Assembly (NCBI GenBank): GCA_017452265.1
Contig: JAFTMS010000014.1
Coordinates: forward strand, 1-62,829
Length of the DNA stretch: 62,829 nt
Source of the DNA: Bacteroidales bacterium
GTDB taxonomy: Bacteria; Bacteroidota; Bacteroidia; Bacteroidales; UBA932
Reading direction: 5' to 3'
Part shown: positions 1 through 62,829 of the stretch, in pieces
Layout: each line of letters begins with the position of its first letter
How positions within the stretch are numbered: the first letter of the stretch is position 1
Program-made: the position numbers and the translations under genes
Notes under the pieces: model-generated
Seen by the model: only the letters and a program-made list of their open reading frames with translations
Told to the model about the DNA's origin: nothing
Database searches by the model: none

Positions 1-420
1 CCGAACCTGCGTGGACGGCTGAGGAAGTAGTATTTTCCTGTAGAAGCTAAACGATGTATGTGGTGTGTCTTGTCCACATACACAAAATCGTTTCTTCTCA
101 AATCATCAAAATTCTGTATTCCTATCGGGTACAACATATCTAATCGGTTTCTGTTGCGGACAAAGATAGCAAGAACTTGCGTAAAAATGGCAGAATGAGG
201 GCAAAATGTGATAAGTGGTTGGTACATATACCATTTTTGTGTTACCCCTTGCGCTGATCAGCTCAACAGTTACTTGAGCCGATACCACCACCGCCCCGAA
301 GGGCTGGCGGAGGTGGGGGCGCATCGGTCAGTAAATTGGCCATAACTCAAGAGTCCTTTGATGCAAACATGCCTGCGGCTCGTATTGTATGTAAAATGTA
401 ATCCTTTGATTAGTAGTCTG
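1..420. other. Intergenic DNA with small inverted repeats, no gene
   Basis: I see no convincing coding sequence here; the one moderately long reading frame (complement, 106-324) has no recognisable domain and runs across palindromes. Visible inverted repeats are TGTATGTGG (55-63) with CCACATACA (74-82), GCTCAA (261-266) with TTGAGC (274-279), and CCACCaCCGCC (285-295) with GGCGGaGGTGG (306-316). The stretch lies 3' of the efflux operon and may be repeat-derived. Confidence 0.5.
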
Positions 421-466
421 TTACATAAACTGCGTGCCGCCAGCGGGGAGCACGCAGCTTATGTAA
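421..466. repeat. 46-nt near-perfect palindrome 3' of efflux operon
   Basis: Two 17-nt arms (TTACATAAaCTGCGTGC and GCACGCAGcTTATGTAA) differ at one pair and enclose a 12-nt loop. It lies 37 nt beyond the stop codon of the outer-membrane efflux gene on the minus strand. No T-run follows on either strand, so it is not a textbook intrinsic terminator; a REP-like 3' stabiliser is an alternative. Confidence 0.6.
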
Positions 467-502
467 GTGGTTGATGCTGTGTGTTTTATGTTTTACTGAT
501 GC

Positions 503-1867
503 TTACTCTTCGGGGGAATAGCCTCCTCCCAAGGCGTGGTAAAGATTGACTACGCTCTGGATTTCGTCGTATCGGTCTGATACTTCGGAGAGTTCTGCCT
601 GCAGGAGGTTCTTCTGGGCGGTGAGCACTTCTATGTAGTCGGCGTTTCCGTGCTTCATCAGGAGCTGAGTGTTCCATACTGCCGCCTGCAGGTTGAGTAT
701 CTGCTTCTTGTCAAGCTCCACGCGCTTCTGGGCGGTCTGCCAGAGCACGAGCGCATTGTTCACTTCCACGCCTGCATCGAGAAGACTCTGGCGGAACTGA
801 TAGGCAGCCTGTTCCTGCTGGGCCTGTGCCGCCTGCAGACGGGCCTTGTTCACGCCACGTCCGAATATCGGCTGTGTGAGCGAGCCTATGAGGTTGGCAA
901 TCAGCTTGGACGGATCGACGGTGGCACCGTTTGCCGTCCAGCCCAGTGCTCCGCTCAGGCTCACTGCGGGATAGAATGCGGCACGTGCAGTATTCGTGGC
1001 GTAGAATGTCTGGGCAAGGGCCAGCTCGGCCTGACGGACGTCTGGACGGCGGCTCAGCAGTTCGGCCGGAATGCCGGCGGAAAGATGCTCGGGAAGCCGC
1101 TGGGAGGCAAGTGTCGAACGTTCGATCGGCATGGGGACGAGTCCGAGCAGCGCGCACAATGAGTTCTCCATTGAAAGTATTTCCTTTTCAAGGGTAAGCA
1201 CGTCGGCTTCCACGCTCAGCTTGTTTGCCTTTGCCTGAAGCACGGCCGCCTCATTGGTCTTTCCGGCGCGTTTCAGGGCTTCGAGCGTACGTATGTTTTC
1301 CTCCCATGTCTCAAGAGTGCGGTTGCTGACTGCAAGCTGCTCGTCAAGCATCAGGAGCGCATAATAGCTGTTTGCTATCGTTGCGACAAGCTGCGTCTGG
1401 ACGGCCTGTTCATATGCCTGGCTCTGCTCCAATGCGGCCTGGGCCTTGCGCTTCGAGTTGTGCAGTGCTCCGAAGATGTCGGCTTCCCAGCTGGCGTTCA
1501 CGCTTGCAGAGAATGAACCGGGAGCTCCACCTTGTGCGGAGAAAGATGCGCCAGGAAACAGTGCCCAGCGAGCTGAGAGGAGGGCTGCTTCGGCTTCCTT
1601 GACCTTGAAACGGGCCACGTTGAGGTCTGTGTTGTATTTCAGTCCTGTCCTTATCCAGTCCTGCAGCAGCGAGTCGGTGAATATCATGTCCCATGACACG
1701 GATGCTGTGGAAGTCGAGTCGCAAGGGACGGACATGCGCCTGTAGAGGCTGTCGAGAAAAGGCAGCTGGGCGCGTTCGTACTGCCTGTAGAGGCTGCATC
1801 CGGAGAGTGTAATGACGGCCGTTGCAATGACAGCCGCCTTATATATCATATTCTTTATCATATTCAT
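503..1867 (-). CDS. Outer-membrane efflux lipoprotein (TolC/OprM, NodT family)
   Basis: Outer-membrane channel of a tripartite RND efflux system. The 454-residue protein starts with a lipoprotein signal (ITLSGC, Cys24) and continues with the alpha-helical repeats of the OEP family, including the conserved second-half motif LLSRRPDVRQAELALAQ and a later helix ending in VEVNNALVLWQTAQ. Length is normal for OprM/NodT-type proteins. It is the last gene of the operon, 4 nt after the pump gene, as expected for co-transcription with its adaptor and pump. Substrate cannot be deduced. Family assignment is secure. Confidence 0.93.
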   Translation of the reverse strand: MNMIKNMIYKAAVIATAVITLSGCSLYRQYERAQLPFLDSLYRRMSVPCDSTSTASVSWDMIFTDSLLQDWIRTGLKYNTDLNVARFKVKEAEAALLSARWALFPGASFSAQGGAPGSFSASVNASWEADIFGALHNSKRKAQAALEQSQAYEQAVQTQLVATIANSYYALLMLDEQLAVSNRTLETWEENIRTLEALKRAGKTNEAAVLQAKANKLSVEADVLTLEKEILSMENSLCALLGLVPMPIERSTLASQRLPEHLSAGIPAELLSRRPDVRQAELALAQTFYATNTARAAFYPAVSLSGALGWTANGATVDPSKLIANLIGSLTQPIFGRGVNKARLQAAQAQQEQAAYQFRQSLLDAGVEVNNALVLWQTAQKRVELDKKQILNLQAAVWNTQLLMKHGNADYIEVLTAQKNLLQAELSEVSDRYDEIQSVVNLYHALGGGYSPEE

Positions 1868-1871
1868 AATC

Positions 1872-4800
1872 TTATTCCTCTGTTCTGCGTTTAGGCATCA
1901 CTTTTTCCTCTATATGCTGGAAGACGATGAAGAGCGCCGGCACAATGATTATGAGGGCAAGCGTACCTATGCACATTCCACCTACGGTTCCCACACCAAT
2001 GGATATGTTTCCGTTTGCGCCCACACCGCTTGCGAACATGAGCGGAAGCATACCGAAGATCATCGTCAGCGCAGTCATGAGGATAGGCCTCAGACGGGCC
2101 TTTGCCGCAGACATCGCCGCCGCCGTGATGCTCATTCCTTCCTCACGCTTCTGCGATGCATATTCCGTCAGCAGGATGGCTGTCTTGGCAAGCAGTCCGA
2201 TGAGCATGAGCAGACCGATCTGAAGGTAGATGTTGTTCTCAAGGCCGAACCAGCGCGCGAAAAGGAAGCTGCCGGCCAGACCGAAAGGAATCGAAAGAAT
2301 GATGACTATCGGGATGAAGATGCTTTCGTACAATGCGCAGAGAATCAGATATATGAATATGACGCATATGACGAATATCACAGCAACTGAGTTGCCTGTC
2401 GCCGCCTCTTCGCGGGACATACCCCCGAACTCGTATCCGTATCCTGCCGGCAGCACCTTCGAGGCCACCTCGCGTGCCGCCTGGATGGCCTGTCCTGAAC
2501 TGTATCCGTCAGCCGCATTTCCGTTTATCTGTATGGCTGTAAACAGGTTGAAACGCGAGATGGACTGCGGTCCGTATATCCTTGTAAGCTTGAGATACTG
2601 GTTGACAGGAGACATCTCACCTTTTGAATTGCGCACGAACATGTTCTGCAGCGATTCCGTGTCGAGACGGAACTCAGGAGCCGCCTGCAGCATGACGCGG
2701 TAGAGCTTCGAGACGCGGTTCATGTTCGAGGCGTAGCTTCCTCCGACATATCCGGCGAGCACGTCAAGCACGTCTCCAGGCGAAATGCCGTTCCTCTTGC
2801 ACTGCACGGCATCCACCTCCACGAGATACATCGGATAAGACGTGTCGAACGACGTCTTGGCACGCGACACCTCCGGCCTCTTGTTCAGCTCGTTGATGAA
2901 GTCGTTGGTTATCTTCTGCAGGTCCTCGAGCTTTCCTCCCTTCTGGTCTTGTACATATATCTCGAAACCGCTTGCGGCTCCATATCCCGGAATCATTCCG
3001 CGCGTGTACACCATGATGTCAGCAGACGTGATGTCGGCCGTACGCGCGTATATCTCATTGATCACGGACTCGATGTCGTCGCCCTTGCCCTCGCGTTCGC
3101 TCCAGTCCTTCAGACGGATGACGAAGTTGCCTGTGGACGAGCCCTGGCCGAACATCATTCCCCAGCCGGTCGTCCTCGAATAGGCCTCGATCTGCGGAAT
3201 CGTCCTGATCCTGCGGTCGATTTCCTCCATGACCTTGTTCGTCTCCGCGATGTTGGTGCCCGGAGGCGTACGCACGTCCATGTTTATCGAACCCATGTCC
3301 TCCTTAGGCACGAGTCCCGTCTTTGTGGTGTTCATAAGGTATACGAGGCCTCCGCACGCAACGGCAAGCAGCACGAACGTGAGCCATCTGCGCTTGAACA
3401 TGAAGAGGACGATATGCTTGTACTTCGACACGAGGCTGTGGAAACCGGCGTCGAATGCCTTATGGAATCTGGAAGAAAAACTTGCCTTCTGGCCCGGCAG
3501 CACTTCCTCGTGCGGCGTCATTATGAGCGAGCACAGGGCAGGGGAGAGTGTCAGCGAATTGATGAGGGATATGCCCACGGCGACGGCCATCGTAAGACCG
3601 AACTGGGTGTAGAACGTACCGGTGGTTCCTCCCATGAAGCTCACGGGAATGAATACGGCCATGAACACGAAGGTCGTTGCCACAAGGGCCGAAGTGATGC
3701 CGCTCATTGCGTCTACGGTGGCCTTGTAAGGCGATCTGTATCCGGAGTCGAACTTCGCCTGCACCGCTTCCACGACCACAATGGAGTCGTCCACGACCGT
3801 ACCGATGACGAGCACGAGGGCGAAGAGGGTGATCATGTTGAGGCTGAATCCTGCCACGGCGAGGAAAGCGAACGTTCCCACAAGCGAAACGATGATGGAT
3901 ATCGTCGGGATGATAGTCGAACGGAGGCTCTGGAGGAACACGAACACGACCAGAATCACCAGCAGAATCGCCTCGATGAGCGTCTTGATGACATTCTTTA
4001 TGGAAGCGTCGAGGAAGTCCTTCGTACTCATGAGGTCGATGATTTCCAGACCTTTAGGCAGGTCTGCCCTGATCTTCTCCACCTCGGCGTCCACAGCCTC
4101 GATGATTTCGTTGGCGTTCGAGCCGGATGTCTGTGATATGCTTATGGTCGTGCCCGGATGTCCGTTCACCATACCAACGTAGTCATAGCTCCTTTCTCCG
4201 AGCTCGACCGTCGCCACATCCTTGAGCCTCAGCACCGTACCGTCGCTCTCCGCACGTATGACCATATTCTCGTAGTCGGTCACGTCCTCATATCTTCCGC
4301 GATATTTCAATACGTAGCGGAACGTGTTTTCCGATTCTGCTCCGAGGGTTCCCGTCGGCGCTTCAAGGTTCTGCTCCGAAAGCACGGCCGAAATGTCCGA
4401 CGGCATGAGGCTGTACTTGGCCATCTTGCCAGGATCGAGCCATATACGTAGCGAATAGTCACCGCCTCGCACGTCCACCTCACCGACTCCTGCGATACGT
4501 GAAAGACGTGGTTCGATGTTGATCTTCAGATAGTTGACGATGAATTTTCTGTCAAAGGAATTGTCCGGACTGTACACTGCAAGTGTCTTGATGCGGCTCG
4601 TCTGGCGCTTGCGGACCGTGACGCCGCTCTTGGTCACTTCCGCCGGCAGAAGGCTCTGCGCAGATGCGATCCTGTTCTGCACGTTGACCATCGCCATGTC
4701 GCCGTCCGTGCCCTGACGGAAATATATCTGTATGCTCGCCGAACCCGAGTTAGTGGCCGACGACACCATGTACATCATGTCCTCCACACCGTTGATGGCT

Positions 4801-5003
4801 TCCTCCAGAGGCACGAGGACACTCTTCTGCACCGTTTCCGCGTTGGCTCCCGCATATGCCGCCGAAACGCTCACCGTCGGAGGCGCAATCTCCGGGAACT
4901 GCTCCACAGGGAGCTGCGACAGACCGATGAGGCCCACGAGCAGGATAAGCACGGATATGACGCCGGCGAGGATCGGACGGTCGATGAAAGTCTTTATGTT
5001 CAT
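1872..5003 (-). CDS. RND efflux transporter, HAE1/AcrB type
   Basis: Inner-membrane proton-driven pump exporting drugs or other amphiphiles through the TolC-like partner. The 1043-residue length, N-terminal transmembrane segment (IDRPILAGVISVLILLVGLI), porter-domain motif GGDYSLRIWLDPGKMAKY, and the TM4 motif with paired acidic residues (ALVLVIGTVVDDSIVVVE) are diagnostic of HAE1-type RND proteins; the second repeat has LLMLIGLLAKTAILLTEYA. Its start codon overlaps the adaptor stop by one base (TAATG), suggesting translational coupling. No truncation is visible. Substrate is unknown. Confidence 0.96.
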   Translation of the reverse strand: MNIKTFIDRPILAGVISVLILLVGLIGLSQLPVEQFPEIAPPTVSVSAAYAGANAETVQKSVLVPLEEAINGVEDMMYMVSSATNSGSASIQIYFRQGTDGDMAMVNVQNRIASAQSLLPAEVTKSGVTVRKRQTSRIKTLAVYSPDNSFDRKFIVNYLKINIEPRLSRIAGVGEVDVRGGDYSLRIWLDPGKMAKYSLMPSDISAVLSEQNLEAPTGTLGAESENTFRYVLKYRGRYEDVTDYENMVIRAESDGTVLRLKDVATVELGERSYDYVGMVNGHPGTTISISQTSGSNANEIIEAVDAEVEKIRADLPKGLEIIDLMSTKDFLDASIKNVIKTLIEAILLVILVVFVFLQSLRSTIIPTISIIVSLVGTFAFLAVAGFSLNMITLFALVLVIGTVVDDSIVVVEAVQAKFDSGYRSPYKATVDAMSGITSALVATTFVFMAVFIPVSFMGGTTGTFYTQFGLTMAVAVGISLINSLTLSPALCSLIMTPHEEVLPGQKASFSSRFHKAFDAGFHSLVSKYKHIVLFMFKRRWLTFVLLAVACGGLVYLMNTTKTGLVPKEDMGSINMDVRTPPGTNIAETNKVMEEIDRRIRTIPQIEAYSRTTGWGMMFGQGSSTGNFVIRLKDWSEREGKGDDIESVINEIYARTADITSADIMVYTRGMIPGYGAASGFEIYVQDQKGGKLEDLQKITNDFINELNKRPEVSRAKTSFDTSYPMYLVEVDAVQCKRNGISPGDVLDVLAGYVGGSYASNMNRVSKLYRVMLQAAPEFRLDTESLQNMFVRNSKGEMSPVNQYLKLTRIYGPQSISRFNLFTAIQINGNAADGYSSGQAIQAAREVASKVLPAGYGYEFGGMSREEAATGNSVAVIFVICVIFIYLILCALYESIFIPIVIILSIPFGLAGSFLFARWFGLENNIYLQIGLLMLIGLLAKTAILLTEYASQKREEGMSITAAAMSAAKARLRPILMTALTMIFGMLPLMFASGVGANGNISIGVGTVGGMCIGTLALIIIVPALFIVFQHIEEKVMPKRRTEE

Positions 5004-6133
5004 TACTCCTCGCCCTCCATTTCCTTAGCCGCAGCGTTCTTGCTCTTGATCACGGTGCCTTCCTTGATGAGGCCCGCTCCTTCAGCCACGATGACGTCGC
5101 CCACTTCCAGGCCGTCCTCCACGATGTATTCCGTACCGTTGTTCTGCGGTCTGATGCGTATTTCCGTCGAAGAGGCCTTGCCGTCCACTACCTTATAGAC
5201 GAATACCCTGTCCTGAAGCTCGTACGTCGCGGCCTGAGGAATCACGATGCAGTCCTCGATTGTCGAAGGGATGATGATGGTGCCGCTTCCGCCGTTGCGC
5301 AGAAGGTGGTTGCGGTTGCTGAACACGGCCCTGAGGCTGACGGCACCCGTCGTCTCGCTGATGGTTCCGCTGATGGCGTTGATCTTTCCCATGTGCTCGT
5401 ACATCTGGCCGTTGCTCATTATCAGCTCCACTTCAGGCATCTGCCTTATGGCCGTGTTGAGCGAACCGTACTGCTGCACCATGTCGAGCATCTGGTTCTC
5501 TGCCATGGAGAAATATGCATACACGCGGCTGTCGTCCGAAACGGTCACAAGAGGCTGGCTTATGCTGCTGCTCACGAGGGCTCCCACACGATACGGAATC
5601 ATGCTGGCGACACCGTTCACAGGGGAGCGTACCTCGGTGTAGGACAGGTTGTTGCCGGCATTCACCTCCTCGGCCTTGCACAGGGTCAGACGTGCCTCTG
5701 CCTCGATGAGGTCGTTCTGCGCGGTCATGAGGTCGAATTCCGAAACCACGTCCTGCTCGTACAGGTCCTTGTTGCTTTCGTAGATCAGCTTCGCTGTCGA
5801 AAGCGCCGCCTCCGCACTCTTCACGTTTGCGACAGCAATCTCGTATGCCGCCTTGTACGGGGTCTGGTCGATGATGAACAGCACCTGATCCTTGCTTACG
5901 CTCTCGCCCTCTTCTATCAGAATGTCCGTTATCATTCCGCTCACCTGAGGACGGATTTCCACCGTCTGGACGCCGCTTATTGCTGCGGAATAGCCTGTCG
6001 TAAGGGTGCGGTCGCTGAGTGTGATTTCGAGGGTTTCATAAAGGTTTTCTGTGGCTGGGGAGGTCTTGTGACTCTCCTTGCATGCGGAAAGCAGTCCGCA
6101 GAGTGTAAGGAAAATAAGTCCGGTACGTTTCAT
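5003..6133 (-). CDS. RND efflux periplasmic adaptor (membrane fusion protein)
   Basis: Periplasmic adaptor linking pump and outer-membrane channel. The 376-residue protein has a lipoprotein signal (CGLLSAC, Cys18), the barrel-sandwich/lipoyl half motif ISGVQTVEIRPQVSGMI, an alpha-helical hairpin (about residues 95-160, heptad-rich), the returning lipoyl half (YTEVRSPVNGVASMIPYRVGALVS), and a C-terminal membrane-proximal domain. First gene of the efflux operon, behind a good Bacteroidetes promoter. AcrA/MexA-like assignment is firm; specificity is not. Confidence 0.93.
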   Translation of the reverse strand: MKRTGLIFLTLCGLLSACKESHKTSPATENLYETLEITLSDRTLTTGYSAAISGVQTVEIRPQVSGMITDILIEEGESVSKDQVLFIIDQTPYKAAYEIAVANVKSAEAALSTAKLIYESNKDLYEQDVVSEFDLMTAQNDLIEAEARLTLCKAEEVNAGNNLSYTEVRSPVNGVASMIPYRVGALVSSSISQPLVTVSDDSRVYAYFSMAENQMLDMVQQYGSLNTAIRQMPEVELIMSNGQMYEHMGKINAISGTISETTGAVSLRAVFSNRNHLLRNGGSGTIIIPSTIEDCIVIPQAATYELQDRVFVYKVVDGKASSTEIRIRPQNNGTEYIVEDGLEVGDVIVAEGAGLIKEGTVIKSKNAAAKEMEGEE

Positions 6134-6161
6134 CTATATGTCTGTCTTTATTGGTTTTATG

Positions 6162-6195
6162 CAAAGTTACAAAGATACGGTAAAGATTTCGAAAA
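6162..6195 (-). promoter_or_regulatory. Predicted promoter of the efflux operon
   Basis: On the minus strand an exact -7 box TAACTTTG (6169-6162) follows a weak -33 box (TTTTCG, 6195-6190) by 20 nt, the Bacteroidetes sigma-ABfr spacing. It lies about 30 nt before the adaptor start codon. Confidence 0.55.
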
Positions 6196-6212
6196 TGAAA
6201 AAATACATGTTG

Positions 6213-6300
6213 AGTTTGCCACGTCGCAGCAGTTTGCCACGTCGCAGCAGTTTGCCACGTCGCAGCAGTTTGCCACGTCGCTGCGCTCCTCGCAATGACG
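6213..6300. repeat. Four tandem 18-bp units ending in a CGTCATTGCGAG-type repeat
   Basis: The unit AGTTTGCCACGTCGCAGC is repeated at 6213, 6231, 6249 and 6267, the last with one change (CTGC). It runs into GCTCCTCGCAATGACG, the reverse complement of the widespread CGTCATTGCGAGGAGC intergenic repeat. The array is in the divergent spacer between the efflux operon and RNase R. Confidence 0.85.
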
Positions 6301-6383
6301 TGCCTCGAATTACGTGTGTCCATAAACAATTAAGGCCCGAAATATGCCGTAATTTCTGAATTGTTGCTAAATTTGTAACTTCG

Positions 6384-6456
6384 CTTTCGCATTTGCGAAA
6401 GACTTATTATTTCGGCCAAGGGCCGAAGTAAGTCCCTTTCCCGAGGAAAGGGACTT
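6384..6456. repeat. Three consecutive small hairpins upstream of RNase R
   Basis: CTTTCGC/GCGAAAG (6384-6401), TTCGGCC/GGCCGAA (6411-6427) and AAGTCCCTTTC/GAAAGGGACTT (6430-6456) follow each other with short loops. Together with the 18-bp array they fill the 454-bp gene-free interval 6134-6587. No ORF is supported here. Function is unknown; a repeat remnant is the simplest reading. Confidence 0.6.
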
Positions 6457-6587
6457 AGGGATAGGGTAACGTGGATATAGAAAGTGGGGTGGGGAAAAGT
6501 TTCGTAAGCTTCACCAACTTTCAAATTAAGAACAACTTACACTTGCGAAACTTGAGCTTGTAAGATTTTATACGAAAACAGGAAGAT

Positions 6588-8960
6588 ATGTCAAGAAAGA
6601 AACAAGGCGGCTGGCGTGGCAAGGGCCGCAGCGGTCAGAAGAAGCAGAAGAGGGTGTTCCCTGAGTTTACAGGCAGGGTGCAGATGACCCGTGAAGGATT
6701 TGCATTCATCATCGTCGAGGGCGATGAGGACGACATATATGTAAAGGCGTCGAAGACACGCGGAGCCTTGAACGGGGATACCGTGCGTGTGGCGGTGACG
6801 CGTGAGAAGACCGAGCGCACGAGGCGTGAGGGCGAGGTGGTGCAGATCGTGGAACGTTCGCCTAAGCCGTTCATCGGAATACTCCATGTCGTCGAAGATC
6901 AGGCCTGGGTGCTGATGCAGAGCCGTTTCATGCCGTATGACATATCGATTCCGTTCGCCCAGTCGGATGCGTCGCGTTACCGCAGGCACAATGTCAAGGG
7001 GCAGTCGCTCGCGGAGCCTAAGGACGAGACAGGATGGCTGAAGCCGGTTTCTGACGGCCTGTATGCCGTGAACGGCGTCTATGAAATGACTGAAGACGGC
7101 ACCGGCAGGCAGGAGCTTCAGGCCCGTTCGGGAATGAAGGTGGCGGCCGTCGTGGACAGATGGGACAGGCATGAGCCGAACCCGTGCGGCCATATCGTCG
7201 ATGTGCTCGGAGAGCCCGGCGAAAACGACACCGAGATGCATGCGATACTTGCGGAATATGCCCTTCCGTACCGTTTTGAGCCGGAAGTGGCCAATGCTGC
7301 GGACATGATTTCGGAGGAGATTACTCCGGAGGATATAGCTTCAAGACGCGATTTCAGAGATATTCTCACATTCACCATAGATCCCGCCGATGCGAAGGAC
7401 TTCGACGATGCTCTGTCCTTCAGGAAGCTGGAGAACGGCAATTATGAGGTGGGCGTGCATATAGCCGATGTGACACATTATGTGCGTCCGGGCTCGATTG
7501 TGGATGAGGAAGCGCGCAGCAGGGGCACATCCGTATATCTCGTGGACAGGACAGTGCCTATGCTTCCGGAAAAGCTCTGCAACAAGCTCTGCTCCCTCCG
7601 TCCGAACGAGGAAAAGCTGACGTTCTCGGCAGTGTTCGAAATGACTCCGCTCGGCCGCATCGCAGGACAGTGGTTCGGCAAGACTGTGATATATTCGGAC
7701 CATCGTTTTGCGTATGAGGAGGCCCAGGAGATAATCGACAACCCTAAGGCGGAGCATGAAGGCGTACCGGCGGAAATCAATGAGGCTGTGCTGACTCTTC
7801 ACGGACTTGCCTCCAAGCTGCGCAAGAAGAGGTTTGCGAGCGGCGCAATCAGCTTCGAAAGGCCTGAGATGAAGGTTGAAGTGGATGAGAAGGGCCGTCC
7901 TGTGAACGTATATCAGAAGATTTCAAAGGAAGCGAACTGGCTCATCGAGGAATTCATGCTGCTGGCCAACAGGTGTGTTGCGGAATTCGTGGCGACGGGC
8001 TGCAAAGGAGTCGGCGACGCTCCTGCCAAAGGAGCACGTAAGCAGGCGAAGACGTTCGTTTATCGTGTGCACGACGAGCCGAACCAGGAAAAGGTGGAGA
8101 ATCTGCGTAACTTCATAGGCAATTTCGGCTACAAGATGGGCCCGACGACAAACGGAAAGGAGATTTCGAAGGAACTGAACTCCCTGTTTGCCGCTGCGAA
8201 GGACACTCCGGAATACAACGCCATCGAGCTTCTTTCACTACGTACCATGGCCAAGGCACGCTACGACACCGAGAATCTCGGCCATTACGGACTGGCATTC
8301 AAATATTATACGCATTTCACGTCGCCGATCAGGCGCTATCCGGACATGCTTGTGCACAGGCTTCTGGCAAAGTATCTCGAAGGAGGCGAATCTGCAAGCC
8401 AGCCTGAATATGCAAAGCTCTGCAAGTATGCGTCCGAGCGTGAGGTGGTTGCCGCCGAGGCCGAGCGTGCGAGCATAAAGTACAAGCTCGTGGAGTTTAT
8501 GCAGGATAAGGTGGGATATGCCTTCGGAGGTCATATCTCCGGCCTTACGGAATGGGGAATGTACGTGGAAGTGGAGCCTACGATGATCGAGGGAATGGTT
8601 CCGCTCAGGGATATCAGGAGCGACTTCTTCGAGTTCGATGCAGACCATTACAGGCTTGTGGGCAAGAGGACAGGAATCGTGTATAATCTGGGAGATTCTG
8701 TACGTATACGCGTGAAGAAGACTAATCTGGAACAGAAACTTCTTGATTATGAGCTTATTGAAAGCGGACTTGAGGAAAGGGTATATGACCGTATGGACTA
8801 CGAGAGCGGACGTGGAACCTCATTCATGAAGGGTGAGGACGGCTCGTTCGACAATGTGACCGTCGGCATCAACAAGGCCGCCCGCAAGGAAAAGGTACGC
8901 AAGGCGATACAGGAGTCCAAGCGTAAGTCGAAGAAGTCCAGAAAGCCGGCGAAGAAATGA
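6588..8960 (+). CDS. rnr: Ribonuclease R
   Basis: Processive 3'-5' exoribonuclease of the RNB family that degrades structured RNA. The 790-residue protein has N-terminal OB/cold-shock domains (FPEFTGRVQMTREGFAFI...DDIYV), the RNB catalytic core with the magnesium-binding aspartate cluster (IDPADAKDFDDAL, starting at about residue 264), the conserved HFTSPIRRYPDMLVHRLL motif, and a C-terminal S1 domain (about 640-720). It ends in a Lys/Arg-rich tail typical of RNase R. The first ATG is used; the start is basic (MSRKKQGGWRGKGR). It overlaps the next gene by 4 nt. Confidence 0.96.
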   Translation: MSRKKQGGWRGKGRSGQKKQKRVFPEFTGRVQMTREGFAFIIVEGDEDDIYVKASKTRGALNGDTVRVAVTREKTERTRREGEVVQIVERSPKPFIGILHVVEDQAWVLMQSRFMPYDISIPFAQSDASRYRRHNVKGQSLAEPKDETGWLKPVSDGLYAVNGVYEMTEDGTGRQELQARSGMKVAAVVDRWDRHEPNPCGHIVDVLGEPGENDTEMHAILAEYALPYRFEPEVANAADMISEEITPEDIASRRDFRDILTFTIDPADAKDFDDALSFRKLENGNYEVGVHIADVTHYVRPGSIVDEEARSRGTSVYLVDRTVPMLPEKLCNKLCSLRPNEEKLTFSAVFEMTPLGRIAGQWFGKTVIYSDHRFAYEEAQEIIDNPKAEHEGVPAEINEAVLTLHGLASKLRKKRFASGAISFERPEMKVEVDEKGRPVNVYQKISKEANWLIEEFMLLANRCVAEFVATGCKGVGDAPAKGARKQAKTFVYRVHDEPNQEKVENLRNFIGNFGYKMGPTTNGKEISKELNSLFAAAKDTPEYNAIELLSLRTMAKARYDTENLGHYGLAFKYYTHFTSPIRRYPDMLVHRLLAKYLEGGESASQPEYAKLCKYASEREVVAAEAERASIKYKLVEFMQDKVGYAFGGHISGLTEWGMYVEVEPTMIEGMVPLRDIRSDFFEFDADHYRLVGKRTGIVYNLGDSVRIRVKKTNLEQKLLDYELIESGLEERVYDRMDYESGRGTSFMKGEDGSFDNVTVGINKAARKEKVRKAIQESKRKSKKSRKPAKK

Positions 8961-9319
8961 TGAGACTGCTTCTCGCCGCTTTGGGACTGCTGTCCCTCGG
9001 ACTGGGCATACTCGGCATCTTCCTGCCCGTCCTCCCGACCACACCGCTGCTGCTTCTCGCGGCAGCGCTCTTCTTCCGCAGCTCGCCCCGTCTCTACGAC
9101 TGGCTTCTTGAGCATCCCAAACTTGGCCCGTATATCAAGAACTTCCGTGAGCATAAGGCCATCCCTCTGAAAATCAAGGTCCTGTCCGTCAGCCTCGTAT
9201 GGCTCACCCTCCTGAACTGCGCCATCTTCGTCGCCGACCACTGGGCCTTCCGCCTCTTCTTCATCCTCCTCGCCGCCGCCATCACCGCCCACATCCTCCA
9301 CTACAAGACGCTGCGTTGA
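8957..9319 (+). CDS. DUF454 (YbaN-like) inner-membrane protein
   Basis: Small 120-residue membrane protein of unknown function. The N-terminal segment LGLGILGIFLPVLPTTPLLLLAAALFF is the characteristic DUF454/YbaN signature, followed by RSSPRLYDWLLEHPKLGPYI and two more hydrophobic segments near the C terminus. The ATGA overlap with rnr implies translational coupling, though no functional link to RNA decay is known to me. Its stop codon is followed 11 nt later by a 51-bp palindromic repeat array. Confidence 0.85.
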   Translation: MMRLLLAALGLLSLGLGILGIFLPVLPTTPLLLLAAALFFRSSPRLYDWLLEHPKLGPYIKNFREHKAIPLKIKVLSVSLVWLTLLNCAIFVADHWAFRLFFILLAAAITAHILHYKTLR

Positions 9320-9330
9320 TGGCTTTGCCC

Positions 9331-9471
9331 CACTCATCCGGAAAAACGCCTCTTTTTCCGGATCACCCCAGCTTTTTTCGTCCCTCGTCCGGAAAAACGC
9401 GCCATTTTCCGGAGCACCCTCGCATTTTTCGCCACTCGTCCGGAAAAACGCCTCTTTTTCCGGAGCACCCT
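9331..9471 (+). repeat. 51-bp tandem palindromic repeat, about 2.8 units
   Basis: Units begin at 9331, 9382 and 9433 with CACTCATCC or a close variant. Each carries an inverted repeat CCGGAAAA...TTTTCCGG and a GAGCACCC-type spacer ending in a T-run. The same family with the same 51-bp period recurs at 34840 and 60495, always just after a plus-strand stop codon. The T-rich hairpins could act as terminators or 3'-end stabilisers between the convergent DUF454 and sigma-factor genes. Positions 9472-9521 hold nothing recognisable. Confidence 0.85.
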
Positions 9472-9521
9472 CAGCGCCAGGCTGACCGGCTACCTCCGGG
9501 CAACTACATATGGAGGTCTGT

Positions 9522-10034
9522 TCAGATCATCATAAGAATAAAAAACAGATAGTCCTTCAAGGCTGTGCGCAGCAGCCTGAGGGAGTTCGTCACGTAGGAT
9601 TCGACCGTCTTCTGGGACAGATTCAGATGCTGGGCAATCTCCTTGTTCGACATTCCGGAAAAGCGGCTGAGGACGAAGGCCTGCCTGTATCTTTCAGGCA
9701 GATCCTGAATCGCGTTGCAGAGCTGTTCCTTTATATCCATGAGAAGGCTCTCGTCCGGAGTCTCGAAATATTCCGACAGCCGTTCGGCTATATATTCCTG
9801 ATAGGCACGGCTGCTTCTGCGGTCGCGTATACGGTTCAGGCATCTGTTCCTGACGGAAGTGAAAAGATAGCTTCTGGAGATCTGTGACGGGTCTTTTGTC
9901 TCGATGAGGTTTGCGAAGATGTCACATACGACGTCTTCCGCATCATGCGCCGGTACAAAGAGCGACGCATAGTTACAGAGGTCTCCGTAATGGGAGACGA
10001 AAATCGAGTGGTATTTTTCAAGTCTGCCGTACAT
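9522..10034 (-). CDS. ECF-type RNA polymerase sigma factor of the PUL
   Basis: Extracytoplasmic-function sigma-70 factor, 170 residues from the ATG at 10034 (an upstream in-frame TTG at 10043 is less likely). Region 2 contains HDAEDVVCDIFANLIE and region 4 the helix-turn-helix SNKEIAQHLNLSQKTVESYV after LPERYRQAFVLSRF. It is divergent from a FecR-type anti-sigma gene followed by a SusC gene with an STN domain, the standard Bacteroidales trans-envelope signalling arrangement. It presumably drives the downstream PUL when SusC binds its glycan. Confidence 0.93.
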   Translation of the reverse strand: MYGRLEKYHSIFVSHYGDLCNYASLFVPAHDAEDVVCDIFANLIETKDPSQISRSYLFTSVRNRCLNRIRDRRSSRAYQEYIAERLSEYFETPDESLLMDIKEQLCNAIQDLPERYRQAFVLSRFSGMSNKEIAQHLNLSQKTVESYVTNSLRLLRTALKDYLFFILMMI

Positions 10035-10040
10035 TTCGTG

Positions 10041-10073
10041 CAAATATATGCAAAAAAGAAATTAAAACACAAA
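10041..10073 (-). promoter_or_regulatory. Predicted promoter of the ECF sigma gene
   Basis: On the minus strand TTTG (10073-10070), 21 nt, then an exact TATATTTG (10048-10041). Initiation a few nucleotides downstream would fall almost on the sigma-factor ATG at 10034, so the mRNA would be leaderless or nearly so; alternatively the match is chance in AT-rich DNA. Confidence 0.4.
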
Positions 10074-10128
10074 TAACCCGTAGTGTTTTGTGCCGGTTGT
10101 GTGTTATGAATATAAGTGCACGAAAAAT

Positions 10129-11124
10129 ATGACAAGAATGAAATCGACAGACAAGCTGCTGAAGTATCTCAAGGGAGAACTCACGCAGGAAGGGGCAAAG
10201 GAAATAGAGGCATGGGCCGACGAATCAGAGGAGAACGGACGCGAACTGCTTTCCCTTGCCAAGGTTTATCATCTCGGTATCCTCGCCCGGAAGCATTCTG
10301 AGGATGAGGTCGTGAATGCATGGCGGAAGGTCTGCGAAAAGGCAGGAGCAGGGGGGGGCAAGACCATAAGACCCGCCCGACCTTGGCTAAGATGGTCGGT
10401 GGCTGCGGTCATGGCGGCTCTGCTCTGCCTGAATGCTGCTCTGATGCTGGACAAGGCTTCCGACGTTGAAGAGGGATTGCTGACCCTTGCCTCGAACAAC
10501 GGCAGCCATGTGACATACACCCTGACGGACGGTACCAAGGTTACGCTCAACAAGAACTCCGTTCTGGAGTTCCCCGTCGCATTCAATTCCGAGGAGCGCA
10601 GGGTGAAGCTCGTGGGCGAAGGCTATTTCGACGTGACAAAGGATCCGTCAAAGCCTTTCATCGTGGAGACAGACAAGAACATAAATATAAAGGTACTCGG
10701 AACCACATTCAATATAGAATCCTATGCGGCCGACGACATAGTCCAGGTGGATCTCATCTCCGGTTCGGTCGAGGTGAGCTGCGATAAGGATGGGGACTTC
10801 TCATGCATCATGCATCCTTCCGAAAGGTTCACGTATGACACCCGTTCAGGCAAGATGTCGGTGGAGGAGATGCTGGGAGTGGACGGGACCGAATGGATGT
10901 ACGGCAGGCTCGTATTCAGCGACGAGACCCTCAGGGAGGTTTCGCGTCAGCTTTCGAACCATTTCGACATCAAGGTCGTGACCGACGACGAATCCCTCGC
11001 GAGGATGAGGTTCTCAGGTTCGTTTGAGAACCATACGCTCGAACAGGTCCTCCTCTACATGGAGCAGGCCTGCGACATAAGGGCTGAAAGATTCGAGGAC
11101 TGCATCCGTCTGAAGAAACAATGA
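10129..11124 (+). CDS. FecR-family anti-sigma factor
   Basis: Inner-membrane anti-sigma protein that relays a signal from the SusC STN domain to the ECF factor. N-terminal cytoplasmic anti-sigma region (TDKLLKYLKGELTQEGAKEIEAW), one transmembrane helix (WSVAAVMAALLCLNAALML, about residues 87-105), periplasmic FecR domain (TLTDGTKVTLNKNSVLEFP; VKLVGEGYFDVTKDPSKPFIVET) and a C-terminal DUF4974-type region ending FSGSFENHTLEQVLLYM. Two ATGs are possible (10129, 10138); I list the first, 331 residues. A further in-frame GTG at 10090 is unlikely. First gene of the PUL transcript. Confidence 0.93.
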   Translation: MTRMKSTDKLLKYLKGELTQEGAKEIEAWADESEENGRELLSLAKVYHLGILARKHSEDEVVNAWRKVCEKAGAGGGKTIRPARPWLRWSVAAVMAALLCLNAALMLDKASDVEEGLLTLASNNGSHVTYTLTDGTKVTLNKNSVLEFPVAFNSEERRVKLVGEGYFDVTKDPSKPFIVETDKNINIKVLGTTFNIESYAADDIVQVDLISGSVEVSCDKDGDFSCIMHPSERFTYDTRSGKMSVEEMLGVDGTEWMYGRLVFSDETLREVSRQLSNHFDIKVVTDDESLARMRFSGSFENHTLEQVLLYMEQACDIRAERFEDCIRLKKQ

Positions 11125-11147
11125 TTCACATATATAAATAACACATT

Positions 11148-14100
11148 ATGCTGAAAAAACTATCACTGATGTTGTGCATCATGCTGTTGTCTCTGTCCGT
11201 TTCCGCACAGAATTCGGACAGGATCACGGTAGTGATGTCGGACAGACCTCTGTCGGAGGTGCTGGCTGATATCCAGAGCCAGTCTGGATATAAGTTCTTC
11301 TACAGCCGCGATGCCGTGGAAATGCAGAAGAAGGTGACGTTTTCCGCTACCAGAGAGCCTGCGAAGGCAGCAATAACAAGGCTGCTGAAGGAATATGGAG
11401 TGGATTTTACAATCAATGGCACTGATGTCGTGATTCTCGCGCGTCAGCCAAAGAACGAGAAGCACACCATTACGGGAACGCTCATAGACGACATGGGCTA
11501 TCCGCTGCCGGGCGGCGGTGTCATGGTTGCGGGAACGACCCAGGGAGTCGTGACGGACATCGACGGAAACTTCGCCATCGACGTGAACCTTCCGTGCGTG
11601 CTGGAGTTCTCGTATGTCGGTTATGTGACCCAGACAAAGACGGTCAACGACCCGCAGCCGGTGAACGTGAAGCTCATGATAAACGCAAATGAGCTGAAGG
11701 AGGTCGTGGTCGTAGGTTATGGTACAATGGAGAAGAGGGAGGTGACAAGCTCCATCACATCCATCAAGGCCGACAAGCTCATCCAGGGAGGCGGCGGAGC
11801 GACTCTTGCAACTGCCCTGCGTGGAGAAATTTCCGGAATGACCATCAACACAAACGCCAGCCCGAATGCATCATACGGCTTCCAGCTGCGCGGTGTGTCG
11901 TCAATCAATGCTGACGACTCGCCTCTTGTTGTCATCGACGGTATCCCGGGAGGACATTTCAGCTCCCTCAATCAGGATGAAATCGAGTCCATCGACATTC
12001 TCAAGGATGCTTCTGCAGGAGCGATCTACGGAACGAGGGCGGCCGGCGGCGTGATCCTCGTGACCACTAAGAAGGCCAAGGAAGGAACATTCAAGATCAG
12101 CTACACCGGCGAGGTGTCTACAGAAGCCGTGACTGCAAGGCCGCGTGTGCTCAGCAGGGAAAGGTATCTGAAATACGACCTCGGTACCGATTACGGCCAC
12201 AATACCGACTGGTACGGCGAACTTCTCAATGAAGGTGCTGTTTCGCACAGGCATTCGGTCAGCATGACCGGAGGCTCGTCCGTCGCCAAGATTTATGCCA
12301 ACTTCATGACCCAGGACCAGAAGGGTATAGCCATCGGAGACGGCAGAAAGGACTATGAAGGACGTATAAATGCGTATTTCAGCGCATTGGACAAGCTTCT
12401 TGAAATCAATATCCATACGCAGTATCTTCAGGTCAAGAGAGACCTCAGGTCTTCTGCAAGCCAGTTCAATCAGGCGATCAGGCTCAATCCGACGCTCAGC
12501 CCTTACAGCGACGCCAATGAATCAGGATATAATGTCCTGACCGGAAGCAAGGATGTATTCAACCCTGTGGCAGACGTCATGCTCAAGGAGATGGAACGTA
12601 CGGAATCATGGCTTTCCGCAGATGCCTCGCTGAAGATAAACCTTCCGCACGACATAGACCTTCAGGCCACCGTCGGCTGGCAGAACAAGACACGTCAGGG
12701 AATGACCTATCTGGACAGCCATCACAAGGACTGCATCGATTACGGTTATCATGGCTATGGAGCCCACAGCTTCGACAAGAACGTAGACCTTACGACAGAG
12801 GCTACGGCAAGCTGGACCGGCATGATAAAGGAACACAAGATATCGGCGGTTGCCGGCTACAGCTTCTTCCAGAGCGGCGGTGAGGGAATCAGCATGTCGA
12901 ATGCGGATTTCGTGATCGACGGCATCGGTGCCTGGGATATAGGCAAGGGTACTTATCTGGCAAAGGGAGATGCCGGCATGTCTTCGGAAAAGTATACCCG
13001 TGAGCGTCTTCTTGCATTCTTCGCAAGGGCCAACTGGGCATGGAAGGACAGATATCTTCTCATGGCGTCCATCCGTCACGAAGGTTCTTCGAAGTTCGGT
13101 AAGAACAACCGCTGGGGAACATTCTGGAGCGTTTCGGGAGGATGGCGTCTTTCTCAGGAACCGTGGATGCAGGACATAGAGTGGATAAACGACCTGAAGA
13201 TCCGTCTCGGCTATGGTGTCACCGGTAACAACAACTTCTCCAACGGAGTCACGGTGCCGACCTACAGCTCGAATTCAAGCTGGATATATGACGGCGAATG
13301 GATCGTCTCTTACGGACATGCCAAGAATGTCAACAACAACCTCAGATGGGAGCAGAAGTCAGAGCTGAACTTCGGTATAGACTACTCGTTCCTCGACAAC
13401 AGACTCTACGGTAAGGTGGATGTCTACCGCAGGGCCGTGACAGGAATGCTGTACTCCATCCGTGTGCCTCAGCCTCCTGCAATCTATGATACGACCGTGA
13501 TGAATTACGGAGACCTTGAAAACATCGGTTGGGAAATTGAAGTCGGAGGCGTGCCGGTGCGCAAAGGCGATTTCCAGTGGTCTACCACCCTGCGCCTTTC
13601 GCATAACACTTCACGCATCACCTCGCTCTGGGGCAACAACACCTATTCCGACCGCGTGCAGTTCCCTTCTCCGGGTAATCCGGGTTACGGCGGCCGTCTT
13701 GAGGCTGGAACCCGGATCGGACAGTTCTACATCTGGAAATATGCAGGTGTGACTGAAGAAGGAAAGTGGCTCATATATGACAAGAACGACAACATCATCC
13801 TCGCGGACAACAGGAAGTATGAGGACAAGAGATACATCGGCAATGCAATCCCGGCTGTCATAGCGTCGTGGAACCATTCGTTCAGCTACAAGAACCTCTC
13901 CCTCGGCATCAACCTCCGCAGCTGGATAGATTACGATGTGTTCAATACCATCAACATGTACTACGGTCTGGCGACCAATGCCGGAACGAATGTCCTCAGG
14001 TCAGCATTCATAGAGAACCGCAACATCAAGCAGGAAAAGGTGCTGTGCGACTATTGGATCGAGGACGGAACCTTCCTGAAGATCGATGCCATTTCGCTCG

Positions 14101-14306
14101 GATACAACATCGACATGAAGAAATGGCAGAAGTTCATCGATAATATAAATGTGTTCCTGACCATTCGTGACGTAGCCTGCTTCAGCATGTACAGCGGACT
14201 TGATCCGGAAATAAACATCAACGGAATCGATGTCGGATACGAGTGGTTCAACAAGCTCTATCCGCGTACGGCAAGGTTTACATTAGGAGCAAAAATTACA
14301 TTCTAA
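11148..14306 (+). CDS. SusC/RagA TonB-dependent outer-membrane glycan transporter with STN domain
   Basis: Outer-membrane importer of oligosaccharides, partner of the SusD protein encoded next. The 1052 residues comprise a signal peptide (LSVSA), an STN signalling domain (about 24-95, DRPLSEVLADIQSQSGYKFFYS), a carboxypeptidase-regulatory-like domain (about 104-185, ITGTLIDDMGYPLPGGGVMV), the SusC signature VVVVGYGTMEKREVTSSI, the plug (LRGEISGMTIN ... PLVVIDGIPGG ... ILKDASAGAIYGTRAAGGVILVTTKK), and a long beta-barrel ending in aromatic F. The STN domain fits regulation through the adjacent FecR/ECF pair. Full length, no disruption seen. Confidence 0.96.
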   Translation: MLKKLSLMLCIMLLSLSVSAQNSDRITVVMSDRPLSEVLADIQSQSGYKFFYSRDAVEMQKKVTFSATREPAKAAITRLLKEYGVDFTINGTDVVILARQPKNEKHTITGTLIDDMGYPLPGGGVMVAGTTQGVVTDIDGNFAIDVNLPCVLEFSYVGYVTQTKTVNDPQPVNVKLMINANELKEVVVVGYGTMEKREVTSSITSIKADKLIQGGGGATLATALRGEISGMTINTNASPNASYGFQLRGVSSINADDSPLVVIDGIPGGHFSSLNQDEIESIDILKDASAGAIYGTRAAGGVILVTTKKAKEGTFKISYTGEVSTEAVTARPRVLSRERYLKYDLGTDYGHNTDWYGELLNEGAVSHRHSVSMTGGSSVAKIYANFMTQDQKGIAIGDGRKDYEGRINAYFSALDKLLEINIHTQYLQVKRDLRSSASQFNQAIRLNPTLSPYSDANESGYNVLTGSKDVFNPVADVMLKEMERTESWLSADASLKINLPHDIDLQATVGWQNKTRQGMTYLDSHHKDCIDYGYHGYGAHSFDKNVDLTTEATASWTGMIKEHKISAVAGYSFFQSGGEGISMSNADFVIDGIGAWDIGKGTYLAKGDAGMSSEKYTRERLLAFFARANWAWKDRYLLMASIRHEGSSKFGKNNRWGTFWSVSGGWRLSQEPWMQDIEWINDLKIRLGYGVTGNNNFSNGVTVPTYSSNSSWIYDGEWIVSYGHAKNVNNNLRWEQKSELNFGIDYSFLDNRLYGKVDVYRRAVTGMLYSIRVPQPPAIYDTTVMNYGDLENIGWEIEVGGVPVRKGDFQWSTTLRLSHNTSRITSLWGNNTYSDRVQFPSPGNPGYGGRLEAGTRIGQFYIWKYAGVTEEGKWLIYDKNDNIILADNRKYEDKRYIGNAIPAVIASWNHSFSYKNLSLGINLRSWIDYDVFNTINMYYGLATNAGTNVLRSAFIENRNIKQEKVLCDYWIEDGTFLKIDAISLGYNIDMKKWQKFIDNINVFLTIRDVACFSMYSGLDPEININGIDVGYEWFNKLYPRTARFTLGAKITF

Positions 14307-14317
14307 GACAGGGATTT

Positions 14318-15985
14318 ATGAAAAAATATCTTATATTTTTACTTGGAGCGGCAGTTCTGGCGGGATGCAGTCTTGAACCTGTGTTCTATTCGTCCGTCAC
14401 CCCGGATGTCTATTATGACAGTCCTTCCACGATATATTCCGCTTTGTCAAGACCATTCACACACTGGAGATGGTTCCAGCAGGAGCACAGGTGGTATCTT
14501 CAGGAATATCCGACCGACGAGCTGTGCTCGCCTCAGAGATACATCCATTTCGAGGACGGCGGAATGTGGGCGGAACTCCATCATCATAAATGGACACCTG
14601 ACCATGAGTGCTTCATCAAGACATGGAGCGGCATAGGACAGGGAATATCGCTGGCCTACAGTATCGCAGAAGACCTCAAGGATGTCGACTATGAGAAATG
14701 CGGTCTGGACGAAACCGTAAAGCAGGAGCATCTTTGCCAGCTCAAGGCGCTGGTCGCATATTTCTACCTTCGCGGTCTCGACTATTTCGGAGGGATGCCT
14801 ATTTATAGGGGATATACCCTTGACGAGGCTCCACGTTCTACGGCAAAGGAGACGTTTGACTTCATTGAGGAACTGCTTATGAGCTCCATCAAGGATCTGA
14901 AGCCATATCAGAAGGGCGACTCTCATGACGGCTTCATCACTCAGGGAGCGGCTGCTGCAATGCTCGCCCAGCTGTATTTCAACGCCATATCATATATAGG
15001 TGAGGACCGTTTTGCCGATTGCGCGGCTGTATGCCAGGACATCATTGACCAGAAATACGGCCAGTATGAGCTGTCGCAGACATGGAACACCCATTTCGGA
15101 TTCGACAATGAGACCAGCGCGGAGAACATATGGATTGCTCCGTCTGCAAATTCGCAGTTCCTGATTTCATGGTATTTCTCGCAGTCGAGCCCTAACAACA
15201 TCGCGAAATACTACAATTCCTCAGGAGCCTCGGCCTATAACGGAGTATGTCTCCAGCCATCACTCGACCCGATGGGAAATCAGTACACGTCGAAGCTGGG
15301 CCGTCCTTTCTCGAAGTACCACGAAAGCGACCTCAGAAAGAAGCCGTATCTCTATCACGGAAAGAAGGAATACGAAGGCATGTTCCTCATGGGCGAACTT
15401 GTGAATCCTAAGACAGGAGACGCCTGCAAAGGTAACTGGGACTATCAGGGCGAGGTACTTGTGCTTGTGGATCAGATTGCACATTTCAAGGAACTCGGCG
15501 AGAAGTACGCGGATGTGTCCGAACTCCCGTCTGACATGTATTCAGGCGAGGAAAATTCCGGAATCAGGCTTGTGAAATATCCGACTCCTGATGTCGCGGA
15601 TGATGCGTACCGCTGGGATCCCGACTGGGTGGTGATAAGGCTTGCGGAAGTCTACTACATGCTGGCCGAATGCAAGTTCCGCGCAGGAGACAAGCAGGGC
15701 GCGGCAAGCCTCTTCAATACAGTCCGCATCAGGAACTTCGCTTCTGCGGATCCTGATCCTGTGACTGAAGCCAACATCGACAAGTACCGTATCCTTGATG
15801 AGTGGATGACAGAATTCCTCGGTGAAGGACGCAGACGCACGGACCTCATAAGGTGGGACGTGTACCTTACGGATTCATGGTGGGATCACAATCCGAGTCT
15901 GGACGAGCATCTGAAGCTCTTCCCGATACCGACGTCAGCGCTGTCGAGCAGCAACAACTTACTTAAACAGAATCCAGGATATTAA
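14318..15985 (+). CDS. SusD/RagB-family glycan-binding lipoprotein
   Basis: Surface lipoprotein that caps SusC and binds glycan. The chosen ATG gives a lipoprotein signal (LLGAAVLAGC, Cys16) and 555 residues, normal for the family; an upstream in-frame start would overlap susC and lack a signal. C-terminal SusD hallmarks are visible: RLAEVYYMLAEC followed by GAASLFNTVRIRNF and the closing EGRRRTDLIRWD ... LKLFPIPTSALSSSNNLLKQNPGY. It follows susC by 11 nt. Glycan specificity cannot be read from the sequence. Confidence 0.95.
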   Translation: MKKYLIFLLGAAVLAGCSLEPVFYSSVTPDVYYDSPSTIYSALSRPFTHWRWFQQEHRWYLQEYPTDELCSPQRYIHFEDGGMWAELHHHKWTPDHECFIKTWSGIGQGISLAYSIAEDLKDVDYEKCGLDETVKQEHLCQLKALVAYFYLRGLDYFGGMPIYRGYTLDEAPRSTAKETFDFIEELLMSSIKDLKPYQKGDSHDGFITQGAAAAMLAQLYFNAISYIGEDRFADCAAVCQDIIDQKYGQYELSQTWNTHFGFDNETSAENIWIAPSANSQFLISWYFSQSSPNNIAKYYNSSGASAYNGVCLQPSLDPMGNQYTSKLGRPFSKYHESDLRKKPYLYHGKKEYEGMFLMGELVNPKTGDACKGNWDYQGEVLVLVDQIAHFKELGEKYADVSELPSDMYSGEENSGIRLVKYPTPDVADDAYRWDPDWVVIRLAEVYYMLAECKFRAGDKQGAASLFNTVRIRNFASADPDPVTEANIDKYRILDEWMTEFLGEGRRRTDLIRWDVYLTDSWWDHNPSLDEHLKLFPIPTSALSSSNNLLKQNPGY

Positions 15986-15988
15986 GAT

Positions 15989-17242
15989 ATGGAAAGGATA
16001 TTTAAAATGATCTTATTGGCTGCCCTCGCCTTTGCAGCGGCAGCATGTTACAGGGAGCTTCCTTTCCCTGATGACGAAGAAGAGAAGACCTTCGAACAGC
16101 TTCCTTCATGGCAGAAGGGCTATATGGATATCCATCAGATAAGCACAGGACGAGGAAACTGCACCTTCATGATTCTTCCGGACGGAACGACCATGATGGT
16201 GGATGCAGGTGACCTTGGCTCGGGCAGCTTCAAGCAGGAGATCATGAGCCGTGTCCCGTACACCAGCCGTACTCCGGGTGAGTGGATCGTGCGCTACGCC
16301 TCACATTTCCTTGAAGACGCCGGCCTTCCTTCGGACAAGCTTGACTATATGCTTGTGACGCATTTCCATAACGACCACATCGGAACACCGGCCGATTATT
16401 CTCTGCCGAGCAATAACGGAAAATATTTTATGACGGGTGTGTCGCATGTCGGCAATTTCCTGAATATCGAGGACTTTATCGACAGAGGCTATCCGGACTA
16501 CAATTTCCCATACGCCGGTGTCATCGACAATGCCATGATGGACAACTATATGGCTTTCCTGAATGACGATGCGAACCTGATTGTGAACAGATCGGCTTTC
16601 GAAGTGGGTTCGGCAGGGCAGTTCGTGCTCAAGAACGCCCCTCAGGACTATCCTTCGTTTTCCATCAGAAACATCTACTGCAACGGCCGGATCTGGACAG
16701 GAGAAGGCGGGACGACGGAGAACCTTGTTCCTGACGGAGTGGATCAGAACACCCTTTCGGATGAGAATCTCTGGTCGGCCGTGATCAATGTCAATTACGG
16801 CGATTTCGACTACCACAGCGGAGCCGACATCCTCGGCGGTTACGGCGACTGGCGCAATGTGGAGTCCAAGGTCGGGAAACTCATCGGAGAAACCGATGTC
16901 GTGCTCTGCAACCACCATGCGTACAAGGATGCCATGAATGCCGATATGGTCAATTCGACGAAGCCGCAGGCCTATGTCATCCCTGTGTGGGACTACTATC
17001 ATCCGGAGGAAGCTCCTCTTGCACGCATGATGAGCAACCCGGAGAGCATGGTGTTCGCGGCTGGACTCGTGGAAAGCAACAGGACGCGTCTTCTCGAGAA
17101 TGGAGAAAGAATCAAGCCGGAAGGTCATATCGTGGTGCGTGTCTATGAGGGAGGAAGCGAATTCCAGGTGTATGTCCTCAACGACAGGAACACGGATTAT
17201 GACGTCCTTTACAAGACGGAAAGAATCACTTCTAACAAATAA
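15989..17242 (+). CDS. Lipid-anchored MBL-fold (ComEC-like) hydrolase, standalone module
   Basis: Predicted exported metallo-beta-lactamase-fold hydrolase of unknown substrate, 417 residues. A lipoprotein-like signal ends at Cys20 (AAAAC). The module begins at WQKGYMDIHQISTGRGN (residue 41), resembling the ComEC/Rec2 opening, then FMILPDGTTMMVDAGD, the metal motif H125-F-H127-N-D129-H130, and a second His pair H309-H310 (LCNHHAYKDAM). A beta-rich tail (HIVVRVYEGGSEFQVYVLNDRNTDY) closes it. Two homologous modules occur in this operon as C-terminal fusions. Phosphodiesterase, sulfatase or esterase chemistry are all possible; MBL fold is likely, function unknown. Confidence 0.8.
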   Translation: MERIFKMILLAALAFAAAACYRELPFPDDEEEKTFEQLPSWQKGYMDIHQISTGRGNCTFMILPDGTTMMVDAGDLGSGSFKQEIMSRVPYTSRTPGEWIVRYASHFLEDAGLPSDKLDYMLVTHFHNDHIGTPADYSLPSNNGKYFMTGVSHVGNFLNIEDFIDRGYPDYNFPYAGVIDNAMMDNYMAFLNDDANLIVNRSAFEVGSAGQFVLKNAPQDYPSFSIRNIYCNGRIWTGEGGTTENLVPDGVDQNTLSDENLWSAVINVNYGDFDYHSGADILGGYGDWRNVESKVGKLIGETDVVLCNHHAYKDAMNADMVNSTKPQAYVIPVWDYYHPEEAPLARMMSNPESMVFAAGLVESNRTRLLENGERIKPEGHIVVRVYEGGSEFQVYVLNDRNTDYDVLYKTERITSNK

Positions 17243-17247
17243 CTGCA

Positions 17248-17892
17248 ATGAAAAGGATAATAACATTCATATTCATCTGTGCCTCGATTCTTTCGTGTCA
17301 GAAGGAAGAGGGCATGGGAAAGGTCGAGGTCGAGAGTGATGTGATATATCTGCCGGCTGCTGCCGGTACCCGCCATGTACTGGTAGATGCTACGACAGAG
17401 TGGAGGCTCGAATACGATACATCCACACCATGGATGTCGACCGACCTTCATGGAGGCAAGGTCAACAGAAAGTATTTCACTGTTTCCTTCCTCGACAATC
17501 CTTATGCTTCTGCACGCACGTGCAGCATAAGGGTGTTCACCAGTGACGGGAACGACACGAAGGAAATCACGGTGATCCAGAAGCGCCGTCCTTCGGTGAT
17601 ACAGTTCGAGACTGAAGAACTTGAGGTGGAATGCTGGGCCGGAACATATTCGGTGGCATTTACGGACAACATCATAGACCGGCAGGATATAAAGTTCAGC
17701 ACGGATTCCGACTGGATCACCCTGTATCCTTATTCCGATGATGGTGATGTCGTCGAATTCTATATAGACAGACTCCCGAGTGTTGTGGAAAGCCACAGGA
17801 CAGGCCATGTCTATGTCACATGTGAGGTGGAGGATGAGGGAACCGTCACCGATGTGCTTACGGTCAGACAGCTGGCTGGAACAAATGAGTAG
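17248..17892 (+). CDS. BACON-domain surface lipoprotein
   Basis: 214-residue predicted lipoprotein: signal FIFICASILSC (Cys15) followed by QKEE, resembling the Bacteroidetes surface-export signal of an early Lys/acidic patch. Two BACON-like Ig modules are suggested by the repeated pattern of W...STD/DSDWITL, phi-x-phi strands and closing ITVIQKR / LTVRQLAG, roughly residues 27-110 and 115-212. BACON domains in PULs usually bind carbohydrate or mucin or act as spacers. It lies 5 nt after the MBL gene and is probably a surface glycan-binding protein of this locus. Confidence 0.75.
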   Translation: MKRIITFIFICASILSCQKEEGMGKVEVESDVIYLPAAAGTRHVLVDATTEWRLEYDTSTPWMSTDLHGGKVNRKYFTVSFLDNPYASARTCSIRVFTSDGNDTKEITVIQKRRPSVIQFETEELEVECWAGTYSVAFTDNIIDRQDIKFSTDSDWITLYPYSDDGDVVEFYIDRLPSVVESHRTGHVYVTCEVEDEGTVTDVLTVRQLAGTNE

Positions 17893-17917
17893 AATAACAG
17901 ATGATAAAGAGCAAGTT

Positions 17918-20446
17918 ATGATAAAGAAGAATATCATTGGATCCGCAATGGCGGCACTGGTCTTCGGACTCCTGCCTTCTTGCGGCGAAAAGATCGCTCC
18001 GCTTGAGCCTGAACTTCCTCCTGTTGAGGATTCTGAGGTTCAGAAGGATCTTGTCGAGACGATGCTGTCGGCATCGCAACCTGAACAGGTAGCGTGGAAG
18101 GCGGAAGATGCGCTGGCCGTATATGACGGTGTGGCGAAAAGAAAGTTTACCATCGTGGAAGTGAATGAGGCCGGTGTGGCGACGCTCAAGGGTTATGTCG
18201 CCGAGGGAGCGGAGGACTTCCATGCCGTATGGCCATATGATGCAGCTTCGGAAACGCTTCCTGTCGAGGGAGCAGTGGGCATCAGTGTGCCTGCGGAACA
18301 GATTGTGGCTGATGGTGCGGATTCCGATCCTGATGCGCTTGTATATGTGGGTCATGCCGCTGACGGAAACATTACGTTCGAAAGGGCAGTCTCAAACATC
18401 AAGGTCAATGTGCCGGAAGGTGTGACCTCCGTTTCGGTCAAGGGTCTTGCATATGAAAACGTGGCCGGCAACACCGCTGCCGTCGTCCTCAAGCCTGCTT
18501 CCGGAGCGTTCAATGCAGGTGTGTACAGCATCGCCGTTCTCCCTCAGACATTCAGACTGGGATATAAGGTCGTATTCGCCATGGAAGATAATCTGGCTGT
18601 GGCGAAGGTCGTTCCGTCTGAGGAGACGGGAATCGTCCTCGAGGCGGGAAAGGTCTATGACGTGACTGCTGAAACGGCTTCCGAAGGCCTTGTATGGCTT
18701 GCCAACCCTATCATGACCGAGGCTCAGCTTCTGGAATATCTGAACAACCAGCAGGCATATGCATCCGAGGTCGCAAGGATAGGAGCGGACATCACCCTTA
18801 CATCGGCATGGACTCCGGTGGAGCTTACAGGAACGCTTGACGGCCAGGGACATACAGTCTACGGGCTGAATGTCGCTGCCGGTGACGATGCCGGAATGTT
18901 CTCAAGCCTGACGGCCGATGCGACCCTTAAGAACATCACTGTGGAAGGTACGATATCACTTGAAGCTACGAAGCATCCGGCACAGGCCGGACTTGTCGCG
19001 AACCTGTACGGAACAATGTACAATGTTGTCAGCAGGGTGGCCGTGACTGCGGCATCTGGCAAGGGAGCATGCTATGTGGGAGGACTCGTAGGACAGCTCA
19101 GCTCAGGCAGTCTCATAGAATGTGAGAATGCCGGCAGCCTGACGCTCCTGCAGACGAAGGGCAAGGGATATGTCGGAGGAGCTGTCGGCGTGATATATCC
19201 GGCCGGAATGGTGGACAAGTGCGTCAATTCAGGAAAACTTGTTTCCGAGTCTTCCAATATGCAGGGTTTCGGCGGCGTGGTCGGATTACAGCAGGGAGGA
19301 GATACCAAGGGATGTGTGAATGAAGGCAGCTTAGTGGTGAATGCATGCTATGGTACCGCGAGTGTCGGTGGAATCGTAGGAAACCTCTACAACTACACAG
19401 CAAAGGCGACGACGGTGCAGAAGTGCGTGAACAACGGCTCGATCGAACATGATACGCCTTCAGTGCAGTCGGTCGGCGGTGTTGTCGGCGGAATCACAGA
19501 CGGCGGCGGAGACACCCCGAGTGCGGCAGAAGTGTCGGAGTGCGAGAACAACGTCCCTATTTCAGTCAATGTCTCAAGGAAGGCAGGAAGCGGCGCTCTG
19601 GACGGTTTCTACCTCGGCGGAATCGTCGGCAGCATGTATGCCTTGAACGAGTCTGCAATCGTCAATTCGGTAAAGAACTGCAAGAATACCGGTAATCTGT
19701 ATGCATCCCTGTCGTCGGATGCAGGTTCCGACAACGCCGTCAAGGTGGGAGGAATCTGCGGCAACACACGCGGCCCGGCAGCAGTGGAAGGAAACGAGAA
19801 TGCAGCGGCTTCCGTAATCCTTGAAAATGCAAGTGCCGCGAAACTGCTGTGTGCTGTCGGAGGTCTGGTCGGCGAGGCCGGAGACCCTTGGGCTTCGGAG
19901 GAGACAATGCTGTCTCTTGTCGGAAATACCAACCGCGCGTCTGTGCTGAGCAAGACAAATAACAGCGAGACGCCTGCAGGAGGCTTCATCGGTTATCTGT
20001 TCGGGCCGGTGACAGCCGGTGGAAACAGGAATTTCGGAAATGTTGAAAGAGATGTCACCGACGGTCACAGCCTCAAGGCCTTTGATTCATGCTTTGCGGG
20101 CGGCTTCATCGGACTCATAAATATCGGTTCGGAACATCGTCTGCCTGTATATTTCGATGCGGACATGACATTCGGAACAATCAAGTCTGTCGGCAGAGCC
20201 GGAATCTTCATCGGAGGTCTCAGAAGCTCAAGCAAAGGGGATATGAAATTCCCGAACTGCATCGTCGGCGGAAGGCTCATCAGTCCCCATCCGAACAATT
20301 ACGACATTGTCATGACTGATGACAACTGGGACGACATGAACAGCAAGGCCGACGGAGGCTATCTGTGGAGCTACGCCGGCAAGAAGGGCAACTACGGACT
20401 CAGCATTGACGGAGTGAAATACGGTGATGCATCCGCTTACGAATAA
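17918..20446 (+). CDS. Fimbrillin-like/GLUG-repeat surface lipoprotein
   Basis: 842 residues from the ATG preceding a lipoprotein signal (FGLLPSC, Cys22); longer in-frame starts overlap the BACON gene. Residues ~40-270 look like a fimbrillin/Mfa-like domain (VAWKAEDALAVYDG; FHAVWPYDAASETLP; FERAVSNIKVNVPEG; AVLPQTFRLGYKVVF). Residues ~290-780 are Gly-rich GLUG-type repeats (GLVGQLSSGSLIECEN, GGVVGLQQGGDTKGCVNEG, GGIVGSMYALNES). Both halves are paralogous to the N-terminal two thirds of the GLUG-MBL fusion two genes downstream; here the protein stops at GDASAYE, where the paralogue continues into MBL. Probably a surface adhesin or glycan-binding scaffold. Confidence 0.75.
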   Translation: MIKKNIIGSAMAALVFGLLPSCGEKIAPLEPELPPVEDSEVQKDLVETMLSASQPEQVAWKAEDALAVYDGVAKRKFTIVEVNEAGVATLKGYVAEGAEDFHAVWPYDAASETLPVEGAVGISVPAEQIVADGADSDPDALVYVGHAADGNITFERAVSNIKVNVPEGVTSVSVKGLAYENVAGNTAAVVLKPASGAFNAGVYSIAVLPQTFRLGYKVVFAMEDNLAVAKVVPSEETGIVLEAGKVYDVTAETASEGLVWLANPIMTEAQLLEYLNNQQAYASEVARIGADITLTSAWTPVELTGTLDGQGHTVYGLNVAAGDDAGMFSSLTADATLKNITVEGTISLEATKHPAQAGLVANLYGTMYNVVSRVAVTAASGKGACYVGGLVGQLSSGSLIECENAGSLTLLQTKGKGYVGGAVGVIYPAGMVDKCVNSGKLVSESSNMQGFGGVVGLQQGGDTKGCVNEGSLVVNACYGTASVGGIVGNLYNYTAKATTVQKCVNNGSIEHDTPSVQSVGGVVGGITDGGGDTPSAAEVSECENNVPISVNVSRKAGSGALDGFYLGGIVGSMYALNESAIVNSVKNCKNTGNLYASLSSDAGSDNAVKVGGICGNTRGPAAVEGNENAAASVILENASAAKLLCAVGGLVGEAGDPWASEETMLSLVGNTNRASVLSKTNNSETPAGGFIGYLFGPVTAGGNRNFGNVERDVTDGHSLKAFDSCFAGGFIGLINIGSEHRLPVYFDADMTFGTIKSVGRAGIFIGGLRSSSKGDMKFPNCIVGGRLISPHPNNYDIVMTDDNWDDMNSKADGGYLWSYAGKKGNYGLSIDGVKYGDASAYE

Positions 20447-20460
20447 AAACAAAAGTCGTC

Positions 20461-21624
20461 GTGAAAAGACTGTTTGACATATTTATCGGCCTGTCATTGA
20501 TTCTTTCGATGGCAGGCTGTGCCCGTGAATCCATGGCAGAACTTACGGAAAGGGTCTTCGACAGGGCGGTGGAGCAGTTCGTCCTAATGGATTCGAATCT
20601 GTCGGAGACGGAATTTCCGCGTTCGCTCGATGAGGATGGCAACCTTGTGAAGAGCGACATCAAGTGGTGGTGCGTCGGCTTTTATCCCGGTTCGCTGTGG
20701 TATACATATGAATATACCGGCGACGAGCAGATAAAGACCTTGGCCGACAAGTACACAAGGCGGATAACCGTTGAGGGACTCAACTATGACCATGACCTCG
20801 GATTCGAGGTGTGGTGCAGCTACGGAAACGCCTTCAGACTGACTGCCGATGAGAGCTACAAGCCTGAAATAGAGGAGGCTGCGGCCCTTCTCGCCACGAG
20901 GTATTCGCCGACCGTGAAGGCCATCCGCAGCTGGAACAACCCCCACAAGGGATTCAGGGTCATCATCGACAACATGATGAATCTCGAACTGCTTGAAGAG
21001 GCTGCCCGCATGTTCGGCTGTGATTCCCTTTCCCACATCGCGAGGATGCATGCCAACACGACGATGGCCAACCATTTCCGCGAGGACTTCACATCGTGGC
21101 ATCTCGTGAACTATGAGGATACGGACGGAAGCGTGCGTCACAGGAAGACGGTGCAGGGCTATTCGGACGATTCCGCCTGGGCACGTGGTCAGGCATGGGC
21201 CCTTTACGGCTATACGATGATGTATCGCGAAACCGGCTGCGAAGAATACCTGCAGCAAGCGGTCAATGTCGGAAACATGATTCTCGGCCATCTTCCTGAA
21301 GACGGCGTAGCATACTGGGATTTCAACGATCCTGACATTCCGGACACATACAGGGATGCGTCTGCAGCCGCTGTCATGGCTTCTGCATACATTGAGCTGA
21401 GCGGATATGTCGGAAAGAAACAGGGAAAGGAATACTTTGCCGTCGCTGAGAAGATCATACGCACCCTTGCTTCGGACGAATATCTCTGCGCCCCGGGAGA
21501 ATGCCACGGCTTCCTGCTTAAGCACAGCGTCGGCAGCATCCCTCATGACAGCGAGGTGGACGCTCCTCTGACATATGCGGACTATTATTTCCTTGAAGCA
21601 CTTATACGCTATAACAACATCTGA
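20461..21624 (+). CDS. GH88 unsaturated uronyl hydrolase, lipoprotein
   Basis: Removes the 4,5-unsaturated uronic acid from the non-reducing end of oligosaccharides made by polysaccharide lyases. It starts with GTG and has a lipoprotein signal (LSMAGC, Cys20). GH88 motifs: KWWCVGFYPGSLWY, YDHDLGF with the likely catalytic Asp112, VIIDNMMNLELL with the second catalytic Asp170, and SAWARGQAWALYGYTMMYRETG. At 387 residues it is the usual length. Presence beside a heparinase-like lyase indicates that the target glycan contains uronic acids. Confidence 0.93.
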   Translation: MKRLFDIFIGLSLILSMAGCARESMAELTERVFDRAVEQFVLMDSNLSETEFPRSLDEDGNLVKSDIKWWCVGFYPGSLWYTYEYTGDEQIKTLADKYTRRITVEGLNYDHDLGFEVWCSYGNAFRLTADESYKPEIEEAAALLATRYSPTVKAIRSWNNPHKGFRVIIDNMMNLELLEEAARMFGCDSLSHIARMHANTTMANHFREDFTSWHLVNYEDTDGSVRHRKTVQGYSDDSAWARGQAWALYGYTMMYRETGCEEYLQQAVNVGNMILGHLPEDGVAYWDFNDPDIPDTYRDASAAAVMASAYIELSGYVGKKQGKEYFAVAEKIIRTLASDEYLCAPGECHGFLLKHSVGSIPHDSEVDAPLTYADYYFLEALIRYNNI

Positions 21625-21631
21625 AACTATC

Positions 21632-24600
21632 ATGAAACCAATTTCAACAATCAAAAGAATCCTTGCAGCGGCATCCTTTGCCCTCTGCATGGCGGCAACA
21701 TTCTCCTGTGCAAAGGAGGAGATGTCGGAACCGACCCCGGTCGTGCAGGACCGGAAACTGGTCGAAATGACCTTTGTGGCTTCCCAGTTGGAAGTCAAGT
21801 CCACATTTTCGGAAAACAGGGTGAACTGGGAGACAGGAGACAAGGTGGCCGTCTATGACGGTTTCGCAAAGCGCGAATTCACCGTGGCCTCCGTATCTTC
21901 GGGCATCGCTACTCTTACCGGTCTTGTGGCAGAGGAAGCTACAGGATACCATGCCGTATATCCTTATTCTGCGGCTCGTGAAGCCCTTCCGGCAGACGGC
22001 AAGATAAATGTATGTCTGCCTGACGTACAGGAACTCGCTTCGGACAAGAAGTTCGATGAGGATGCATTCGTGATGGTCGGAAAGGTGGATGGCAACAATC
22101 ATATTTCCTTCAGGAACATCGTTTCCCTTCTGAAGCTCAACATTCCGGAGGGAGTGGCTTCCGTGACCATGAAGGGATATGCCTCAGAAGGCATTTCGGG
22201 TGCCGCAACGGCAACGCCTGAGGATGTTCCTGCAGTTTCTACCCTGAAAGGCTTTTCGACTTCGGTCGTACTCAAGCCGACAGGGGAGACATTCGATGCG
22301 GGTGTGCATTACATCGCCGTCCTTCCTGTACAGTTCAAGACAGGTTTCAAGGTCGTCTATCAGAAGGCTGGCAATCAGATGGCCATAAAGAAGACGACAG
22401 CCGATGTCACCTTCCCTATAAATGGAGGAAAGGACATCACGGCGGCTACGGCTGCTGACAAGCTGACATGGATCGCCAATCCGCTCATGACGGAAGCTGA
22501 CCTTCTGTCTTATGTCGGCAACCAGACAGCATACGACGGCGAGCCGGCTAAGCTCGGAACAGACATTACCTTGACAAATGATTGGACTCCTGTCGACCTT
22601 ACAGGAATACTTGACGGTCAGGGGTATACTATTTCGGGGCTGAAAGTTGCCGTTGAAGGTGGCGCCATTGCAGCGATGTTTTCTGTCAATTCAGGTGCGG
22701 TTCTTAAGAATGTAACTGTAGAAGGTACCATTTCATGTACAAATCTTGATAAGAGCGGAAGGCCTGCAGGACTTGTCGGCTATCTTAACGGTACAATGTA
22801 CAATGTGACCAACCGTACAGACGTAAGTGCAACTTGCTCTTTCGATCAGATATATTGCGGTGGTCTTGCCGGTTACGTGACAGGAAGCATGATTGATTGT
22901 ACTAATGAGGGAACCGTTACATTAGGTGACTGTAATAAGATGGGTTATGCCGGTGGCGCAGCTGGACTTACATTCTCGGAAGATGCTTTGATACAGGGAT
23001 GCGTCAATAAAGGAACGGTAATCTCCAATGGAGCACATACTAACGGACTCGGAGGTGTGGTCGGAGTGCATGAGGGTGGTTCTGTCATAGGCTGTGTGAA
23101 TTCCGGTAAAGTGGTTGCGAACAGCGTGCTTGATGCAGGTGGCGTCGGTGGTGTCATAGGAACTGTCTATAACTATTATTCGACAGTTGCAGAAGTGCAT
23201 CAATGCAGTAATGAAGGAACGATTGAAGGAACGGCCGTCAATATGCAGGGTGTAGGAGGAATCGTCGGTAAATTTGACAATGGAGCTACGACTGCAACAG
23301 AAATAACAGAGTGTGAAAACAAATCTTCTATTTCAGTCACTCTTTCCAAGACAGGTGTGACAAATAAGATTAATGGATGCTATGTCGGCGGAATTGTCGG
23401 CTGTATGTCGGATAACACCACTGCTGTTGTCAATGTCATTAAAGATTGTAGGAATTCCGGAAACCTGTCGGCGAAATCATCGGCGGGCAGTAACAATGCG
23501 ATAAAGGTCGGAGGTATCTGCGGAAACACAAGGGGTGTTGTCATTGTAGAAGGAAACGAAAATAAGGCTGAATCTGTGGAAATTGAGGTTGCAAATGCAA
23601 TGGGTTCAGTTTGCTCGGCAGGTGGAATCATTGGAGAGGCCGGCGACCCATGGACTTATGAAGCTACAAATGTGACCGTTAAAGGAAATGTCAACCGTTC
23701 TGCAGTTTCAAGCAAGACAAATGCGGCTTATTCCCCTGCCGGCGGTGTTGTAGGAAGTGCTTTCGATCCTGTTTCTTTGCAGAGTAACCGTAACTTCGGA
23801 AATGTCACAAGAACTATTACAGACGGTGCATCCCCAGATCTTGGAAGCTGTTTTGCTGGTGGTCTGGTCGGAATGTTTTGGTTGTCTGATTCTCAGAGAT
23901 TAAATGCTTCTTTCAATGGAGATATGACATTTGGGACAGTCAGGTCAGAAGGTCGGTCTGGTATTTTGTTCGGAGGAATGTATAGTAAATCTCAAGCTGA
24001 GTTCTCAATTACAGATTGCGTTGTCGGAGGTCGTCTGGAAAGAGGATACCCAGACGATCTGACAATGGATGTTACTGCTGATAAGCTTGAAACAATGGTC
24101 AGTGGTGGTGCAGATTCAGGGTATTTATGGGGCTATCTTGCAACAGGAAGATATGGTCTGACACAAAGTGGATATAAAACAGGAGACGGCACTGCTTATT
24201 CAGCAGCCGACCAGCTCACCGCATGGCAGAAAGGCTATATGGACATCCACCATATCAGCACCGGCCGTGGAAACTGCGCATTCATGATTCTGCCGGACGG
24301 AACCACGATGATGGTGGACGCCGGAGACAGCGGAAGGGAAGCGGACACAGAGGCAAAGCTTGACTGCATGCCTGATGCCACACGCACTCCGGGCGAATGG
24401 ATCGTGCGCTATGTCTCTCATTTTCTTGATGAGGCAGGACTTCCTTCGACATCGCTCGACCATTTTCTCGTGACGCATTTCCATAACGACCACATGGGAA
24501 CTGCCAACGGAGACTATCCTGTAAGCCCTGACGGCTATTATATGGCCGGATCGATATATGTGGGAAGCACCCTTGAAGTCGGAAATTTCGTCGACAGGGG

Positions 24601-25312
24601 TTATCCGTCATATGATTTCCCATATACAGGATGCTTCGACGGAAAAGTCATGATGAGCAACTATTTCAACTTCATCAACAGCAGCTGCAGCCGTCTTAAG
24701 AGCAAGGCCGGCTTCATGGTAGGTTCGACGACGCAGTTCGACCTTCAGAAAGATCCGACTGCCTATTCTGATTTCAGTATCAGCAACATCTATTGCAACG
24801 GAGAGCTTTGGGACGGCAGCACTGTCAAGAGACTCATTCCGTCGGATGCGGCTCAGGCTGAACTTAAGGATGAGAACCTCTGGTCAGCTGTCATCAATGT
24901 GAAGTATGGCAGTTTCGACTATCACACAGGTGGCGACATCCTCGTCGGTGATGCCGCATGGAACAACATTGAAGATGCAGTCGGCAAAGCCATAGGTGAA
25001 ACGGATGTGGTGCTCTGTAACCATCATGCGTGCGATGATGCGATGTCGGAGTCTTTCCTTGAGGCCACCGAACCTCAGGCCTGCGTCATCCCTGCATGGG
25101 AGAATACCCAGCCGGGCACGGAAGCGCTTGCCCGCATGAGCGGCACGCACGTCTATGCCGCCGGTCCTGTGTCGGACGATCTTGCTCTCACTTCCGGTCA
25201 CGTCGTAGTGCGTGTGTATGAAGGCGGAGACGAATTCCAGATTTTCGTCCTTGACGATGCGTCGACGGACTACAAGCTCATCCATACATCAGAAAAGTTC
25301 ACCTCTAAATAG
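21632..25312 (+). CDS. GLUG-repeat lipoprotein fused to C-terminal MBL-fold hydrolase
   Basis: 1226-residue surface lipoprotein (signal AATFSC, Cys25, followed by AKEE). Order: fimbrillin-like domain (~40-270; VNWETGDKVAVYDG, YHAVYPYSAAREALP), GLUG repeats (~290-800; GLAGYVTGSMIDCTN, GGVVGVHEGGSVIGCVNSG, GGICGNTRG), then an MBL module from residue 864 (AWQKGYMDIHHISTGRGN) to the end with H949-F-H951-N-D953-H954 and H1131-H1132. It equals the GLUG protein and the standalone MBL protein joined end to end. The repeat part (about 22600-24180) uses visibly more AT-rich codons than its flanks, suggesting a separate origin. The start was chosen for the signal peptide. Confidence 0.82.
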   Translation: MKPISTIKRILAAASFALCMAATFSCAKEEMSEPTPVVQDRKLVEMTFVASQLEVKSTFSENRVNWETGDKVAVYDGFAKREFTVASVSSGIATLTGLVAEEATGYHAVYPYSAAREALPADGKINVCLPDVQELASDKKFDEDAFVMVGKVDGNNHISFRNIVSLLKLNIPEGVASVTMKGYASEGISGAATATPEDVPAVSTLKGFSTSVVLKPTGETFDAGVHYIAVLPVQFKTGFKVVYQKAGNQMAIKKTTADVTFPINGGKDITAATAADKLTWIANPLMTEADLLSYVGNQTAYDGEPAKLGTDITLTNDWTPVDLTGILDGQGYTISGLKVAVEGGAIAAMFSVNSGAVLKNVTVEGTISCTNLDKSGRPAGLVGYLNGTMYNVTNRTDVSATCSFDQIYCGGLAGYVTGSMIDCTNEGTVTLGDCNKMGYAGGAAGLTFSEDALIQGCVNKGTVISNGAHTNGLGGVVGVHEGGSVIGCVNSGKVVANSVLDAGGVGGVIGTVYNYYSTVAEVHQCSNEGTIEGTAVNMQGVGGIVGKFDNGATTATEITECENKSSISVTLSKTGVTNKINGCYVGGIVGCMSDNTTAVVNVIKDCRNSGNLSAKSSAGSNNAIKVGGICGNTRGVVIVEGNENKAESVEIEVANAMGSVCSAGGIIGEAGDPWTYEATNVTVKGNVNRSAVSSKTNAAYSPAGGVVGSAFDPVSLQSNRNFGNVTRTITDGASPDLGSCFAGGLVGMFWLSDSQRLNASFNGDMTFGTVRSEGRSGILFGGMYSKSQAEFSITDCVVGGRLERGYPDDLTMDVTADKLETMVSGGADSGYLWGYLATGRYGLTQSGYKTGDGTAYSAADQLTAWQKGYMDIHHISTGRGNCAFMILPDGTTMMVDAGDSGREADTEAKLDCMPDATRTPGEWIVRYVSHFLDEAGLPSTSLDHFLVTHFHNDHMGTANGDYPVSPDGYYMAGSIYVGSTLEVGNFVDRGYPSYDFPYTGCFDGKVMMSNYFNFINSSCSRLKSKAGFMVGSTTQFDLQKDPTAYSDFSISNIYCNGELWDGSTVKRLIPSDAAQAELKDENLWSAVINVKYGSFDYHTGGDILVGDAAWNNIEDAVGKAIGETDVVLCNHHACDDAMSESFLEATEPQACVIPAWENTQPGTEALARMSGTHVYAAGPVSDDLALTSGHVVVRVYEGGDEFQIFVLDDASTDYKLIHTSEKFTSK

Positions 25313-25320
25313 TTTCCATT

Positions 25321-25437
25321 ATGACAAAAACATATCAGTCTCCTCTTTGCGAGGAATACATCATCGAACAGGAAAACGCCCTATGTACGGCCAGCGCCCA
25401 GTTCTTTGACGACCAGGATTCTCTTGACATGGATTAA
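25321..25437 (+). CDS. Small 38-residue peptide, translationally coupled to lyase gene
   Basis: Short open frame starting MTKTYQSPLCEEYIIEQ and ending FFDDQDSLDMD. It fits tightly: 8 nt after the preceding stop, and its TAA overlaps the next ATG (TAATG). The layout (short Lys-Thr-Tyr-x-x-Pro start, Glu-rich middle, a Leu-Cys-x-Ala-Ser motif, acidic end) resembles small unannotated peptides I recall beside Bacteroidales surface-lipoprotein genes. Function is unknown; it may be a coupling peptide or a secreted/cell-surface factor. No signal peptide or transmembrane segment is visible. Confidence 0.6.
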   Translation: MTKTYQSPLCEEYIIEQENALCTASAQFFDDQDSLDMD

Positions 25438-27368
25438 TGCCATACCTCTTTCCGATGAAAAGGTTTTTGAATATCATGCTGATGCTGTCACTTTCCCTGA
25501 CAGCATCAGCTTATGTAAGCCGTGATCACATCCAGAACCGCATCGGCTACAAGCAGCTGAAGAAGATTCTGGTCCTGGATCGCGCCTGGAACCCGTATCC
25601 TGCCTACGAAGACCGTGAAGGCTGGGACAGGATGACGGGGGAGCATAAGGCCGAGATAATATCATACGGTGAGGAGCTGCTGTCCTATCGGTGGCAGGTG
25701 GTGAAGGCGACGGACTACATCGAGTTCGAACGTTCCGGAAGCAGGGACGTAATGGAGAATCCCTATAGGGAGAACATGCAGGCCATAGCCTGCCTTTTCT
25801 GCGCCGAGCTTGCTGAAGGAAAGGGGCGGTTTGTGCCTCAGATTGCAGACGGCGTATTCCATTTCTGCGAGATGAGCTCGTGGGCCCTTTCCGCACATCT
25901 GTACAAGTTTTCCGATGCCCGTACGGCTATGCCTATGAAGGATGACAATACGCTGGAACTGCATCAGGGAGACCTTTCGCAGCTCTTCGCGTGGATATAT
26001 CACTATCTCCATGAGGAATTCGACAAGCTTCATCCCGAGATCAGCCGACGTCTCAAGACGGAGATAACCCATCGCGAGATGGATCCGTATCTGGAGCGCG
26101 AGGACTACTGGTGGATGGGCTTCACCCGCGACAGACACATCGATATGATGAACAACTGGACGCCTTGGTGCAGCCTGAATGCCCTCGTTACCTTCATGCT
26201 CATGGAGGATGATCCCGACAGGCTCGCAAGGGCCGTGTGGAAGAGTATCCAGTCCGTTGACTATTATCTCAACTTCATCCAGGAGGACGGAGGCATCGAG
26301 GAGGGCCCGATCTACTGGAACAACGCGGCCGGCAAGCTCTACGACTACCTTACTGCCCTGAAACTGATAACCGGCGGTAAAGTCTCGATATTTGATGTGG
26401 CTCAGGTCAGGGAGATGGGCGAATATATAGCGAAATCCTACGTCGGAGACGGCTGGGTGGTGAATTTCGCCGATTCCCCGGCACGTCCGACATTCAGGAA
26501 CTCCGCCTTGGTGTACCGCTATGGAAAGGCCGTGGGAAGTGAGTTCATGATGACTTATGCCGCTCTTGCGAGGGAGGTGCAGGACATCTCGTACAAGCCT
26601 TCCGAGGACGTGTTCAGATTCTTCGAGCTGCTGGCCTATGACGATGAATTCAATTCGTATGAAGCCGAATATGTCGCACCGTCGTATACTTGGTATCCCG
26701 AGACTGCCTTCCATTTCCAGCAGGGCGCAGGAATGTTCTTCGCCGCATCGGCCGGCCATAACGACCAGAGCCACAACCATAATGATGTGGGCACGTTCAA
26801 CCTCTATTCCGGTTCCGTTCCGATTATCATCGACGTCGGAGTGGGCACATATACACGTCAGACCTTCAGCGATGAACGCTACGGCATATGGACAATGCAG
26901 AGCGGCTACCACAATGTTCCCGTGATCAACGGTGTGAATCAGAAGGACGGACGTGAGTACGAGGCCCGTGAGGTCGTTTCCCGTCAGGGATTCTTCTCTG
27001 CGGACATTGCAGGGGCCTACCCTCAGGAGGCGGGCGTGTCTTCATGGGTGAGGTCTTACAGCATCAGAAAGAACGTCATTGAAATATCGGACAGTTTTGT
27101 CTTGGACGAGGCGAAGGCCCCGAACGAGATTGTCTTCATGACCTGGGGTGACGTCCGTATTGTGAAGGATGGTGAAGTCGCCATTGCCGTCGGAGGCAAG
27201 GATGCACTTCTGACTTATGCCGGAGATGCGTTTGACGCTGTGATAGAGCCGATTGCCCTTGAAGACCCTAAGATTGTGGAGATGTGGGGTGACGGAATCG
27301 TCCGTGTTCGCCTTGTCGCGCAGAAGATGCAGAAAAAAGCTAAATATAGATTTAAGATTACGTTATGA
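25437..27368 (+). CDS. Heparinase II/III-like polysaccharide lyase
   Basis: Predicted periplasmic lyase cleaving uronic-acid polysaccharide by beta-elimination. A signal peptide MKRFLNIMLMLSLSLTASA begins at the second Met (25455); the first ATG overlaps the peptide stop. An alpha/alpha toroid domain occupies roughly 30-390 (MNNWTPWCSLNALVTFMLM; EDGGIEEGPIYWNNAAGKLYDYL) and a C-terminal beta-sandwich contains the Hep_II_III motif SH446-N-H448-N-D450-VGTFNLYSG and GVGTYTRQTFS with a candidate catalytic Tyr. 643 residues, consistent with PL12/15/21-type enzymes; the exact family and substrate are uncertain. It overlaps the next gene by 4 nt. Confidence 0.82.
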   Translation: MPYLFPMKRFLNIMLMLSLSLTASAYVSRDHIQNRIGYKQLKKILVLDRAWNPYPAYEDREGWDRMTGEHKAEIISYGEELLSYRWQVVKATDYIEFERSGSRDVMENPYRENMQAIACLFCAELAEGKGRFVPQIADGVFHFCEMSSWALSAHLYKFSDARTAMPMKDDNTLELHQGDLSQLFAWIYHYLHEEFDKLHPEISRRLKTEITHREMDPYLEREDYWWMGFTRDRHIDMMNNWTPWCSLNALVTFMLMEDDPDRLARAVWKSIQSVDYYLNFIQEDGGIEEGPIYWNNAAGKLYDYLTALKLITGGKVSIFDVAQVREMGEYIAKSYVGDGWVVNFADSPARPTFRNSALVYRYGKAVGSEFMMTYAALAREVQDISYKPSEDVFRFFELLAYDDEFNSYEAEYVAPSYTWYPETAFHFQQGAGMFFAASAGHNDQSHNHNDVGTFNLYSGSVPIIIDVGVGTYTRQTFSDERYGIWTMQSGYHNVPVINGVNQKDGREYEAREVVSRQGFFSADIAGAYPQEAGVSSWVRSYSIRKNVIEISDSFVLDEAKAPNEIVFMTWGDVRIVKDGEVAIAVGGKDALLTYAGDAFDAVIEPIALEDPKIVEMWGDGIVRVRLVAQKMQKKAKYRFKITL

Positions 27369-30300
27369 TACTGACTGTTTTATCTGCTTTCCTCCTGTCG
27401 CTTGCCAGCCCGGACGGAAATCTTGAGATGGACTTCGGACTTTCGCAGGACGGCTCGCCTCATTACTCTCTTCGCTATGGAGAGACGGACGTCGTGCTTG
27501 AGAGTACTCTCGGTTATGAGTTCAGAGGTGCAGGTCTCCCGAAGACTCCTGAGAACGGTATGCGCAAGGAGTACGGCACATGGGACTTCCACAGCGGATT
27601 CACCGTGTCGGATGTGAAGCATTCCACGTTTGACGAGACATGGAAACCTGTATGGGGTGAGGAGGCCAGCATACGGAACCATTACAATGAAATGGCTGTG
27701 ACCATGGAAAAGGACGGTGTACAGATGATTGTCAGGTTCCGGCTTTATGATGACGGACTTGGATTCAGGTATGAGTTCCCGCAGCAGGACGGTCTGAGGT
27801 ATTTCACGGTGCTGGACGAGCTGACGGAATTCCGTATGGCGGGAGACCATATGGCATGGTGGCTTGCTGGAGATTACGACACTCAGGAGTATAATTACGG
27901 GGAATCCCGCCTTTCGCAGATACGTGAGCTCCTGCCTTCGACCTTGATTGAAAGCGCCTCGCAGTATGTACCGGCTCCGACTGCCGTCCAGACTTCGCTT
28001 CAGATGAAGACGGATGAGGGTCTCTATGTCAATATCCATGAGGCGGCTCTGGTCGATTATCCCGCAATGACTCTGATTCTGGACGAAGGGGATTTCAGCT
28101 TCAAGGCGGATCTCACACCGGATGCGACAGGTTACAGGGGACGTCTATGTGCGCCGTGCAGATCTCCGTGGAGAACGGTCATGGTGGTGGATGATGCCCG
28201 CAAGGTGCTCGCCTCCAGACTGATCCTCAATCTCAACGAGCCGTGTGCTTTGGATGATGTCTCCTGGATTCATCCTGTAAAGTTCATGGGAGTCTGGTGG
28301 GAGATGATAACCGGAAAGACATCATGGTCCTACGGCTCAAGCAGAGGACATGGAGCGGATACGGAGAATGTCAGGAGATATATAGACTTTGCTGCGGAAC
28401 ATGGCTTTGATGCCCTTCTCGTCGAGGGCTGGAACGTGGGCTGGAGGGACTGGTTCGGCAAACAGAAGGATGAGGTCTTCGATTTCGTGACTCCGTTTCC
28501 GGATTTCGACATCGCCGGGCTCAACGCCTATGCACAATCCAAGGGCATAAGGCTTATGATGCATCATGAGACCTCAAGCTCGGTGGTGAACTACGAAAGA
28601 TGCCTCGATTATGCATTCGCCCTCATGAACAGATACGGATATGATGCCGTGAAGACGGGATATGTCGGGGATATAATCCCATACGGCGAGCACCATTACG
28701 GCCAGTTCATGGTCAATCATTATAACAGGGTGCTGAAGAAGGCGGCCGAGCACAGGATAATGGTGAACGGACATGAGGCAGTGCGGCCGACAGGCCTTTG
28801 CCGCACGTATCCGAACCTTGTGGGCAACGAGTCCGGCCTCGGAATGGAATATCGAAGTCAGATTCTGCCCCATCATGTGACCATACTTCCGTTCACGAGA
28901 CTTCAGGGCGGCCCGATGGACTTCACTCCCGGCATCTTCGAGATGGACATGAGCAAGCTCCGTCCGTCATCGAAGCAGCAGATACATTCGACCATCTGCA
29001 AGCAGCTCGCCCTTTATGTGACGCAGGCTTCCCCGATTCAGATGGCCGGTGACATTCCGGAAAACTACCTGAAGCATATGGATGCCTTTCAGTTCATCAA
29101 GGATGTGGCCCTTGACTGGGACAGAAGCGTGTATCTGGAGGCGGAGCCGGGAGATTATGTGATCGTGGCCCGCAAGGCAAAGGGAGAGGACGACTGGTTT
29201 GTGGGAGGCGTTACCGATGAAAATGCCCGCGAGTTTACAATAAGCTTCGATTTTCTCGAGCCGGGGCGGAAATATCTCGCCACGATATACCGCGACGCTC
29301 CGGATGCCGACGGCGTTTCCAATACGTTTGAAACAGGCTCCGAGGCTTGCCTCAGATATGAAATCCTTGAGAAGGAGGTCTCTTCCAAGTCGGATTTCAA
29401 GGTGCGGATGGCTCCTTCGGGCGGGTTCGCAATATCCCTGAAACCATGTGACAGCATTCTTGAACCGTGGCAGGAAGGGTATTTGGACATCCATCAGATA
29501 AGCACAGGACGCGGAAATTCCACATTCATGATTCTTCCGGACGGAACGACCATGATGGTGGATGCAGGAGATCTCGGCTATGCTTCCAACTTCAAGCAGG
29601 AGATCATGCCGGCCGTTCCGCATCCTGGAAAGAGCCCTGCACAGTGGGTGGCTGATTATGTGCGCCACTTTTCCGAACCTTTGGGGAATGACGGCAGGAT
29701 AGACATGATGCTTATAACCCATTATGATTCGGATCATGTCGGACTGTACGGACAGAGCGGCGTTTCCGAACTGGACAGCCTTCTCCATATTGAGAAGATA
29801 GTGGACAGAGGATATGAATATCCGACACAGGAACTGGCTATGGACATGAACAAAAGGACGCTTCCCGGCTATCTCAAGGCTCTGGAAGCACGTGCGGAGC
29901 GTGGGCTCGGATATGAGAAGTTCGTTGTCGGCAGCGACAGCCAGTTCGCTCTGCAGCATCGTCCGTCAGTATATCCCGGCTTCAGGATCCGTAACATATA
30001 TGCCAACGGACACATATGGGCCGGGAAAGGACTTGAAACGCGCGACATCGTCATAGGAGAAGGAGAGGAATATGCCGAAAATCTCAAGGCAATGAACGAG
30101 AACCGCCTGAGCTGCACCGTCAATATCTCTTACGGTTCCTTCGACTATCATAGCGGAGGCGATATATCCGGTTCGAGCGCCAATTCCACCCGTCCGTGGA
30201 GGAATGTGGAGAAGTTTGTGGGTGAACTCATAGGCGAGACGGATGTGGTGCTGGCGAATCATCATGGCTATTCGGACGCCATGTATGAGCCTTTCCTTAA

Positions 30301-30622
30301 ATCGGTGACACCTCAGGTCAGCATAATCCCCGCATGGGACTATTATCATCCCCAGCCGGCACCTCTGGACAATATGCTTCGTGCCGGAACAGACGACGCC
30401 CATCCTGCCGTCAACGGTGACGTGAACTATGTCTTTGCGGCAGGTCTTGTGGCCTCGAACCGTGAGAGGCTGGCGGAAGACGGCGGACTGATGATGCCGG
30501 ATGGCCATGTCGTGGTGCGTGTATACAAAGGAGGCAGACGGTTCCAGGTGTTTGTGCTCGACGACCGCAGCACCGATTATGATGTAATATACAGGACACC
30601 TGTCCTGAAATCACGTAATTAA
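27365..30622 (+). CDS. GH97 glycoside hydrolase fused to C-terminal MBL-fold module
   Basis: 1085 residues. A signal peptide (MILTVLSAFLLSLAS) precedes a GH97 domain (~20-690): WWEMITGKTSWSYG, LLVEGWNVGWRDW, MMHHE402TSS, VKTGYVGDIIPYGEHHYGQF, VNGHE471AVRPTG and LVGNE489SG, glutamates consistent with the inverting SusB-type clade (alpha-glucosidase-like) by recall. Residues 702-1085 are an MBL module (WQEGYLDIHQISTGRGN) homologous to the two others in this operon, but its metal motif is H786-Y-D788-S-D790-H791, the ComEC-type HxDxDH variant, plus H966-H967. GH97-MBL fusion is unusual in my knowledge. Periplasmic oligosaccharide processing is likely. Confidence 0.85.
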   Translation: MILTVLSAFLLSLASPDGNLEMDFGLSQDGSPHYSLRYGETDVVLESTLGYEFRGAGLPKTPENGMRKEYGTWDFHSGFTVSDVKHSTFDETWKPVWGEEASIRNHYNEMAVTMEKDGVQMIVRFRLYDDGLGFRYEFPQQDGLRYFTVLDELTEFRMAGDHMAWWLAGDYDTQEYNYGESRLSQIRELLPSTLIESASQYVPAPTAVQTSLQMKTDEGLYVNIHEAALVDYPAMTLILDEGDFSFKADLTPDATGYRGRLCAPCRSPWRTVMVVDDARKVLASRLILNLNEPCALDDVSWIHPVKFMGVWWEMITGKTSWSYGSSRGHGADTENVRRYIDFAAEHGFDALLVEGWNVGWRDWFGKQKDEVFDFVTPFPDFDIAGLNAYAQSKGIRLMMHHETSSSVVNYERCLDYAFALMNRYGYDAVKTGYVGDIIPYGEHHYGQFMVNHYNRVLKKAAEHRIMVNGHEAVRPTGLCRTYPNLVGNESGLGMEYRSQILPHHVTILPFTRLQGGPMDFTPGIFEMDMSKLRPSSKQQIHSTICKQLALYVTQASPIQMAGDIPENYLKHMDAFQFIKDVALDWDRSVYLEAEPGDYVIVARKAKGEDDWFVGGVTDENAREFTISFDFLEPGRKYLATIYRDAPDADGVSNTFETGSEACLRYEILEKEVSSKSDFKVRMAPSGGFAISLKPCDSILEPWQEGYLDIHQISTGRGNSTFMILPDGTTMMVDAGDLGYASNFKQEIMPAVPHPGKSPAQWVADYVRHFSEPLGNDGRIDMMLITHYDSDHVGLYGQSGVSELDSLLHIEKIVDRGYEYPTQELAMDMNKRTLPGYLKALEARAERGLGYEKFVVGSDSQFALQHRPSVYPGFRIRNIYANGHIWAGKGLETRDIVIGEGEEYAENLKAMNENRLSCTVNISYGSFDYHSGGDISGSSANSTRPWRNVEKFVGELIGETDVVLANHHGYSDAMYEPFLKSVTPQVSIIPAWDYYHPQPAPLDNMLRAGTDDAHPAVNGDVNYVFAAGLVASNRERLAEDGGLMMPDGHVVVRVYKGGRRFQVFVLDDRSTDYDVIYRTPVLKSRN

Positions 30623-30633
30623 ATGATTCCCGA

Positions 30634-32562
30634 ATGAGAAGAATTTCGTTATTTATGGCGGCCTTCATGGCCATTGCCGTGGCTTCCGCACAGGAATGGG
30701 CTCCTGTCGGCGACAATATAAAGACACGCTGGGCGGCGGATGTCGACCCGTCCTGCCCTCGTCCCGAATATCCCCGTCCGCAGATGGTGCGCGGGGACTG
30801 GATGAACCTCAACGGACTGTGGGACTATGGTATCACAGCCGCGTCGGCTGACGGTTTCGTGCCTGAAGGGCAGATTCTCGTGCCGTTTGCCGTGGAGTCT
30901 TCGCTTTCCGGAGTCGGACGCACCGTCGGGAAGGACAATGCCCTCTGGTATGAACGCAACTTTACCTTGCCTAAGGATTGGAAGGGGAAGAATGTCCTCC
31001 TGCATTTCGGCGCGGTGGACTGGCAGACGGAAGTGTGGGTGAACGGCTTCTATGTCGGGGAGCATCGCGGCGGGTTCGATCCGTTCCATTTCGATGTCAC
31101 GCCGTATCTGAAGAAATCAGGCCTGCAGAGCATGACGGTGAAGGTCTGGGATGGCACGGATTCGTCCTGGCAGCCTCGTGGCAAACAGGTGGAGCACCCC
31201 GCATATATATGGTATACGTCGGTGACGGGAATATGGCAGACCGTGTGGCTCGAAGCTGTTCCGCAGACTCATATAGAATCTTATTATACCGTGTCCGACA
31301 TCTCGTCAGGAGAAATTTCCGTCGAGGTGGAGGCATCTGCCCTCAAGATGGACGATGAATTCAGGGTTGAGGTGCTTGATGGCGGCATAGGGTATGATCC
31401 TCTTGAACCGTCTTCTTCCGTTGTGGCATCCGCTCAGGGCTCAGGAAGAATAAATGTGAAAATTCCCGAAGCACATCTGTGGTCTCCGGAAAATCCTTAT
31501 CTTTACGGTCTGAAAATCTCTGTCGTCCGTGACGGAAGGATTGTGGATTCGGTAGACGGATACACGGCTCTGCGAAGCATTGCAAAGGTGACGGCGGATG
31601 ACGGATACCAGAGGCTTGCGCTCAACTGTGAACCTCTCTTCCAGTTCGGCCCTCTTGACCAGGGATGGTGGCCCGACGGCCTATATACGGCTCCGACGCA
31701 GGAAGCGATGGTATGGGATATAGAAAAGACCAAGGAGTTCGGATACAATATGATACGCAAGCATATAAAGACCGAACCGGCTTCATGGTATTACTGGTGT
31801 GACGTGCTTGGTATGCTTGTGTGGCAGGATATGCCGAACATTGCCGATCATCACGGAAACAGGTCTTACAGAGGAAGCCTCTTCAAGAGCTTCGGTGATG
31901 AACGCTGGTTCTCCAACCGCAGCGATGACCTTGCTGAGGCTCAGACCAACAGCTGGTCGAGGGATAGCTTTGTCGGAGGAACGGACTGTGACGTACCTCA
32001 GGAGTGGAAGGAGAACTACTACAGGGAGTGGACTAATATAATCAATGCCCTGAAGGGCTTCCAGTGCATCGTGGTGTGGGTGCCGTTCAACGAAGCCTGG
32101 GGACAGTTCGATACTGAGGCTGCCGTGGAGCTTACGCGCCGTCTTGATCCGACCCGCCCTGTGAACGGAGCGTCGGGCGGAAACTACGCGCTTTGCGGAG
32201 ACATACAGGACGTACACTGCTACCCGGGACCGAGGATGAACGCTTTTGAGAAGACGATGGTCAATGTAATCGGTGAATATGGAGGAATCGGTTATCCCGT
32301 TGACGGCCATCTGTGGGTCATATCCGAGACCAACTGGGGATATGGTGACGTGATGTCGTCAGGTGATCAGGTTCTTGAACTGTATGAGGTGTTTGCCGAT
32401 CATCTCAGGATGTTGAAGACTACCGGTGTGGCTGCGGCTGTATATACCCAGACGACGGATGTCGAGGTGGAGGTGAACGGTCTGATCACATATGACCGCG
32501 AAGTCGTGAAAGTGGATGAAGGAAGAATCGCTGAAATTAATAAAAGAGTTATAAATAACTGA
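30634..32562 (+). CDS. GH2-family beta-glycosidase
   Basis: Exported retaining beta-glycosidase (beta-galactosidase/glucuronidase/mannosidase superfamily), 642 residues with signal peptide (AVASAQ). Jelly-roll sugar-binding domain: LNGLWDYG, FAVESSLSGVGR, LLHFGAVDWQTEVWVNGFYVGEHRGGFDPFHFDVT; Ig-like domain ~210-310; TIM barrel with YNMIRKHIKTEPASWYYWCDVLGMLVWQDMPN. Probable acid/base is Glu487 (VPFNE487AWGQ) and nucleophile Glu548 (IGE548YGGIGYP). Shorter than LacZ, as usual for the compact Bacteroidetes enzymes. Specificity cannot be settled; a glucuronidase or galactosidase would suit this locus. Confidence 0.88.
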   Translation: MRRISLFMAAFMAIAVASAQEWAPVGDNIKTRWAADVDPSCPRPEYPRPQMVRGDWMNLNGLWDYGITAASADGFVPEGQILVPFAVESSLSGVGRTVGKDNALWYERNFTLPKDWKGKNVLLHFGAVDWQTEVWVNGFYVGEHRGGFDPFHFDVTPYLKKSGLQSMTVKVWDGTDSSWQPRGKQVEHPAYIWYTSVTGIWQTVWLEAVPQTHIESYYTVSDISSGEISVEVEASALKMDDEFRVEVLDGGIGYDPLEPSSSVVASAQGSGRINVKIPEAHLWSPENPYLYGLKISVVRDGRIVDSVDGYTALRSIAKVTADDGYQRLALNCEPLFQFGPLDQGWWPDGLYTAPTQEAMVWDIEKTKEFGYNMIRKHIKTEPASWYYWCDVLGMLVWQDMPNIADHHGNRSYRGSLFKSFGDERWFSNRSDDLAEAQTNSWSRDSFVGGTDCDVPQEWKENYYREWTNIINALKGFQCIVVWVPFNEAWGQFDTEAAVELTRRLDPTRPVNGASGGNYALCGDIQDVHCYPGPRMNAFEKTMVNVIGEYGGIGYPVDGHLWVISETNWGYGDVMSSGDQVLELYEVFADHLRMLKTTGVAAAVYTQTTDVEVEVNGLITYDREVVKVDEGRIAEINKRVINN

Positions 32563-32564
32563 TT

Positions 32565-34799
32565 ATGAGAAACTTGTTTATTGTATTGGTGGCGGTTGCA
32601 TGTCTCTGCGGCTGCGACAGACGTTCTGAAGCGGAGCGTTTTGCGGATGACCTCATGAGCAGGATGACGCTGCGCGAGAAGGTGGGGCAGATGAGCCAGT
32701 TCGCACCCCAGACGGGAGTGGTGACGGGCCCTGAGGGCGAGCCTATGGATCTGAACGCCCTGATAAAGGCAGGTGAAGTCGGCTCAGTACTGAACGTGAA
32801 GACTCCGGAAGAGATATGGGAGCTGCAGCGTCTTGCCGTGGACAGTTCCCGACTGGGTATTCCTATTCTCTTCGGTCATGACATCATCCACGGATGCAAG
32901 GTGATATTCCCGATAAATCTCGGTTCCGCCTGCTCATGGAATGTGGAGGCTGTGAAGGAGTCTGCACGGATTGCTGCCGCTGAGGCTGCTGCGATGGGTA
33001 TCGCCTGGACATTCTCGCCTATGTGCGACGTGTCAGCCGATCCGCGCTGGGGACGTGTGTCCGAAGGCTCCGGTGAGGACCCGTATCTGGCCGCGAAGCT
33101 GTCTGCCGCAATGGTAGAGGGCTATCAGGGTGAGGAACTCGCCGACAGTACCACCATCATGGCCTGCGTCAAGCATTTTGCAGCTTATGGAGCGCCTGAG
33201 GCCGGCAGGGACTACAACACCGTGGATATGTCCGAAAGGATGTTCAGGGACAGGTATCTCCCTCCGTATGTGGCTGCTCTTGATGCCGGAGCTGCGACCG
33301 TGATGACTTCCTTCAATGACTTTAATGCCATTCCTGCATCGGGCAGCAGATGGCTTCTCAAGGAGCTGCTCCGCGACGAACTCGGATTCGACGGCTTCGT
33401 GGTGTCGGACTACAGGGCTGTCACGGAGATGATCGCCCATGGAGTTGCCCGTGATACGACGGAAGCGGCATACAAGGCCATGAAGGCCTGCCTTGATATG
33501 GAAATGGTGTCAGGAAGCTATCTCAACAGTGTGGAGGAGCTTGTGAAGGAGGGACTGGTGTCTGAGAAGGAGATAGATGCCATGTGCCGCAATGTCCTCG
33601 TCGCCAAATACAATCTGGGCCTTTTCGAAGATCCGTTCAGATACGGCGGTGCGGAACGCTTTGCCGGATCCATATACCGCCCTGAGGATCTGGCCTTTGC
33701 CCGCAGTATCGCCCGTGAATCGATGGTGCTTCTCAAGAATGAAGGTGAGGTGTTGCCGCTTGATGGCGGAGAAAGGATCGCGCTCATAGGCCCGTACATA
33801 TCGTCTCCGAGGGCGATGCTCGGATCGTGGACTGCGTTCCGTGATTATGACCGTACCGTCACAATCGGTCAGGGCTTTGAGGAGCGTTTCCCGGGCAAGG
33901 TCACGATGACGGCCGGCTGCGGTCCGTATGCAGAGATTGACGGTGGCATCGCGCAGGCTGTCCGTGCTGCAAGGAACGCTGATGTAGCTGTCCTTACCTT
34001 GGGACTTCCTGGAGAATTCAGCGGAGAGGCTGCTTCAATGACGTCCGTCGAACTGCCTCAGGCGCAGAAGAATCTGCTCGCTGCCGTGAAGGCGGCCGGG
34101 AAGCCTGTCGTGGTGCTGCTTACGACAGGCCGTCCTATGGCTTTAGAGTCTGTGATCGATGACATGGATGCGCTTTTCCTCGCATGGCATCCTGGTACTG
34201 AAGGCGGCCATGCCATAGCTGACGTCATCAGCGGTGACCATTCGCCTTCGGGCCATCTCGTAATGTCTTTCCCTCGCTGTGACGGACAGATTCCGATACG
34301 TTACAACCACAAGGCAACCGGACGTCCGCTCGAAGGCACGGCTCCTGATCCGCTCATTTCGATGAAGAAGCTCTACAAATCCTGCTATCTGTTCACTCCT
34401 GATACGCCTCTGTATCCGTTCGGCTACGGACTCAGCTATACTGAATTCGAATTCGATTCTTTGGAAGTAGTTGACAAGGACAATATACATATCGGAGACG
34501 ATGTCACGGTCAGGGTGCGTGTGAGCAATGTCGGAGACCGCGACGGAGCGACTGTCGCCCAGCTCTATATGAGGGACATGGCAGCTTCGACTACAAGACC
34601 TGTCAGGGAACTCAAGGGCTTCGAACGTCTGCACCTGCGGAAAGGGGAGTTGCGTGTCGTGGAATTCGTGCTGACTGCCGAGGATATGTCCTTCTGGCGT
34701 GAAGACATGAAGTTCGGCCAGGAACCCGGTGAGTTCAGGCTCTGGCTCGGCAACCACAGTGATGCCACCCTCGAAGCCTCCTTCACCGTCCGGCCTTAG
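32565..34799 (+). CDS. GH3-family beta-glycosidase (BglX-like), lipoprotein
   Basis: Retaining beta-glucosidase/xylosidase-type enzyme, 744 residues, with lipoprotein signal (ACLCGC). GH3 N-terminal barrel: REKVGQMSQF, FGHDIIHGCKVIFPINLG, WTFSPMCDVSADPRWGRVSEGSGEDPYL, CVKHFAAYGAPEAGRDYN; probable nucleophile Asp282 in GFDGFVVSD282YR. The C-terminal GH3 domain (SRAMLGSW; GEFSGEA) and a fibronectin-III-like domain (GYGLSYTEFEFDSL ... LKGFERLHLRKGE) complete the BglX architecture. Last gene of the PUL, 2 nt after GH2; its stop is followed by a palindromic repeat array. Confidence 0.93.
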   Translation: MRNLFIVLVAVACLCGCDRRSEAERFADDLMSRMTLREKVGQMSQFAPQTGVVTGPEGEPMDLNALIKAGEVGSVLNVKTPEEIWELQRLAVDSSRLGIPILFGHDIIHGCKVIFPINLGSACSWNVEAVKESARIAAAEAAAMGIAWTFSPMCDVSADPRWGRVSEGSGEDPYLAAKLSAAMVEGYQGEELADSTTIMACVKHFAAYGAPEAGRDYNTVDMSERMFRDRYLPPYVAALDAGAATVMTSFNDFNAIPASGSRWLLKELLRDELGFDGFVVSDYRAVTEMIAHGVARDTTEAAYKAMKACLDMEMVSGSYLNSVEELVKEGLVSEKEIDAMCRNVLVAKYNLGLFEDPFRYGGAERFAGSIYRPEDLAFARSIARESMVLLKNEGEVLPLDGGERIALIGPYISSPRAMLGSWTAFRDYDRTVTIGQGFEERFPGKVTMTAGCGPYAEIDGGIAQAVRAARNADVAVLTLGLPGEFSGEAASMTSVELPQAQKNLLAAVKAAGKPVVVLLTTGRPMALESVIDDMDALFLAWHPGTEGGHAIADVISGDHSPSGHLVMSFPRCDGQIPIRYNHKATGRPLEGTAPDPLISMKKLYKSCYLFTPDTPLYPFGYGLSYTEFEFDSLEVVDKDNIHIGDDVTVRVRVSNVGDRDGATVAQLYMRDMAASTTRPVRELKGFERLHLRKGELRVVEFVLTAEDMSFWREDMKFGQEPGEFRLWLGNHSDATLEASFTVRP

Positions 34800-34800
34800 C

Positions 34801-34835
34801 ACCATACGTCATTCCGAGCGCAGCGTGGGAATCTC
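34801..34835. repeat. CGTCATTCCGAGCG-type intergenic repeat fragment
   Basis: CGTCATTCCGAGCGCAGCG followed by TGGGAATCTCCC immediately after the GH3 stop is a fragment of the common intergenic CGTCATTCCGAG...GGAATC repeat. It abuts the 51-bp repeat array. Confidence 0.6.
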
Positions 34836-34839
34836 CCTT

Positions 34840-34929
34840 CCCTCATCCGGAAAAACGCCTCTTTTCCCGGAGCACCCCGGCTTTTTGCCCCACTCGTCCG
34901 GAAAAATGCGCCATTTCCCGGATGAACCT
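34840..34929 (+). repeat. 51-bp palindromic repeat, second locus (about 1.8 units)
   Basis: Units start at 34840 (CCCTCATCC) and 34891 (CACTCGTCC), again 51 bp apart, with the CCGGAAAA...TTTCCCGG inverted repeats and the GAGCACCCC-CTTTTTGCCC spacer seen at 9331. It lies 40 nt after the GH3 stop, in the same orientation as that gene. Confidence 0.85.
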
Positions 34930-34954
34930 CTATGCAAGAGCGGGCGGATGTCGC

Positions 34955-34985
34955 TTGAAAATCCCTTGAAAAGTGTATATATTTG
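34955..34985 (+). promoter_or_regulatory. Predicted promoter of the CYTH gene
   Basis: TTG (34955-34957), 20 nt, then exact TATATTTG (34978-34985), the Bacteroidetes vegetative consensus. The CYTH start codon is 27 nt downstream, which separates this gene from the PUL transcript. Confidence 0.7.
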
Positions 34986-35012
34986 CGCATCGGATATGAC
35001 ATTATAAGAAAG

Positions 35013-35480
35013 ATGCATCTTGAGATAGAAAGAAAGTTTCTGGTTGCAGGTGACTACAAGTCATCTGCAACTTCTTCGTTACATATATGCCAGGGCTATC
35101 TGGCATCCACTCCGAAGGCGACCGTGCGCGTACGCATATATGGAGACAAGGGTTTCCTTACGATAAAGGGTAAGACCGGCGTGTCGGGCATGAGCAGATA
35201 CGAATGGGAGACGGAAATACCTGTGGATGATGCACAGGAACTTATGCTTCTCTGCGGCTCCGGGCTGATAGACAAGACGCGTCATCTCGTTCCGGTGGGG
35301 GATCATGTCTTCGAGGTGGATGAGTTCCATGGTGCCAATGAGGGACTGACCGTGGCGGAGATCGAACTTTCTTCTGAAGATGAACCGTTTGAGAAGCCTT
35401 CGTGGCTCGGCGAAGAGGTGACAGGAGACCGCAGATATTACAATTCGTCCCTACTCATGCATCCGTACAGCAGCTGGTAG
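35013..35480 (+). CDS. CYTH-domain protein (triphosphatase-like)
   Basis: 155-residue CYTH/triphosphate tunnel metalloenzyme family member. It opens with the hallmark EIERKFLV (residues 4-11) and has strand motifs with alternating basic residues (VRVRIYGDKGFLTIKGK), YEWETEIP, LIDKTRHLVP and FEVDEFHG, then LTVAEIELSSEDEPFEKPSWLGEEVTGDRRYYNSSL. Members cleave inorganic triphosphate or related polyphosphates; the physiological substrate of the bacterial short forms is mostly unknown. The ATG at 35013 is chosen because upstream in-frame codons overlap the promoter. Confidence 0.9.
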   Translation: MHLEIERKFLVAGDYKSSATSSLHICQGYLASTPKATVRVRIYGDKGFLTIKGKTGVSGMSRYEWETEIPVDDAQELMLLCGSGLIDKTRHLVPVGDHVFEVDEFHGANEGLTVAEIELSSEDEPFEKPSWLGEEVTGDRRYYNSSLLMHPYSSW

Positions 35481-35567
35481 AGGCTTTGCCTTAAAAAAAT
35501 CAACTGCCTCTGCCATACTTTCGAAAAAAAATCACTATTTTCGCAAGATTTCAGAATTCAATCAAAT

Positions 35568-37823
35568 ATGGCACTGATCAACAAGGAACAGAAGTACAAG
35601 TGGGAGTTCGATAATATCGGAGGCTCTTCACGTGTAAGGATTACCTCCGGCGAGGACATAGCTCATCTTGCCGAACTTGACCCAAAGATGTGGACCGTCC
35701 TTTCATGTCCGGTGAAAGGTCTGGAAATCGATGAAAAAAGCCTTTCGTATATCGATGCGGACGGAGATGGAAAGATCCGTGTGCACGATGTAGTGGCCAC
35801 TGCGCAATGGATCGTGGGGGCGCTCAAGGATCCGGAGCTGCTTCTGGCGGGCAGCGACAGCATTGATGTGGAAAGCCTCGACCAGGGGAATGCTGTCGGA
35901 AAGAAGCTCTATTGCTCGGCCAGGCAGATACTTGTGAATCTCGGCAGGGAAGGGACTGTGATCTCTATGGCGGATACGTCAGATATAGCTGCGATTTTCG
36001 CGAAGACCCGCTTCAATGGTGACGGTGTCATTACGGAAGCTTCTGCGGAGGATGCTGATGACAAGGCGGCTGTCGCTGCGGCTGTGTCATGCCTCGGAGG
36101 TGTGCCGGACAGAAGCGGTGCGGCAGGTGTGAATGCAGAGAAGATAGAACTGTTCTACAAGACGCTCGGGGAATATGCTGCATGGCTGGATGCGAAGGTC
36201 GAGGCTCCTTTCGGAGACAGGACAGATGACGCCATCGCCGCATATGCAGCTCTGGATGCGAAGGTGAAGGACTTCTTCATGCGTTCCAAACTTGCGGCCT
36301 TCTCGCCGGACAGCACTGCGAGCCTTGATGTGCAGACTTCGAGGATAGAGGCCATAAGCGCGGAGGACCTCTCGGCAAAGACAGATGAAATCGCTTCATA
36401 TCCTATCGTACGTATCACAGGCAAGGCGGAGATCGACCTTTCGGCTCCTGTGAACCCTGCATGGGCTGCCCGGTTCGAGACGCTCAGGTCTGTTGCCGTT
36501 GCAGAAGACAGCACGGTGATTACAGAGGCTGACTGGGCTGCAATCGGTGCGAAGTTCTCTGCATATACGTCCTGGAAGAATGCGAAGGCGGGAGCTGCCG
36601 TCGAGTCGCTCGGTGAGGAGGCTGTCAGGAATTTCCTCGCAAAGGACAGGAAGGCTTCCCTGCTCGACCTCGTGGCACAGGATGCGGCTCTTGCGGAAGA
36701 GGCTGCAAACATAGAGACGGTGGACAAGTTCCTGCATATATTCCGTGATTTCTACAAGCTTTTGAGAAATTTCGTAACTTTCCACGACTTCTACGACAAG
36801 GACAGGAAGGTCAGCGCCATCTTCCAGTCCGGAAGGCTCATCATCGACCAGAGGGAGTGCCGCTTCTGTATGAAGGTCGCCGACATGGCCAAGCACAATT
36901 CGATGGCTCCTTCAAGCGGGATGTATCTGGTGTACTGCGACTGCACGACCAAGACTAGCGCTGCGAAGCTCCAGATTGTTGCTGCCGTGACTGTCGGCGA
37001 GATAGGTGACCTGATGGTCGGAAAGAATGCCGTCTATTATGACAATGCCGGTGTGGAGTGGGATGCCGTGATTACGAAGATAATCGACAATCCAATCAGC
37101 ATCGCGCAGTCGTTCTGGTCTCCGTACCGCAGGATGGCGACAGCTGTGGAGAACCTCATCAGCAAGAATGCGGCCGACAAGGATGCGAAGATGATGGCGG
37201 ATGCGACTGCGAAGATCAATGCGGCTCCAGCTGCTCTGCCTGCTGCGGGAGCAGATGCAAAGCCGGCCGCACAGCCGTTCGACATCGGAAAGTTTGCCGG
37301 TATCTTTGCTGCATTGGGCATGGCTTTGGGAATGATAGGCACGGCATTGACAAGTATCTTCAGCGGACTCGTGAATACGGAATGGTGGAAACTTCTTATC
37401 ATATTTGTCGGCATAATGCTCGTGATTTCGGGTCCTGCTATGGTCATGGCCTGGCTCAAGCTCCGTCGCCGCAACATCGCTCCGCTCCTCAATGCAAACG
37501 GGTGGGCGATAAATGCATCATCAAAGATAAGCATCCCGTTCGGAGAGACTTTGACCGACATCGCCAAGTTCCCGACCCTCAAGCTGAAGGATCCGTATGC
37601 AAAGAAAGGCCTTCCTGCATGGAAGAAGTGGTGCATCTCGCTCGCATCCCTTATCGTGACTCTTGCTATCCTCTGGCTGGTGAATCTTTTCGCATGGGCA
37701 AAGCTTCCGTCGCCTCTTCCATGGTTCGATAAGGGCGAACCTGCGGTTGAGGAGGTTGTATGCACGGATGATGCCGCTGTCCCGACCGACTCGACGGCAA
37801 TTGCGGCCCAGCCTGCAGAATAG
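35568..37823 (+). CDS. Large membrane protein of unknown function with EF-hand-like loop
   Basis: I do not recognise this 751-residue protein. Near the N terminus is an EF-hand-like loop, D63-A-D65-G-D67-G-K-I-R-V-H-D74, and a weaker one around FNGDGVITEASAED. The central part is Ala/Asp/Lys-rich and apparently helical (~190-460). A segment with several Cys (RECRFCMKVADMAKHNS; YLVYCDCTTKT) follows. An Ala/Pro linker (~550-570) leads to about three transmembrane helices (FAGIFAALGMALGMIGTALTS; LLIIFVGIMLVISGPAMVMAW; CISLASLIVTLAILWLVNLF). No signal peptide, so the bulk is probably cytoplasmic. Calcium or divalent-ion sensing is only a guess. Confidence 0.75.
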   Translation: MALINKEQKYKWEFDNIGGSSRVRITSGEDIAHLAELDPKMWTVLSCPVKGLEIDEKSLSYIDADGDGKIRVHDVVATAQWIVGALKDPELLLAGSDSIDVESLDQGNAVGKKLYCSARQILVNLGREGTVISMADTSDIAAIFAKTRFNGDGVITEASAEDADDKAAVAAAVSCLGGVPDRSGAAGVNAEKIELFYKTLGEYAAWLDAKVEAPFGDRTDDAIAAYAALDAKVKDFFMRSKLAAFSPDSTASLDVQTSRIEAISAEDLSAKTDEIASYPIVRITGKAEIDLSAPVNPAWAARFETLRSVAVAEDSTVITEADWAAIGAKFSAYTSWKNAKAGAAVESLGEEAVRNFLAKDRKASLLDLVAQDAALAEEAANIETVDKFLHIFRDFYKLLRNFVTFHDFYDKDRKVSAIFQSGRLIIDQRECRFCMKVADMAKHNSMAPSSGMYLVYCDCTTKTSAAKLQIVAAVTVGEIGDLMVGKNAVYYDNAGVEWDAVITKIIDNPISIAQSFWSPYRRMATAVENLISKNAADKDAKMMADATAKINAAPAALPAAGADAKPAAQPFDIGKFAGIFAALGMALGMIGTALTSIFSGLVNTEWWKLLIIFVGIMLVISGPAMVMAWLKLRRRNIAPLLNANGWAINASSKISIPFGETLTDIAKFPTLKLKDPYAKKGLPAWKKWCISLASLIVTLAILWLVNLFAWAKLPSPLPWFDKGEPAVEEVVCTDDAAVPTDSTAIAAQPAE

Positions 37824-37842
37824 CATCGGCTCAAAGCTATAA

Positions 37843-37887
37843 GAATCCCTTTCCATGCTTCATGTGGAGAGGGATTCCTTGTTTTTT
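37843..37887 (+). terminator. Rho-independent terminator
   Basis: GAATCCCTTTCC (37843-37854) pairs with GGAGAGGGATTC (37866-37877) with one wobble, followed by CTTGTTTTTT. It ends the transcript of the EF-hand-like membrane protein. Confidence 0.85.
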
Positions 37888-37917
37888 CTATCTTTCTGTA
37901 TCTTGGGCTGACGATGG

Positions 37918-38403
37918 TCAGTCTTTTCTTTTGCCGAGTTCTGAATCAAGGAAGAAGATGCCTGAATCGCCGGCCTTCTTGAGCTTGTCCACGATTCCGG
38001 AAGCTGTTGCCTCCTCTTCCACCTGCTCGTCTACGAATGTGCGGTAGAAGTTCTCTGTAGCATAGTCATTTTCCTCCTGAGAGAGCTTCACGATGTTATC
38101 TATCATCTTTGACACCTTGCACTCATGGCTGTACGCATGCTCGAAGATTTCAAGTACCGAGCCCCATCCTTCAGGAACGACGTCAATCATCTGGAATCTT
38201 ACGATTCCGCCTCTGTCTGTCATGTAGTCTGCCATTCTTGTCGCATGCTCACGCTCTTCAAGAGCCTGGAGCTGCATCCAGTGTGAGAATCCGTCCCATC
38301 CTTTTGACTTGAGGAAGTATGCCATCTGGAGGTAGAGCTGTGATGACCATAATTCTGCAGTGATCTGGTCGTTGATTGCTTTCTGTAATTTCGTTGTAAT
38401 CAT
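37918..38403 (-). CDS. ftnA: Ferritin
   Basis: Non-haem iron-storage ferritin, 161 residues forming a four-helix bundle that assembles into a 24-mer cage. Ferroxidase ligands are visible in the expected order: Glu17 (ITAELWSSQLYLQMA), Glu50 and His53 (LQALEEREHATRM), Glu94 region (HAYSHECKVS) and Gln/Glu around FVDEQVEEEATAS. No haem-coordinating Met pattern suggests ferritin rather than bacterioferritin. It is monocistronic behind a near-consensus promoter. Confidence 0.95.
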   Translation of the reverse strand: MITTKLQKAINDQITAELWSSQLYLQMAYFLKSKGWDGFSHWMQLQALEEREHATRMADYMTDRGGIVRFQMIDVVPEGWGSVLEIFEHAYSHECKVSKMIDNIVKLSQEENDYATENFYRTFVDEQVEEEATASGIVDKLKKAGDSGIFFLDSELGKRKD

Positions 38404-38442
38404 AATGCAGTCGTTTTATTGTTGTATTAATTTTTAATGATT

Positions 38443-38473
38443 CAAAATTAGAAACAATAAATGAAATATGCAA
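38443..38473 (-). promoter_or_regulatory. Predicted promoter of ferritin
   Basis: On the minus strand TTG (38473-38471), exactly 20 nt, then TAATTTTG (38450-38443), a full Bacteroidetes -33/-7 match, about 40 nt before the ferritin ATG. Confidence 0.75.
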
Positions 38474-38493
38474 GAGTGATGCCGAAAATTTTG

Positions 38494-39369
38494 TCACTTT
38501 TTGTAGATGGTGAAGAAATCCCAGATCTCACGGCAGGTGTCAAGGTCGCTCAGAGCCCATGAATGCTTGCCGCCAACCACTTCATACAGACGGACTTCCG
38601 CTATAGGCCCGCCTTCCCATGCCGGTTCTCCACCCATATAGCGGTGGAGTATGACCTTGTTGCGGATCATAGGCAGTTCGGTCGTCAGTTTGTGCGTACA
38701 TCTGGCCGCCGCTGCCATATTGGCAACCGCAAGCGGGACGGCGATGTATTCACCCCAGCCGCCTTCGTTGTCCGGGTCTCCCTCCCATCTGGACGTCCTG
38801 TCCTCCGTGCCGTGCACTTCCATGAACGGTACCGGCCTTTTCGGCGTCAGTTCCTTGTAGGCCCACTCCATTGTGAGGCCGGCAATGGATGCAAATGCGC
38901 TGAACATTTCCGGGCGCTGCATCGCAAGTATATAGCACATTTCTCCGCCGTTGGACATGCCTGTGCAGAATGTATTGGCCCGGCTGAAGCCATGCTTCTT
39001 CTGAAGGTGCCTCGCAAGGTCGCACACGAAGTCCACATCGTCGGTCTTCATGCCTTTCTGTGCAGGGTATCCTACATTCCAGCCTGTCTTGCCCTTAGGA
39101 TCTTCCGCTCCCTGAGGATAGCACACTGCAAAGCCGTTCTCCTGCGCGACCGTCATCATCTCGGGTCTGTATCCTTCCGCCTTGCCACCATATCCATGCA
39201 GCACCATCACCAGCGGCGCCCCCTTCTCCATCCCTTCCGGAACATACAGCCAATACTCCCGCTCCATCCCGTCATGCCGGATGGTATGCCTTACAGCCTG
39301 AGGCTCTGTCTGTGCGCCCAGAGCCCAAGCCATCAGAATGAGGGTTATGCTTGTAATAAATCTTTTCAT
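38494..39369 (-). CDS. Secreted LpqC/PHB-depolymerase-type esterase
   Basis: Exported alpha/beta-hydrolase, 291 residues with signal peptide (ILMAWALGAQ). Features: LVMVLHGYGG (oxyanion region), AVCYPQG, nucleophile motif G-M-S-N-G-G (CTGMSNGGEMCYILA), MEVHGTEDRTSRWEG (likely acid region) and a final His in VVGGKHSWAL. This pattern is typical of the polyhydroxybutyrate depolymerase/feruloyl-esterase-like LpqC group. It follows hutI by 12 nt and may be co-transcribed with the histidine genes, though no metabolic link is obvious. Substrate unknown; plant-derived ester is one option. Confidence 0.85.
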   Translation of the reverse strand: MKRFITSITLILMAWALGAQTEPQAVRHTIRHDGMEREYWLYVPEGMEKGAPLVMVLHGYGGKAEGYRPEMMTVAQENGFAVCYPQGAEDPKGKTGWNVGYPAQKGMKTDDVDFVCDLARHLQKKHGFSRANTFCTGMSNGGEMCYILAMQRPEMFSAFASIAGLTMEWAYKELTPKRPVPFMEVHGTEDRTSRWEGDPDNEGGWGEYIAVPLAVANMAAAARCTHKLTTELPMIRNKVILHRYMGGEPAWEGGPIAEVRLYEVVGGKHSWALSDLDTCREIWDFFTIYKK

Positions 39370-39381
39370 GATATTGGGATT

Positions 39382-40620
39382 TTATAATAGAGGATTGCCG
39401 TTGAGCAGGACTTTTTCTATGATCGGGGTCTGGTGGCTGTATGGGATGAAGGCGAGCGACGGGAGAGGCTTTGTGATTATGAGATTGCCTTTTTTGCCGA
39501 CCGTTATCGAGCCGAGAATGTCGCTTATGCCCATTGCGTATGCTGAGTTTATTGTACATGCGTTGAAGGACTGCTCCGGTGTGAGGCGCATCCTTATGCA
39601 GCCGAGAGCCATGACGAAACGCATGTTGCCGCTTGGACTGGAACCGGGATTGTAGTCTGATGCAAGTGCTACAGGAAGTCCTGCCTCAATATAGTCCTTT
39701 GCCCGTCCGTAAGGAAGTCCGAGGAAGAACGAACAGCCCGGCAGCATGGTCGGCATTGTTCCGCTTCCGCGGAGCGCTTCCATCTCCGCATCTGTCGTCT
39801 TCTCAAGATGGTCGACCGACAGGGCACCGTGCTTCACACCCACCTGCACTCCGCCTGAAACCTCCAGTTCGTTTGCGTGAATCTTAGGCCTTATGCCGTA
39901 TCTCGCCGCTTCTGTCAAGATTCTGTCCGTTTCCTCTATAGTAAAGAATCCTTTGTCGCAGAATACGTCGACAAAGTCTGCAAGGCCTTCGGAGGCGACT
40001 TTCGGCAGCATCTCATCACAGATGAGGGCTACATATTCCTTCTGACGTCCTTTGTATGCGCGTCCGACGGCGTGAGCACCGAGGAAGTTTGCCTTCACCG
40101 TAATAGGTGCGGTCTCCTTTATGCGTCGGATGACGCGGAGCATCTTCAGCTCGTCTTCTGTCGTGAGGCCGTAGCCGCTTTTGATTTCCACGGCTCCTGT
40201 TCCCATGGCCATGATTTCGTTCACGCGCTCCATGGATTGTCTGTAAAGTTCGTCTTCCGATGTCGCATGCAGAAGGTCGGCGGAATTAAGGATTCCGCCG
40301 CCGCGGGCTGCGATTTCCTCGTAGCTCAGTCCTGCGATCTTGTCCCGGAATTCCCCGTCCCGGCATCCTGCATAGACGATATGGGTGTGACTGTCACAGA
40401 AACAAGGCATCACATATCCGCCCTTTGCATCTATATATATGGCATCGGAACAGTTTCTGGCTGTATCCATCCGCCCGAACCCCGCTATCACCCCGTCTTC
40501 GATCACGACGTATGCATCCTCCAGGCACTCCACATGCCCCATCTCCTTGCCATCCAGTTTCTCTACCCCGGCAGGCAGTATCCCGGCAAGTGTTCCGATA
40601 TTATATATGACGGTCTTCAT
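39382..40620 (-). CDS. hutI: Imidazolonepropionase
   Basis: Third step of histidine degradation: hydrolyses 4-imidazolone-5-propionate to N-formimino-glutamate. 412 residues of the amidohydrolase superfamily with the metal-binding CDSHTHIVYAG motif, GGGILNSADLLHATSEDEL, VEIKSGYGLTTEDELKMLRV, TFLGAH-like NFLGAHAVG, IHANELEVSGGVQ, and the late Asp in ALASDYNPGSSPS. Fourth cistron of the hut operon, 5 nt after hutH. Length and motifs are standard. Confidence 0.95.
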   Translation of the reverse strand: MKTVIYNIGTLAGILPAGVEKLDGKEMGHVECLEDAYVVIEDGVIAGFGRMDTARNCSDAIYIDAKGGYVMPCFCDSHTHIVYAGCRDGEFRDKIAGLSYEEIAARGGGILNSADLLHATSEDELYRQSMERVNEIMAMGTGAVEIKSGYGLTTEDELKMLRVIRRIKETAPITVKANFLGAHAVGRAYKGRQKEYVALICDEMLPKVASEGLADFVDVFCDKGFFTIEETDRILTEAARYGIRPKIHANELEVSGGVQVGVKHGALSVDHLEKTTDAEMEALRGSGTMPTMLPGCSFFLGLPYGRAKDYIEAGLPVALASDYNPGSSPSGNMRFVMALGCIRMRLTPEQSFNACTINSAYAMGISDILGSITVGKKGNLIITKPLPSLAFIPYSHQTPIIEKVLLNGNPLL

Positions 40621-40625
40621 TGCAT

Positions 40626-42125
40626 CTATCTCAGGAATTCCACAGATTTTTCAATCAACGGGTGCATGTAAGTGTCGTCTTCAATGAACGGAACGGCCTT
40701 GCGGTAAGAAGCATATATCTTCTCAATGGCCCATGAAGACCTCAGCGGACGGCGGAACTCGAGGGCCTGTGCAGCGTTGAACAGCTCGATGGCCAGCACA
40801 CGCTCGGTGTTCTCCACCACGCGGACAAGCTTAGTGGCCGCATTCGCTCCCATGCTGACATGGTCCTCCTGCCCCTGTGACGACGGAATCGAATCCGCAG
40901 AAGCCGGCATACACAGTCCTTTGCTCTGGCTCACGATGGAGGCCGCCGTATACTGCGGAATCATGAACCCGCTGTTGAGGCCCGGCTTCGCGACGAGGAA
41001 GTTCGGAAGGCCTCTCTGACCGGATATCAGCTTGTAGATACGTCTTTCCGATATGTTTGCAAGCTCAGAAAGGGCAAGTGTAAGCATGTCCATCGGCAGG
41101 GCAATCGGCTGTCCGTGGAAGTTTCCAGCAGATATGATGAGGTCTTCGTCAGGGAATACGGTCGGATTGTCCGTCGCACTGTTTATCTCGGTCTCAATCA
41201 CCGATTTGACATATCTGATTGTATCCTTTGAGGCTCCATGCACCTGCGGTATGCAGCGGAACGAATACGGGTCCTGAACATGCACCTTCTTCTGCCTTAT
41301 GATTTCGCTCCCTTCGAGAAGTTCACGGAAATGAGCCGCCGTCTCGATCTGTCCTTTGTGCGCCCGGACTTCGTGCACCTGCGGATAGAACGGCTCGATT
41401 CGTCCGTCGTATGCCTCAAGCGACATGGCGCCTATCTTGTCGGCCCAATCCGAGAGCCTTTCCGCCTGTATGAGTGACCAGACGGCATGGGCGCTCATGA
41501 ACTGAGTGCCGTTCAGCAGTGCGAGCCCTTCCTTGGACTTCAGCCTGATGGCCTCCCAGCCAAATTCCTTCCAGACGTCTGCGGACTGACGTATTTCGCC
41601 TTTGTACACGACCTCGCCGAGCCCGATCAGCGGAAGACACATGTGGGCGAGGGGAGCGAGGTCTCCTGAAGCGCCGAGAGAGCCCTGCTGGTAGACAACT
41701 GGCAGAATGTCGTTGTTGAACATGTCAATGAGGCGCTGAACCGTCTCGAGCTGCACACCCGAATAGCCGTAAGAAAGCGACTGTATCTTCAGCAGCAGCA
41801 TGAGTTTAACGATTTCCGGACGGACCGTCTCTCCTGTGCCACACGCATGCGACATCACGAGGTTGTGCTGGAGTTGCGACAGGTCTTCTGCCGGAATCGT
41901 TATGTTGCAGAGCGAACCGAAGCCCGTTGTGACGCCGTACACCGGTCTTCCGATGTCCTCCATCTTGCTGTCGAGGAACCTGCGGCATTTTACGACGGCA
42001 GCTTCGGATTCCTTGCTGAGTTCGAGCTTTTCGCCGTTATGGATAATTTCATTGACTTTTTCTATGGTCAGTCTTTTGTTGGAAACGGTATGTATGATTG
42101 TAGATGTCATCTGATTATGCGTCAT
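40626..42125 (-). CDS. hutH: Histidine ammonia-lyase
   Basis: First step of histidine degradation: deaminates histidine to urocanate. 499 residues with the MIO-cofactor triad Ala-Ser-Gly in GSLGASGDLAPLAHM, plus YGVTTGFGSLCN near the N terminus and QDPYSFRCIPQVHGA and SSQGQEDHVSMGANAATK downstream. The first ATG overlaps the hutU stop (ATGA); a second Met five codons later is possible. An active-site rather than truncated copy. Confidence 0.96.
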   Translation of the reverse strand: MTHNQMTSTIIHTVSNKRLTIEKVNEIIHNGEKLELSKESEAAVVKCRRFLDSKMEDIGRPVYGVTTGFGSLCNITIPAEDLSQLQHNLVMSHACGTGETVRPEIVKLMLLLKIQSLSYGYSGVQLETVQRLIDMFNNDILPVVYQQGSLGASGDLAPLAHMCLPLIGLGEVVYKGEIRQSADVWKEFGWEAIRLKSKEGLALLNGTQFMSAHAVWSLIQAERLSDWADKIGAMSLEAYDGRIEPFYPQVHEVRAHKGQIETAAHFRELLEGSEIIRQKKVHVQDPYSFRCIPQVHGASKDTIRYVKSVIETEINSATDNPTVFPDEDLIISAGNFHGQPIALPMDMLTLALSELANISERRIYKLISGQRGLPNFLVAKPGLNSGFMIPQYTAASIVSQSKGLCMPASADSIPSSQGQEDHVSMGANAATKLVRVVENTERVLAIELFNAAQALEFRRPLRSSWAIEKIYASYRKAVPFIEDDTYMHPLIEKSVEFLR

Positions 42126-44149
42126 TTCAATGTGTTTCTGATCAGTTCGTCGTCGGCGATGTTAGGCAGCGTCACCTTCAGGCCCGGTGTACGCTCCATC
42201 TCACGCCTGATGGCGCTCACAGCCCCCTCGTTCCGGGCCCAGCTTCGACGTGCAATTCCATTGTTCACGTCCCACAGAAGCATCTCCCTGATGTGCCTGT
42301 CGGAATCCTCGCTTCCGTCGATGACCATGCCGAAGCCTCCGTTCATCACCTCGCCCCAGCCGACTCCGCCGCCGTTGTGGATAGATACCCATGTCGCTCC
42401 GCGGAAACTGTCTCCGATGACGTTGTGTACGGCCATATCTGCGCAGAACTGCGATCCGTCATATATGTTTGAGGTCTCACGGAAAGGCGAATCCGTTCCG
42501 GAAACGTCATGATGGTCACGTCCGAGCACGATAGGAGCGGTGATTTCCCCCTTGCGTATCGCCTCGTTGAAGGCAAGCGCAATCTTCGTGCGGCCCTCGC
42601 AGTCTGCATATAGGATGCGTGCCTGCGAACCGACCACGAGATTGTTGCGTCCGGCCTCCTCGATCCAGCGTATGTTGTCCATCATCTGACCTTGGATTTC
42701 CTTCGGAGCATCCTTCATTATATCACGGAGAACGCCAGCTGCAATGGCATCGGACTTCGCGAGATCTTCCGGATTCTCAGACATGCACACCCAGCGGAAC
42801 GGGCCGAAGCCGTAGTCGAAGAAGAGCGGTCCCATGATGTCCTGCACATATGACGGATAACGGAAACGGCCGTCCACGCGGAGCACATCGGCCCCGGCAC
42901 GGGAAGCCTCAAGAAGGAAGGCGTTGCCATAGTCAAAGAAGTACATTCCCTTGTCCGCCAATCTGTTGACTGCAGCGGCATGTCTACGGAGGGACTCCTG
43001 TACGCACTCCCTGAACCTCTCGGGCTCCTCTGCCATCATGGTCTTGGATTCCTCGTAGCTGTAACCGACAGGGTAGTAGCCGCCAGCCCACGGATTGTGC
43101 AGTGATGTCTGGTCAGAGCCCAGATCTACATGTATGCTTTCATCCGCCAGCCTTTCCCAAAGATCCACGACATTTCCCTCATATGCAAGTGATACGACTT
43201 CCTTGCCGTCGACTGCCTTGCGTATGCGTGGGATGAGTTCGTCAAGGTCGCTGTGGATCTCATCCACCCAGCCCTGCTCGTATCTCTTGCGTGCGGCCAT
43301 CGGATTGATTTCCGCCACAACGCTCACTACACCGCTGATGACTCCGGCCTTAGGCTGTGCCCCTGACATGCCTCCGAGGCCGGCCGTCACGAACAGCATG
43401 CCCTTCATGTTCTCCTGCGTGCCCTCTATGCCTTTGGCCGCCAGCTGTTTGCGTGCAGCATTCATCACTGTGATGGTGGTTCCGTGCACAATTCCCTGAG
43501 GGCCTATATACATATACGAACCTGCCGTCATCTGGCCGTACTGCGACACTCCGAGGGCGTTGAACTTCTCCCAATGATCCTGTTTCGAATAGTTCGGAAT
43601 CACTATTCCGTTGGTCACGATCACACGCGGTGCGTCCTTGTGACTCGGGAAAAGGCCGAGAGGATGCCCGGAGTACATCACGAGCGTCTGTTCATCTGTC
43701 ATAGTGGCAAGATACTGCATTGCCAGACGGTATTGGGCCCAGTTCTGGAATACGGCACCGTTGCCTCCATAGGTGATCAGCTCGTGAGGATGCTGTGCCA
43801 CGCGGTAGTCCAGATTGTTCTGTATCATGGCCATGATTGCGGCTGCCTGACGGGACTTCGCCGGGTACTCGTCGATAGGACGGGCATACATCTCATAGTC
43901 CGGACGGAAACGGTACATGTATATGCGGCCGTATTCCTTCAGTTCCATGGCAAATTCCTCTGCCAGCACTGCATGGTGCTCCTTAGGGAAATACCTGAGG
44001 GCGTTCTTGATTGCCAGCACCTTTTCCTCGTCGCTCAGAATGTCCTTGCGCTTCGGTGCGTGGTTGATTGCGGTATCATAAGGCTTCGGCTGAGGCAGCT
44101 CCGCCGGAATACCTGCCAATATATCTTCTTGAAACTGTTGCTGTGTCAT
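42122..44149 (-). CDS. hutU: Urocanate hydratase
   Basis: Second step: NAD+-dependent hydration of urocanate to imidazolonepropionate. The 675-residue length matches the long urocanase form common in Bacteroidetes. Recognised segments: YGGNGAVFQNWAQYRLAMQYL, MYSGHPLGLFPSHKDAPRVIVTNG, GPQGIVHGTTITVMNA, the nucleotide-binding GLGGMSGAQPKAGVISGVV, RVDGRFRYPSYVQDIMGPLFFDYG and NGGGVGWGEVMNGGFGMVIDGS. It starts 102 nt after ftcD ends; a degenerate REP-like palindrome lies in that gap. Confidence 0.95.
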   Translation of the reverse strand: MTQQQFQEDILAGIPAELPQPKPYDTAINHAPKRKDILSDEEKVLAIKNALRYFPKEHHAVLAEEFAMELKEYGRIYMYRFRPDYEMYARPIDEYPAKSRQAAAIMAMIQNNLDYRVAQHPHELITYGGNGAVFQNWAQYRLAMQYLATMTDEQTLVMYSGHPLGLFPSHKDAPRVIVTNGIVIPNYSKQDHWEKFNALGVSQYGQMTAGSYMYIGPQGIVHGTTITVMNAARKQLAAKGIEGTQENMKGMLFVTAGLGGMSGAQPKAGVISGVVSVVAEINPMAARKRYEQGWVDEIHSDLDELIPRIRKAVDGKEVVSLAYEGNVVDLWERLADESIHVDLGSDQTSLHNPWAGGYYPVGYSYEESKTMMAEEPERFRECVQESLRRHAAAVNRLADKGMYFFDYGNAFLLEASRAGADVLRVDGRFRYPSYVQDIMGPLFFDYGFGPFRWVCMSENPEDLAKSDAIAAGVLRDIMKDAPKEIQGQMMDNIRWIEEAGRNNLVVGSQARILYADCEGRTKIALAFNEAIRKGEITAPIVLGRDHHDVSGTDSPFRETSNIYDGSQFCADMAVHNVIGDSFRGATWVSIHNGGGVGWGEVMNGGFGMVIDGSEDSDRHIREMLLWDVNNGIARRSWARNEGAVSAIRREMERTPGLKVTLPNIADDELIRNTLK

Positions 44150-44179
44150 TTTAATTCGGTGATTATCAATATTTTGTGT

Positions 44180-44213
44180 TAAATCACCTGCTCCATCTGC
44201 TGCATGCGATTTT
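44180..44213. repeat. Degenerate REP-like palindrome between ftcD and hutU
   Basis: TAAATCaCCTGC ... GCAtGCGATTTt is 34 nt long, the same length and core as the three intact copies near the transposase, with three substitutions breaking the stem symmetry. It occupies the only sizeable gap inside the hut operon. Confidence 0.6.
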
Positions 44214-44251
44214 CTGCAAAGGGTTGGGTGTCAGGTGTTTATGTGATGCTG

Positions 44252-45955
44252 CTATATTTTGCCATTGACGATTTCAAGCACTGCCGCTTCTTCTGCGACG
44301 GCTGCTGCGGCGATTTCCGCTGCTTCGGCGCACAGACGCTCCGCTGCCGCACGGTCTGCAAGGCCGGCTGCATTGATGCGTACATTCAGCTGCGCTCCAA
44401 GAACTGCGCTACGTGCCGCAAGCGCTCCCACACCGGCATCCGAAACGGAATTCGGATTGCCTTCAGATGCCATAGCCCGGACGAGAGGGAATACATCCAG
44501 AGCGGCCTTCATTGTCTTGAGAGGCACTTCCGTGGCATATAATGTCGCCGCTTCAAGTGCCTCGGCGCGTGCCTTCTTCTCTTCGTCAGATCCTTTCGGC
44601 ATTCCGAGCGCCGCCATTATCCTGTTGAATGCAGCTGTGTCTTCATCCACCAGAGCGAGCAGCTTGCCGAGCAGTGCCTGACCCTTGTCCGCCCAGTCCG
44701 AAAACTCCTTCCAGCGTGCATCCCAGCCCGGTTTGTGTGAGGACAGGTTCGCCACCATCGTGCCGAGGGCAGCGCCGAGAGCCCCCATGTATGCCGAAAT
44801 GGAGCCGCCTCCCGGAGCAGGGGATTCCGATGCCGTTTCGTATGCAAAGCCTTTGCAGGTCATGCGTACAAGCTTCTCACGAGCAGCCGCTTCGTCCTCA
44901 TCTTCAATCAGATACTCGATCACCTTCTCCGACGGATTGAACGGCTTGAGATCGTCCAGTCCCATGGATTTTACGGCTATCTTTATGATTTCCTCTTCTG
45001 AAATTCCTGTCGAGCGCTGCTGTTTTTCAAGGAAATAGCGGCCGGCTTCGATAAGCGTACGCTTTGGAACGAGACCGACGATTTCCGTACCGGTCACACG
45101 AAGTCCGCGCGCCGAAGCCGCTCTGCATACCTCGTCGAAGGCCACGTGAAGCGGAGTCGTATTGATGTCGGTAATGTTCATGGAAACCTGAGCGATGCCG
45201 TATTCGTCTATATACCAGCCGATTGCCTTACATCCTTTCAATGTTCCCGGAATCATGACCGTTTTTCCCTCGGCGTCCTTGACGATCTTGCCTGTAATCG
45301 GGTTGCCCTCCCTCTTCGGACGTCCCTTCTCGCGCACGTCAAACGCTATTGCATTTGCGCGTCTGGTGGATGTGGTGTTGAGGTTGTAGTTCACCGCAAT
45401 GAGGAAGTCGCGCGCACCGACGTTCGTAGCCCCGGAAACGGCAGCCTTCTCAGTATAGCATCCCGGTCCGAAATCCGGCATGCGCTCCGGATCCGACATC
45501 TTTTCAGGCAGAGCCTCATATTCGCCTGCACGACAGATTGCAAGGTTCTTCCGCCCAGGCTTCTGTGCCGCGGCCTCATAGCAGTAGCACGGTATCTCCA
45601 GTTCGCTAAAAATGCGCCCAGCCAGCTTTCTTGCCAGTTCAGCGCATTCTTGGAGTGTAATGCCGGAAATAGGGATGAGCGGAAGCACGTCTGTCGCACC
45701 TGAACGCGGATGGGCGCCATGATGATGTCGCATGTCGATGAGCTCGCCTGCACACTTCACTCCCTGATATGCAGCCTCCACGACAGCCTCAGGATTGCCG
45801 ACAAAAGTCACGACCGTGCGGTTTGTGGCCTCGCCCGGATCCACGTCCAGCACCTTTACACCGCCTGATTTCTCGATTGAAGCGACAATCGCGTCAATCA
45901 CCTCTCTGTTTCGGCCCTCACTGAAGTTGGGCACGCACTCGATTATTCTTTCCAT
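44252..45955 (-). CDS. ftcD: Bifunctional glutamate formimidoyltransferase/formimidoyl-THF cyclodeaminase
   Basis: Last step of histidine degradation: transfers the formimino group of formiminoglutamate to tetrahydrofolate, giving glutamate, then cyclises it to 5,10-methenyl-THF with ammonia release. The 567 residues comprise the formiminotransferase (1-~330; IIECVPNFSEGRNREVIDAI, HHHGAHPRSGATDVLPLIP, VNYNLNTTSTRRANAIAFDVRE) and the helical cyclodeaminase (~365-567; SESPAPGGGSISAYMGALGAALG). The fused form is the one found in animals and many Bacteroidetes. First gene of the operon, behind a good promoter. Confidence 0.95.
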   Translation of the reverse strand: MERIIECVPNFSEGRNREVIDAIVASIEKSGGVKVLDVDPGEATNRTVVTFVGNPEAVVEAAYQGVKCAGELIDMRHHHGAHPRSGATDVLPLIPISGITLQECAELARKLAGRIFSELEIPCYCYEAAAQKPGRKNLAICRAGEYEALPEKMSDPERMPDFGPGCYTEKAAVSGATNVGARDFLIAVNYNLNTTSTRRANAIAFDVREKGRPKREGNPITGKIVKDAEGKTVMIPGTLKGCKAIGWYIDEYGIAQVSMNITDINTTPLHVAFDEVCRAASARGLRVTGTEIVGLVPKRTLIEAGRYFLEKQQRSTGISEEEIIKIAVKSMGLDDLKPFNPSEKVIEYLIEDEDEAAAREKLVRMTCKGFAYETASESPAPGGGSISAYMGALGAALGTMVANLSSHKPGWDARWKEFSDWADKGQALLGKLLALVDEDTAAFNRIMAALGMPKGSDEEKKARAEALEAATLYATEVPLKTMKAALDVFPLVRAMASEGNPNSVSDAGVGALAARSAVLGAQLNVRINAAGLADRAAAERLCAEAAEIAAAAVAEEAAVLEIVNGKI

Positions 45956-45992
45956 ATAGATTTGTCTTTGTTACTGAATTCAAAACAACCTT

Positions 45993-46023
45993 TAAAGTTA
46001 GGAAATATATCCGAATATCCAAA
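45993..46023 (-). promoter_or_regulatory. Predicted promoter of the hut operon
   Basis: Minus strand: TTTG (46023-46020), 19 nt, TAACTTTA (46000-45993), one base off the -7 consensus, about 40 nt before the ftcD ATG. The rest of the 387-bp gap to the transposase gene (45956-46342) holds a REP-like palindrome and T-rich DNA but no gene. Confidence 0.6.
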
Positions 46024-46146
46024 GCGTGCCACTTATAATAGTAGATTTTCAGATTTATCCGTGTATGCCTATATATCCATCCGTCAATTGAACCCGCCTT
46101 ATGCCTACGTTTCCCACTTAATCTAAAGCCGCTCAATGATATACGT

Positions 46147-46180
46147 TAAATCGCCTGTGCCATATGACGCAGGCGATTTA
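46147..46180. repeat. REP-like palindrome, copy 1 (upstream of transposase)
   Basis: TAAATCGCCTG and CAGGCGATTTA, perfect 11-bp arms extendable to 13, with an 8-nt loop containing CATATG. Flanks also show imperfect symmetry (CTCAATGATATACGT on the left), so the full inverted repeat is longer. Confidence 0.9.
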
Positions 46181-46342
46181 AGCTAATTTGCTGGTAACTA
46201 ATACTATATGTGATGCAGCTATTCGTTTTTTTTCTTTTTCTTAACATTTTTTCTTTTTTTTTAGCTGTCGATTTTTCTTTTTCTTATCCTTTGTCACATT
46301 TTCTTATGATAGTTTTGCCGCATTATATTAATGAAATGACTT

Positions 46343-47299
46343 ATGGAAAATGTTGTACGAACAAAGAAGCCGAGAATCAGGAGAAGAAGATATCTTGAGG
46401 ATGAGGCTCATCATGTTTATCAAAGGACAATGCACCGCTTCAATATATTCTATGATATTGAGGATTACCTTGTGTACTACACAATATTTGCGGTTGCTGC
46501 CCGCCAGTATGGTGTGACGGTTCTTGGATTATGCCTGATGATAGACCATATCCACATGCTTTTGAAGACAGAAACAAAGGTGGCATTGAGCGAATTTGTA
46601 CGACAGGTGACCTCGATGTTTGCCAGAGAGCAGAATGAAGATATCGGTCGGTCAGGCTCCTTGTTTCAGGCACGTTTTGGAAGTGCGCCTAAAAAGGGTT
46701 TGAAGTTGCTCAGGACGGCTATAGCATATCTGTACAACAATCCTGTGGAAAGGGGGTTGTGCCGAAGTGTAGAGGAATACAGATGGAATTTCCTGCCTTA
46801 TGCCACAAGCAGCCATCCTTTTTCAAAACCGATTGTCATAAGTCATGCATCCCGGGCATTGAAGAGGGCTGTCAAGGAAGTCGACCGGGCAAAATCGCAA
46901 GATCGGCATCTGAGATACGCGCAGCTCTCCCGTCTTATGAAGAAGCTTGACATGTCCGAAAAAGAACAGTTGACGGATCATATAGTTTCAGTTTACAATC
47001 CGATAGCTTACAATGCCGTGATTTCTTGTTATGGAAATCTTTCAACCATGCTGACAGCAGTCAATTCCAATACCGGAAGTGAATTTGATATAAAGGAAGA
47101 CAGGTACAGATTCTCAGATATGGAATATCAGCATATGATGGGAGTGGTCAACGAATATACAGATATCAGGCCTGTCAGAAAAGTGGCTGTTTTGGATGTA
47201 GATGAGAAATTGCGCCTGTGCCACCTTTTGCAACGCAAGGTCTCCGGAACAAACCTGCAGATTGCAAAATTTCTCCGCCTTGAGCTGTCGGAGTCTTGA
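46343..47299 (+). CDS. RAYT-like Y1 (IS200-type) transposase
   Basis: 318-residue member of the REP-associated tyrosine transposase group. The Y1 core has HHVYQRTMHR, the HUH-type metal motif in LCLMIDHIHMLLK, GRSGSLFQARFGS and the catalytic-helix region TAIAYLYNNPVERGLC, where a Tyr is present. A ~150-residue C-terminal extension ends in a helix-turn-helix-like stretch (EKLRLCHLLQRKVSGTNLQIAKFLRL). The gene is AT-richer than its neighbours and is bracketed by two copies of a 34-bp palindrome (162 nt upstream, 71 nt downstream), as expected of RAYTs and their REPs. It looks intact. Confidence 0.88.
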   Translation: MENVVRTKKPRIRRRRYLEDEAHHVYQRTMHRFNIFYDIEDYLVYYTIFAVAARQYGVTVLGLCLMIDHIHMLLKTETKVALSEFVRQVTSMFAREQNEDIGRSGSLFQARFGSAPKKGLKLLRTAIAYLYNNPVERGLCRSVEEYRWNFLPYATSSHPFSKPIVISHASRALKRAVKEVDRAKSQDRHLRYAQLSRLMKKLDMSEKEQLTDHIVSVYNPIAYNAVISCYGNLSTMLTAVNSNTGSEFDIKEDRYRFSDMEYQHMMGVVNEYTDIRPVRKVAVLDVDEKLRLCHLLQRKVSGTNLQIAKFLRLELSES

Positions 47300-47370
47300 A
47301 CTTGAACTGTCGGAGTCTGGAGTATTCGGAAGTATGGTTATGCAATTGTCTGTTATTCAGTAGCTTATGT

Positions 47371-47404
47371 TAAATCGCCTGCGGCATATGGCGCAGGCGA
47401 TTGA
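47371..47404. repeat. REP-like palindrome, copy 2 (downstream of transposase)
   Basis: TAAATCGCCTGCGgCATATGgCGCAGGCGATTga: 13-bp arms with a CATATG-containing loop. It is followed by GGGTAATACGCTGAG, shared with copy 3, and preceded by TTCAGTAGCTTATGT. It lies 35 nt past the stop of the minus-strand TonB-dependent gene. Confidence 0.9.
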
Positions 47405-47438
47405 GGGTAATACGCTGAGCAGCAGTTGCTTGTGCGCT

Positions 47439-50084
47439 TCAGAATCTTAAGCTTAGTCCTATTTCGACTGTCCGGAGCAGGGGATATGCGTCTCCGGCTC
47501 CTCGTGTCGTGCCGGGATATATCATTTCCGGGTCTATGTCCGGTGCATGGCGGTGCATCGGTGTGAAATGGAAAAGGTTGCGGCCTTTGCAGAATATCTC
47601 AATGCTTTCGAAATGTGTCTTGCGGAGAGTTTCCGTTTCGAACGTATAGCTGATTTCAAGGTTCTTCAGCCGGATGAACGCAGCATTCTGCAGGTAGCGG
47701 CTTTCGATGCCGTGGGATATGGAGCCGGAACGGAACTCAGGCCAGTATGCATCCTGATTGCCGGAGGTGGCGATGTCGGCATCGCGAAATTTTTCAAGAA
47801 CCAGATCGGCTCCTTTCTCGGAATACATTCCGTAGAAAAGGACGTCATACGCGGAATCCGGTGACCAGTCGCGTTTTCCCGTACCGGCAAAGAGGGCGTT
47901 GAAACTCATTCCTGCATATTTCAACGTGACTCCGAAATTGAACATGTATCGTGGCGTGGAGTTGCCGATGACTTCACGTATGCCCGATTCCTTGTCGGTC
48001 CATCCGTAAATATCCCCGTCCTGCAGGGATTCTTCTATCTCAACAGATTCATCTTCAGGACTTTTGCGCGTGCTGGAATTCCAGATGCTTCCGTGTACGG
48101 CATATGCGAGGTCTCTTTTTCCAGCCTTTACATGGTCCTTCCATGAGATTGAGGCGTCCCAGCCCTTGACTTTATGTAAGGAAGGAATGGATACATAAAC
48201 AAGGGACTGATCCTGCCGTGTAAGGTATTCCTCTTTAAGTATATATCTGTTGCGGAATATCCGTGCATTCATCTCCAGCCGGTTGCCGAAAAAGCCTGCT
48301 TCAGCCTTCCAGGACATGTTCGGCCCATATGTGCCGGCCATTTCCTCCATCGTCGTCTTCCCTGCATTGAAACTCAGTCTTGCGAGACTGAGCCATCCGC
48401 TCACAGACTTCATGAACGGTTCACGGGACAATGTCCATGACACCTTTCCTGCTGCGGTATTGCTGTTTTCCAAGTACGATGCCGATGTGCTCTTCAGGAA
48501 GGCGGACCGGTCATGACTTTGTGCGAACGACAGGGCATAGCGTCCTTTCCAGTCCATGTCCAGAGTAAAGTACTGACGGTATTCCATGAACTTCTGCCGG
48601 TATGTGCGCAACATGTCCGGACCTGTTTCTTTATAGTCCTGACGGTAATGATATGCTTCGAAACCGAGCCTTCCGTACACGGATAATCCGTTATGGAAAT
48701 TCCGTGAATACGACAGATTCGCGTCCCCGCGGTATATGTCTGAGCTGTAGGCCGTATCATGATGGTCGGCCGCACTTTCGGAATACTTCTTCGACAGCGT
48801 TTCGGAAGATTTCTCTTGATGCCATTCGGCGGAAAGTCCGAGGTTGAATGCCAGACGATTGCCTGAAGGGTCTGCGAGGATGCTGAACGAGTTGGACAGA
48901 TTCTCGACCAGATGAACCGATGATGTGTTGTTGAAGCATATGCCTTCCTGCATGGAGGCTGTCTGTGTGAATACGGCTTCATCGGTGTAGCCGTTTTCGT
49001 CCTGCAGTGCAGCATAGGGATAACCGAATTGTGCAAGGATATGATAATATCCTTCCGAGATGTCCGGCTGGTACATCTGCGGGGTAATGTCGGACATATG
49101 GGAATATTCAAGCACATTGCGGATATGCCACCAGCGCAGCGGTATGAGGGTTATTCCAGCATGAAGCGTACCGTGTTGATGGCTTTCCTTTCCCGTGTAT
49201 ATGCCGCCTTGGGCTGAGAAACTTCCGGACAGGTCATATCCTCCTCCCTGACCATGCTGCCCGGAAACGGAAAGCGCATGCTCGGTCCCGAAAAAGGAAC
49301 TGTTGAAAAGAAGCGATTCCCAGTCCGTGCCTCTGCTGCCTTCCTTAAGGCGGTTCTGAATCAGTGCCTCGCTGAATAGTGTGCTTAGGTTCATTGCAAA
49401 GCTTTCGCTTCCTGTAAACCGTTTCTTATTGTCCGCCCACTCCTGAAGGTCATAGCTTATCTGCGGATATACGGTACGGGTGTAAAGATTGACCGAGCCA
49501 GTGTACGTGATGCTGAAAGGAATACCTCCCGTCCTTTGTCTGGCGAGACTTCCGTCTTTGGTCGTTATCCTCAGTACGCCGTTCACTCCTTTGTATCCGT
49601 ATTGAGCGATATCAATCGGTTCGGAAAGAATTTCAAATTTCTGTATATCCTTGAAATTGAGACGGATCAGGTCGGATTCCATGCCGTCTATCAGTACGAG
49701 TGGCATCTTGTCAAGACTTCCATTTATACGGATTTCCGGCAACGTGTTCGGTCTTCCCTGCAGGTTGCCGATGTTTACGCCTGTCCTGCCGCCGAGCAGG
49801 AACAGCTCCGGATCGTCCGCTGCCGTATGCACCGGCTGTATCCGCTCCTTCCGTCGCGGTGTCCGCAGCCTCCCTCGCTCCACCGTATCCACCGCCAGCT
49901 TCTGGGGAGGCATATATTCTGTATTCGTCTTCTTCTTTCCAAGAGAAGCGTTCAGCGACTTCACAAGATCCTCGGCCGAAGTCCGTTCCTGTGCCACCGC
50001 CTCAGTCCCTCCGAAAACAACTCCTCCGGCAAGCGTGGCTCCAAGCATCAGGATTGCTGCATAAACTTTTCTGAATAGTTTCAT
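47439..50084 (-). CDS. Orphan SusC-like TonB-linked outer-membrane protein
   Basis: 881 residues from the ATG at 50084 (a TTG two codons upstream is less likely), with a signal peptide ending near TEAVAQ. The plug domain is recognisable (FLLGGRTGVNIGNLQGRPNTL, MPLVLIDGMESDLIRLNFKDIQKFEILSE, YGYKGVNGVLRITTKDG), followed by a beta-barrel ending VEIGLSLRF. There is no STN or carboxypeptidase-regulatory domain, and no susD, sigma or enzyme gene beside it. A 60-residue N-terminal extension is rich in Lys/Arg (ERGRLRTPRRKER). Ligand unknown. Confidence 0.85.
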   Translation of the reverse strand: MKLFRKVYAAILMLGATLAGGVVFGGTEAVAQERTSAEDLVKSLNASLGKKKTNTEYMPPQKLAVDTVERGRLRTPRRKERIQPVHTAADDPELFLLGGRTGVNIGNLQGRPNTLPEIRINGSLDKMPLVLIDGMESDLIRLNFKDIQKFEILSEPIDIAQYGYKGVNGVLRITTKDGSLARQRTGGIPFSITYTGSVNLYTRTVYPQISYDLQEWADNKKRFTGSESFAMNLSTLFSEALIQNRLKEGSRGTDWESLLFNSSFFGTEHALSVSGQHGQGGGYDLSGSFSAQGGIYTGKESHQHGTLHAGITLIPLRWWHIRNVLEYSHMSDITPQMYQPDISEGYYHILAQFGYPYAALQDENGYTDEAVFTQTASMQEGICFNNTSSVHLVENLSNSFSILADPSGNRLAFNLGLSAEWHQEKSSETLSKKYSESAADHHDTAYSSDIYRGDANLSYSRNFHNGLSVYGRLGFEAYHYRQDYKETGPDMLRTYRQKFMEYRQYFTLDMDWKGRYALSFAQSHDRSAFLKSTSASYLENSNTAAGKVSWTLSREPFMKSVSGWLSLARLSFNAGKTTMEEMAGTYGPNMSWKAEAGFFGNRLEMNARIFRNRYILKEEYLTRQDQSLVYVSIPSLHKVKGWDASISWKDHVKAGKRDLAYAVHGSIWNSSTRKSPEDESVEIEESLQDGDIYGWTDKESGIREVIGNSTPRYMFNFGVTLKYAGMSFNALFAGTGKRDWSPDSAYDVLFYGMYSEKGADLVLEKFRDADIATSGNQDAYWPEFRSGSISHGIESRYLQNAAFIRLKNLEISYTFETETLRKTHFESIEIFCKGRNLFHFTPMHRHAPDIDPEMIYPGTTRGAGDAYPLLRTVEIGLSLRF

Positions 50085-50208
50085 ATGCAAACGTTATTGT
50101 CCGGCAAACATACACAAAAAAGGATTATTGCACAAGACTGCCTTTCCCTCTCTGTCTTGAGTCTTTTGAAATGCAAAGCGTAACACCTTGCTGTTCAGTA
50201 GTTTGGGC

Positions 50209-50242
50209 TAAATCGCCTGCGTTATATGGAGCAGGCGATTTA
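50209..50242. repeat. REP-like palindrome, copy 3
   Basis: TAAATCGCCTGCgTTATATGgaGCAGGCGATTTA: 12-bp perfect arms. Left flank TTCAGTAGTTTGGGC and right flank ACGTAATGCGCTGAG match those of copy 2, so the repeat unit is about 65 bp. It lies between the orphan TonB-dependent gene and pnp. Confidence 0.9.
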
Positions 50243-50312
50243 ACGTAATGCGCTGAGGGATAGGGGATTGGGTGTTGCGGGGCAGCTGCGCTGTGTGGTC
50301 AAAGTCCGTCAT

Positions 50313-50346
50313 TAAAAAAAAGGACAGCCTCGCAAGACTGTCCTTT
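50313..50346 (-). terminator. Rho-independent terminator of pnp
   Basis: On the minus strand AAAGGACAG and CTGTCCTTT flank a 10-nt loop and are followed by a run of eight T (the A-run at 50314-50321 on the plus strand). Confidence 0.9.
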
Positions 50347-50367
50347 CTTATCGTATGTCGGGATGCC

Positions 50368-52713
50368 TTAGAACATCTCCGGCTCGTTGTTCTGCTCATT
50401 GTTTTCAACCGGTGCCTCGCGGCGGTCGCGGCGTGGGCCTGCAGGACGACGGTCGTCACGGCGAGGGCCTCTGTCGTTGTCGCGACGTGGGCCGCGGTCG
50501 TTGCGGCGGTCATCACGGCGGTCGTTATCGCGGCGTGGGCCACGGTCTCCGCGCGGACGGCGCTCCGGCTCTACATATCCCTCAGGCTTCTCGATGAGGG
50601 CCTTGCGTGAAAGCCTCATCTTGCCGGTCTTCTCGTCGATCTCGAGGAGCTTCACATCCACCTCGTCGCCTACGTTGAGCACATCCTCCACCTTCTCGGT
50701 CTTCTTCCAGTCGATTTCTGACACGTGGAGAAGTCCCTCCTTGCCAGGAAGAATCTCGACGAACGCACCGAACTCGAGGATTGAAACCACCTTTCCGTGG
50801 TATACCGTACCTGCTTCAGGAACTGCACAGATTCCGTTGATCCACTCGAGAGCCTTGTCCATAGCTTCCTTGTCCTGTCCGAAGATGTCCACAACTCCCT
50901 GAGATACACCGTCAACCTGCTCTTCCGTAATGGTGATGGTCGTGCCGGTCTCGCGCTGTATCCTCTGTATGGTCTCGCCGCCCTTTCCGATGATTGCGCC
51001 GATGAACTCGCCTGCAACACGGATCTGTACCATACGTGGAACGAACTCCTTGTAGTCTGCACGTGGCTCGCTGATGGTCTTCATCATCTCGCCCATGATG
51101 TGGAGGCGGCCCTGACGTGCCTGCTCGAGAGCCCTCTCGAGAACGTCGTATGAAAGTCCGTCAACCTTGATGTCCATCTGAGTGGCTGTGATACCGTCCT
51201 TTGTACCGGTTACCTTGAAGTCCATATCTCCGAGGTGGTCCTCATCTCCGAGGATGTCGGTAAGGATGGCGTAGCGCTCGTTAGGATTCTCCTTGTCTGT
51301 GATGAGACCCATTGCAACACCTGCAACAGGCTTCTTTATCTTCACACCTGCATCCATCAATGCAAGGCAGCCTGCGCAGACTGTAGCCATTGATGATGAA
51401 CCGTTTGACTCAAGGATGTCTGAAACCACGCGCACTGCGTACGGATTCTCAGGTGCCATAGGAATCATAGGCTTGAGGGCCCTGTATGCGAGGTTTCCGT
51501 GACCGATCTCACGACGGCCTACGCCTCTCTGAGGACGTGCCTCTCCTGTTGAGAAAGGAGGGAAGTTGTAGTGAAGCACGAACTGGTCTGTGTCCTGGAT
51601 GAGGACTTCGTCGCGCTCCTTCATGTCGAGCTTTGTTCCGAGGGTCACAGTCGAAAGCGACTGAGTCTCACCGCGGGTGAAGATTGCCGATCCGTGAGCG
51701 CAAGGGAGATAGTCTGTCTCGCACCAGATCGGACGTACGGTAGTTGTGTCACGTCCGTCGAGGCGCACACCCTCGTCAAGGATCATATTTCTCATAGCCG
51801 CCTTCTCCACAGCATGATAGTATCTCTCCACCATCATGTGCTTCTCCTCGCGCTCCTCTTCAGGAAGGGTCTCATAGAACTCCTCCTTGAGTGCCTCGAA
51901 AGCGTCTGATCTTTCATGTTTTGCAGAGCCTGACTTAGCGATTGCATAGCATCTGTCATAGCAGAATGCCTCGATTGCCTTGCGGAGTTCCTCGTCGTTC
52001 TCCTCGTGGCAGTAAGTCCTCTTCTCTGTCTTGCCGACGGCCTCCATGAGCTCCATCTGCACCTTGCAGTGCTTCTTGATTTCCTCGTGAGCGAACTTGA
52101 TGGCCTCAAGCATGTCATGCTCGCTGACCTCGTTCATCTCACCCTCGACCATCATGATGTTGTCGTATGTAGCGGCAACGATGAGGTCGATGTCGGCGTC
52201 AGCCATCTCGCTGAAGTTAGGGTTAATCTTGAACTCGCCGCCGATCCTTGCAACGCGGACCTCAGAGATAGGGCCCTCGAAAGGAATGTCGCTGACAGCG
52301 AGTGCCGATGATGCTGCAAGTCCTGCAAGTGCATCCGGCTGGATGTCCTTCTCAGCAGAGATAAGGTTTACGTTTACATATACTTCTGCGTGGAAATCCT
52401 CCGGGAACAGCGGCCTGAGTGCCCTGTCCACAAGTCTTGCGATGAGGATCTCATAGTCAGAAGCCTTTCCCTCACGCTTCATGAAGCCTCCCGGGAAACG
52501 TCCCGCAGAAGCGTATTTCTCCTTGTAGTCCACCTGAAGAGGCATGAAGTCCACATCCTCCTTCGCGTCCTTCGCGCAGGTCACTGTCGCAAGGAGCATT
52601 GTGCCGCCCATCTTGACGACAACAGAACCGTCAGCCTGTTTTGCGAGCTTGCCGGTCTCGATTTCAATTACCCTACCGTCGGATAATTCGATTGTCTTTT
52701 TTACGATATTCAT
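50368..52713 (-). CDS. pnp: Polynucleotide phosphorylase
   Basis: Phosphorolytic 3'-5' exoribonuclease, 781 residues. Two RNase PH domains (e.g. [19 protein letters not shown]; the second with [18 protein letters not shown] and [26 protein letters not shown]), a KH domain ([21 protein letters not shown]) and an S1 domain ([31 protein letters not shown]). A ~70-residue C-terminal tail built from repeated Arg-Asp-rich units ([18 protein letters not shown]) ends NNEPEMF; such tails occur in Bacteroidetes RNA-binding proteins. rpsO lies upstream, as in many bacteria, but a terminator separates them. Confidence 0.97.
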
Positions 52714-52724
52714 TACTTCTGTCT

Positions 52725-52843
52725 CAACCTGCCTCCCCCAATGGGAGTTGATTATTAATGATTTCCGCCCATACGAAGCCCTGCAAGGCTTCTAAATACA
52801 GTTACGTATATATATTGTTCTGCCTCCGTAGCGCCGCAGGTTG
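52725..52843 (-). promoter_or_regulatory. Structured 5' leader of pnp
   Basis: CAACCTGC and GCAGGTTG (52843-52836 and 52732-52725 on the minus strand) can form a long-range 8-bp stem ending 11 nt before the pnp start, enclosing a local hairpin GAAGCC/GGCTTC (52792-52775). A structured pnp leader is the target of RNase III/PNPase autoregulation in E. coli; whether this leader works likewise is inference. Confidence 0.4.
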
Positions 52844-52877
52844 GTCTTTGTTAGCGCATTGGAAGCGTCTTTGCGTG

Positions 52878-52914
52878 AAAAAAGGGGGAGTCCCATTCTT
52901 GGGCGTTCCCCCTT
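52878..52914 (-). terminator. Rho-independent terminator of rpsO
   Basis: Minus strand: AAGGGGGA (52914-52907) pairs with TCCCCCTT (52889-52882) and is followed by a T-run. It separates rpsO from pnp. Confidence 0.88.
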
Positions 52915-52938
52915 CGTCGGTTCCTACTATTATGTAGC

Positions 52939-53214
52939 TTATCGACGGAGGCCAAGCTCCTTGACGATAGCTCTGTATCTCTCAATGTCCTTCGCCTTGA
53001 GGTAGTCAAGTACACGACGACGCTTACCGACAAGCTTCAAGAGTGAGCGACGAGTCACATAGTCGTGCTTGTTGCTCTTGAGGTGCTCGGTAAGGTGAGC
53101 GATACGGTAGGAAAACAGTGCCACCTGGCTCTCTGGAGAACCTGTGTCAGCGTTAGACTTTCCGTACTTCTCGAAAAGCTCCTGTTTTTTCTCTGGTGCC
53201 AAATATTCAGCCAT
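52939..53214 (-). CDS. rpsO: 30S ribosomal protein S15
   Basis: Primary 16S rRNA-binding protein of the small subunit, 91 residues. S15 features: the motif [30 protein letters not shown], then [26 protein letters not shown] and the terminal KELGLRR. Expressed from its own promoter with a short structured leader. S15 commonly represses its own translation by binding its mRNA leader. Confidence 0.98.
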
Positions 53215-53253
53215 CTTTTGAAAAAATTAGAGGTTAATTATTGATTCTATCGT

Positions 53254-53284
53254 GCCCGTTCCCGACTTTCGGGATTAAGCGGGC
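53254..53284 (-). promoter_or_regulatory. Nested hairpin in the rpsO leader, candidate S15 autoregulatory RNA
   Basis: On the minus strand GCCCG (53284-53280) pairs with CGGGC (53258-53254) around an inner CCCGA/TCGGG hairpin (53273-53261). It begins just downstream of the -7 box and lies 40 nt before the start codon. S15-binding leaders are known in several phyla with unrelated shapes; the role here is inferred. Confidence 0.45.
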
Positions 53285-53285
53285 G

Positions 53286-53315
53286 CAAAGATACGCATAA
53301 ATTGCAAGAAAACAA
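53286..53315 (-). promoter_or_regulatory. Predicted promoter of rpsO
   Basis: Minus strand: TTG (53315-53313), 19 nt, exact TATCTTTG (53293-53286), about 72 nt before the start codon. Confidence 0.75.
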
Positions 53316-53336
53316 GAAATTGCCACAAAAAATCTA

Positions 53337-53344
53337 TAACTTTG
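53337..53344 (+). promoter_or_regulatory. Possible -7 element of the flavoprotein gene
   Basis: Exact TAACTTTG 29 nt before the start codon. The nearest TTG upstream (53320) is only 14 nt away, shorter than usual, so the -33 element is uncertain. Confidence 0.35.
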
Positions 53345-53372
53345 CAGGCTCAAACTTGAAGAGTTAAATGTT

Positions 53373-55121
53373 ATGAACATGAAAAGACTGATTCATATCC
53401 TTGCTTTGGTCGGGGGAATCGCTTTCCTTGCAGGATGCGATGAAAAAGAGGCAGACCTGCCGCAGCCGGAACAGGCTGTGATGCAGGACGGAGTATACGA
53501 AGGACTGGGCGAAGGCCGGAGTGGAATGATCAAGGTCGCCGTTGAGGTGAAGGAGCATATCATCACAGCTATCCGCATTCTCAGCCAATCTGAATCGAAA
53601 TTTGCACAGCCGGCGGAACAGCAGATCATAGAAGCCGTCTTGGAAAAGCAGACGACCGAGGGTGTGGATGCCGTAAGTGGGGCCACCCTTACCTCCAACG
53701 GAATGCTGGCGGCCATCGGCATGGCCATCGATGCTTCGAAAGGTGTGGAACGGGAGGAAGCGGCCTATACCGACACCTCTTGCGACATCGTCGTGGTGGG
53801 AGCAGGTGGTGCCGGACTGGCTGCAGCTGTGCAGGCATCATCGATGGGAGCCCACGTCATCGTTCTGGAGAAGCAGGGAATCATCGGCGGAAATACCAAC
53901 TATTCCACGGGCGGTCTGAATGCGGCCGAAACCTCGGTCCAGAAGAAACTGGGTATTACGGATTCCAGACAGAGCCATTTCGATGACACCATGTCGGGCG
54001 GCCATTACCTGAATGACCCATCGTTGGTGACAACCTTGGTAAATAAGGCTGCTGCGGTAGTGGACTGGCTCATTTCCCTGGGAGCCGATATGGGCGATGT
54101 GGGCAAGATGGCAGGTTCGAGTCAAAGCCGTACCCATCGTCCGTCGGGTGGTGCAGCCATCGGCCCACACCTGATGTCGGTATTGAGCAGGGCGGTTCAA
54201 GCCGAAAACATTTCCATCCGTACCCGCAATACTGTGACGGCATTGACTGAAAAGGACGGAAAGGTGACAGGCGTAAAGGTGAATACGTCCAAGGGTACTT
54301 ACAGCATACAGGCAAAGGCGGTGATTATCGCTACCGGAGGCTTCGGCGCCAACTTGTCCATGGTAGAGCAGTATCGTCCGGAACTGAAGGGTTTCGGCAC
54401 TTCCAATCATCACGGTGCTACAGGCGATGCCTTCGAGTGGGTAGAGGCCTTGCAGGTGCCGTTGGTACACATGGACCAGATACAGGTGCATCCTACCGGA
54501 GAAACGGGCAGCCATCTGCTGATAACGGAGGCCGTCCGTGGCAATGGCGCTATTCTGGTGAACAGCGAAGGAGTACGTTTCGCTGATGAGATGTGGACAC
54601 GCGACAGACTTTCGGATGCTATTCTGGAGCAGACGGGAAAGTCGGCTTATATCATATTTGACCAAAGCGTACGTGAGTCGCTGAGTGCCATTGAAAACTA
54701 TGCCCAGCAAGGTCTGCTCACCTCAGCCGGTACCGTTTCCGAACTGGCGCAGGCGCTGAATCTGCCCGTGCCGGCCTTTGTCGCAACCATGGAGGCTTAC
54801 CGGATGTATCAAGTTGCCGGAGAAGATCCGGATTTCGGCCGTAAGGCGGAAGAAATGCCTCGTCCGCTCAATCAGGCGCCTTATTATGCCATTCATGTAG
54901 AGCCGGTGATACACCACACTATGGGTGGCATCAAGATCAACTCGAATGCAGAAGTGCTGAATGAGGCGGGTGAGGCTGTTCCAGGATTGTATGCGGCAGG
55001 TGAAGTGACGGGAGGGGTGCATGGCGGAAACCGTCTGGGAGGCAATGCCGTAGCAGACATCATGGTGTTCGGCCAGATAGCCGGCACCTCTGCCGCCCGG
55101 TTTGCCTCGGCAAACTTCTGA
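53373..55121 (+). CDS. Exported FMN/FAD flavoprotein, fumarate-reductase-like lipoprotein
   Basis: 582-residue lipoprotein (signal IAFLAGC, then DEKE, compatible with envelope exposure). An FMN-binding domain (~40-120) carries the covalent-flavinylation motif DAVSGATLTSNG. The FAD domain starts at CDIVVVGAGGAGLAAAVQAS and keeps fumarate-reductase residues: HPT and ITEAVRGNG, MWTRDRLS with the proton-donor Arg, HHTMGGIKIN and HGGNRLGGNA. It reduces a 2-enoate with electrons from an unknown donor; no cytochrome domain is present. Although a hut operon is nearby, the position I align with the urocanate-reductase selectivity residue (Tyr/Met) is Leu, so fumarate or another acrylate is preferred, with modest confidence. 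Confidence 0.85.
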   Translation: MNMKRLIHILALVGGIAFLAGCDEKEADLPQPEQAVMQDGVYEGLGEGRSGMIKVAVEVKEHIITAIRILSQSESKFAQPAEQQIIEAVLEKQTTEGVDAVSGATLTSNGMLAAIGMAIDASKGVEREEAAYTDTSCDIVVVGAGGAGLAAAVQASSMGAHVIVLEKQGIIGGNTNYSTGGLNAAETSVQKKLGITDSRQSHFDDTMSGGHYLNDPSLVTTLVNKAAAVVDWLISLGADMGDVGKMAGSSQSRTHRPSGGAAIGPHLMSVLSRAVQAENISIRTRNTVTALTEKDGKVTGVKVNTSKGTYSIQAKAVIIATGGFGANLSMVEQYRPELKGFGTSNHHGATGDAFEWVEALQVPLVHMDQIQVHPTGETGSHLLITEAVRGNGAILVNSEGVRFADEMWTRDRLSDAILEQTGKSAYIIFDQSVRESLSAIENYAQQGLLTSAGTVSELAQALNLPVPAFVATMEAYRMYQVAGEDPDFGRKAEEMPRPLNQAPYYAIHVEPVIHHTMGGIKINSNAEVLNEAGEAVPGLYAAGEVTGGVHGGNRLGGNAVADIMVFGQIAGTSAARFASANF

Positions 55122-55165
55122 ACCTGAATCCCCCTCCTGTATTGCCACATATACAGAAGTATGAC

Positions 55166-55209
55166 AAGCGTGTGGTACAAGAATCAGCCGATTCCTGTAC
55201 CACACGCTT
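55166..55209. repeat. 44-nt hairpin repeat, copy A
   Basis: Two 20-nt arms (AAGCGTGTGGTACAaGAATC / GATTCcTGTACCACACGCTT) with one mismatch and an AGCC loop, 44 nt after the flavoprotein stop. The sequence recurs at 55627. It may end the flavoprotein transcript (CTTCTTCT follows), but no clean T-run is present. Confidence 0.8.
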
Positions 55210-55375
55210 CTTCTACCCTGCTCGAAACGCAGTCTGTTGCAGGTCCCTTGTTCACGTGATACAAAAATTCTCAAGTTTTTATATCACCCTGTCTGAGTCA
55301 ACTTCGTATAGGCTCGGCACGCATGTTTCCACTTGATGCGATGCCATGTCATACCTGATTCTTCTTGCAAGTGAG

Positions 55376-55489
55376 GCACCGTCCGACACTTTTTTGGCCA
55401 TTTTCATGACGGACGGTGCTGAAAATACATCTAATAGCTCCGCTTTCGGAGCCGTCACACATCTTTTTGCCAGTTTTGATGTGCGACGG
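55376..55489. repeat. Cluster of three intergenic hairpins
   Basis: GCACCGTCCG/CGGACGGTGC (55376-55419, perfect 10-bp arms), GCTCCG/CGGAGC (55437-55452) and CCGTCaCACATC/GATGTGcGACGG (55452-55489). The first and third share a GTC...ACA...TTTTTGgCCA-like loop pattern and may be diverged copies. With copies A and B they fill the 671-bp gene-free interval 55122-55792; I see no protein-coding gene there. Confidence 0.6.
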
Positions 55490-55626
55490 TTTATATGAAA
55501 CTGAAAATCCCGGCCTCATGGTTAAAACCTGAAGTTTAAGGACAGATAGTGTGTTGTCAATCTGAATTGCATGCAATATGCGTTGCTTGTTCGCGCCAAG
55601 ACTCGCGCCATTTTCAGAAATATGAC

Positions 55627-55666
55627 GAGTGTGGTACAAAAATCAGCCGATTCCTGTACCACACTC
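55627..55666. repeat. 40-nt hairpin repeat, copy B
   Basis: GAGTGTGGTACA..AATC and GATT..TGTACCACACTC arms around AGCC, the same family and orientation as copy A 461 bp earlier; the common unit extends leftward through CAGAARTATGACRAG. Confidence 0.8.
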
Positions 55667-55717
55667 CGGTATAGCCGTCCCCTGAAGCAGTCCTTGTCGG
55701 ATTTTCCGACGGTAGTG

Positions 55718-55748
55718 TTGCTTTTTCAAAATGAATTTGATAATTTTG
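55718..55748 (+). promoter_or_regulatory. Predicted promoter of the leu operon
   Basis: TTG (55718-55720), exactly 20 nt, then TAATTTTG (55741-55748), a full consensus match. It puts the transcription start near 55755, so the leader ORF at 55793 and the hairpin before leuA lie in the 5' UTR. Confidence 0.8.
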
Positions 55749-55792
55749 TTGTCCCGAAAACAAGCTCAAAGACGAACGCAAAACGAACTTAC

Positions 55793-55849
55793 ATGAACAG
55801 GAGAACCCTATCGCTGCTATCACTATTGCTATGGAATCTTCCTCGGTGA
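55793..55849 (+). CDS. leuL: leu operon leader peptide (Leu-rich, 18 residues)
   Basis: Eighteen-codon ORF beginning MNRRT and containing LSLLSLLLWNL: seven Leu codons within eleven positions, four of them CTA, a codon seldom seen in the flanking genes. It lies about 40 nt after the promoter, and a terminator hairpin ending next to leuA begins 73 nt after its stop. This is the layout of classical ribosome-mediated attenuation: stalling at Leu codons when charged tRNA-Leu is scarce would prevent the terminator. I did not find a single unambiguous antiterminator; TCCGG at about 55855 could pair with CCGGA in the terminator arm. Analogous to, but not similar in sequence to, E. coli LeuL. Confidence 0.82.
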   Translation: MNRRTLSLLSLLLWNLPR

Positions 55850-55921
55850 AGGCTCCGGTCAGGTGATGTATATGCAGTGAAGGTTTCGGAATGAAATCAT
55901 CATAAAAATATATGTTAATGT

Positions 55922-55950
55922 GCCTCCGGATGCTTTCCGGGGGCTTTTTT
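55922..55950 (+). terminator. Attenuator terminator immediately before leuA
   Basis: GCCTCCGGA pairs with TCCGGGGGC (nine pairs, one G-T wobble) around a 5-nt loop and is followed by T6. It ends 10 nt before the leuA ATG, so it must be bypassed for leuA expression. Confidence 0.88.
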
Positions 55951-55960
55951 ATTTAGACAA

Positions 55961-57457
55961 ATGGACCAGAAACTCTATGTATTTGACACGACTCTCAGGG
56001 ACGGCGAACAGGTTCCCGGATGTCAACTTAACACGATTGAGAAGATCGAACTGGCAAAGCTGCTCGAAACCATGAAGGTGGATGTCATCGAGTGCGGATT
56101 CCCGATATCCAGCCCCGGTGACTTCAAGTCCATCGTTGAAATCTCTAAAGTGGTGACCGAATCGAGGCTGTGCGCCCTCTCGCGTGCTGTCGAAAAGGAT
56201 ATAGACATGGCTGCCGACGCCCTTCATTTCGCACGTCTGAAGCGTATCCACACCGGAATAGGTACGTCGGACTACCATATCAGATATAAATTCAACTCCA
56301 ACCGCGACGAAATCCTCGAACGTGCGGTGGCGGCCGTGAAGTATGCAAGGAAGTATGTCGATGACGTGGAGTTTTATGCAGAGGACGCAGGCAGGACCGA
56401 TAACGAATACCTCGCGAGGGTGGTGGAGGCCGTAATCAAGGCCGGTGCGACCGTGGTGAACATCCCGGACACGACGGGATACTGCCTTCCGCACGAGTAC
56501 GGAGCGAAGATAAAATACCTCATCGACAACGTCCCGAACATCGACAAGGCCATAATCTCGACGCATTGCCACAACGACCTCGGAATGGCCACGGCAAACA
56601 CCCTCGCCGGAGTGATCAACGGTGCAAGGCAGGTGGAGGTGACCATGAACGGTGTGGGAGAAAGGGCCGGAAACACGGCGATGGAGGAAGTCGTGATGGC
56701 GGTGAAGAGCCGCAAGGACATCCCTGTATATACCGACATCGTCACCCGGCATTTCCACAAGGCCTCACATGCCGTTTCGACGCTTATGAGGATGCCTGTG
56801 CAGCCGAACAAGGCCATCGTGGGCAGAAACGCCTTCGCGCATTCGTCGGGAATACATCAGGACGGAGTGCTCAAGAACCGTGAGAGCTATGAAATCATCG
56901 ATCCTGTGGATGTGGGAGTGAACGATTCCACTATCGAACTCACTGCAAGAAGCGGCAGGGCTGCCCTGAACCACCATCTGCAGCGTCTCGGAATCAATCT
57001 GACCAAGGAACTCCTGGACAGCGCGTATGACAAGTTCCTCAAGCTTGCAGACTGCAAGAAGGACATCAACGATTCAGACCTGTACATGCTGGCCGGAGTG
57101 ACGCAGGACAAGCACGCCCAGAAGCTCAGGCTCAAATATCTGCAGGTGGTATGCGGAAAGAACGCCATACCGATGGCGACGGTGAAGCTCATCATCGACG
57201 GCGAGGAATGCACCGCCACATCGAGCGGAAACGGCCCTGTGGATGCTGCGTTCAAGGCAGTCAGAAGCCTGATACACAGGAAGGTGAACCTCGAGGAATA
57301 TCTCGTCCAGGCGATAACCAAGGGCACGGACGACGTGGGCAAGGTGCACATACAGATCGAGAATCAGGGAAATATATACTACGGATTTTCGGCAAACACC
57401 GACATCGTGACGGCATCGGTCGAGGCCTACGTGAACGCAATTTCCAAAATTATATGA
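55961..57457 (+). CDS. leuA: 2-isopropylmalate synthase
   Basis: Committed step of leucine synthesis: condenses acetyl-CoA with 2-oxoisovalerate. 498 residues with the catalytic barrel motifs [50 protein letters not shown] and [15 protein letters not shown], followed by [12 protein letters not shown] and a C-terminal regulatory domain (~390-498) that binds leucine for feedback inhibition in this family. Homocitrate synthase or citramalate synthase are less likely given the leuC-leuD-leuB genes that follow. Controlled by the leader upstream. Confidence 0.94.
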
Positions 57458-57458
57458 T

Positions 57459-58844
57459 ATGGACAAGACACTTTTTGACAAGATATGGGAGGCGCACGTG
57501 GTGAAGAGCCTGCAGGACGGGCCGGACGTGCTCTATGTTGACCGCCATCTGATCCATGAGGTGACGTCCCCTCAGGCATTTTCGGCTCTCCGTGAAAAGG
57601 GTATGAAGGTGTTCCGGCCGCAGAGGACGTTCGCCACATGTGACCACAACACCCCGACGCAGGATCAGGACAAGCCGATATCTGATCCGGCTTCCGCACA
57701 GGCCGTGGACACACTCGCAAGGAATACGATGGAAAACGGTATCACGTTCTTTCCGCTCGGAGATCCGGGCAACGGCATCGTGCATGTGATAGGACCGGAG
57801 CAGGGGATTGTCCTCTGCGGCCAGACGGTCGTCTGCGGAGACAGCCACACGGCGACGCACGGCGCATTCGGAAACATCGCCTTCGGAATAGGTACCAGCG
57901 AGGTGGAGATGGTCTTCGCCACCCAGTGCCTCATGCAGAACAAGCCGCGTCAGGCCCGCATCACTGTGGACGGAAGGCTCGCTCCGGACGTGACGCCGAA
58001 GGATGTAATCCTTTATATAATATCGAAGTTAGGCACCGGCGGATGCACAGGATGCTTTGTGGAATATGCCGGAGAAGTGTTCCGGAACATGAGCATGGAA
58101 GGCCGTATGACGGTCTGCAACATGAGCATCGAGATGGGAGCGAAAGGCGGACTTGTGGCTCCGGACGACACGACGTTCGAATATATGAAGGGCCGCCGTT
58201 TCGCTCCGTCGGAGGAAGAGTTCGCGCGCATGGTGCCGCAGTGGAGGAAATTGAAGACGGATGACGACGCGGTCTTTGATGTCGAGCATACATTCGATGC
58301 CGCCGATATAAGGCCTATGGCGACATACGGCACAAATCCGGGCATGGGCATGGCTGTGGACGGCGTGATTCCGTCGGAGGCGGTCGGCTGCGATTCTGCA
58401 AGCTTCGATAAGGCGCTGGCATATATGGACTTCCGTTCGGGTGAACGTCTCGTCGGGAAGAAGATTGACTATGTGTTCCTCGGCTCATGCACGAACGGCC
58501 GGATTGAGGACTTCCGTGCCTTTGCATCTGCGGTGAAGGGTCGCCGCAAGGCTCCGGAGGTGACGGCATGGCTGGTGCCGGGTTCGAAACAGGTTGAGGC
58601 CATGATCGAGGCGGAAGGAATCGGGGATGTGCTGAGGGAGGCTGGTTTCGAACTGAGGCAGCCGGGGTGTTCGGCATGTCTGGCGATGAATGCGGACAAG
58701 ATTCCGCAGGGAAAATACTGTGTGTCCACGTCGAACCGCAATTTCGAGGGACGTCAGGGGTACGGTGCAAGGACAATACTTGCAGGCCCTCTGGTAGCGG
58801 CAGAGGCGGCTGTAAACGGATATATTGACATATGGAAAAAATAA
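57459..58844 (+). CDS. leuC: 3-isopropylmalate dehydratase large subunit
   Basis: [4Fe-4S] aconitase-family subunit isomerising 2- to 3-isopropylmalate with LeuD. 461 residues: [13 protein letters not shown] start, [29 protein letters not shown], cluster cysteines in [13 protein letters not shown] and [11 protein letters not shown], and closing [20 protein letters not shown]. It begins one base after the leuA stop and overlaps leuD by 13 nt. Confidence 0.96.
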
Positions 58845-59407
58845 CGACAATAAAGTCAGCGGCCGTACTTGTGCCGATTGCAAATATAGATACGGACCAG
58901 ATCATTCCGGCCCGTTTCCTGAAGACCACATCACGCGAAGGCTTTGGAGAAAAGCTTTTCTACGACTGGCGGTATGAAGCCGACGGCACCCCTAAGCAGG
59001 GATGCATCCTCGACGGACAGAGCGGAAGCATACTCGTGGCCGGTCATAACTTCGGCTGCGGCTCAAGTCGCGAACATGCGGCATGGGCGGTCCACGATGC
59101 AGGCTTCCGTGCGGTCATTTCGTCGGAATTTGCCGACATTTTCCGAGGCAATGCATTGAACAACAGTGTGCTGCCGGTGCAGGTGTCTGAGGCTTTTCTG
59201 GAATCTCTGACGGCTGCCCTCAAGGCGGATCCTGAAATGGAAGTGTGTGTGGACCTCGTTTCCCGGACGGTGTCGGCTGAAGGCGTGGGCAGCGAGACCT
59301 TCCCGATAGTAGGATACAAGCGCGAATGCCTCATGAAAGGCTACAGCGACATCGACTACCTCCTTTCAGACGTCGCTGCCATCCTTGACTATGAATCTAA
59401 ACACTAA
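58832..59407 (+). CDS. leuD: 3-isopropylmalate dehydratase small subunit
   Basis: Swivel-domain partner of LeuC, 191 residues. Motifs: [39 protein letters not shown] and [22 protein letters not shown]. The start lies inside the end of leuC, consistent with coupled translation of the two subunits. Confidence 0.96.
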
Positions 59408-59415
59408 GAAGATTT

Positions 59416-60486
59416 ATGAAGAAACATATAGCAGTTCTTCCGGGCGACGGAATCGGCCCGGAAATCATAGCCCAGGCAGTCCGTGTGCTGGACGCAGTCG
59501 CCGAAAGGTTCGGCCATGAATTCGAATATGAATACGCATCCATAGGAGCCTGTGCCATCGACGAGTGCGGTGAGCCGTATCCGGAAGCCACCCATGACGT
59601 CTGCATGAATGCGGATGCAATACTTTTCGGCGCAATCGGCGATCCGAAATACGACCGTGATCCGTCTGCAAAGGTACGTCCCGAACAGGGCCTTCTGAAG
59701 ATGCGCAAGACCCTCGGTCTGTACGCGAACATACGCCCTGTGAAGCCGTACGACAGCCTTCTGTCTGCCTCTCCGCTCAAGAACGAACTTGTTGCCGGCT
59801 CGGATTTCGTTGTCGTGAGGGAACTTACCGGAGGAATATATTTCGGTGAGCCGCGCGGCAGGAACGAAGCCGGAGACAAGGCTTTCGACAGCTGCGTATA
59901 TTCAAAGGCTGAAATAGAGAGCGTGGCACATGTCGCTTTCGGTTACGCAAGGCGTCGTCGCGGCAAGGTGACGCTCGTGGACAAGGCCAATGTGCTGGCG
60001 ACATCCAGGCTTTGGCGTGAGACCGTGACGGCAATCCATAAGGCGGAGTATCCGGATATAGCTCTGGACTTCATGTATGTGGACAACGCTGCCATGAAGA
60101 TGGTCTCGAATCCGAGGGATTTCGACGTGATATTGACTGAAAACATGTTCGGCGACATCCTGAGCGATGTTTCCGGCGTGATCAACGGCTCCATCGGCCT
60201 CCTTCCGTCCGCTTCCTTCGGAGACTCCCGGGCCCTCTTCGAACCGATTCATGGCTCGTATCCGCAGGCTGCCGGCAAGGATATAGCCAATCCGATAGCC
60301 ACAATCCTTTCTGCGGCAATGATGCTTGAAGATTCATTCGGTCTGTCGCAGGAGGCTGCCGTCATCAGTGAGGCATGTGCAGACGCCATAGCCAAAGGCA
60401 TCATTACGGAGGACATCCGTCCGTCAAGCCCATACGGTACCAAAACCGTCGGCTCTTATATAGCGGAATACATCCTGCAAGGCTGA
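59416..60486 (+). CDS. leuB: 3-isopropylmalate dehydrogenase
   Basis: NAD+-dependent oxidative decarboxylation of 3-isopropylmalate to 2-oxoisocaproate. 356 residues of the isocitrate/isopropylmalate dehydrogenase family: IAVLPGDGIGPEI, RPEQGLLKMRKTLGLYANIRPV, VVVRELTGGIYFGEPRG, TLVDKANVLATSRLWRE, DFDVILTENMFGDILSDVSGV and EPIHGSYPQAAGKDIANPIATI. It follows leuD by 8 nt, and its stop is 8 nt before a 51-bp repeat array. Confidence 0.96.
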   Translation: MKKHIAVLPGDGIGPEIIAQAVRVLDAVAERFGHEFEYEYASIGACAIDECGEPYPEATHDVCMNADAILFGAIGDPKYDRDPSAKVRPEQGLLKMRKTLGLYANIRPVKPYDSLLSASPLKNELVAGSDFVVVRELTGGIYFGEPRGRNEAGDKAFDSCVYSKAEIESVAHVAFGYARRRRGKVTLVDKANVLATSRLWRETVTAIHKAEYPDIALDFMYVDNAAMKMVSNPRDFDVILTENMFGDILSDVSGVINGSIGLLPSASFGDSRALFEPIHGSYPQAAGKDIANPIATILSAAMMLEDSFGLSQEAAVISEACADAIAKGIITEDIRPSSPYGTKTVGSYIAEYILQG

Positions 60487-60494
60487 TCCGGTGC

Positions 60495-60583
60495 CACTCA
60501 TCCGGAAAAACCGCCATTTTCCCGGAGCACCCAGGCTTTTTGCACCACTCGTCCGGAAAATCCCGCATTTCCCCGGACGACCC
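60495..60583 (+). repeat. 51-bp palindromic repeat, third locus (about 1.8 units)
   Basis: Units begin at 60495 (CACTCATCC) and 60546 (CACTCGTCC), 51 bp apart, with CCGGAAAA inverted repeats and the GAGCACCCAGGCTTTTTGCA spacer. Same orientation relative to the upstream stop codon as at the other two loci. Confidence 0.85.
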
Positions 60584-60598
60584 AAATATGAAGACGAC

Positions 60599-61249
60599 AT
60601 GAAGACTGAAAGAATATTGAAAGACCCGGATCTGGGGGAGGTGACGTTCAGAAAGAGCGCCAGGAGCTGCCGCATGAGCATACGGGTGCATCCGGTGAAG
60701 GGAGTGAGCGTCATTATGCCCGTCATTGTGCCCTATGCGGTGGCAGAGGCGTTCTACAATGCGCGGAGGCAGTGGGTGATCGAGACGGTGGCGAAGCAGA
60801 AGGAGCGTTACCGCGATGTGCCGAAGGCTTCTGCGGAGCAGATCGAGGCGATGCGCCGTCAGGCGAAAGCCGAGCTGCCGGGACGTCTGGCAGAACTCGC
60901 TGCAAGGTATGCCTTCCTATATAATAAGGTGACGATAAAGCATAATGCCACCAACTGGGGAAGCTGTTCTGCGAAAGGAAACATCAATCTGAATCTGAAC
61001 ATAGTGCGTCTTCCACGTCCGCTGCAGGACTATATCCTTCTGCATGAGCTCTGCCATCTTCGTCACCACGATCACGGCCAGGGTTTCCATCTGCTTCTGG
61101 AACATGTCTGCACGGACAATCTCATAAGACTGATGGACGAGGGAGACCAGACAGCTGCAATGCTGGCACGAAAGGTTGCGGCGAGCCGGGCGAAGTATCC
61201 GATGGACCATATAATGACGGCCGAGATCAAAAAATACGGGATTGTGTGA
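60599..61249 (+). CDS. YgjP-like (DUF45) zinc-metallopeptidase-type protein
   Basis: 216-residue M48/WLM-like protein of the YgjP (DUF45) family, function poorly known. The zinc motif is HELCHLRHHDHG with a downstream acidic residue; TNWGSCSAKGNINLNLNIVRLP is the family signature, and the N-terminal part has RSCRMSIRVHPVKGVSVIMP. I start at 60599 because longer in-frame starts translate the repeat array. It follows leuB with only repeats between and is probably an incidental operon member. Confidence 0.87.
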   Translation: MKTERILKDPDLGEVTFRKSARSCRMSIRVHPVKGVSVIMPVIVPYAVAEAFYNARRQWVIETVAKQKERYRDVPKASAEQIEAMRRQAKAELPGRLAELAARYAFLYNKVTIKHNATNWGSCSAKGNINLNLNIVRLPRPLQDYILLHELCHLRHHDHGQGFHLLLEHVCTDNLIRLMDEGDQTAAMLARKVAASRAKYPMDHIMTAEIKKYGIV

Positions 61250-61278
61250 ACAACTTAAGGAAAAATTCATTAAGTTTG
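61246..61278 (+). promoter_or_regulatory. Possible promoter of ilvD
   Basis: An exact TAAGTTTG (61271-61278) has a weak TGTG 22 nt upstream overlapping the end of the YgjP gene. It would start transcription about 50 nt before the leader ORF. Confidence 0.5.
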
Positions 61279-61336
61279 CACTCACGCTTCCCCGAAATGC
61301 GCGTCGGATAAAGTCGAACGAACTCAGAATAGCACG

Positions 61337-61411
61337 ATGTTCTTAGCTTTACATACGAATGTCATAACCATGATTCTTACGGTGATTGTTTCCCTAATTA
61401 TCGGGAAATAG
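61337..61411 (+). CDS. ilvL: ilv leader peptide (Ile/Val/Leu-rich, 24 residues)
   Basis: Twenty-four-codon ORF that starts MFLALHTN and continues VITMILTVIVSLIIGK. Twelve residues are Leu, Val or Ile, packed as in enterobacterial IlvL, matching the three end products of the pathway that IlvD serves. Its last codons form the left arm of a hairpin, and a terminator hairpin with T6 follows just before ilvD. A ribosome stalled at the Ile/Val codons would cover that left arm and favour an alternative fold. The peptide has no known role apart from being translated. Confidence 0.85.
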   Translation: MFLALHTNVITMILTVIVSLIIGK

Positions 61412-61419
61412 TCCGTAAG
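61376..61419 (+). promoter_or_regulatory. ilv leader pause/1:2 hairpin and candidate antiterminator strand
   Basis: CTTACGG (61376-61382) pairs with CCGTAAG (61413-61419) and, inside, TTTCCC (61389-61394) with GGGAAA (61403-61408); the left arms are leader-peptide codons. The sequence just after it, CCATTGGTG (from about 61421), can pair with CACC..TGG inside the terminator loop, or CATTG with CAATG, as a competing fold. Confidence 0.65.
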
Positions 61420-61441
61420 GCCATTGGTGCATTAATATATT

Positions 61442-61485
61442 GTCGCTTGCAACACCTCTGGTCAATGATAGCAGGCGACTTTTTT
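61442..61485 (+). terminator. Attenuator terminator immediately before ilvD
   Basis: GTCGCTTGC (61442-61450) pairs with GCAGGCGAC (61471-61479), nine pairs with one T-G wobble, 20-nt loop, then T6. The ilvD ATG follows 4 nt after the T-run, so the T-run/ATTTA spacing matches that of the leu attenuator. Confidence 0.85.
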
Positions 61486-61489
61486 ATTT

Positions 61490-62829
61490 ATGAAACAACT
61501 CAGAAGCAGTATCTGTACAACGGGCCCCAAGATGGCCGGCGCAAGAGGACTCTGGAGAGCCAACGGAATGAAGGACAGCCATTTCGGCCGTCCCGTGATT
61601 GCGATAGTGAATTCCTTCACGCAGTTTGTCCCCGGCCATGTGCATCTTCATGAGATAGGTCAGGAGATAAAGGCAAGGATAGAGGAATTGGGATGCTTTG
61701 CGGCAGAATTCAATACGGTGGCTGTGGATGACGGCATCGCCATGGGCCATGACGGCATGCTTTATTCGCTTCCGTCAAGGGATATGATAGCTGACAGCGT
61801 GGAGTATATGTGCAACGCCCACTGTGCAGATGCCATGATATGCATCTCGAACTGTGACAAGGTCACTCCGGGAATGCTTATGGCGGCCATGAGACTGAAT
61901 ATCCCTGCCGTTTTTGTGTCGGGTGGCCCTATGGAGGCAGGCCGTGTAGGTGAAAGGGATTACGACCTTGTGGATCTGATGGTCCGTGGAGCGGATCCGT
62001 CTGCAACTCCAGAGGAACTGGATGCCCTCGAAAGAGGAGGCTGTCCGGGATGCGGCTGCTGCTCCGGCATGTTCACTGCAAATTCCATGAACTGTCTCAG
62101 CGAGGCCCTCGGTATGGCCCCTGCCGGCAACGGCACGATGCTCGCGACACACAAGGAACGCCGCAACCTCTTTCTCAAGGGAGCCGAACTGATTGTAAGG
62201 AACGCTCTTGCATATTATATGGACGATGACGAAAGCGTGCTTCCTCTCTCGATCGCCACAAAGCAGGCCTTCCTGAATGCGATGTCGCTCGATATCGCCA
62301 TGGGCGGTTCCACCAACACGGTGCTCCATCTTCTGGCTGTCGCCCATGAGGCCGGCGTGGACTTCACGATGAAGGATATAGACGAACTTTCAAGAAGGAT
62401 TCCTGTGCTTTGCAAGGTGTCGCCGAACAGCCGTTACCATATACAGGACGTGGCCCGTGCAGGCGGCGTGATGGGAATACTTGCGGAACTTGACCGTGGA
62501 GGATTCCTCGACACGTCGGTACGCAGGGTGGACTATCCGTCTCTCGCTGCGGCCATTTCCGCAGAAGACATAATCACGGCAGGCCGTAACAAGACCACAC
62601 AGAAATATCTCGCGGCTCCGGGCGGACGATACAACCGTCTGTTGGGCTCCAATTACGTATATCACAATTCATTCGATACCGACCGTGCGGAAGGCTGCAT
62701 CCGTGATCTGGAGCATGCATATTTCCGTGACGGAGGACTTGCAGTGCTGCAGGGCAATCTCGCTGCGGACGGCTGCATAGTGAAGACTGCGGGTGTGGAT
62801 GAAGGCATATGGAAGTTCCGCGGCCCGGC
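61490..62829 (+). CDS. ilvD: Dihydroxy-acid dehydratase (3'-truncated by window end)
   Basis: Fe-S dehydratase of isoleucine/valine synthesis, 446 codons visible of roughly 600. Motifs: [35 protein letters not shown], the cluster Cys in [42 protein letters not shown] (usual form GxCPTCGSCSGM) and [14 protein letters not shown]. The frame is open to the last base and continues outside. It starts right after the attenuator hairpin, so its expression depends on read-through. Confidence 0.95.

What the first reader, a model, noticed from the sequence alone, without database searches (positions are those of the whole stretch)
61271..61492. Second attenuator: Ile/Val/Leu-rich leader peptide and T6 hairpin before ilvD
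Seen: a 24-codon ORF with VITMILTVIVSLII (12 of 24 residues are Ile, Val or Leu), a nested hairpin whose left arm is inside those codons (CTTACGG/CCGTAAG), and a terminator (GTCGCTTGC/GCAGGCGAC + T6) abutting ilvD. The codon content matches exactly the pathway's end products. With the leu leader, two independent leaders 5.5 kb apart follow the same plan, including T6-ATTTA next to the start codon.
Basis: partly seen in the sequence, partly recalled or inferred. Interest (0 to 1): 0.85.

Follow-up and report, generated by a model that had tools for sequence, protein, structure and literature searches.

The report
Bacteroidales ilvD leader-peptide transcription attenuator
A short message ahead of the branched-chain amino acid genes encodes a tiny peptide full of isoleucine, valine and leucine, followed by a stop signal; the ribosome's progress through it very probably decides whether the genes are read, a known kind of switch that is common in related bacteria.

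Summary
At 61337-61411 a 24-codon ORF (12 Ile/Val/Leu) lies between a promoter-like motif (61271) and a 9-bp, 20-nt-loop terminator plus T6 (61442-61485), 10 nt before ilvD. Leader and terminator in order occurred in 0 of 20,000 shuffles. An overlapping contig shows that it heads ilvD-ilvB-ilvC.

Of 123 ilvD upstreams read from the order search, 95 carry an Ile/Leu/Val leader; 8 of 123 shuffled ones and 16 of 537 control genes do. An alignment made without structure recovers two mutually exclusive helices with covariation: an antiterminator arm at the leader stop codon, and the terminator. Rare Leu codons are concentrated in both leaders of the window.

The window itself is an outlier: its antiterminator (61419-61430 with 61453-61463, in the terminator loop) is not significant alone (36 of 200 shuffles).

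Verdict: a ribosome-mediated BCAA transcription attenuator, a new member of a known kind. Such attenuation was already noted for a flavobacterium (PMC9723704); my eight searches listed no description of this ilvD family. No expression data were available.

The parts
61271..61278 (+). promoter -7-like motif TAAGTTTG (TAnnTTTG, the Bacteroidota consensus as recalled), 66 nt before the leader ATG
   Evidence: exact match; in relatives TAnnTTTG lies within 110 nt of the leader in 105 of 118 against 13 in shuffles. The transcription start is inferred, not mapped
61337..61411 (+). leader ORF MFLALHTNVITMILTVIVSLIIGK (alternative in-frame ATG at 61370)
   Evidence: joint shuffle test; leaders of this type in relatives; rare Leu codons CTA+TTA 3 of 4 against 41 of 1444
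61361..61402 (+). control codons (VITMILTVIVSLII)
   Evidence: 10 of 14 residues are Ile/Val/Leu
61376..61382 (+). arm 1 of the possible protector hairpin (CTTACGG), inside the control codons
   Evidence: MFE folds; 20 of 200 shuffles pair as well
61413..61419 (+). arm 2 of the possible protector hairpin (CCGTAAG), just after the leader stop
   Evidence: MFE folds
61419..61430 (+). proposed antiterminator strand (GGCCATTGGTGC)
   Evidence: forms in the MFE fold of the transcript before the terminator right arm is made; not significant alone (36 of 200 shuffles); a strand near the leader stop is significant at 5% in 102 of 120 loci, the window being among the 18 that fail
61453..61463 (+). partner of the antiterminator strand (CACCTCTGGTC), in the terminator loop
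61442..61479 (+). terminator hairpin: GTCGCTTGC 61442-61450 / loop 61451-61470 / GCAGGCGAC 61471-61479
   Evidence: -12.9 kcal/mol; 8 of 20,000 shuffles; relatives' terminators covary
61480..61485 (+). U-tract T6
61490..62829 (+). ilvD, dihydroxy-acid dehydratase (cut by the window end; continues as ilvD-ilvB-small ORF-ilvC on the overlapping contig C44)
   Evidence: NCBIfam NF009103 724 bits, cut-off 710
55741..55748 (+). promoter -7-like motif TAATTTTG of the sister leuA leader
55793..55849 (+). sister leu leader MNRRTLSLLSLLLWNLPR (7 Leu of 18, 4 of them CTA)
   Evidence: Leu run 0 of 100 shuffles, though 16 of 100 when Ile, Leu and Val are all counted; CTA 4 of 7 against 15 of 1444 in window genes, P = 7e-7
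55922..55950 (+). leuA leader terminator GCCTCCGGATGCTTTCCGGGGGC + T6
55961..57457 (+). leuA, 2-isopropylmalate synthase
   Evidence: NCBIfam NF002086 715.6 bits, cut-off 532

Best explanation
This is a ribosome-mediated transcription attenuator for the ilvD-ilvB-ilvC operon. Transcription starts just after the TAAGTTTG motif and a ribosome begins the 24-codon leader behind the polymerase. If charged tRNA-Ile, -Val or -Leu is scarce, the ribosome stalls in 61361-61402 and leaves the strand 61419-61430 free to pair with 61453-61463 before the terminator's right arm is made, so the polymerase reads on into ilvD. If the amino acids are plentiful, the ribosome reaches the stop codon at 61409-61411 and covers that strand, so the terminator 61442-61479 + T6 forms and the transcript ends at about 61485. 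Without translation the finished RNA also favours the terminator, with the 1:2 hairpin formed. SHOWN by sequence and comparison: leader, codon bias, terminator, promoter motif, operon, and two mutually exclusive covarying helices in relatives. INFERRED: ribosome stalling, actual termination, response to amino acids, any protective role of the 1:2 hairpin, and the exact antiterminator of the window itself.
For: 0 of 20,000 shuffles for leader plus terminator in order. 95 of 123 order loci with Ile/Leu/Val leaders against 8 of 123 shuffled; eleven other residue sets gave at most 39 of 123, the two highest (FIL 39, ILK 38) sharing I and L with the test set; 16 of 537 control genes. Antiterminator duplex significant at 5% in 102 of 120 loci and at 1% in 79 of 120. 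The structure-naive alignment of 119 loci recovers the terminator (8 of 12 columns above every one of 500 shuffles; column 48:65 paired 0.93 against at most 0.66, 39 double changes) and the antiterminator (5 of 6 columns above every shuffle; 9:54 paired 0.73 against at most 0.63, 26 double changes). Left-arm positions pair with both partners and switch together (core position 3: A/T/A 47, T/A/T 16, G/C/G 15 of 116). Rare Leu codons in both window leaders. Promoter motif in 105 of 118. Same-genus genome G061 (78% ilvD identity) has MALNGNSSIIISLLVVAVVVISIIVP, a GCGCTTGCC...GGCAAGCGT terminator and, judged by N-termini, the same leuACDB-leader-ilvD gene order.
Against: The window's own antiterminator is weak: 36 of 200 shuffles pair as well, it touches the terminator loop and not its left arm, and at equilibrium the full RNA prefers the terminator even with the strand free (-14.8 against -11.9), so the switch would have to be kinetic. 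The 1:2 hairpin does not exclude the antiterminator in the fold before the right arm is made and is not significant in the window (20 of 200). The 20-nt terminator loop is unusual. Of the 123 order loci, 28 have no such leader; of 223 upstreams of all origins, 84 lack one and 19 have a leader without a detected terminator. The locus with the highest ilvD identity in the named collection (L031, 72%) lacks an Ile/Leu/Val leader. Shuffle tests do not correct for relatedness. No expression data.
Confidence: 0.9

Rival explanations
1. The hairpin is only the ordinary 3' terminator of the upstream metallopeptidase-like gene (60491-61249), and ilvD is transcribed by read-through or from a promoter further down; the short ORF is chance.
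For: The upstream gene is co-directional and ends 88 nt before the leader.
Against: In G061 the leader follows a leuB-like ORF and that gene is absent; leader plus terminator recurs in 120 of 223 upstreams and leader, strand and terminator covary. The promoter-like motif lies between the upstream gene and the leader.
Confidence: 0.04
2. The ORF encodes a functional small hydrophobic (membrane) peptide rather than a codon counter.
For: The peptide is strongly hydrophobic and the type is widespread.
Against: In the 12-residue windows of 120 leaders Phe is 0.6%, Met 0.5%, Ala 1.5% and Trp 0.2% (the leaders had been selected on I/L/V content); the set FLM reached 8 of 12 in only 6 of 123 loci against 1 shuffled; order and number of residues vary freely; rare Leu codons are concentrated in the window's leaders.
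Confidence: 0.03
3. The hairpin acts mainly on translation: it ends 10 nt from the ilvD start and, in RNAs that escape termination, hides the start region, so regulation is by ribosome access rather than termination.
For: The stem ends 10 nt before ATG in the window, tied for the shortest of 120 loci (median 29, range 10-138).
Against: A run of 6 U directly after the stem is the mark of an intrinsic terminator; in half of the 120 loci the hairpin ends 29 nt or more before the start. It may add to termination in the window.
Confidence: 0.08
4. A metabolite- or tRNA-sensing RNA (riboswitch or T-box) controls the terminator.
For: A structured 5' region with a terminator.
Against: No Rfam family in the whole window at gathering score, and only two matches far below gathering in the region; the parts shared by relatives are the coding run, the strand at its stop codon and the terminator.
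Confidence: 0.01

Closest known systems
Listeria monocytogenes Rli60, attenuator of the ilvDBHC-leuABCD-ilvA operon (PMC5864092, passages seen)
   Same: Leader before ilvD as first gene; short BCAA-rich peptide (13 aa); overlapping antiterminator and terminator; terminator more stable than antiterminator (-17.1 against -10.3 there; -14.8 against -11.9 here), so the choice is kinetic.
   Different: Tested by mutation there, only predicted here; other phylum; it sits under CodY, which no call here examined; no common sequence was tested.
Corynebacterium ilvBNC attenuator / ilvB-II motif (PMC11857589 passages; PMC10272879 abstract and section 14)
   Same: BCAA-rich upstream ORF, terminator, antiterminator and anti-antiterminator hairpins.
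   Different: Actinobacterium, different first gene; there a mutational analysis exists. Here the antiterminator strand of the relatives overlaps the leader stop codon and the 1:2 hairpin is only partly supported (49 of 120 at 5%).
Leader-peptide attenuation noted in Bacteroidota: Flavobacterium psychrophilum (PMC9723704, one passage) and sORFs in long 5' UTRs of Bacteroides thetaiotaomicron (PMC7366714, passages)
   Same: Same phylum; 'strong clues' for leader-peptide attenuation upstream of amino-acid biosynthesis operons in the first; sORFs 'reminiscent of leader peptides' in the second.
   Different: The passages seen name no ilvD family, sequences or covariation; supplementary files could not be looked at.
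E. coli ilv and leu leaders (recalled, no call)
   Same: Regulatory codons for the pathway's products; 1:2, 2:3 and 3:4 hairpins; rare CUA Leu codons in the leu leader.
   Different: No sequence relation was tested directly; no Rfam match.

Membership tests
Ribosome-mediated (leader-peptide) transcription attenuator of BCAA operons | Short ORF rich in codons for the operon's product amino acids | tested here: met
   12 of 24 codons Ile/Val/Leu; 180 of 20,000 shuffles; 95 of 123 order loci
Ribosome-mediated (leader-peptide) transcription attenuator of BCAA operons | Intrinsic terminator between leader ORF and first structural gene | tested here: met
   9-bp stem + T6; 8 of 20,000 shuffles; termination itself not measured
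Ribosome-mediated (leader-peptide) transcription attenuator of BCAA operons | Antiterminator mutually exclusive with the terminator, controlled by ribosome position | tested here: inconclusive
   Relatives: 102 of 120 loci significant at 5% and covarying. Window alone: 36 of 200 shuffles
Ribosome-mediated (leader-peptide) transcription attenuator of BCAA operons | Protector (1:2) hairpin between control codons and antiterminator strand | tested here: inconclusive
   CTTACGG/CCGTAAG in the MFE fold, but it coexists with the antiterminator before the right arm is made; 20 of 200 shuffles for the window; 49 of 120 loci at 5%
Ribosome-mediated (leader-peptide) transcription attenuator of BCAA operons | Downstream operon makes the sensed amino acids | tested here: met
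   ilvD, ilvB, ilvC
Ribosome-mediated (leader-peptide) transcription attenuator of BCAA operons | Termination relieved by shortage of Ile/Val/Leu | not testable with these tools
   needs expression data
Rfam riboswitch, T-box or leader families | Match at gathering score | tested here: not met
   0 matches in the window; only CRISPR-DR66 (15.9 of 45 bits) and folP (14.5 of 99 bits) in the region

The most novel reading that the evidence does not exclude
Bacteroidales share one undescribed attenuator RNA family before ilvD (and in several genomes before leuA) in which the antiterminator strand overlaps the leader stop codon, so that a ribosome finishing the peptide blocks it directly and a protector hairpin is not essential. 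In the clade of the window (window, G061, in part G260) the strand has shifted towards pairing with an enlarged terminator loop while control codons and terminator stem are kept.
Probability: 0.45. Interest if true: 0.5.

Novelty: new member of a known kind. Interest (0 to 1): 0.4.

Why it matters
Leader-peptide attenuation is best known in Proteobacteria, Actinobacteria and Firmicutes. A covarying example before ilvD across an order of Bacteroidota, which largely lack Shine-Dalgarno initiation (recalled), implies that a ribosome follows the polymerase closely at these leaders. That would make transcription-translation coupling in this phylum testable with a natural reporter. It also gives a rule for annotating BCAA operons and their short ORFs in many gut and environmental genomes.

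Tried and rejected
Rfam at gathering score and permissive on the region: nothing at threshold. The generic terminator scan does not list this terminator because of its loop limit. Attenuators of other pathways in the same genome: hisG and the trpE N-terminal domain were not found in the 84%-complete genome; the homoserine dehydrogenase gene was found, but I saw no Thr/Ile-rich ORF in the 400 nt before it. A phylum sample of 296 genomes gave 4 with this ilvD type at E <= 1e-150, one of them the window's own genome and two of the same order, so the distribution outside the order was not pursued. Contig C44 repeats the window's end at 99.93% over 11,861 bases; judged an assembly overlap and not counted as a second attenuator. 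Minus-strand loci were read in the wrong orientation; corrected. Covariance-model tools and the count of structure pairs were not used; covariation was counted in scripts. In one search the A partner was chosen by best pairing, so its counts lean towards pairing; one search was aligned without structure.

Rows left out: of 229 upstreams, 5 shorter than 200 nt and L041 (the same contig as L008) were not scored, which leaves 223; of its 120 loci L187, whose terminator call looked spurious, was dropped. Near-identical rows were kept. The 123 order loci are 26 given plus 97 fetched from its capped listing in rank order, with matches already read and some lower-ranked ones left out; the leader-positive set of 120 mixes three searches. 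In one search, 4 of 12 terminator columns and 1 of 6 antiterminator columns do not exceed the shuffles.

Full report
WHAT IS THERE. The 24-codon ORF, the nested hairpin and the terminator are at the stated coordinates. The ORF MFLALHTNVITMILTVIVSLIIGK runs from 61337 to 61411. The terminator stem is 61442-61450 / 61471-61479 with a 20-nt loop and T6 at 61480-61485; ilvD starts at 61490. The fold of 61337-61500 has z = -3.78, with 0 of 200 shuffles as stable; the longer 61253-61492 has z = -2.27, 5 of 200. In 20,000 dinucleotide shuffles of the 240-nt upstream, 180 had a leader of this richness, 8 a terminator of this quality and 0 both in order, and the pair is the only one on both strands of the window at these thresholds. 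A looser leader-only test gave 4 of 100. A TAnnTTTG promoter-like motif (consensus recalled) begins at 61271.

CONTEXT. NCBIfam matches ilvD, leuA, leuC, leuD and leuB; the gene between leuB and ilvD had no match at 1e-10. Contig C44 overlaps the last 11,861 bases of the window at 99.93% and continues with ilvB, a small ORF of about 80 codons and ilvC. The leader thus heads an ilvD-ilvB-ilvC operon. In the same-genus genome G061 the ORFs, named by resemblance of their N-termini only, run leuA-leuC-leuD-leuB-[leader]-ilvD-ilvB-(ilvN position)-ilvC.

RELATIVES. Search of 393 genomes of the order gave 165 with this ilvD type at E <= 1e-150. From it 123 upstreams were read in this count: 26 given as loci and 97 fetched. 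Of these 123, 95 have a leader with at least 8 Ile/Leu/Val in 12 residues and 28 do not. In one shuffle of each upstream 8 of 123 did; eleven other residue sets gave at most 39 of 123, the two highest (FIL 39, ILK 38) sharing I and L with the test set; among 537 other genes of loci L031-L110 (several phyla), 16 did. Over all sources 223 upstreams were scored, non-Bacteroidota included: 84 without leader, 19 with leader but no terminator, 120 with both. In 105 of 118 of these with enough sequence a TAnnTTTG lies within 110 nt before the leader (13 expected from shuffles), median 31 nt from the leader ATG; in the window the distance to ATG 61337 is 66 nt (whose row for the window counts 99 from the ATG at 61370).

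THE SWITCH. In the 120 loci the best-pairing strand starts at a median of 5 nt before the end of the stop codon, ends 8 nt after it, and pairs with the terminator's left arm and loop (median 9 pairs in the arm, 1 in the loop): 102 of 120 at 5% and 79 of 120 at 1% of shuffles. The duplex is at least as stable as the terminator in 57 of 120. A structure-naive MAFFT alignment of 119 of them (L187 dropped) recovers both helices. Terminator: 8 of 12 columns above all 500 shuffles, the best 48:65 paired in 0.93 (shuffles at most 0.66) with 39 double changes. Antiterminator: 5 of 6 columns above all shuffles: 9:54 0.73 (at most 0.63, 26 double changes), 10:53 0.75 (0.74), 11:52 0.88 (0.85, 15 double changes), 12:51 0.97 (0.96), 14:49 0.91 (0.88); 13:50 is not (0.93, 0.95). 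Left-arm positions switch together with both partners, and 107 of 116 anchored loci have at least 6 of 8 core positions paired both ways (A partner chosen by pairing). Relatedness is not corrected for. A 1:2 pairing between control codons and this strand is in moderate excess: 49 of 120 at 5%, 19 of 120 at 1%.

THE WINDOW AS AN OUTLIER. Its strand lies at +6 to +19 after the stop and pairs with the terminator loop (9 pairs, none in the left arm); 36 of 200 shuffles do as well. Folding the RNA before the right arm exists gives this antiterminator, -11.9 kcal/mol with everything up to 61415 masked; masking to 61424 (ribosome at the stop) leaves only a -3.2 structure; with the right arm present the terminator stem has probability 0.99-1.00 in every state tried. 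So antitermination here would be kinetic, as in Listeria Rli60, where the authors give -10.3 for the antiterminator and -17.1 for the terminator (PMC5864092, passages). In the unmasked RNA before the right arm is made, the 1:2 hairpin and the antiterminator stand side by side, which speaks against a simple protector role. G061 keeps the stem (GCGCTTGCC...GGCAAGCGT) and the last Ile codons but has other letters in strand and loop, again able to pair (-15.0 before the right arm), with 23 of 200 shuffles. Two weak cases are suggestive only; G260 (L139) pairs arm and loop, 2 of 200.

CODON CHOICE. In 34 ORFs of the window CTA is 15 of 1444 Leu codons; in the leu leader it is 4 of 7 (P = 7e-7), and CTA+TTA are 3 of 4 in the ilvD leader against 41 of 1444 (P = 1e-4). 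Rare codons at the control site fit a codon-counting role better than a conserved peptide.

THE SISTER LEADER. MNRRTLSLLSLLLWNLPR at 55793-55849 before leuA has its own terminator 55922-55950 and promoter-like motif. Its Leu content was reached in 0 of 100 shuffles, its Ile+Leu+Val content in 16 of 100. Its fold switches from an antiterminator-type structure to the terminator when 13 nt after the stop are masked. In several same-genus relatives the sequence just before leuA resembles the end of ilvC and has no leader, while other relatives have a Leu/Ile-rich leader.

LITERATURE. Leader-peptide attenuation upstream of amino-acid operons was noted for Flavobacterium psychrophilum (PMC9723704, one passage), and sORFs in long 5' UTRs for B. 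thetaiotaomicron (PMC7366714, passages). Naville and Gautheret (PMC2965389, passages) wrote in 2010 that to their knowledge no leader-peptide system was shown outside Proteobacteria and Actinobacteria before their Firmicutes case. Lopatovskaya et al. 2010 could not be read (seen only as a citation), and may well treat Bacteroidetes. The eight searches, in an open-access library and judged by their listings, showed no description of a Bacteroidales ilvD attenuator family.

VERDICT. A genuine BCAA attenuator of a known kind, with good comparative support at the level of the order and a divergent antiterminator in this genome. Interest is moderate.

Noticed in passing
   Followed up: no
window 60491-61249 (+): A gene with an HELCHLRHHDHG zinc-metallopeptidase-like motif (recalled) sits between leuB and the ilvD leader in the window; in G061 no ORF over 150 aa lies there; no NCBIfam match at 1e-10.
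   Followed up: partly
G000 C9:50969-62829 and C44:1-11861: Two contigs of the assembly overlap over 11,861 bases with 8 mismatches, so genes here appear twice in whole-genome searches.
   Followed up: yes
L266 (G000 C7), upstream of the aspartokinase/homoserine dehydrogenase gene: A direct repeat of about 50 bases (ending in GATAATATTCATAAT) occurs twice within 400 nt before the gene, where no amino-acid leader was seen.
   Followed up: no
window 55627-55666 (-): A hairpin with 18 pairs (GAGTGTGGTACAG...GTACCACACTC) lies about 130 nt before the leu leader and looks like a terminator of one or both directions.
   Followed up: no
L031 (uncultured Rikenellaceae MAG), 300 nt before ilvD: The named locus with the highest ilvD identity (72%) has no Ile/Leu/Val leader but a short Phe/Leu-rich ORF (MAQSAFLFLNLWFV...) and a weak terminator-like hairpin.
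   Followed up: no
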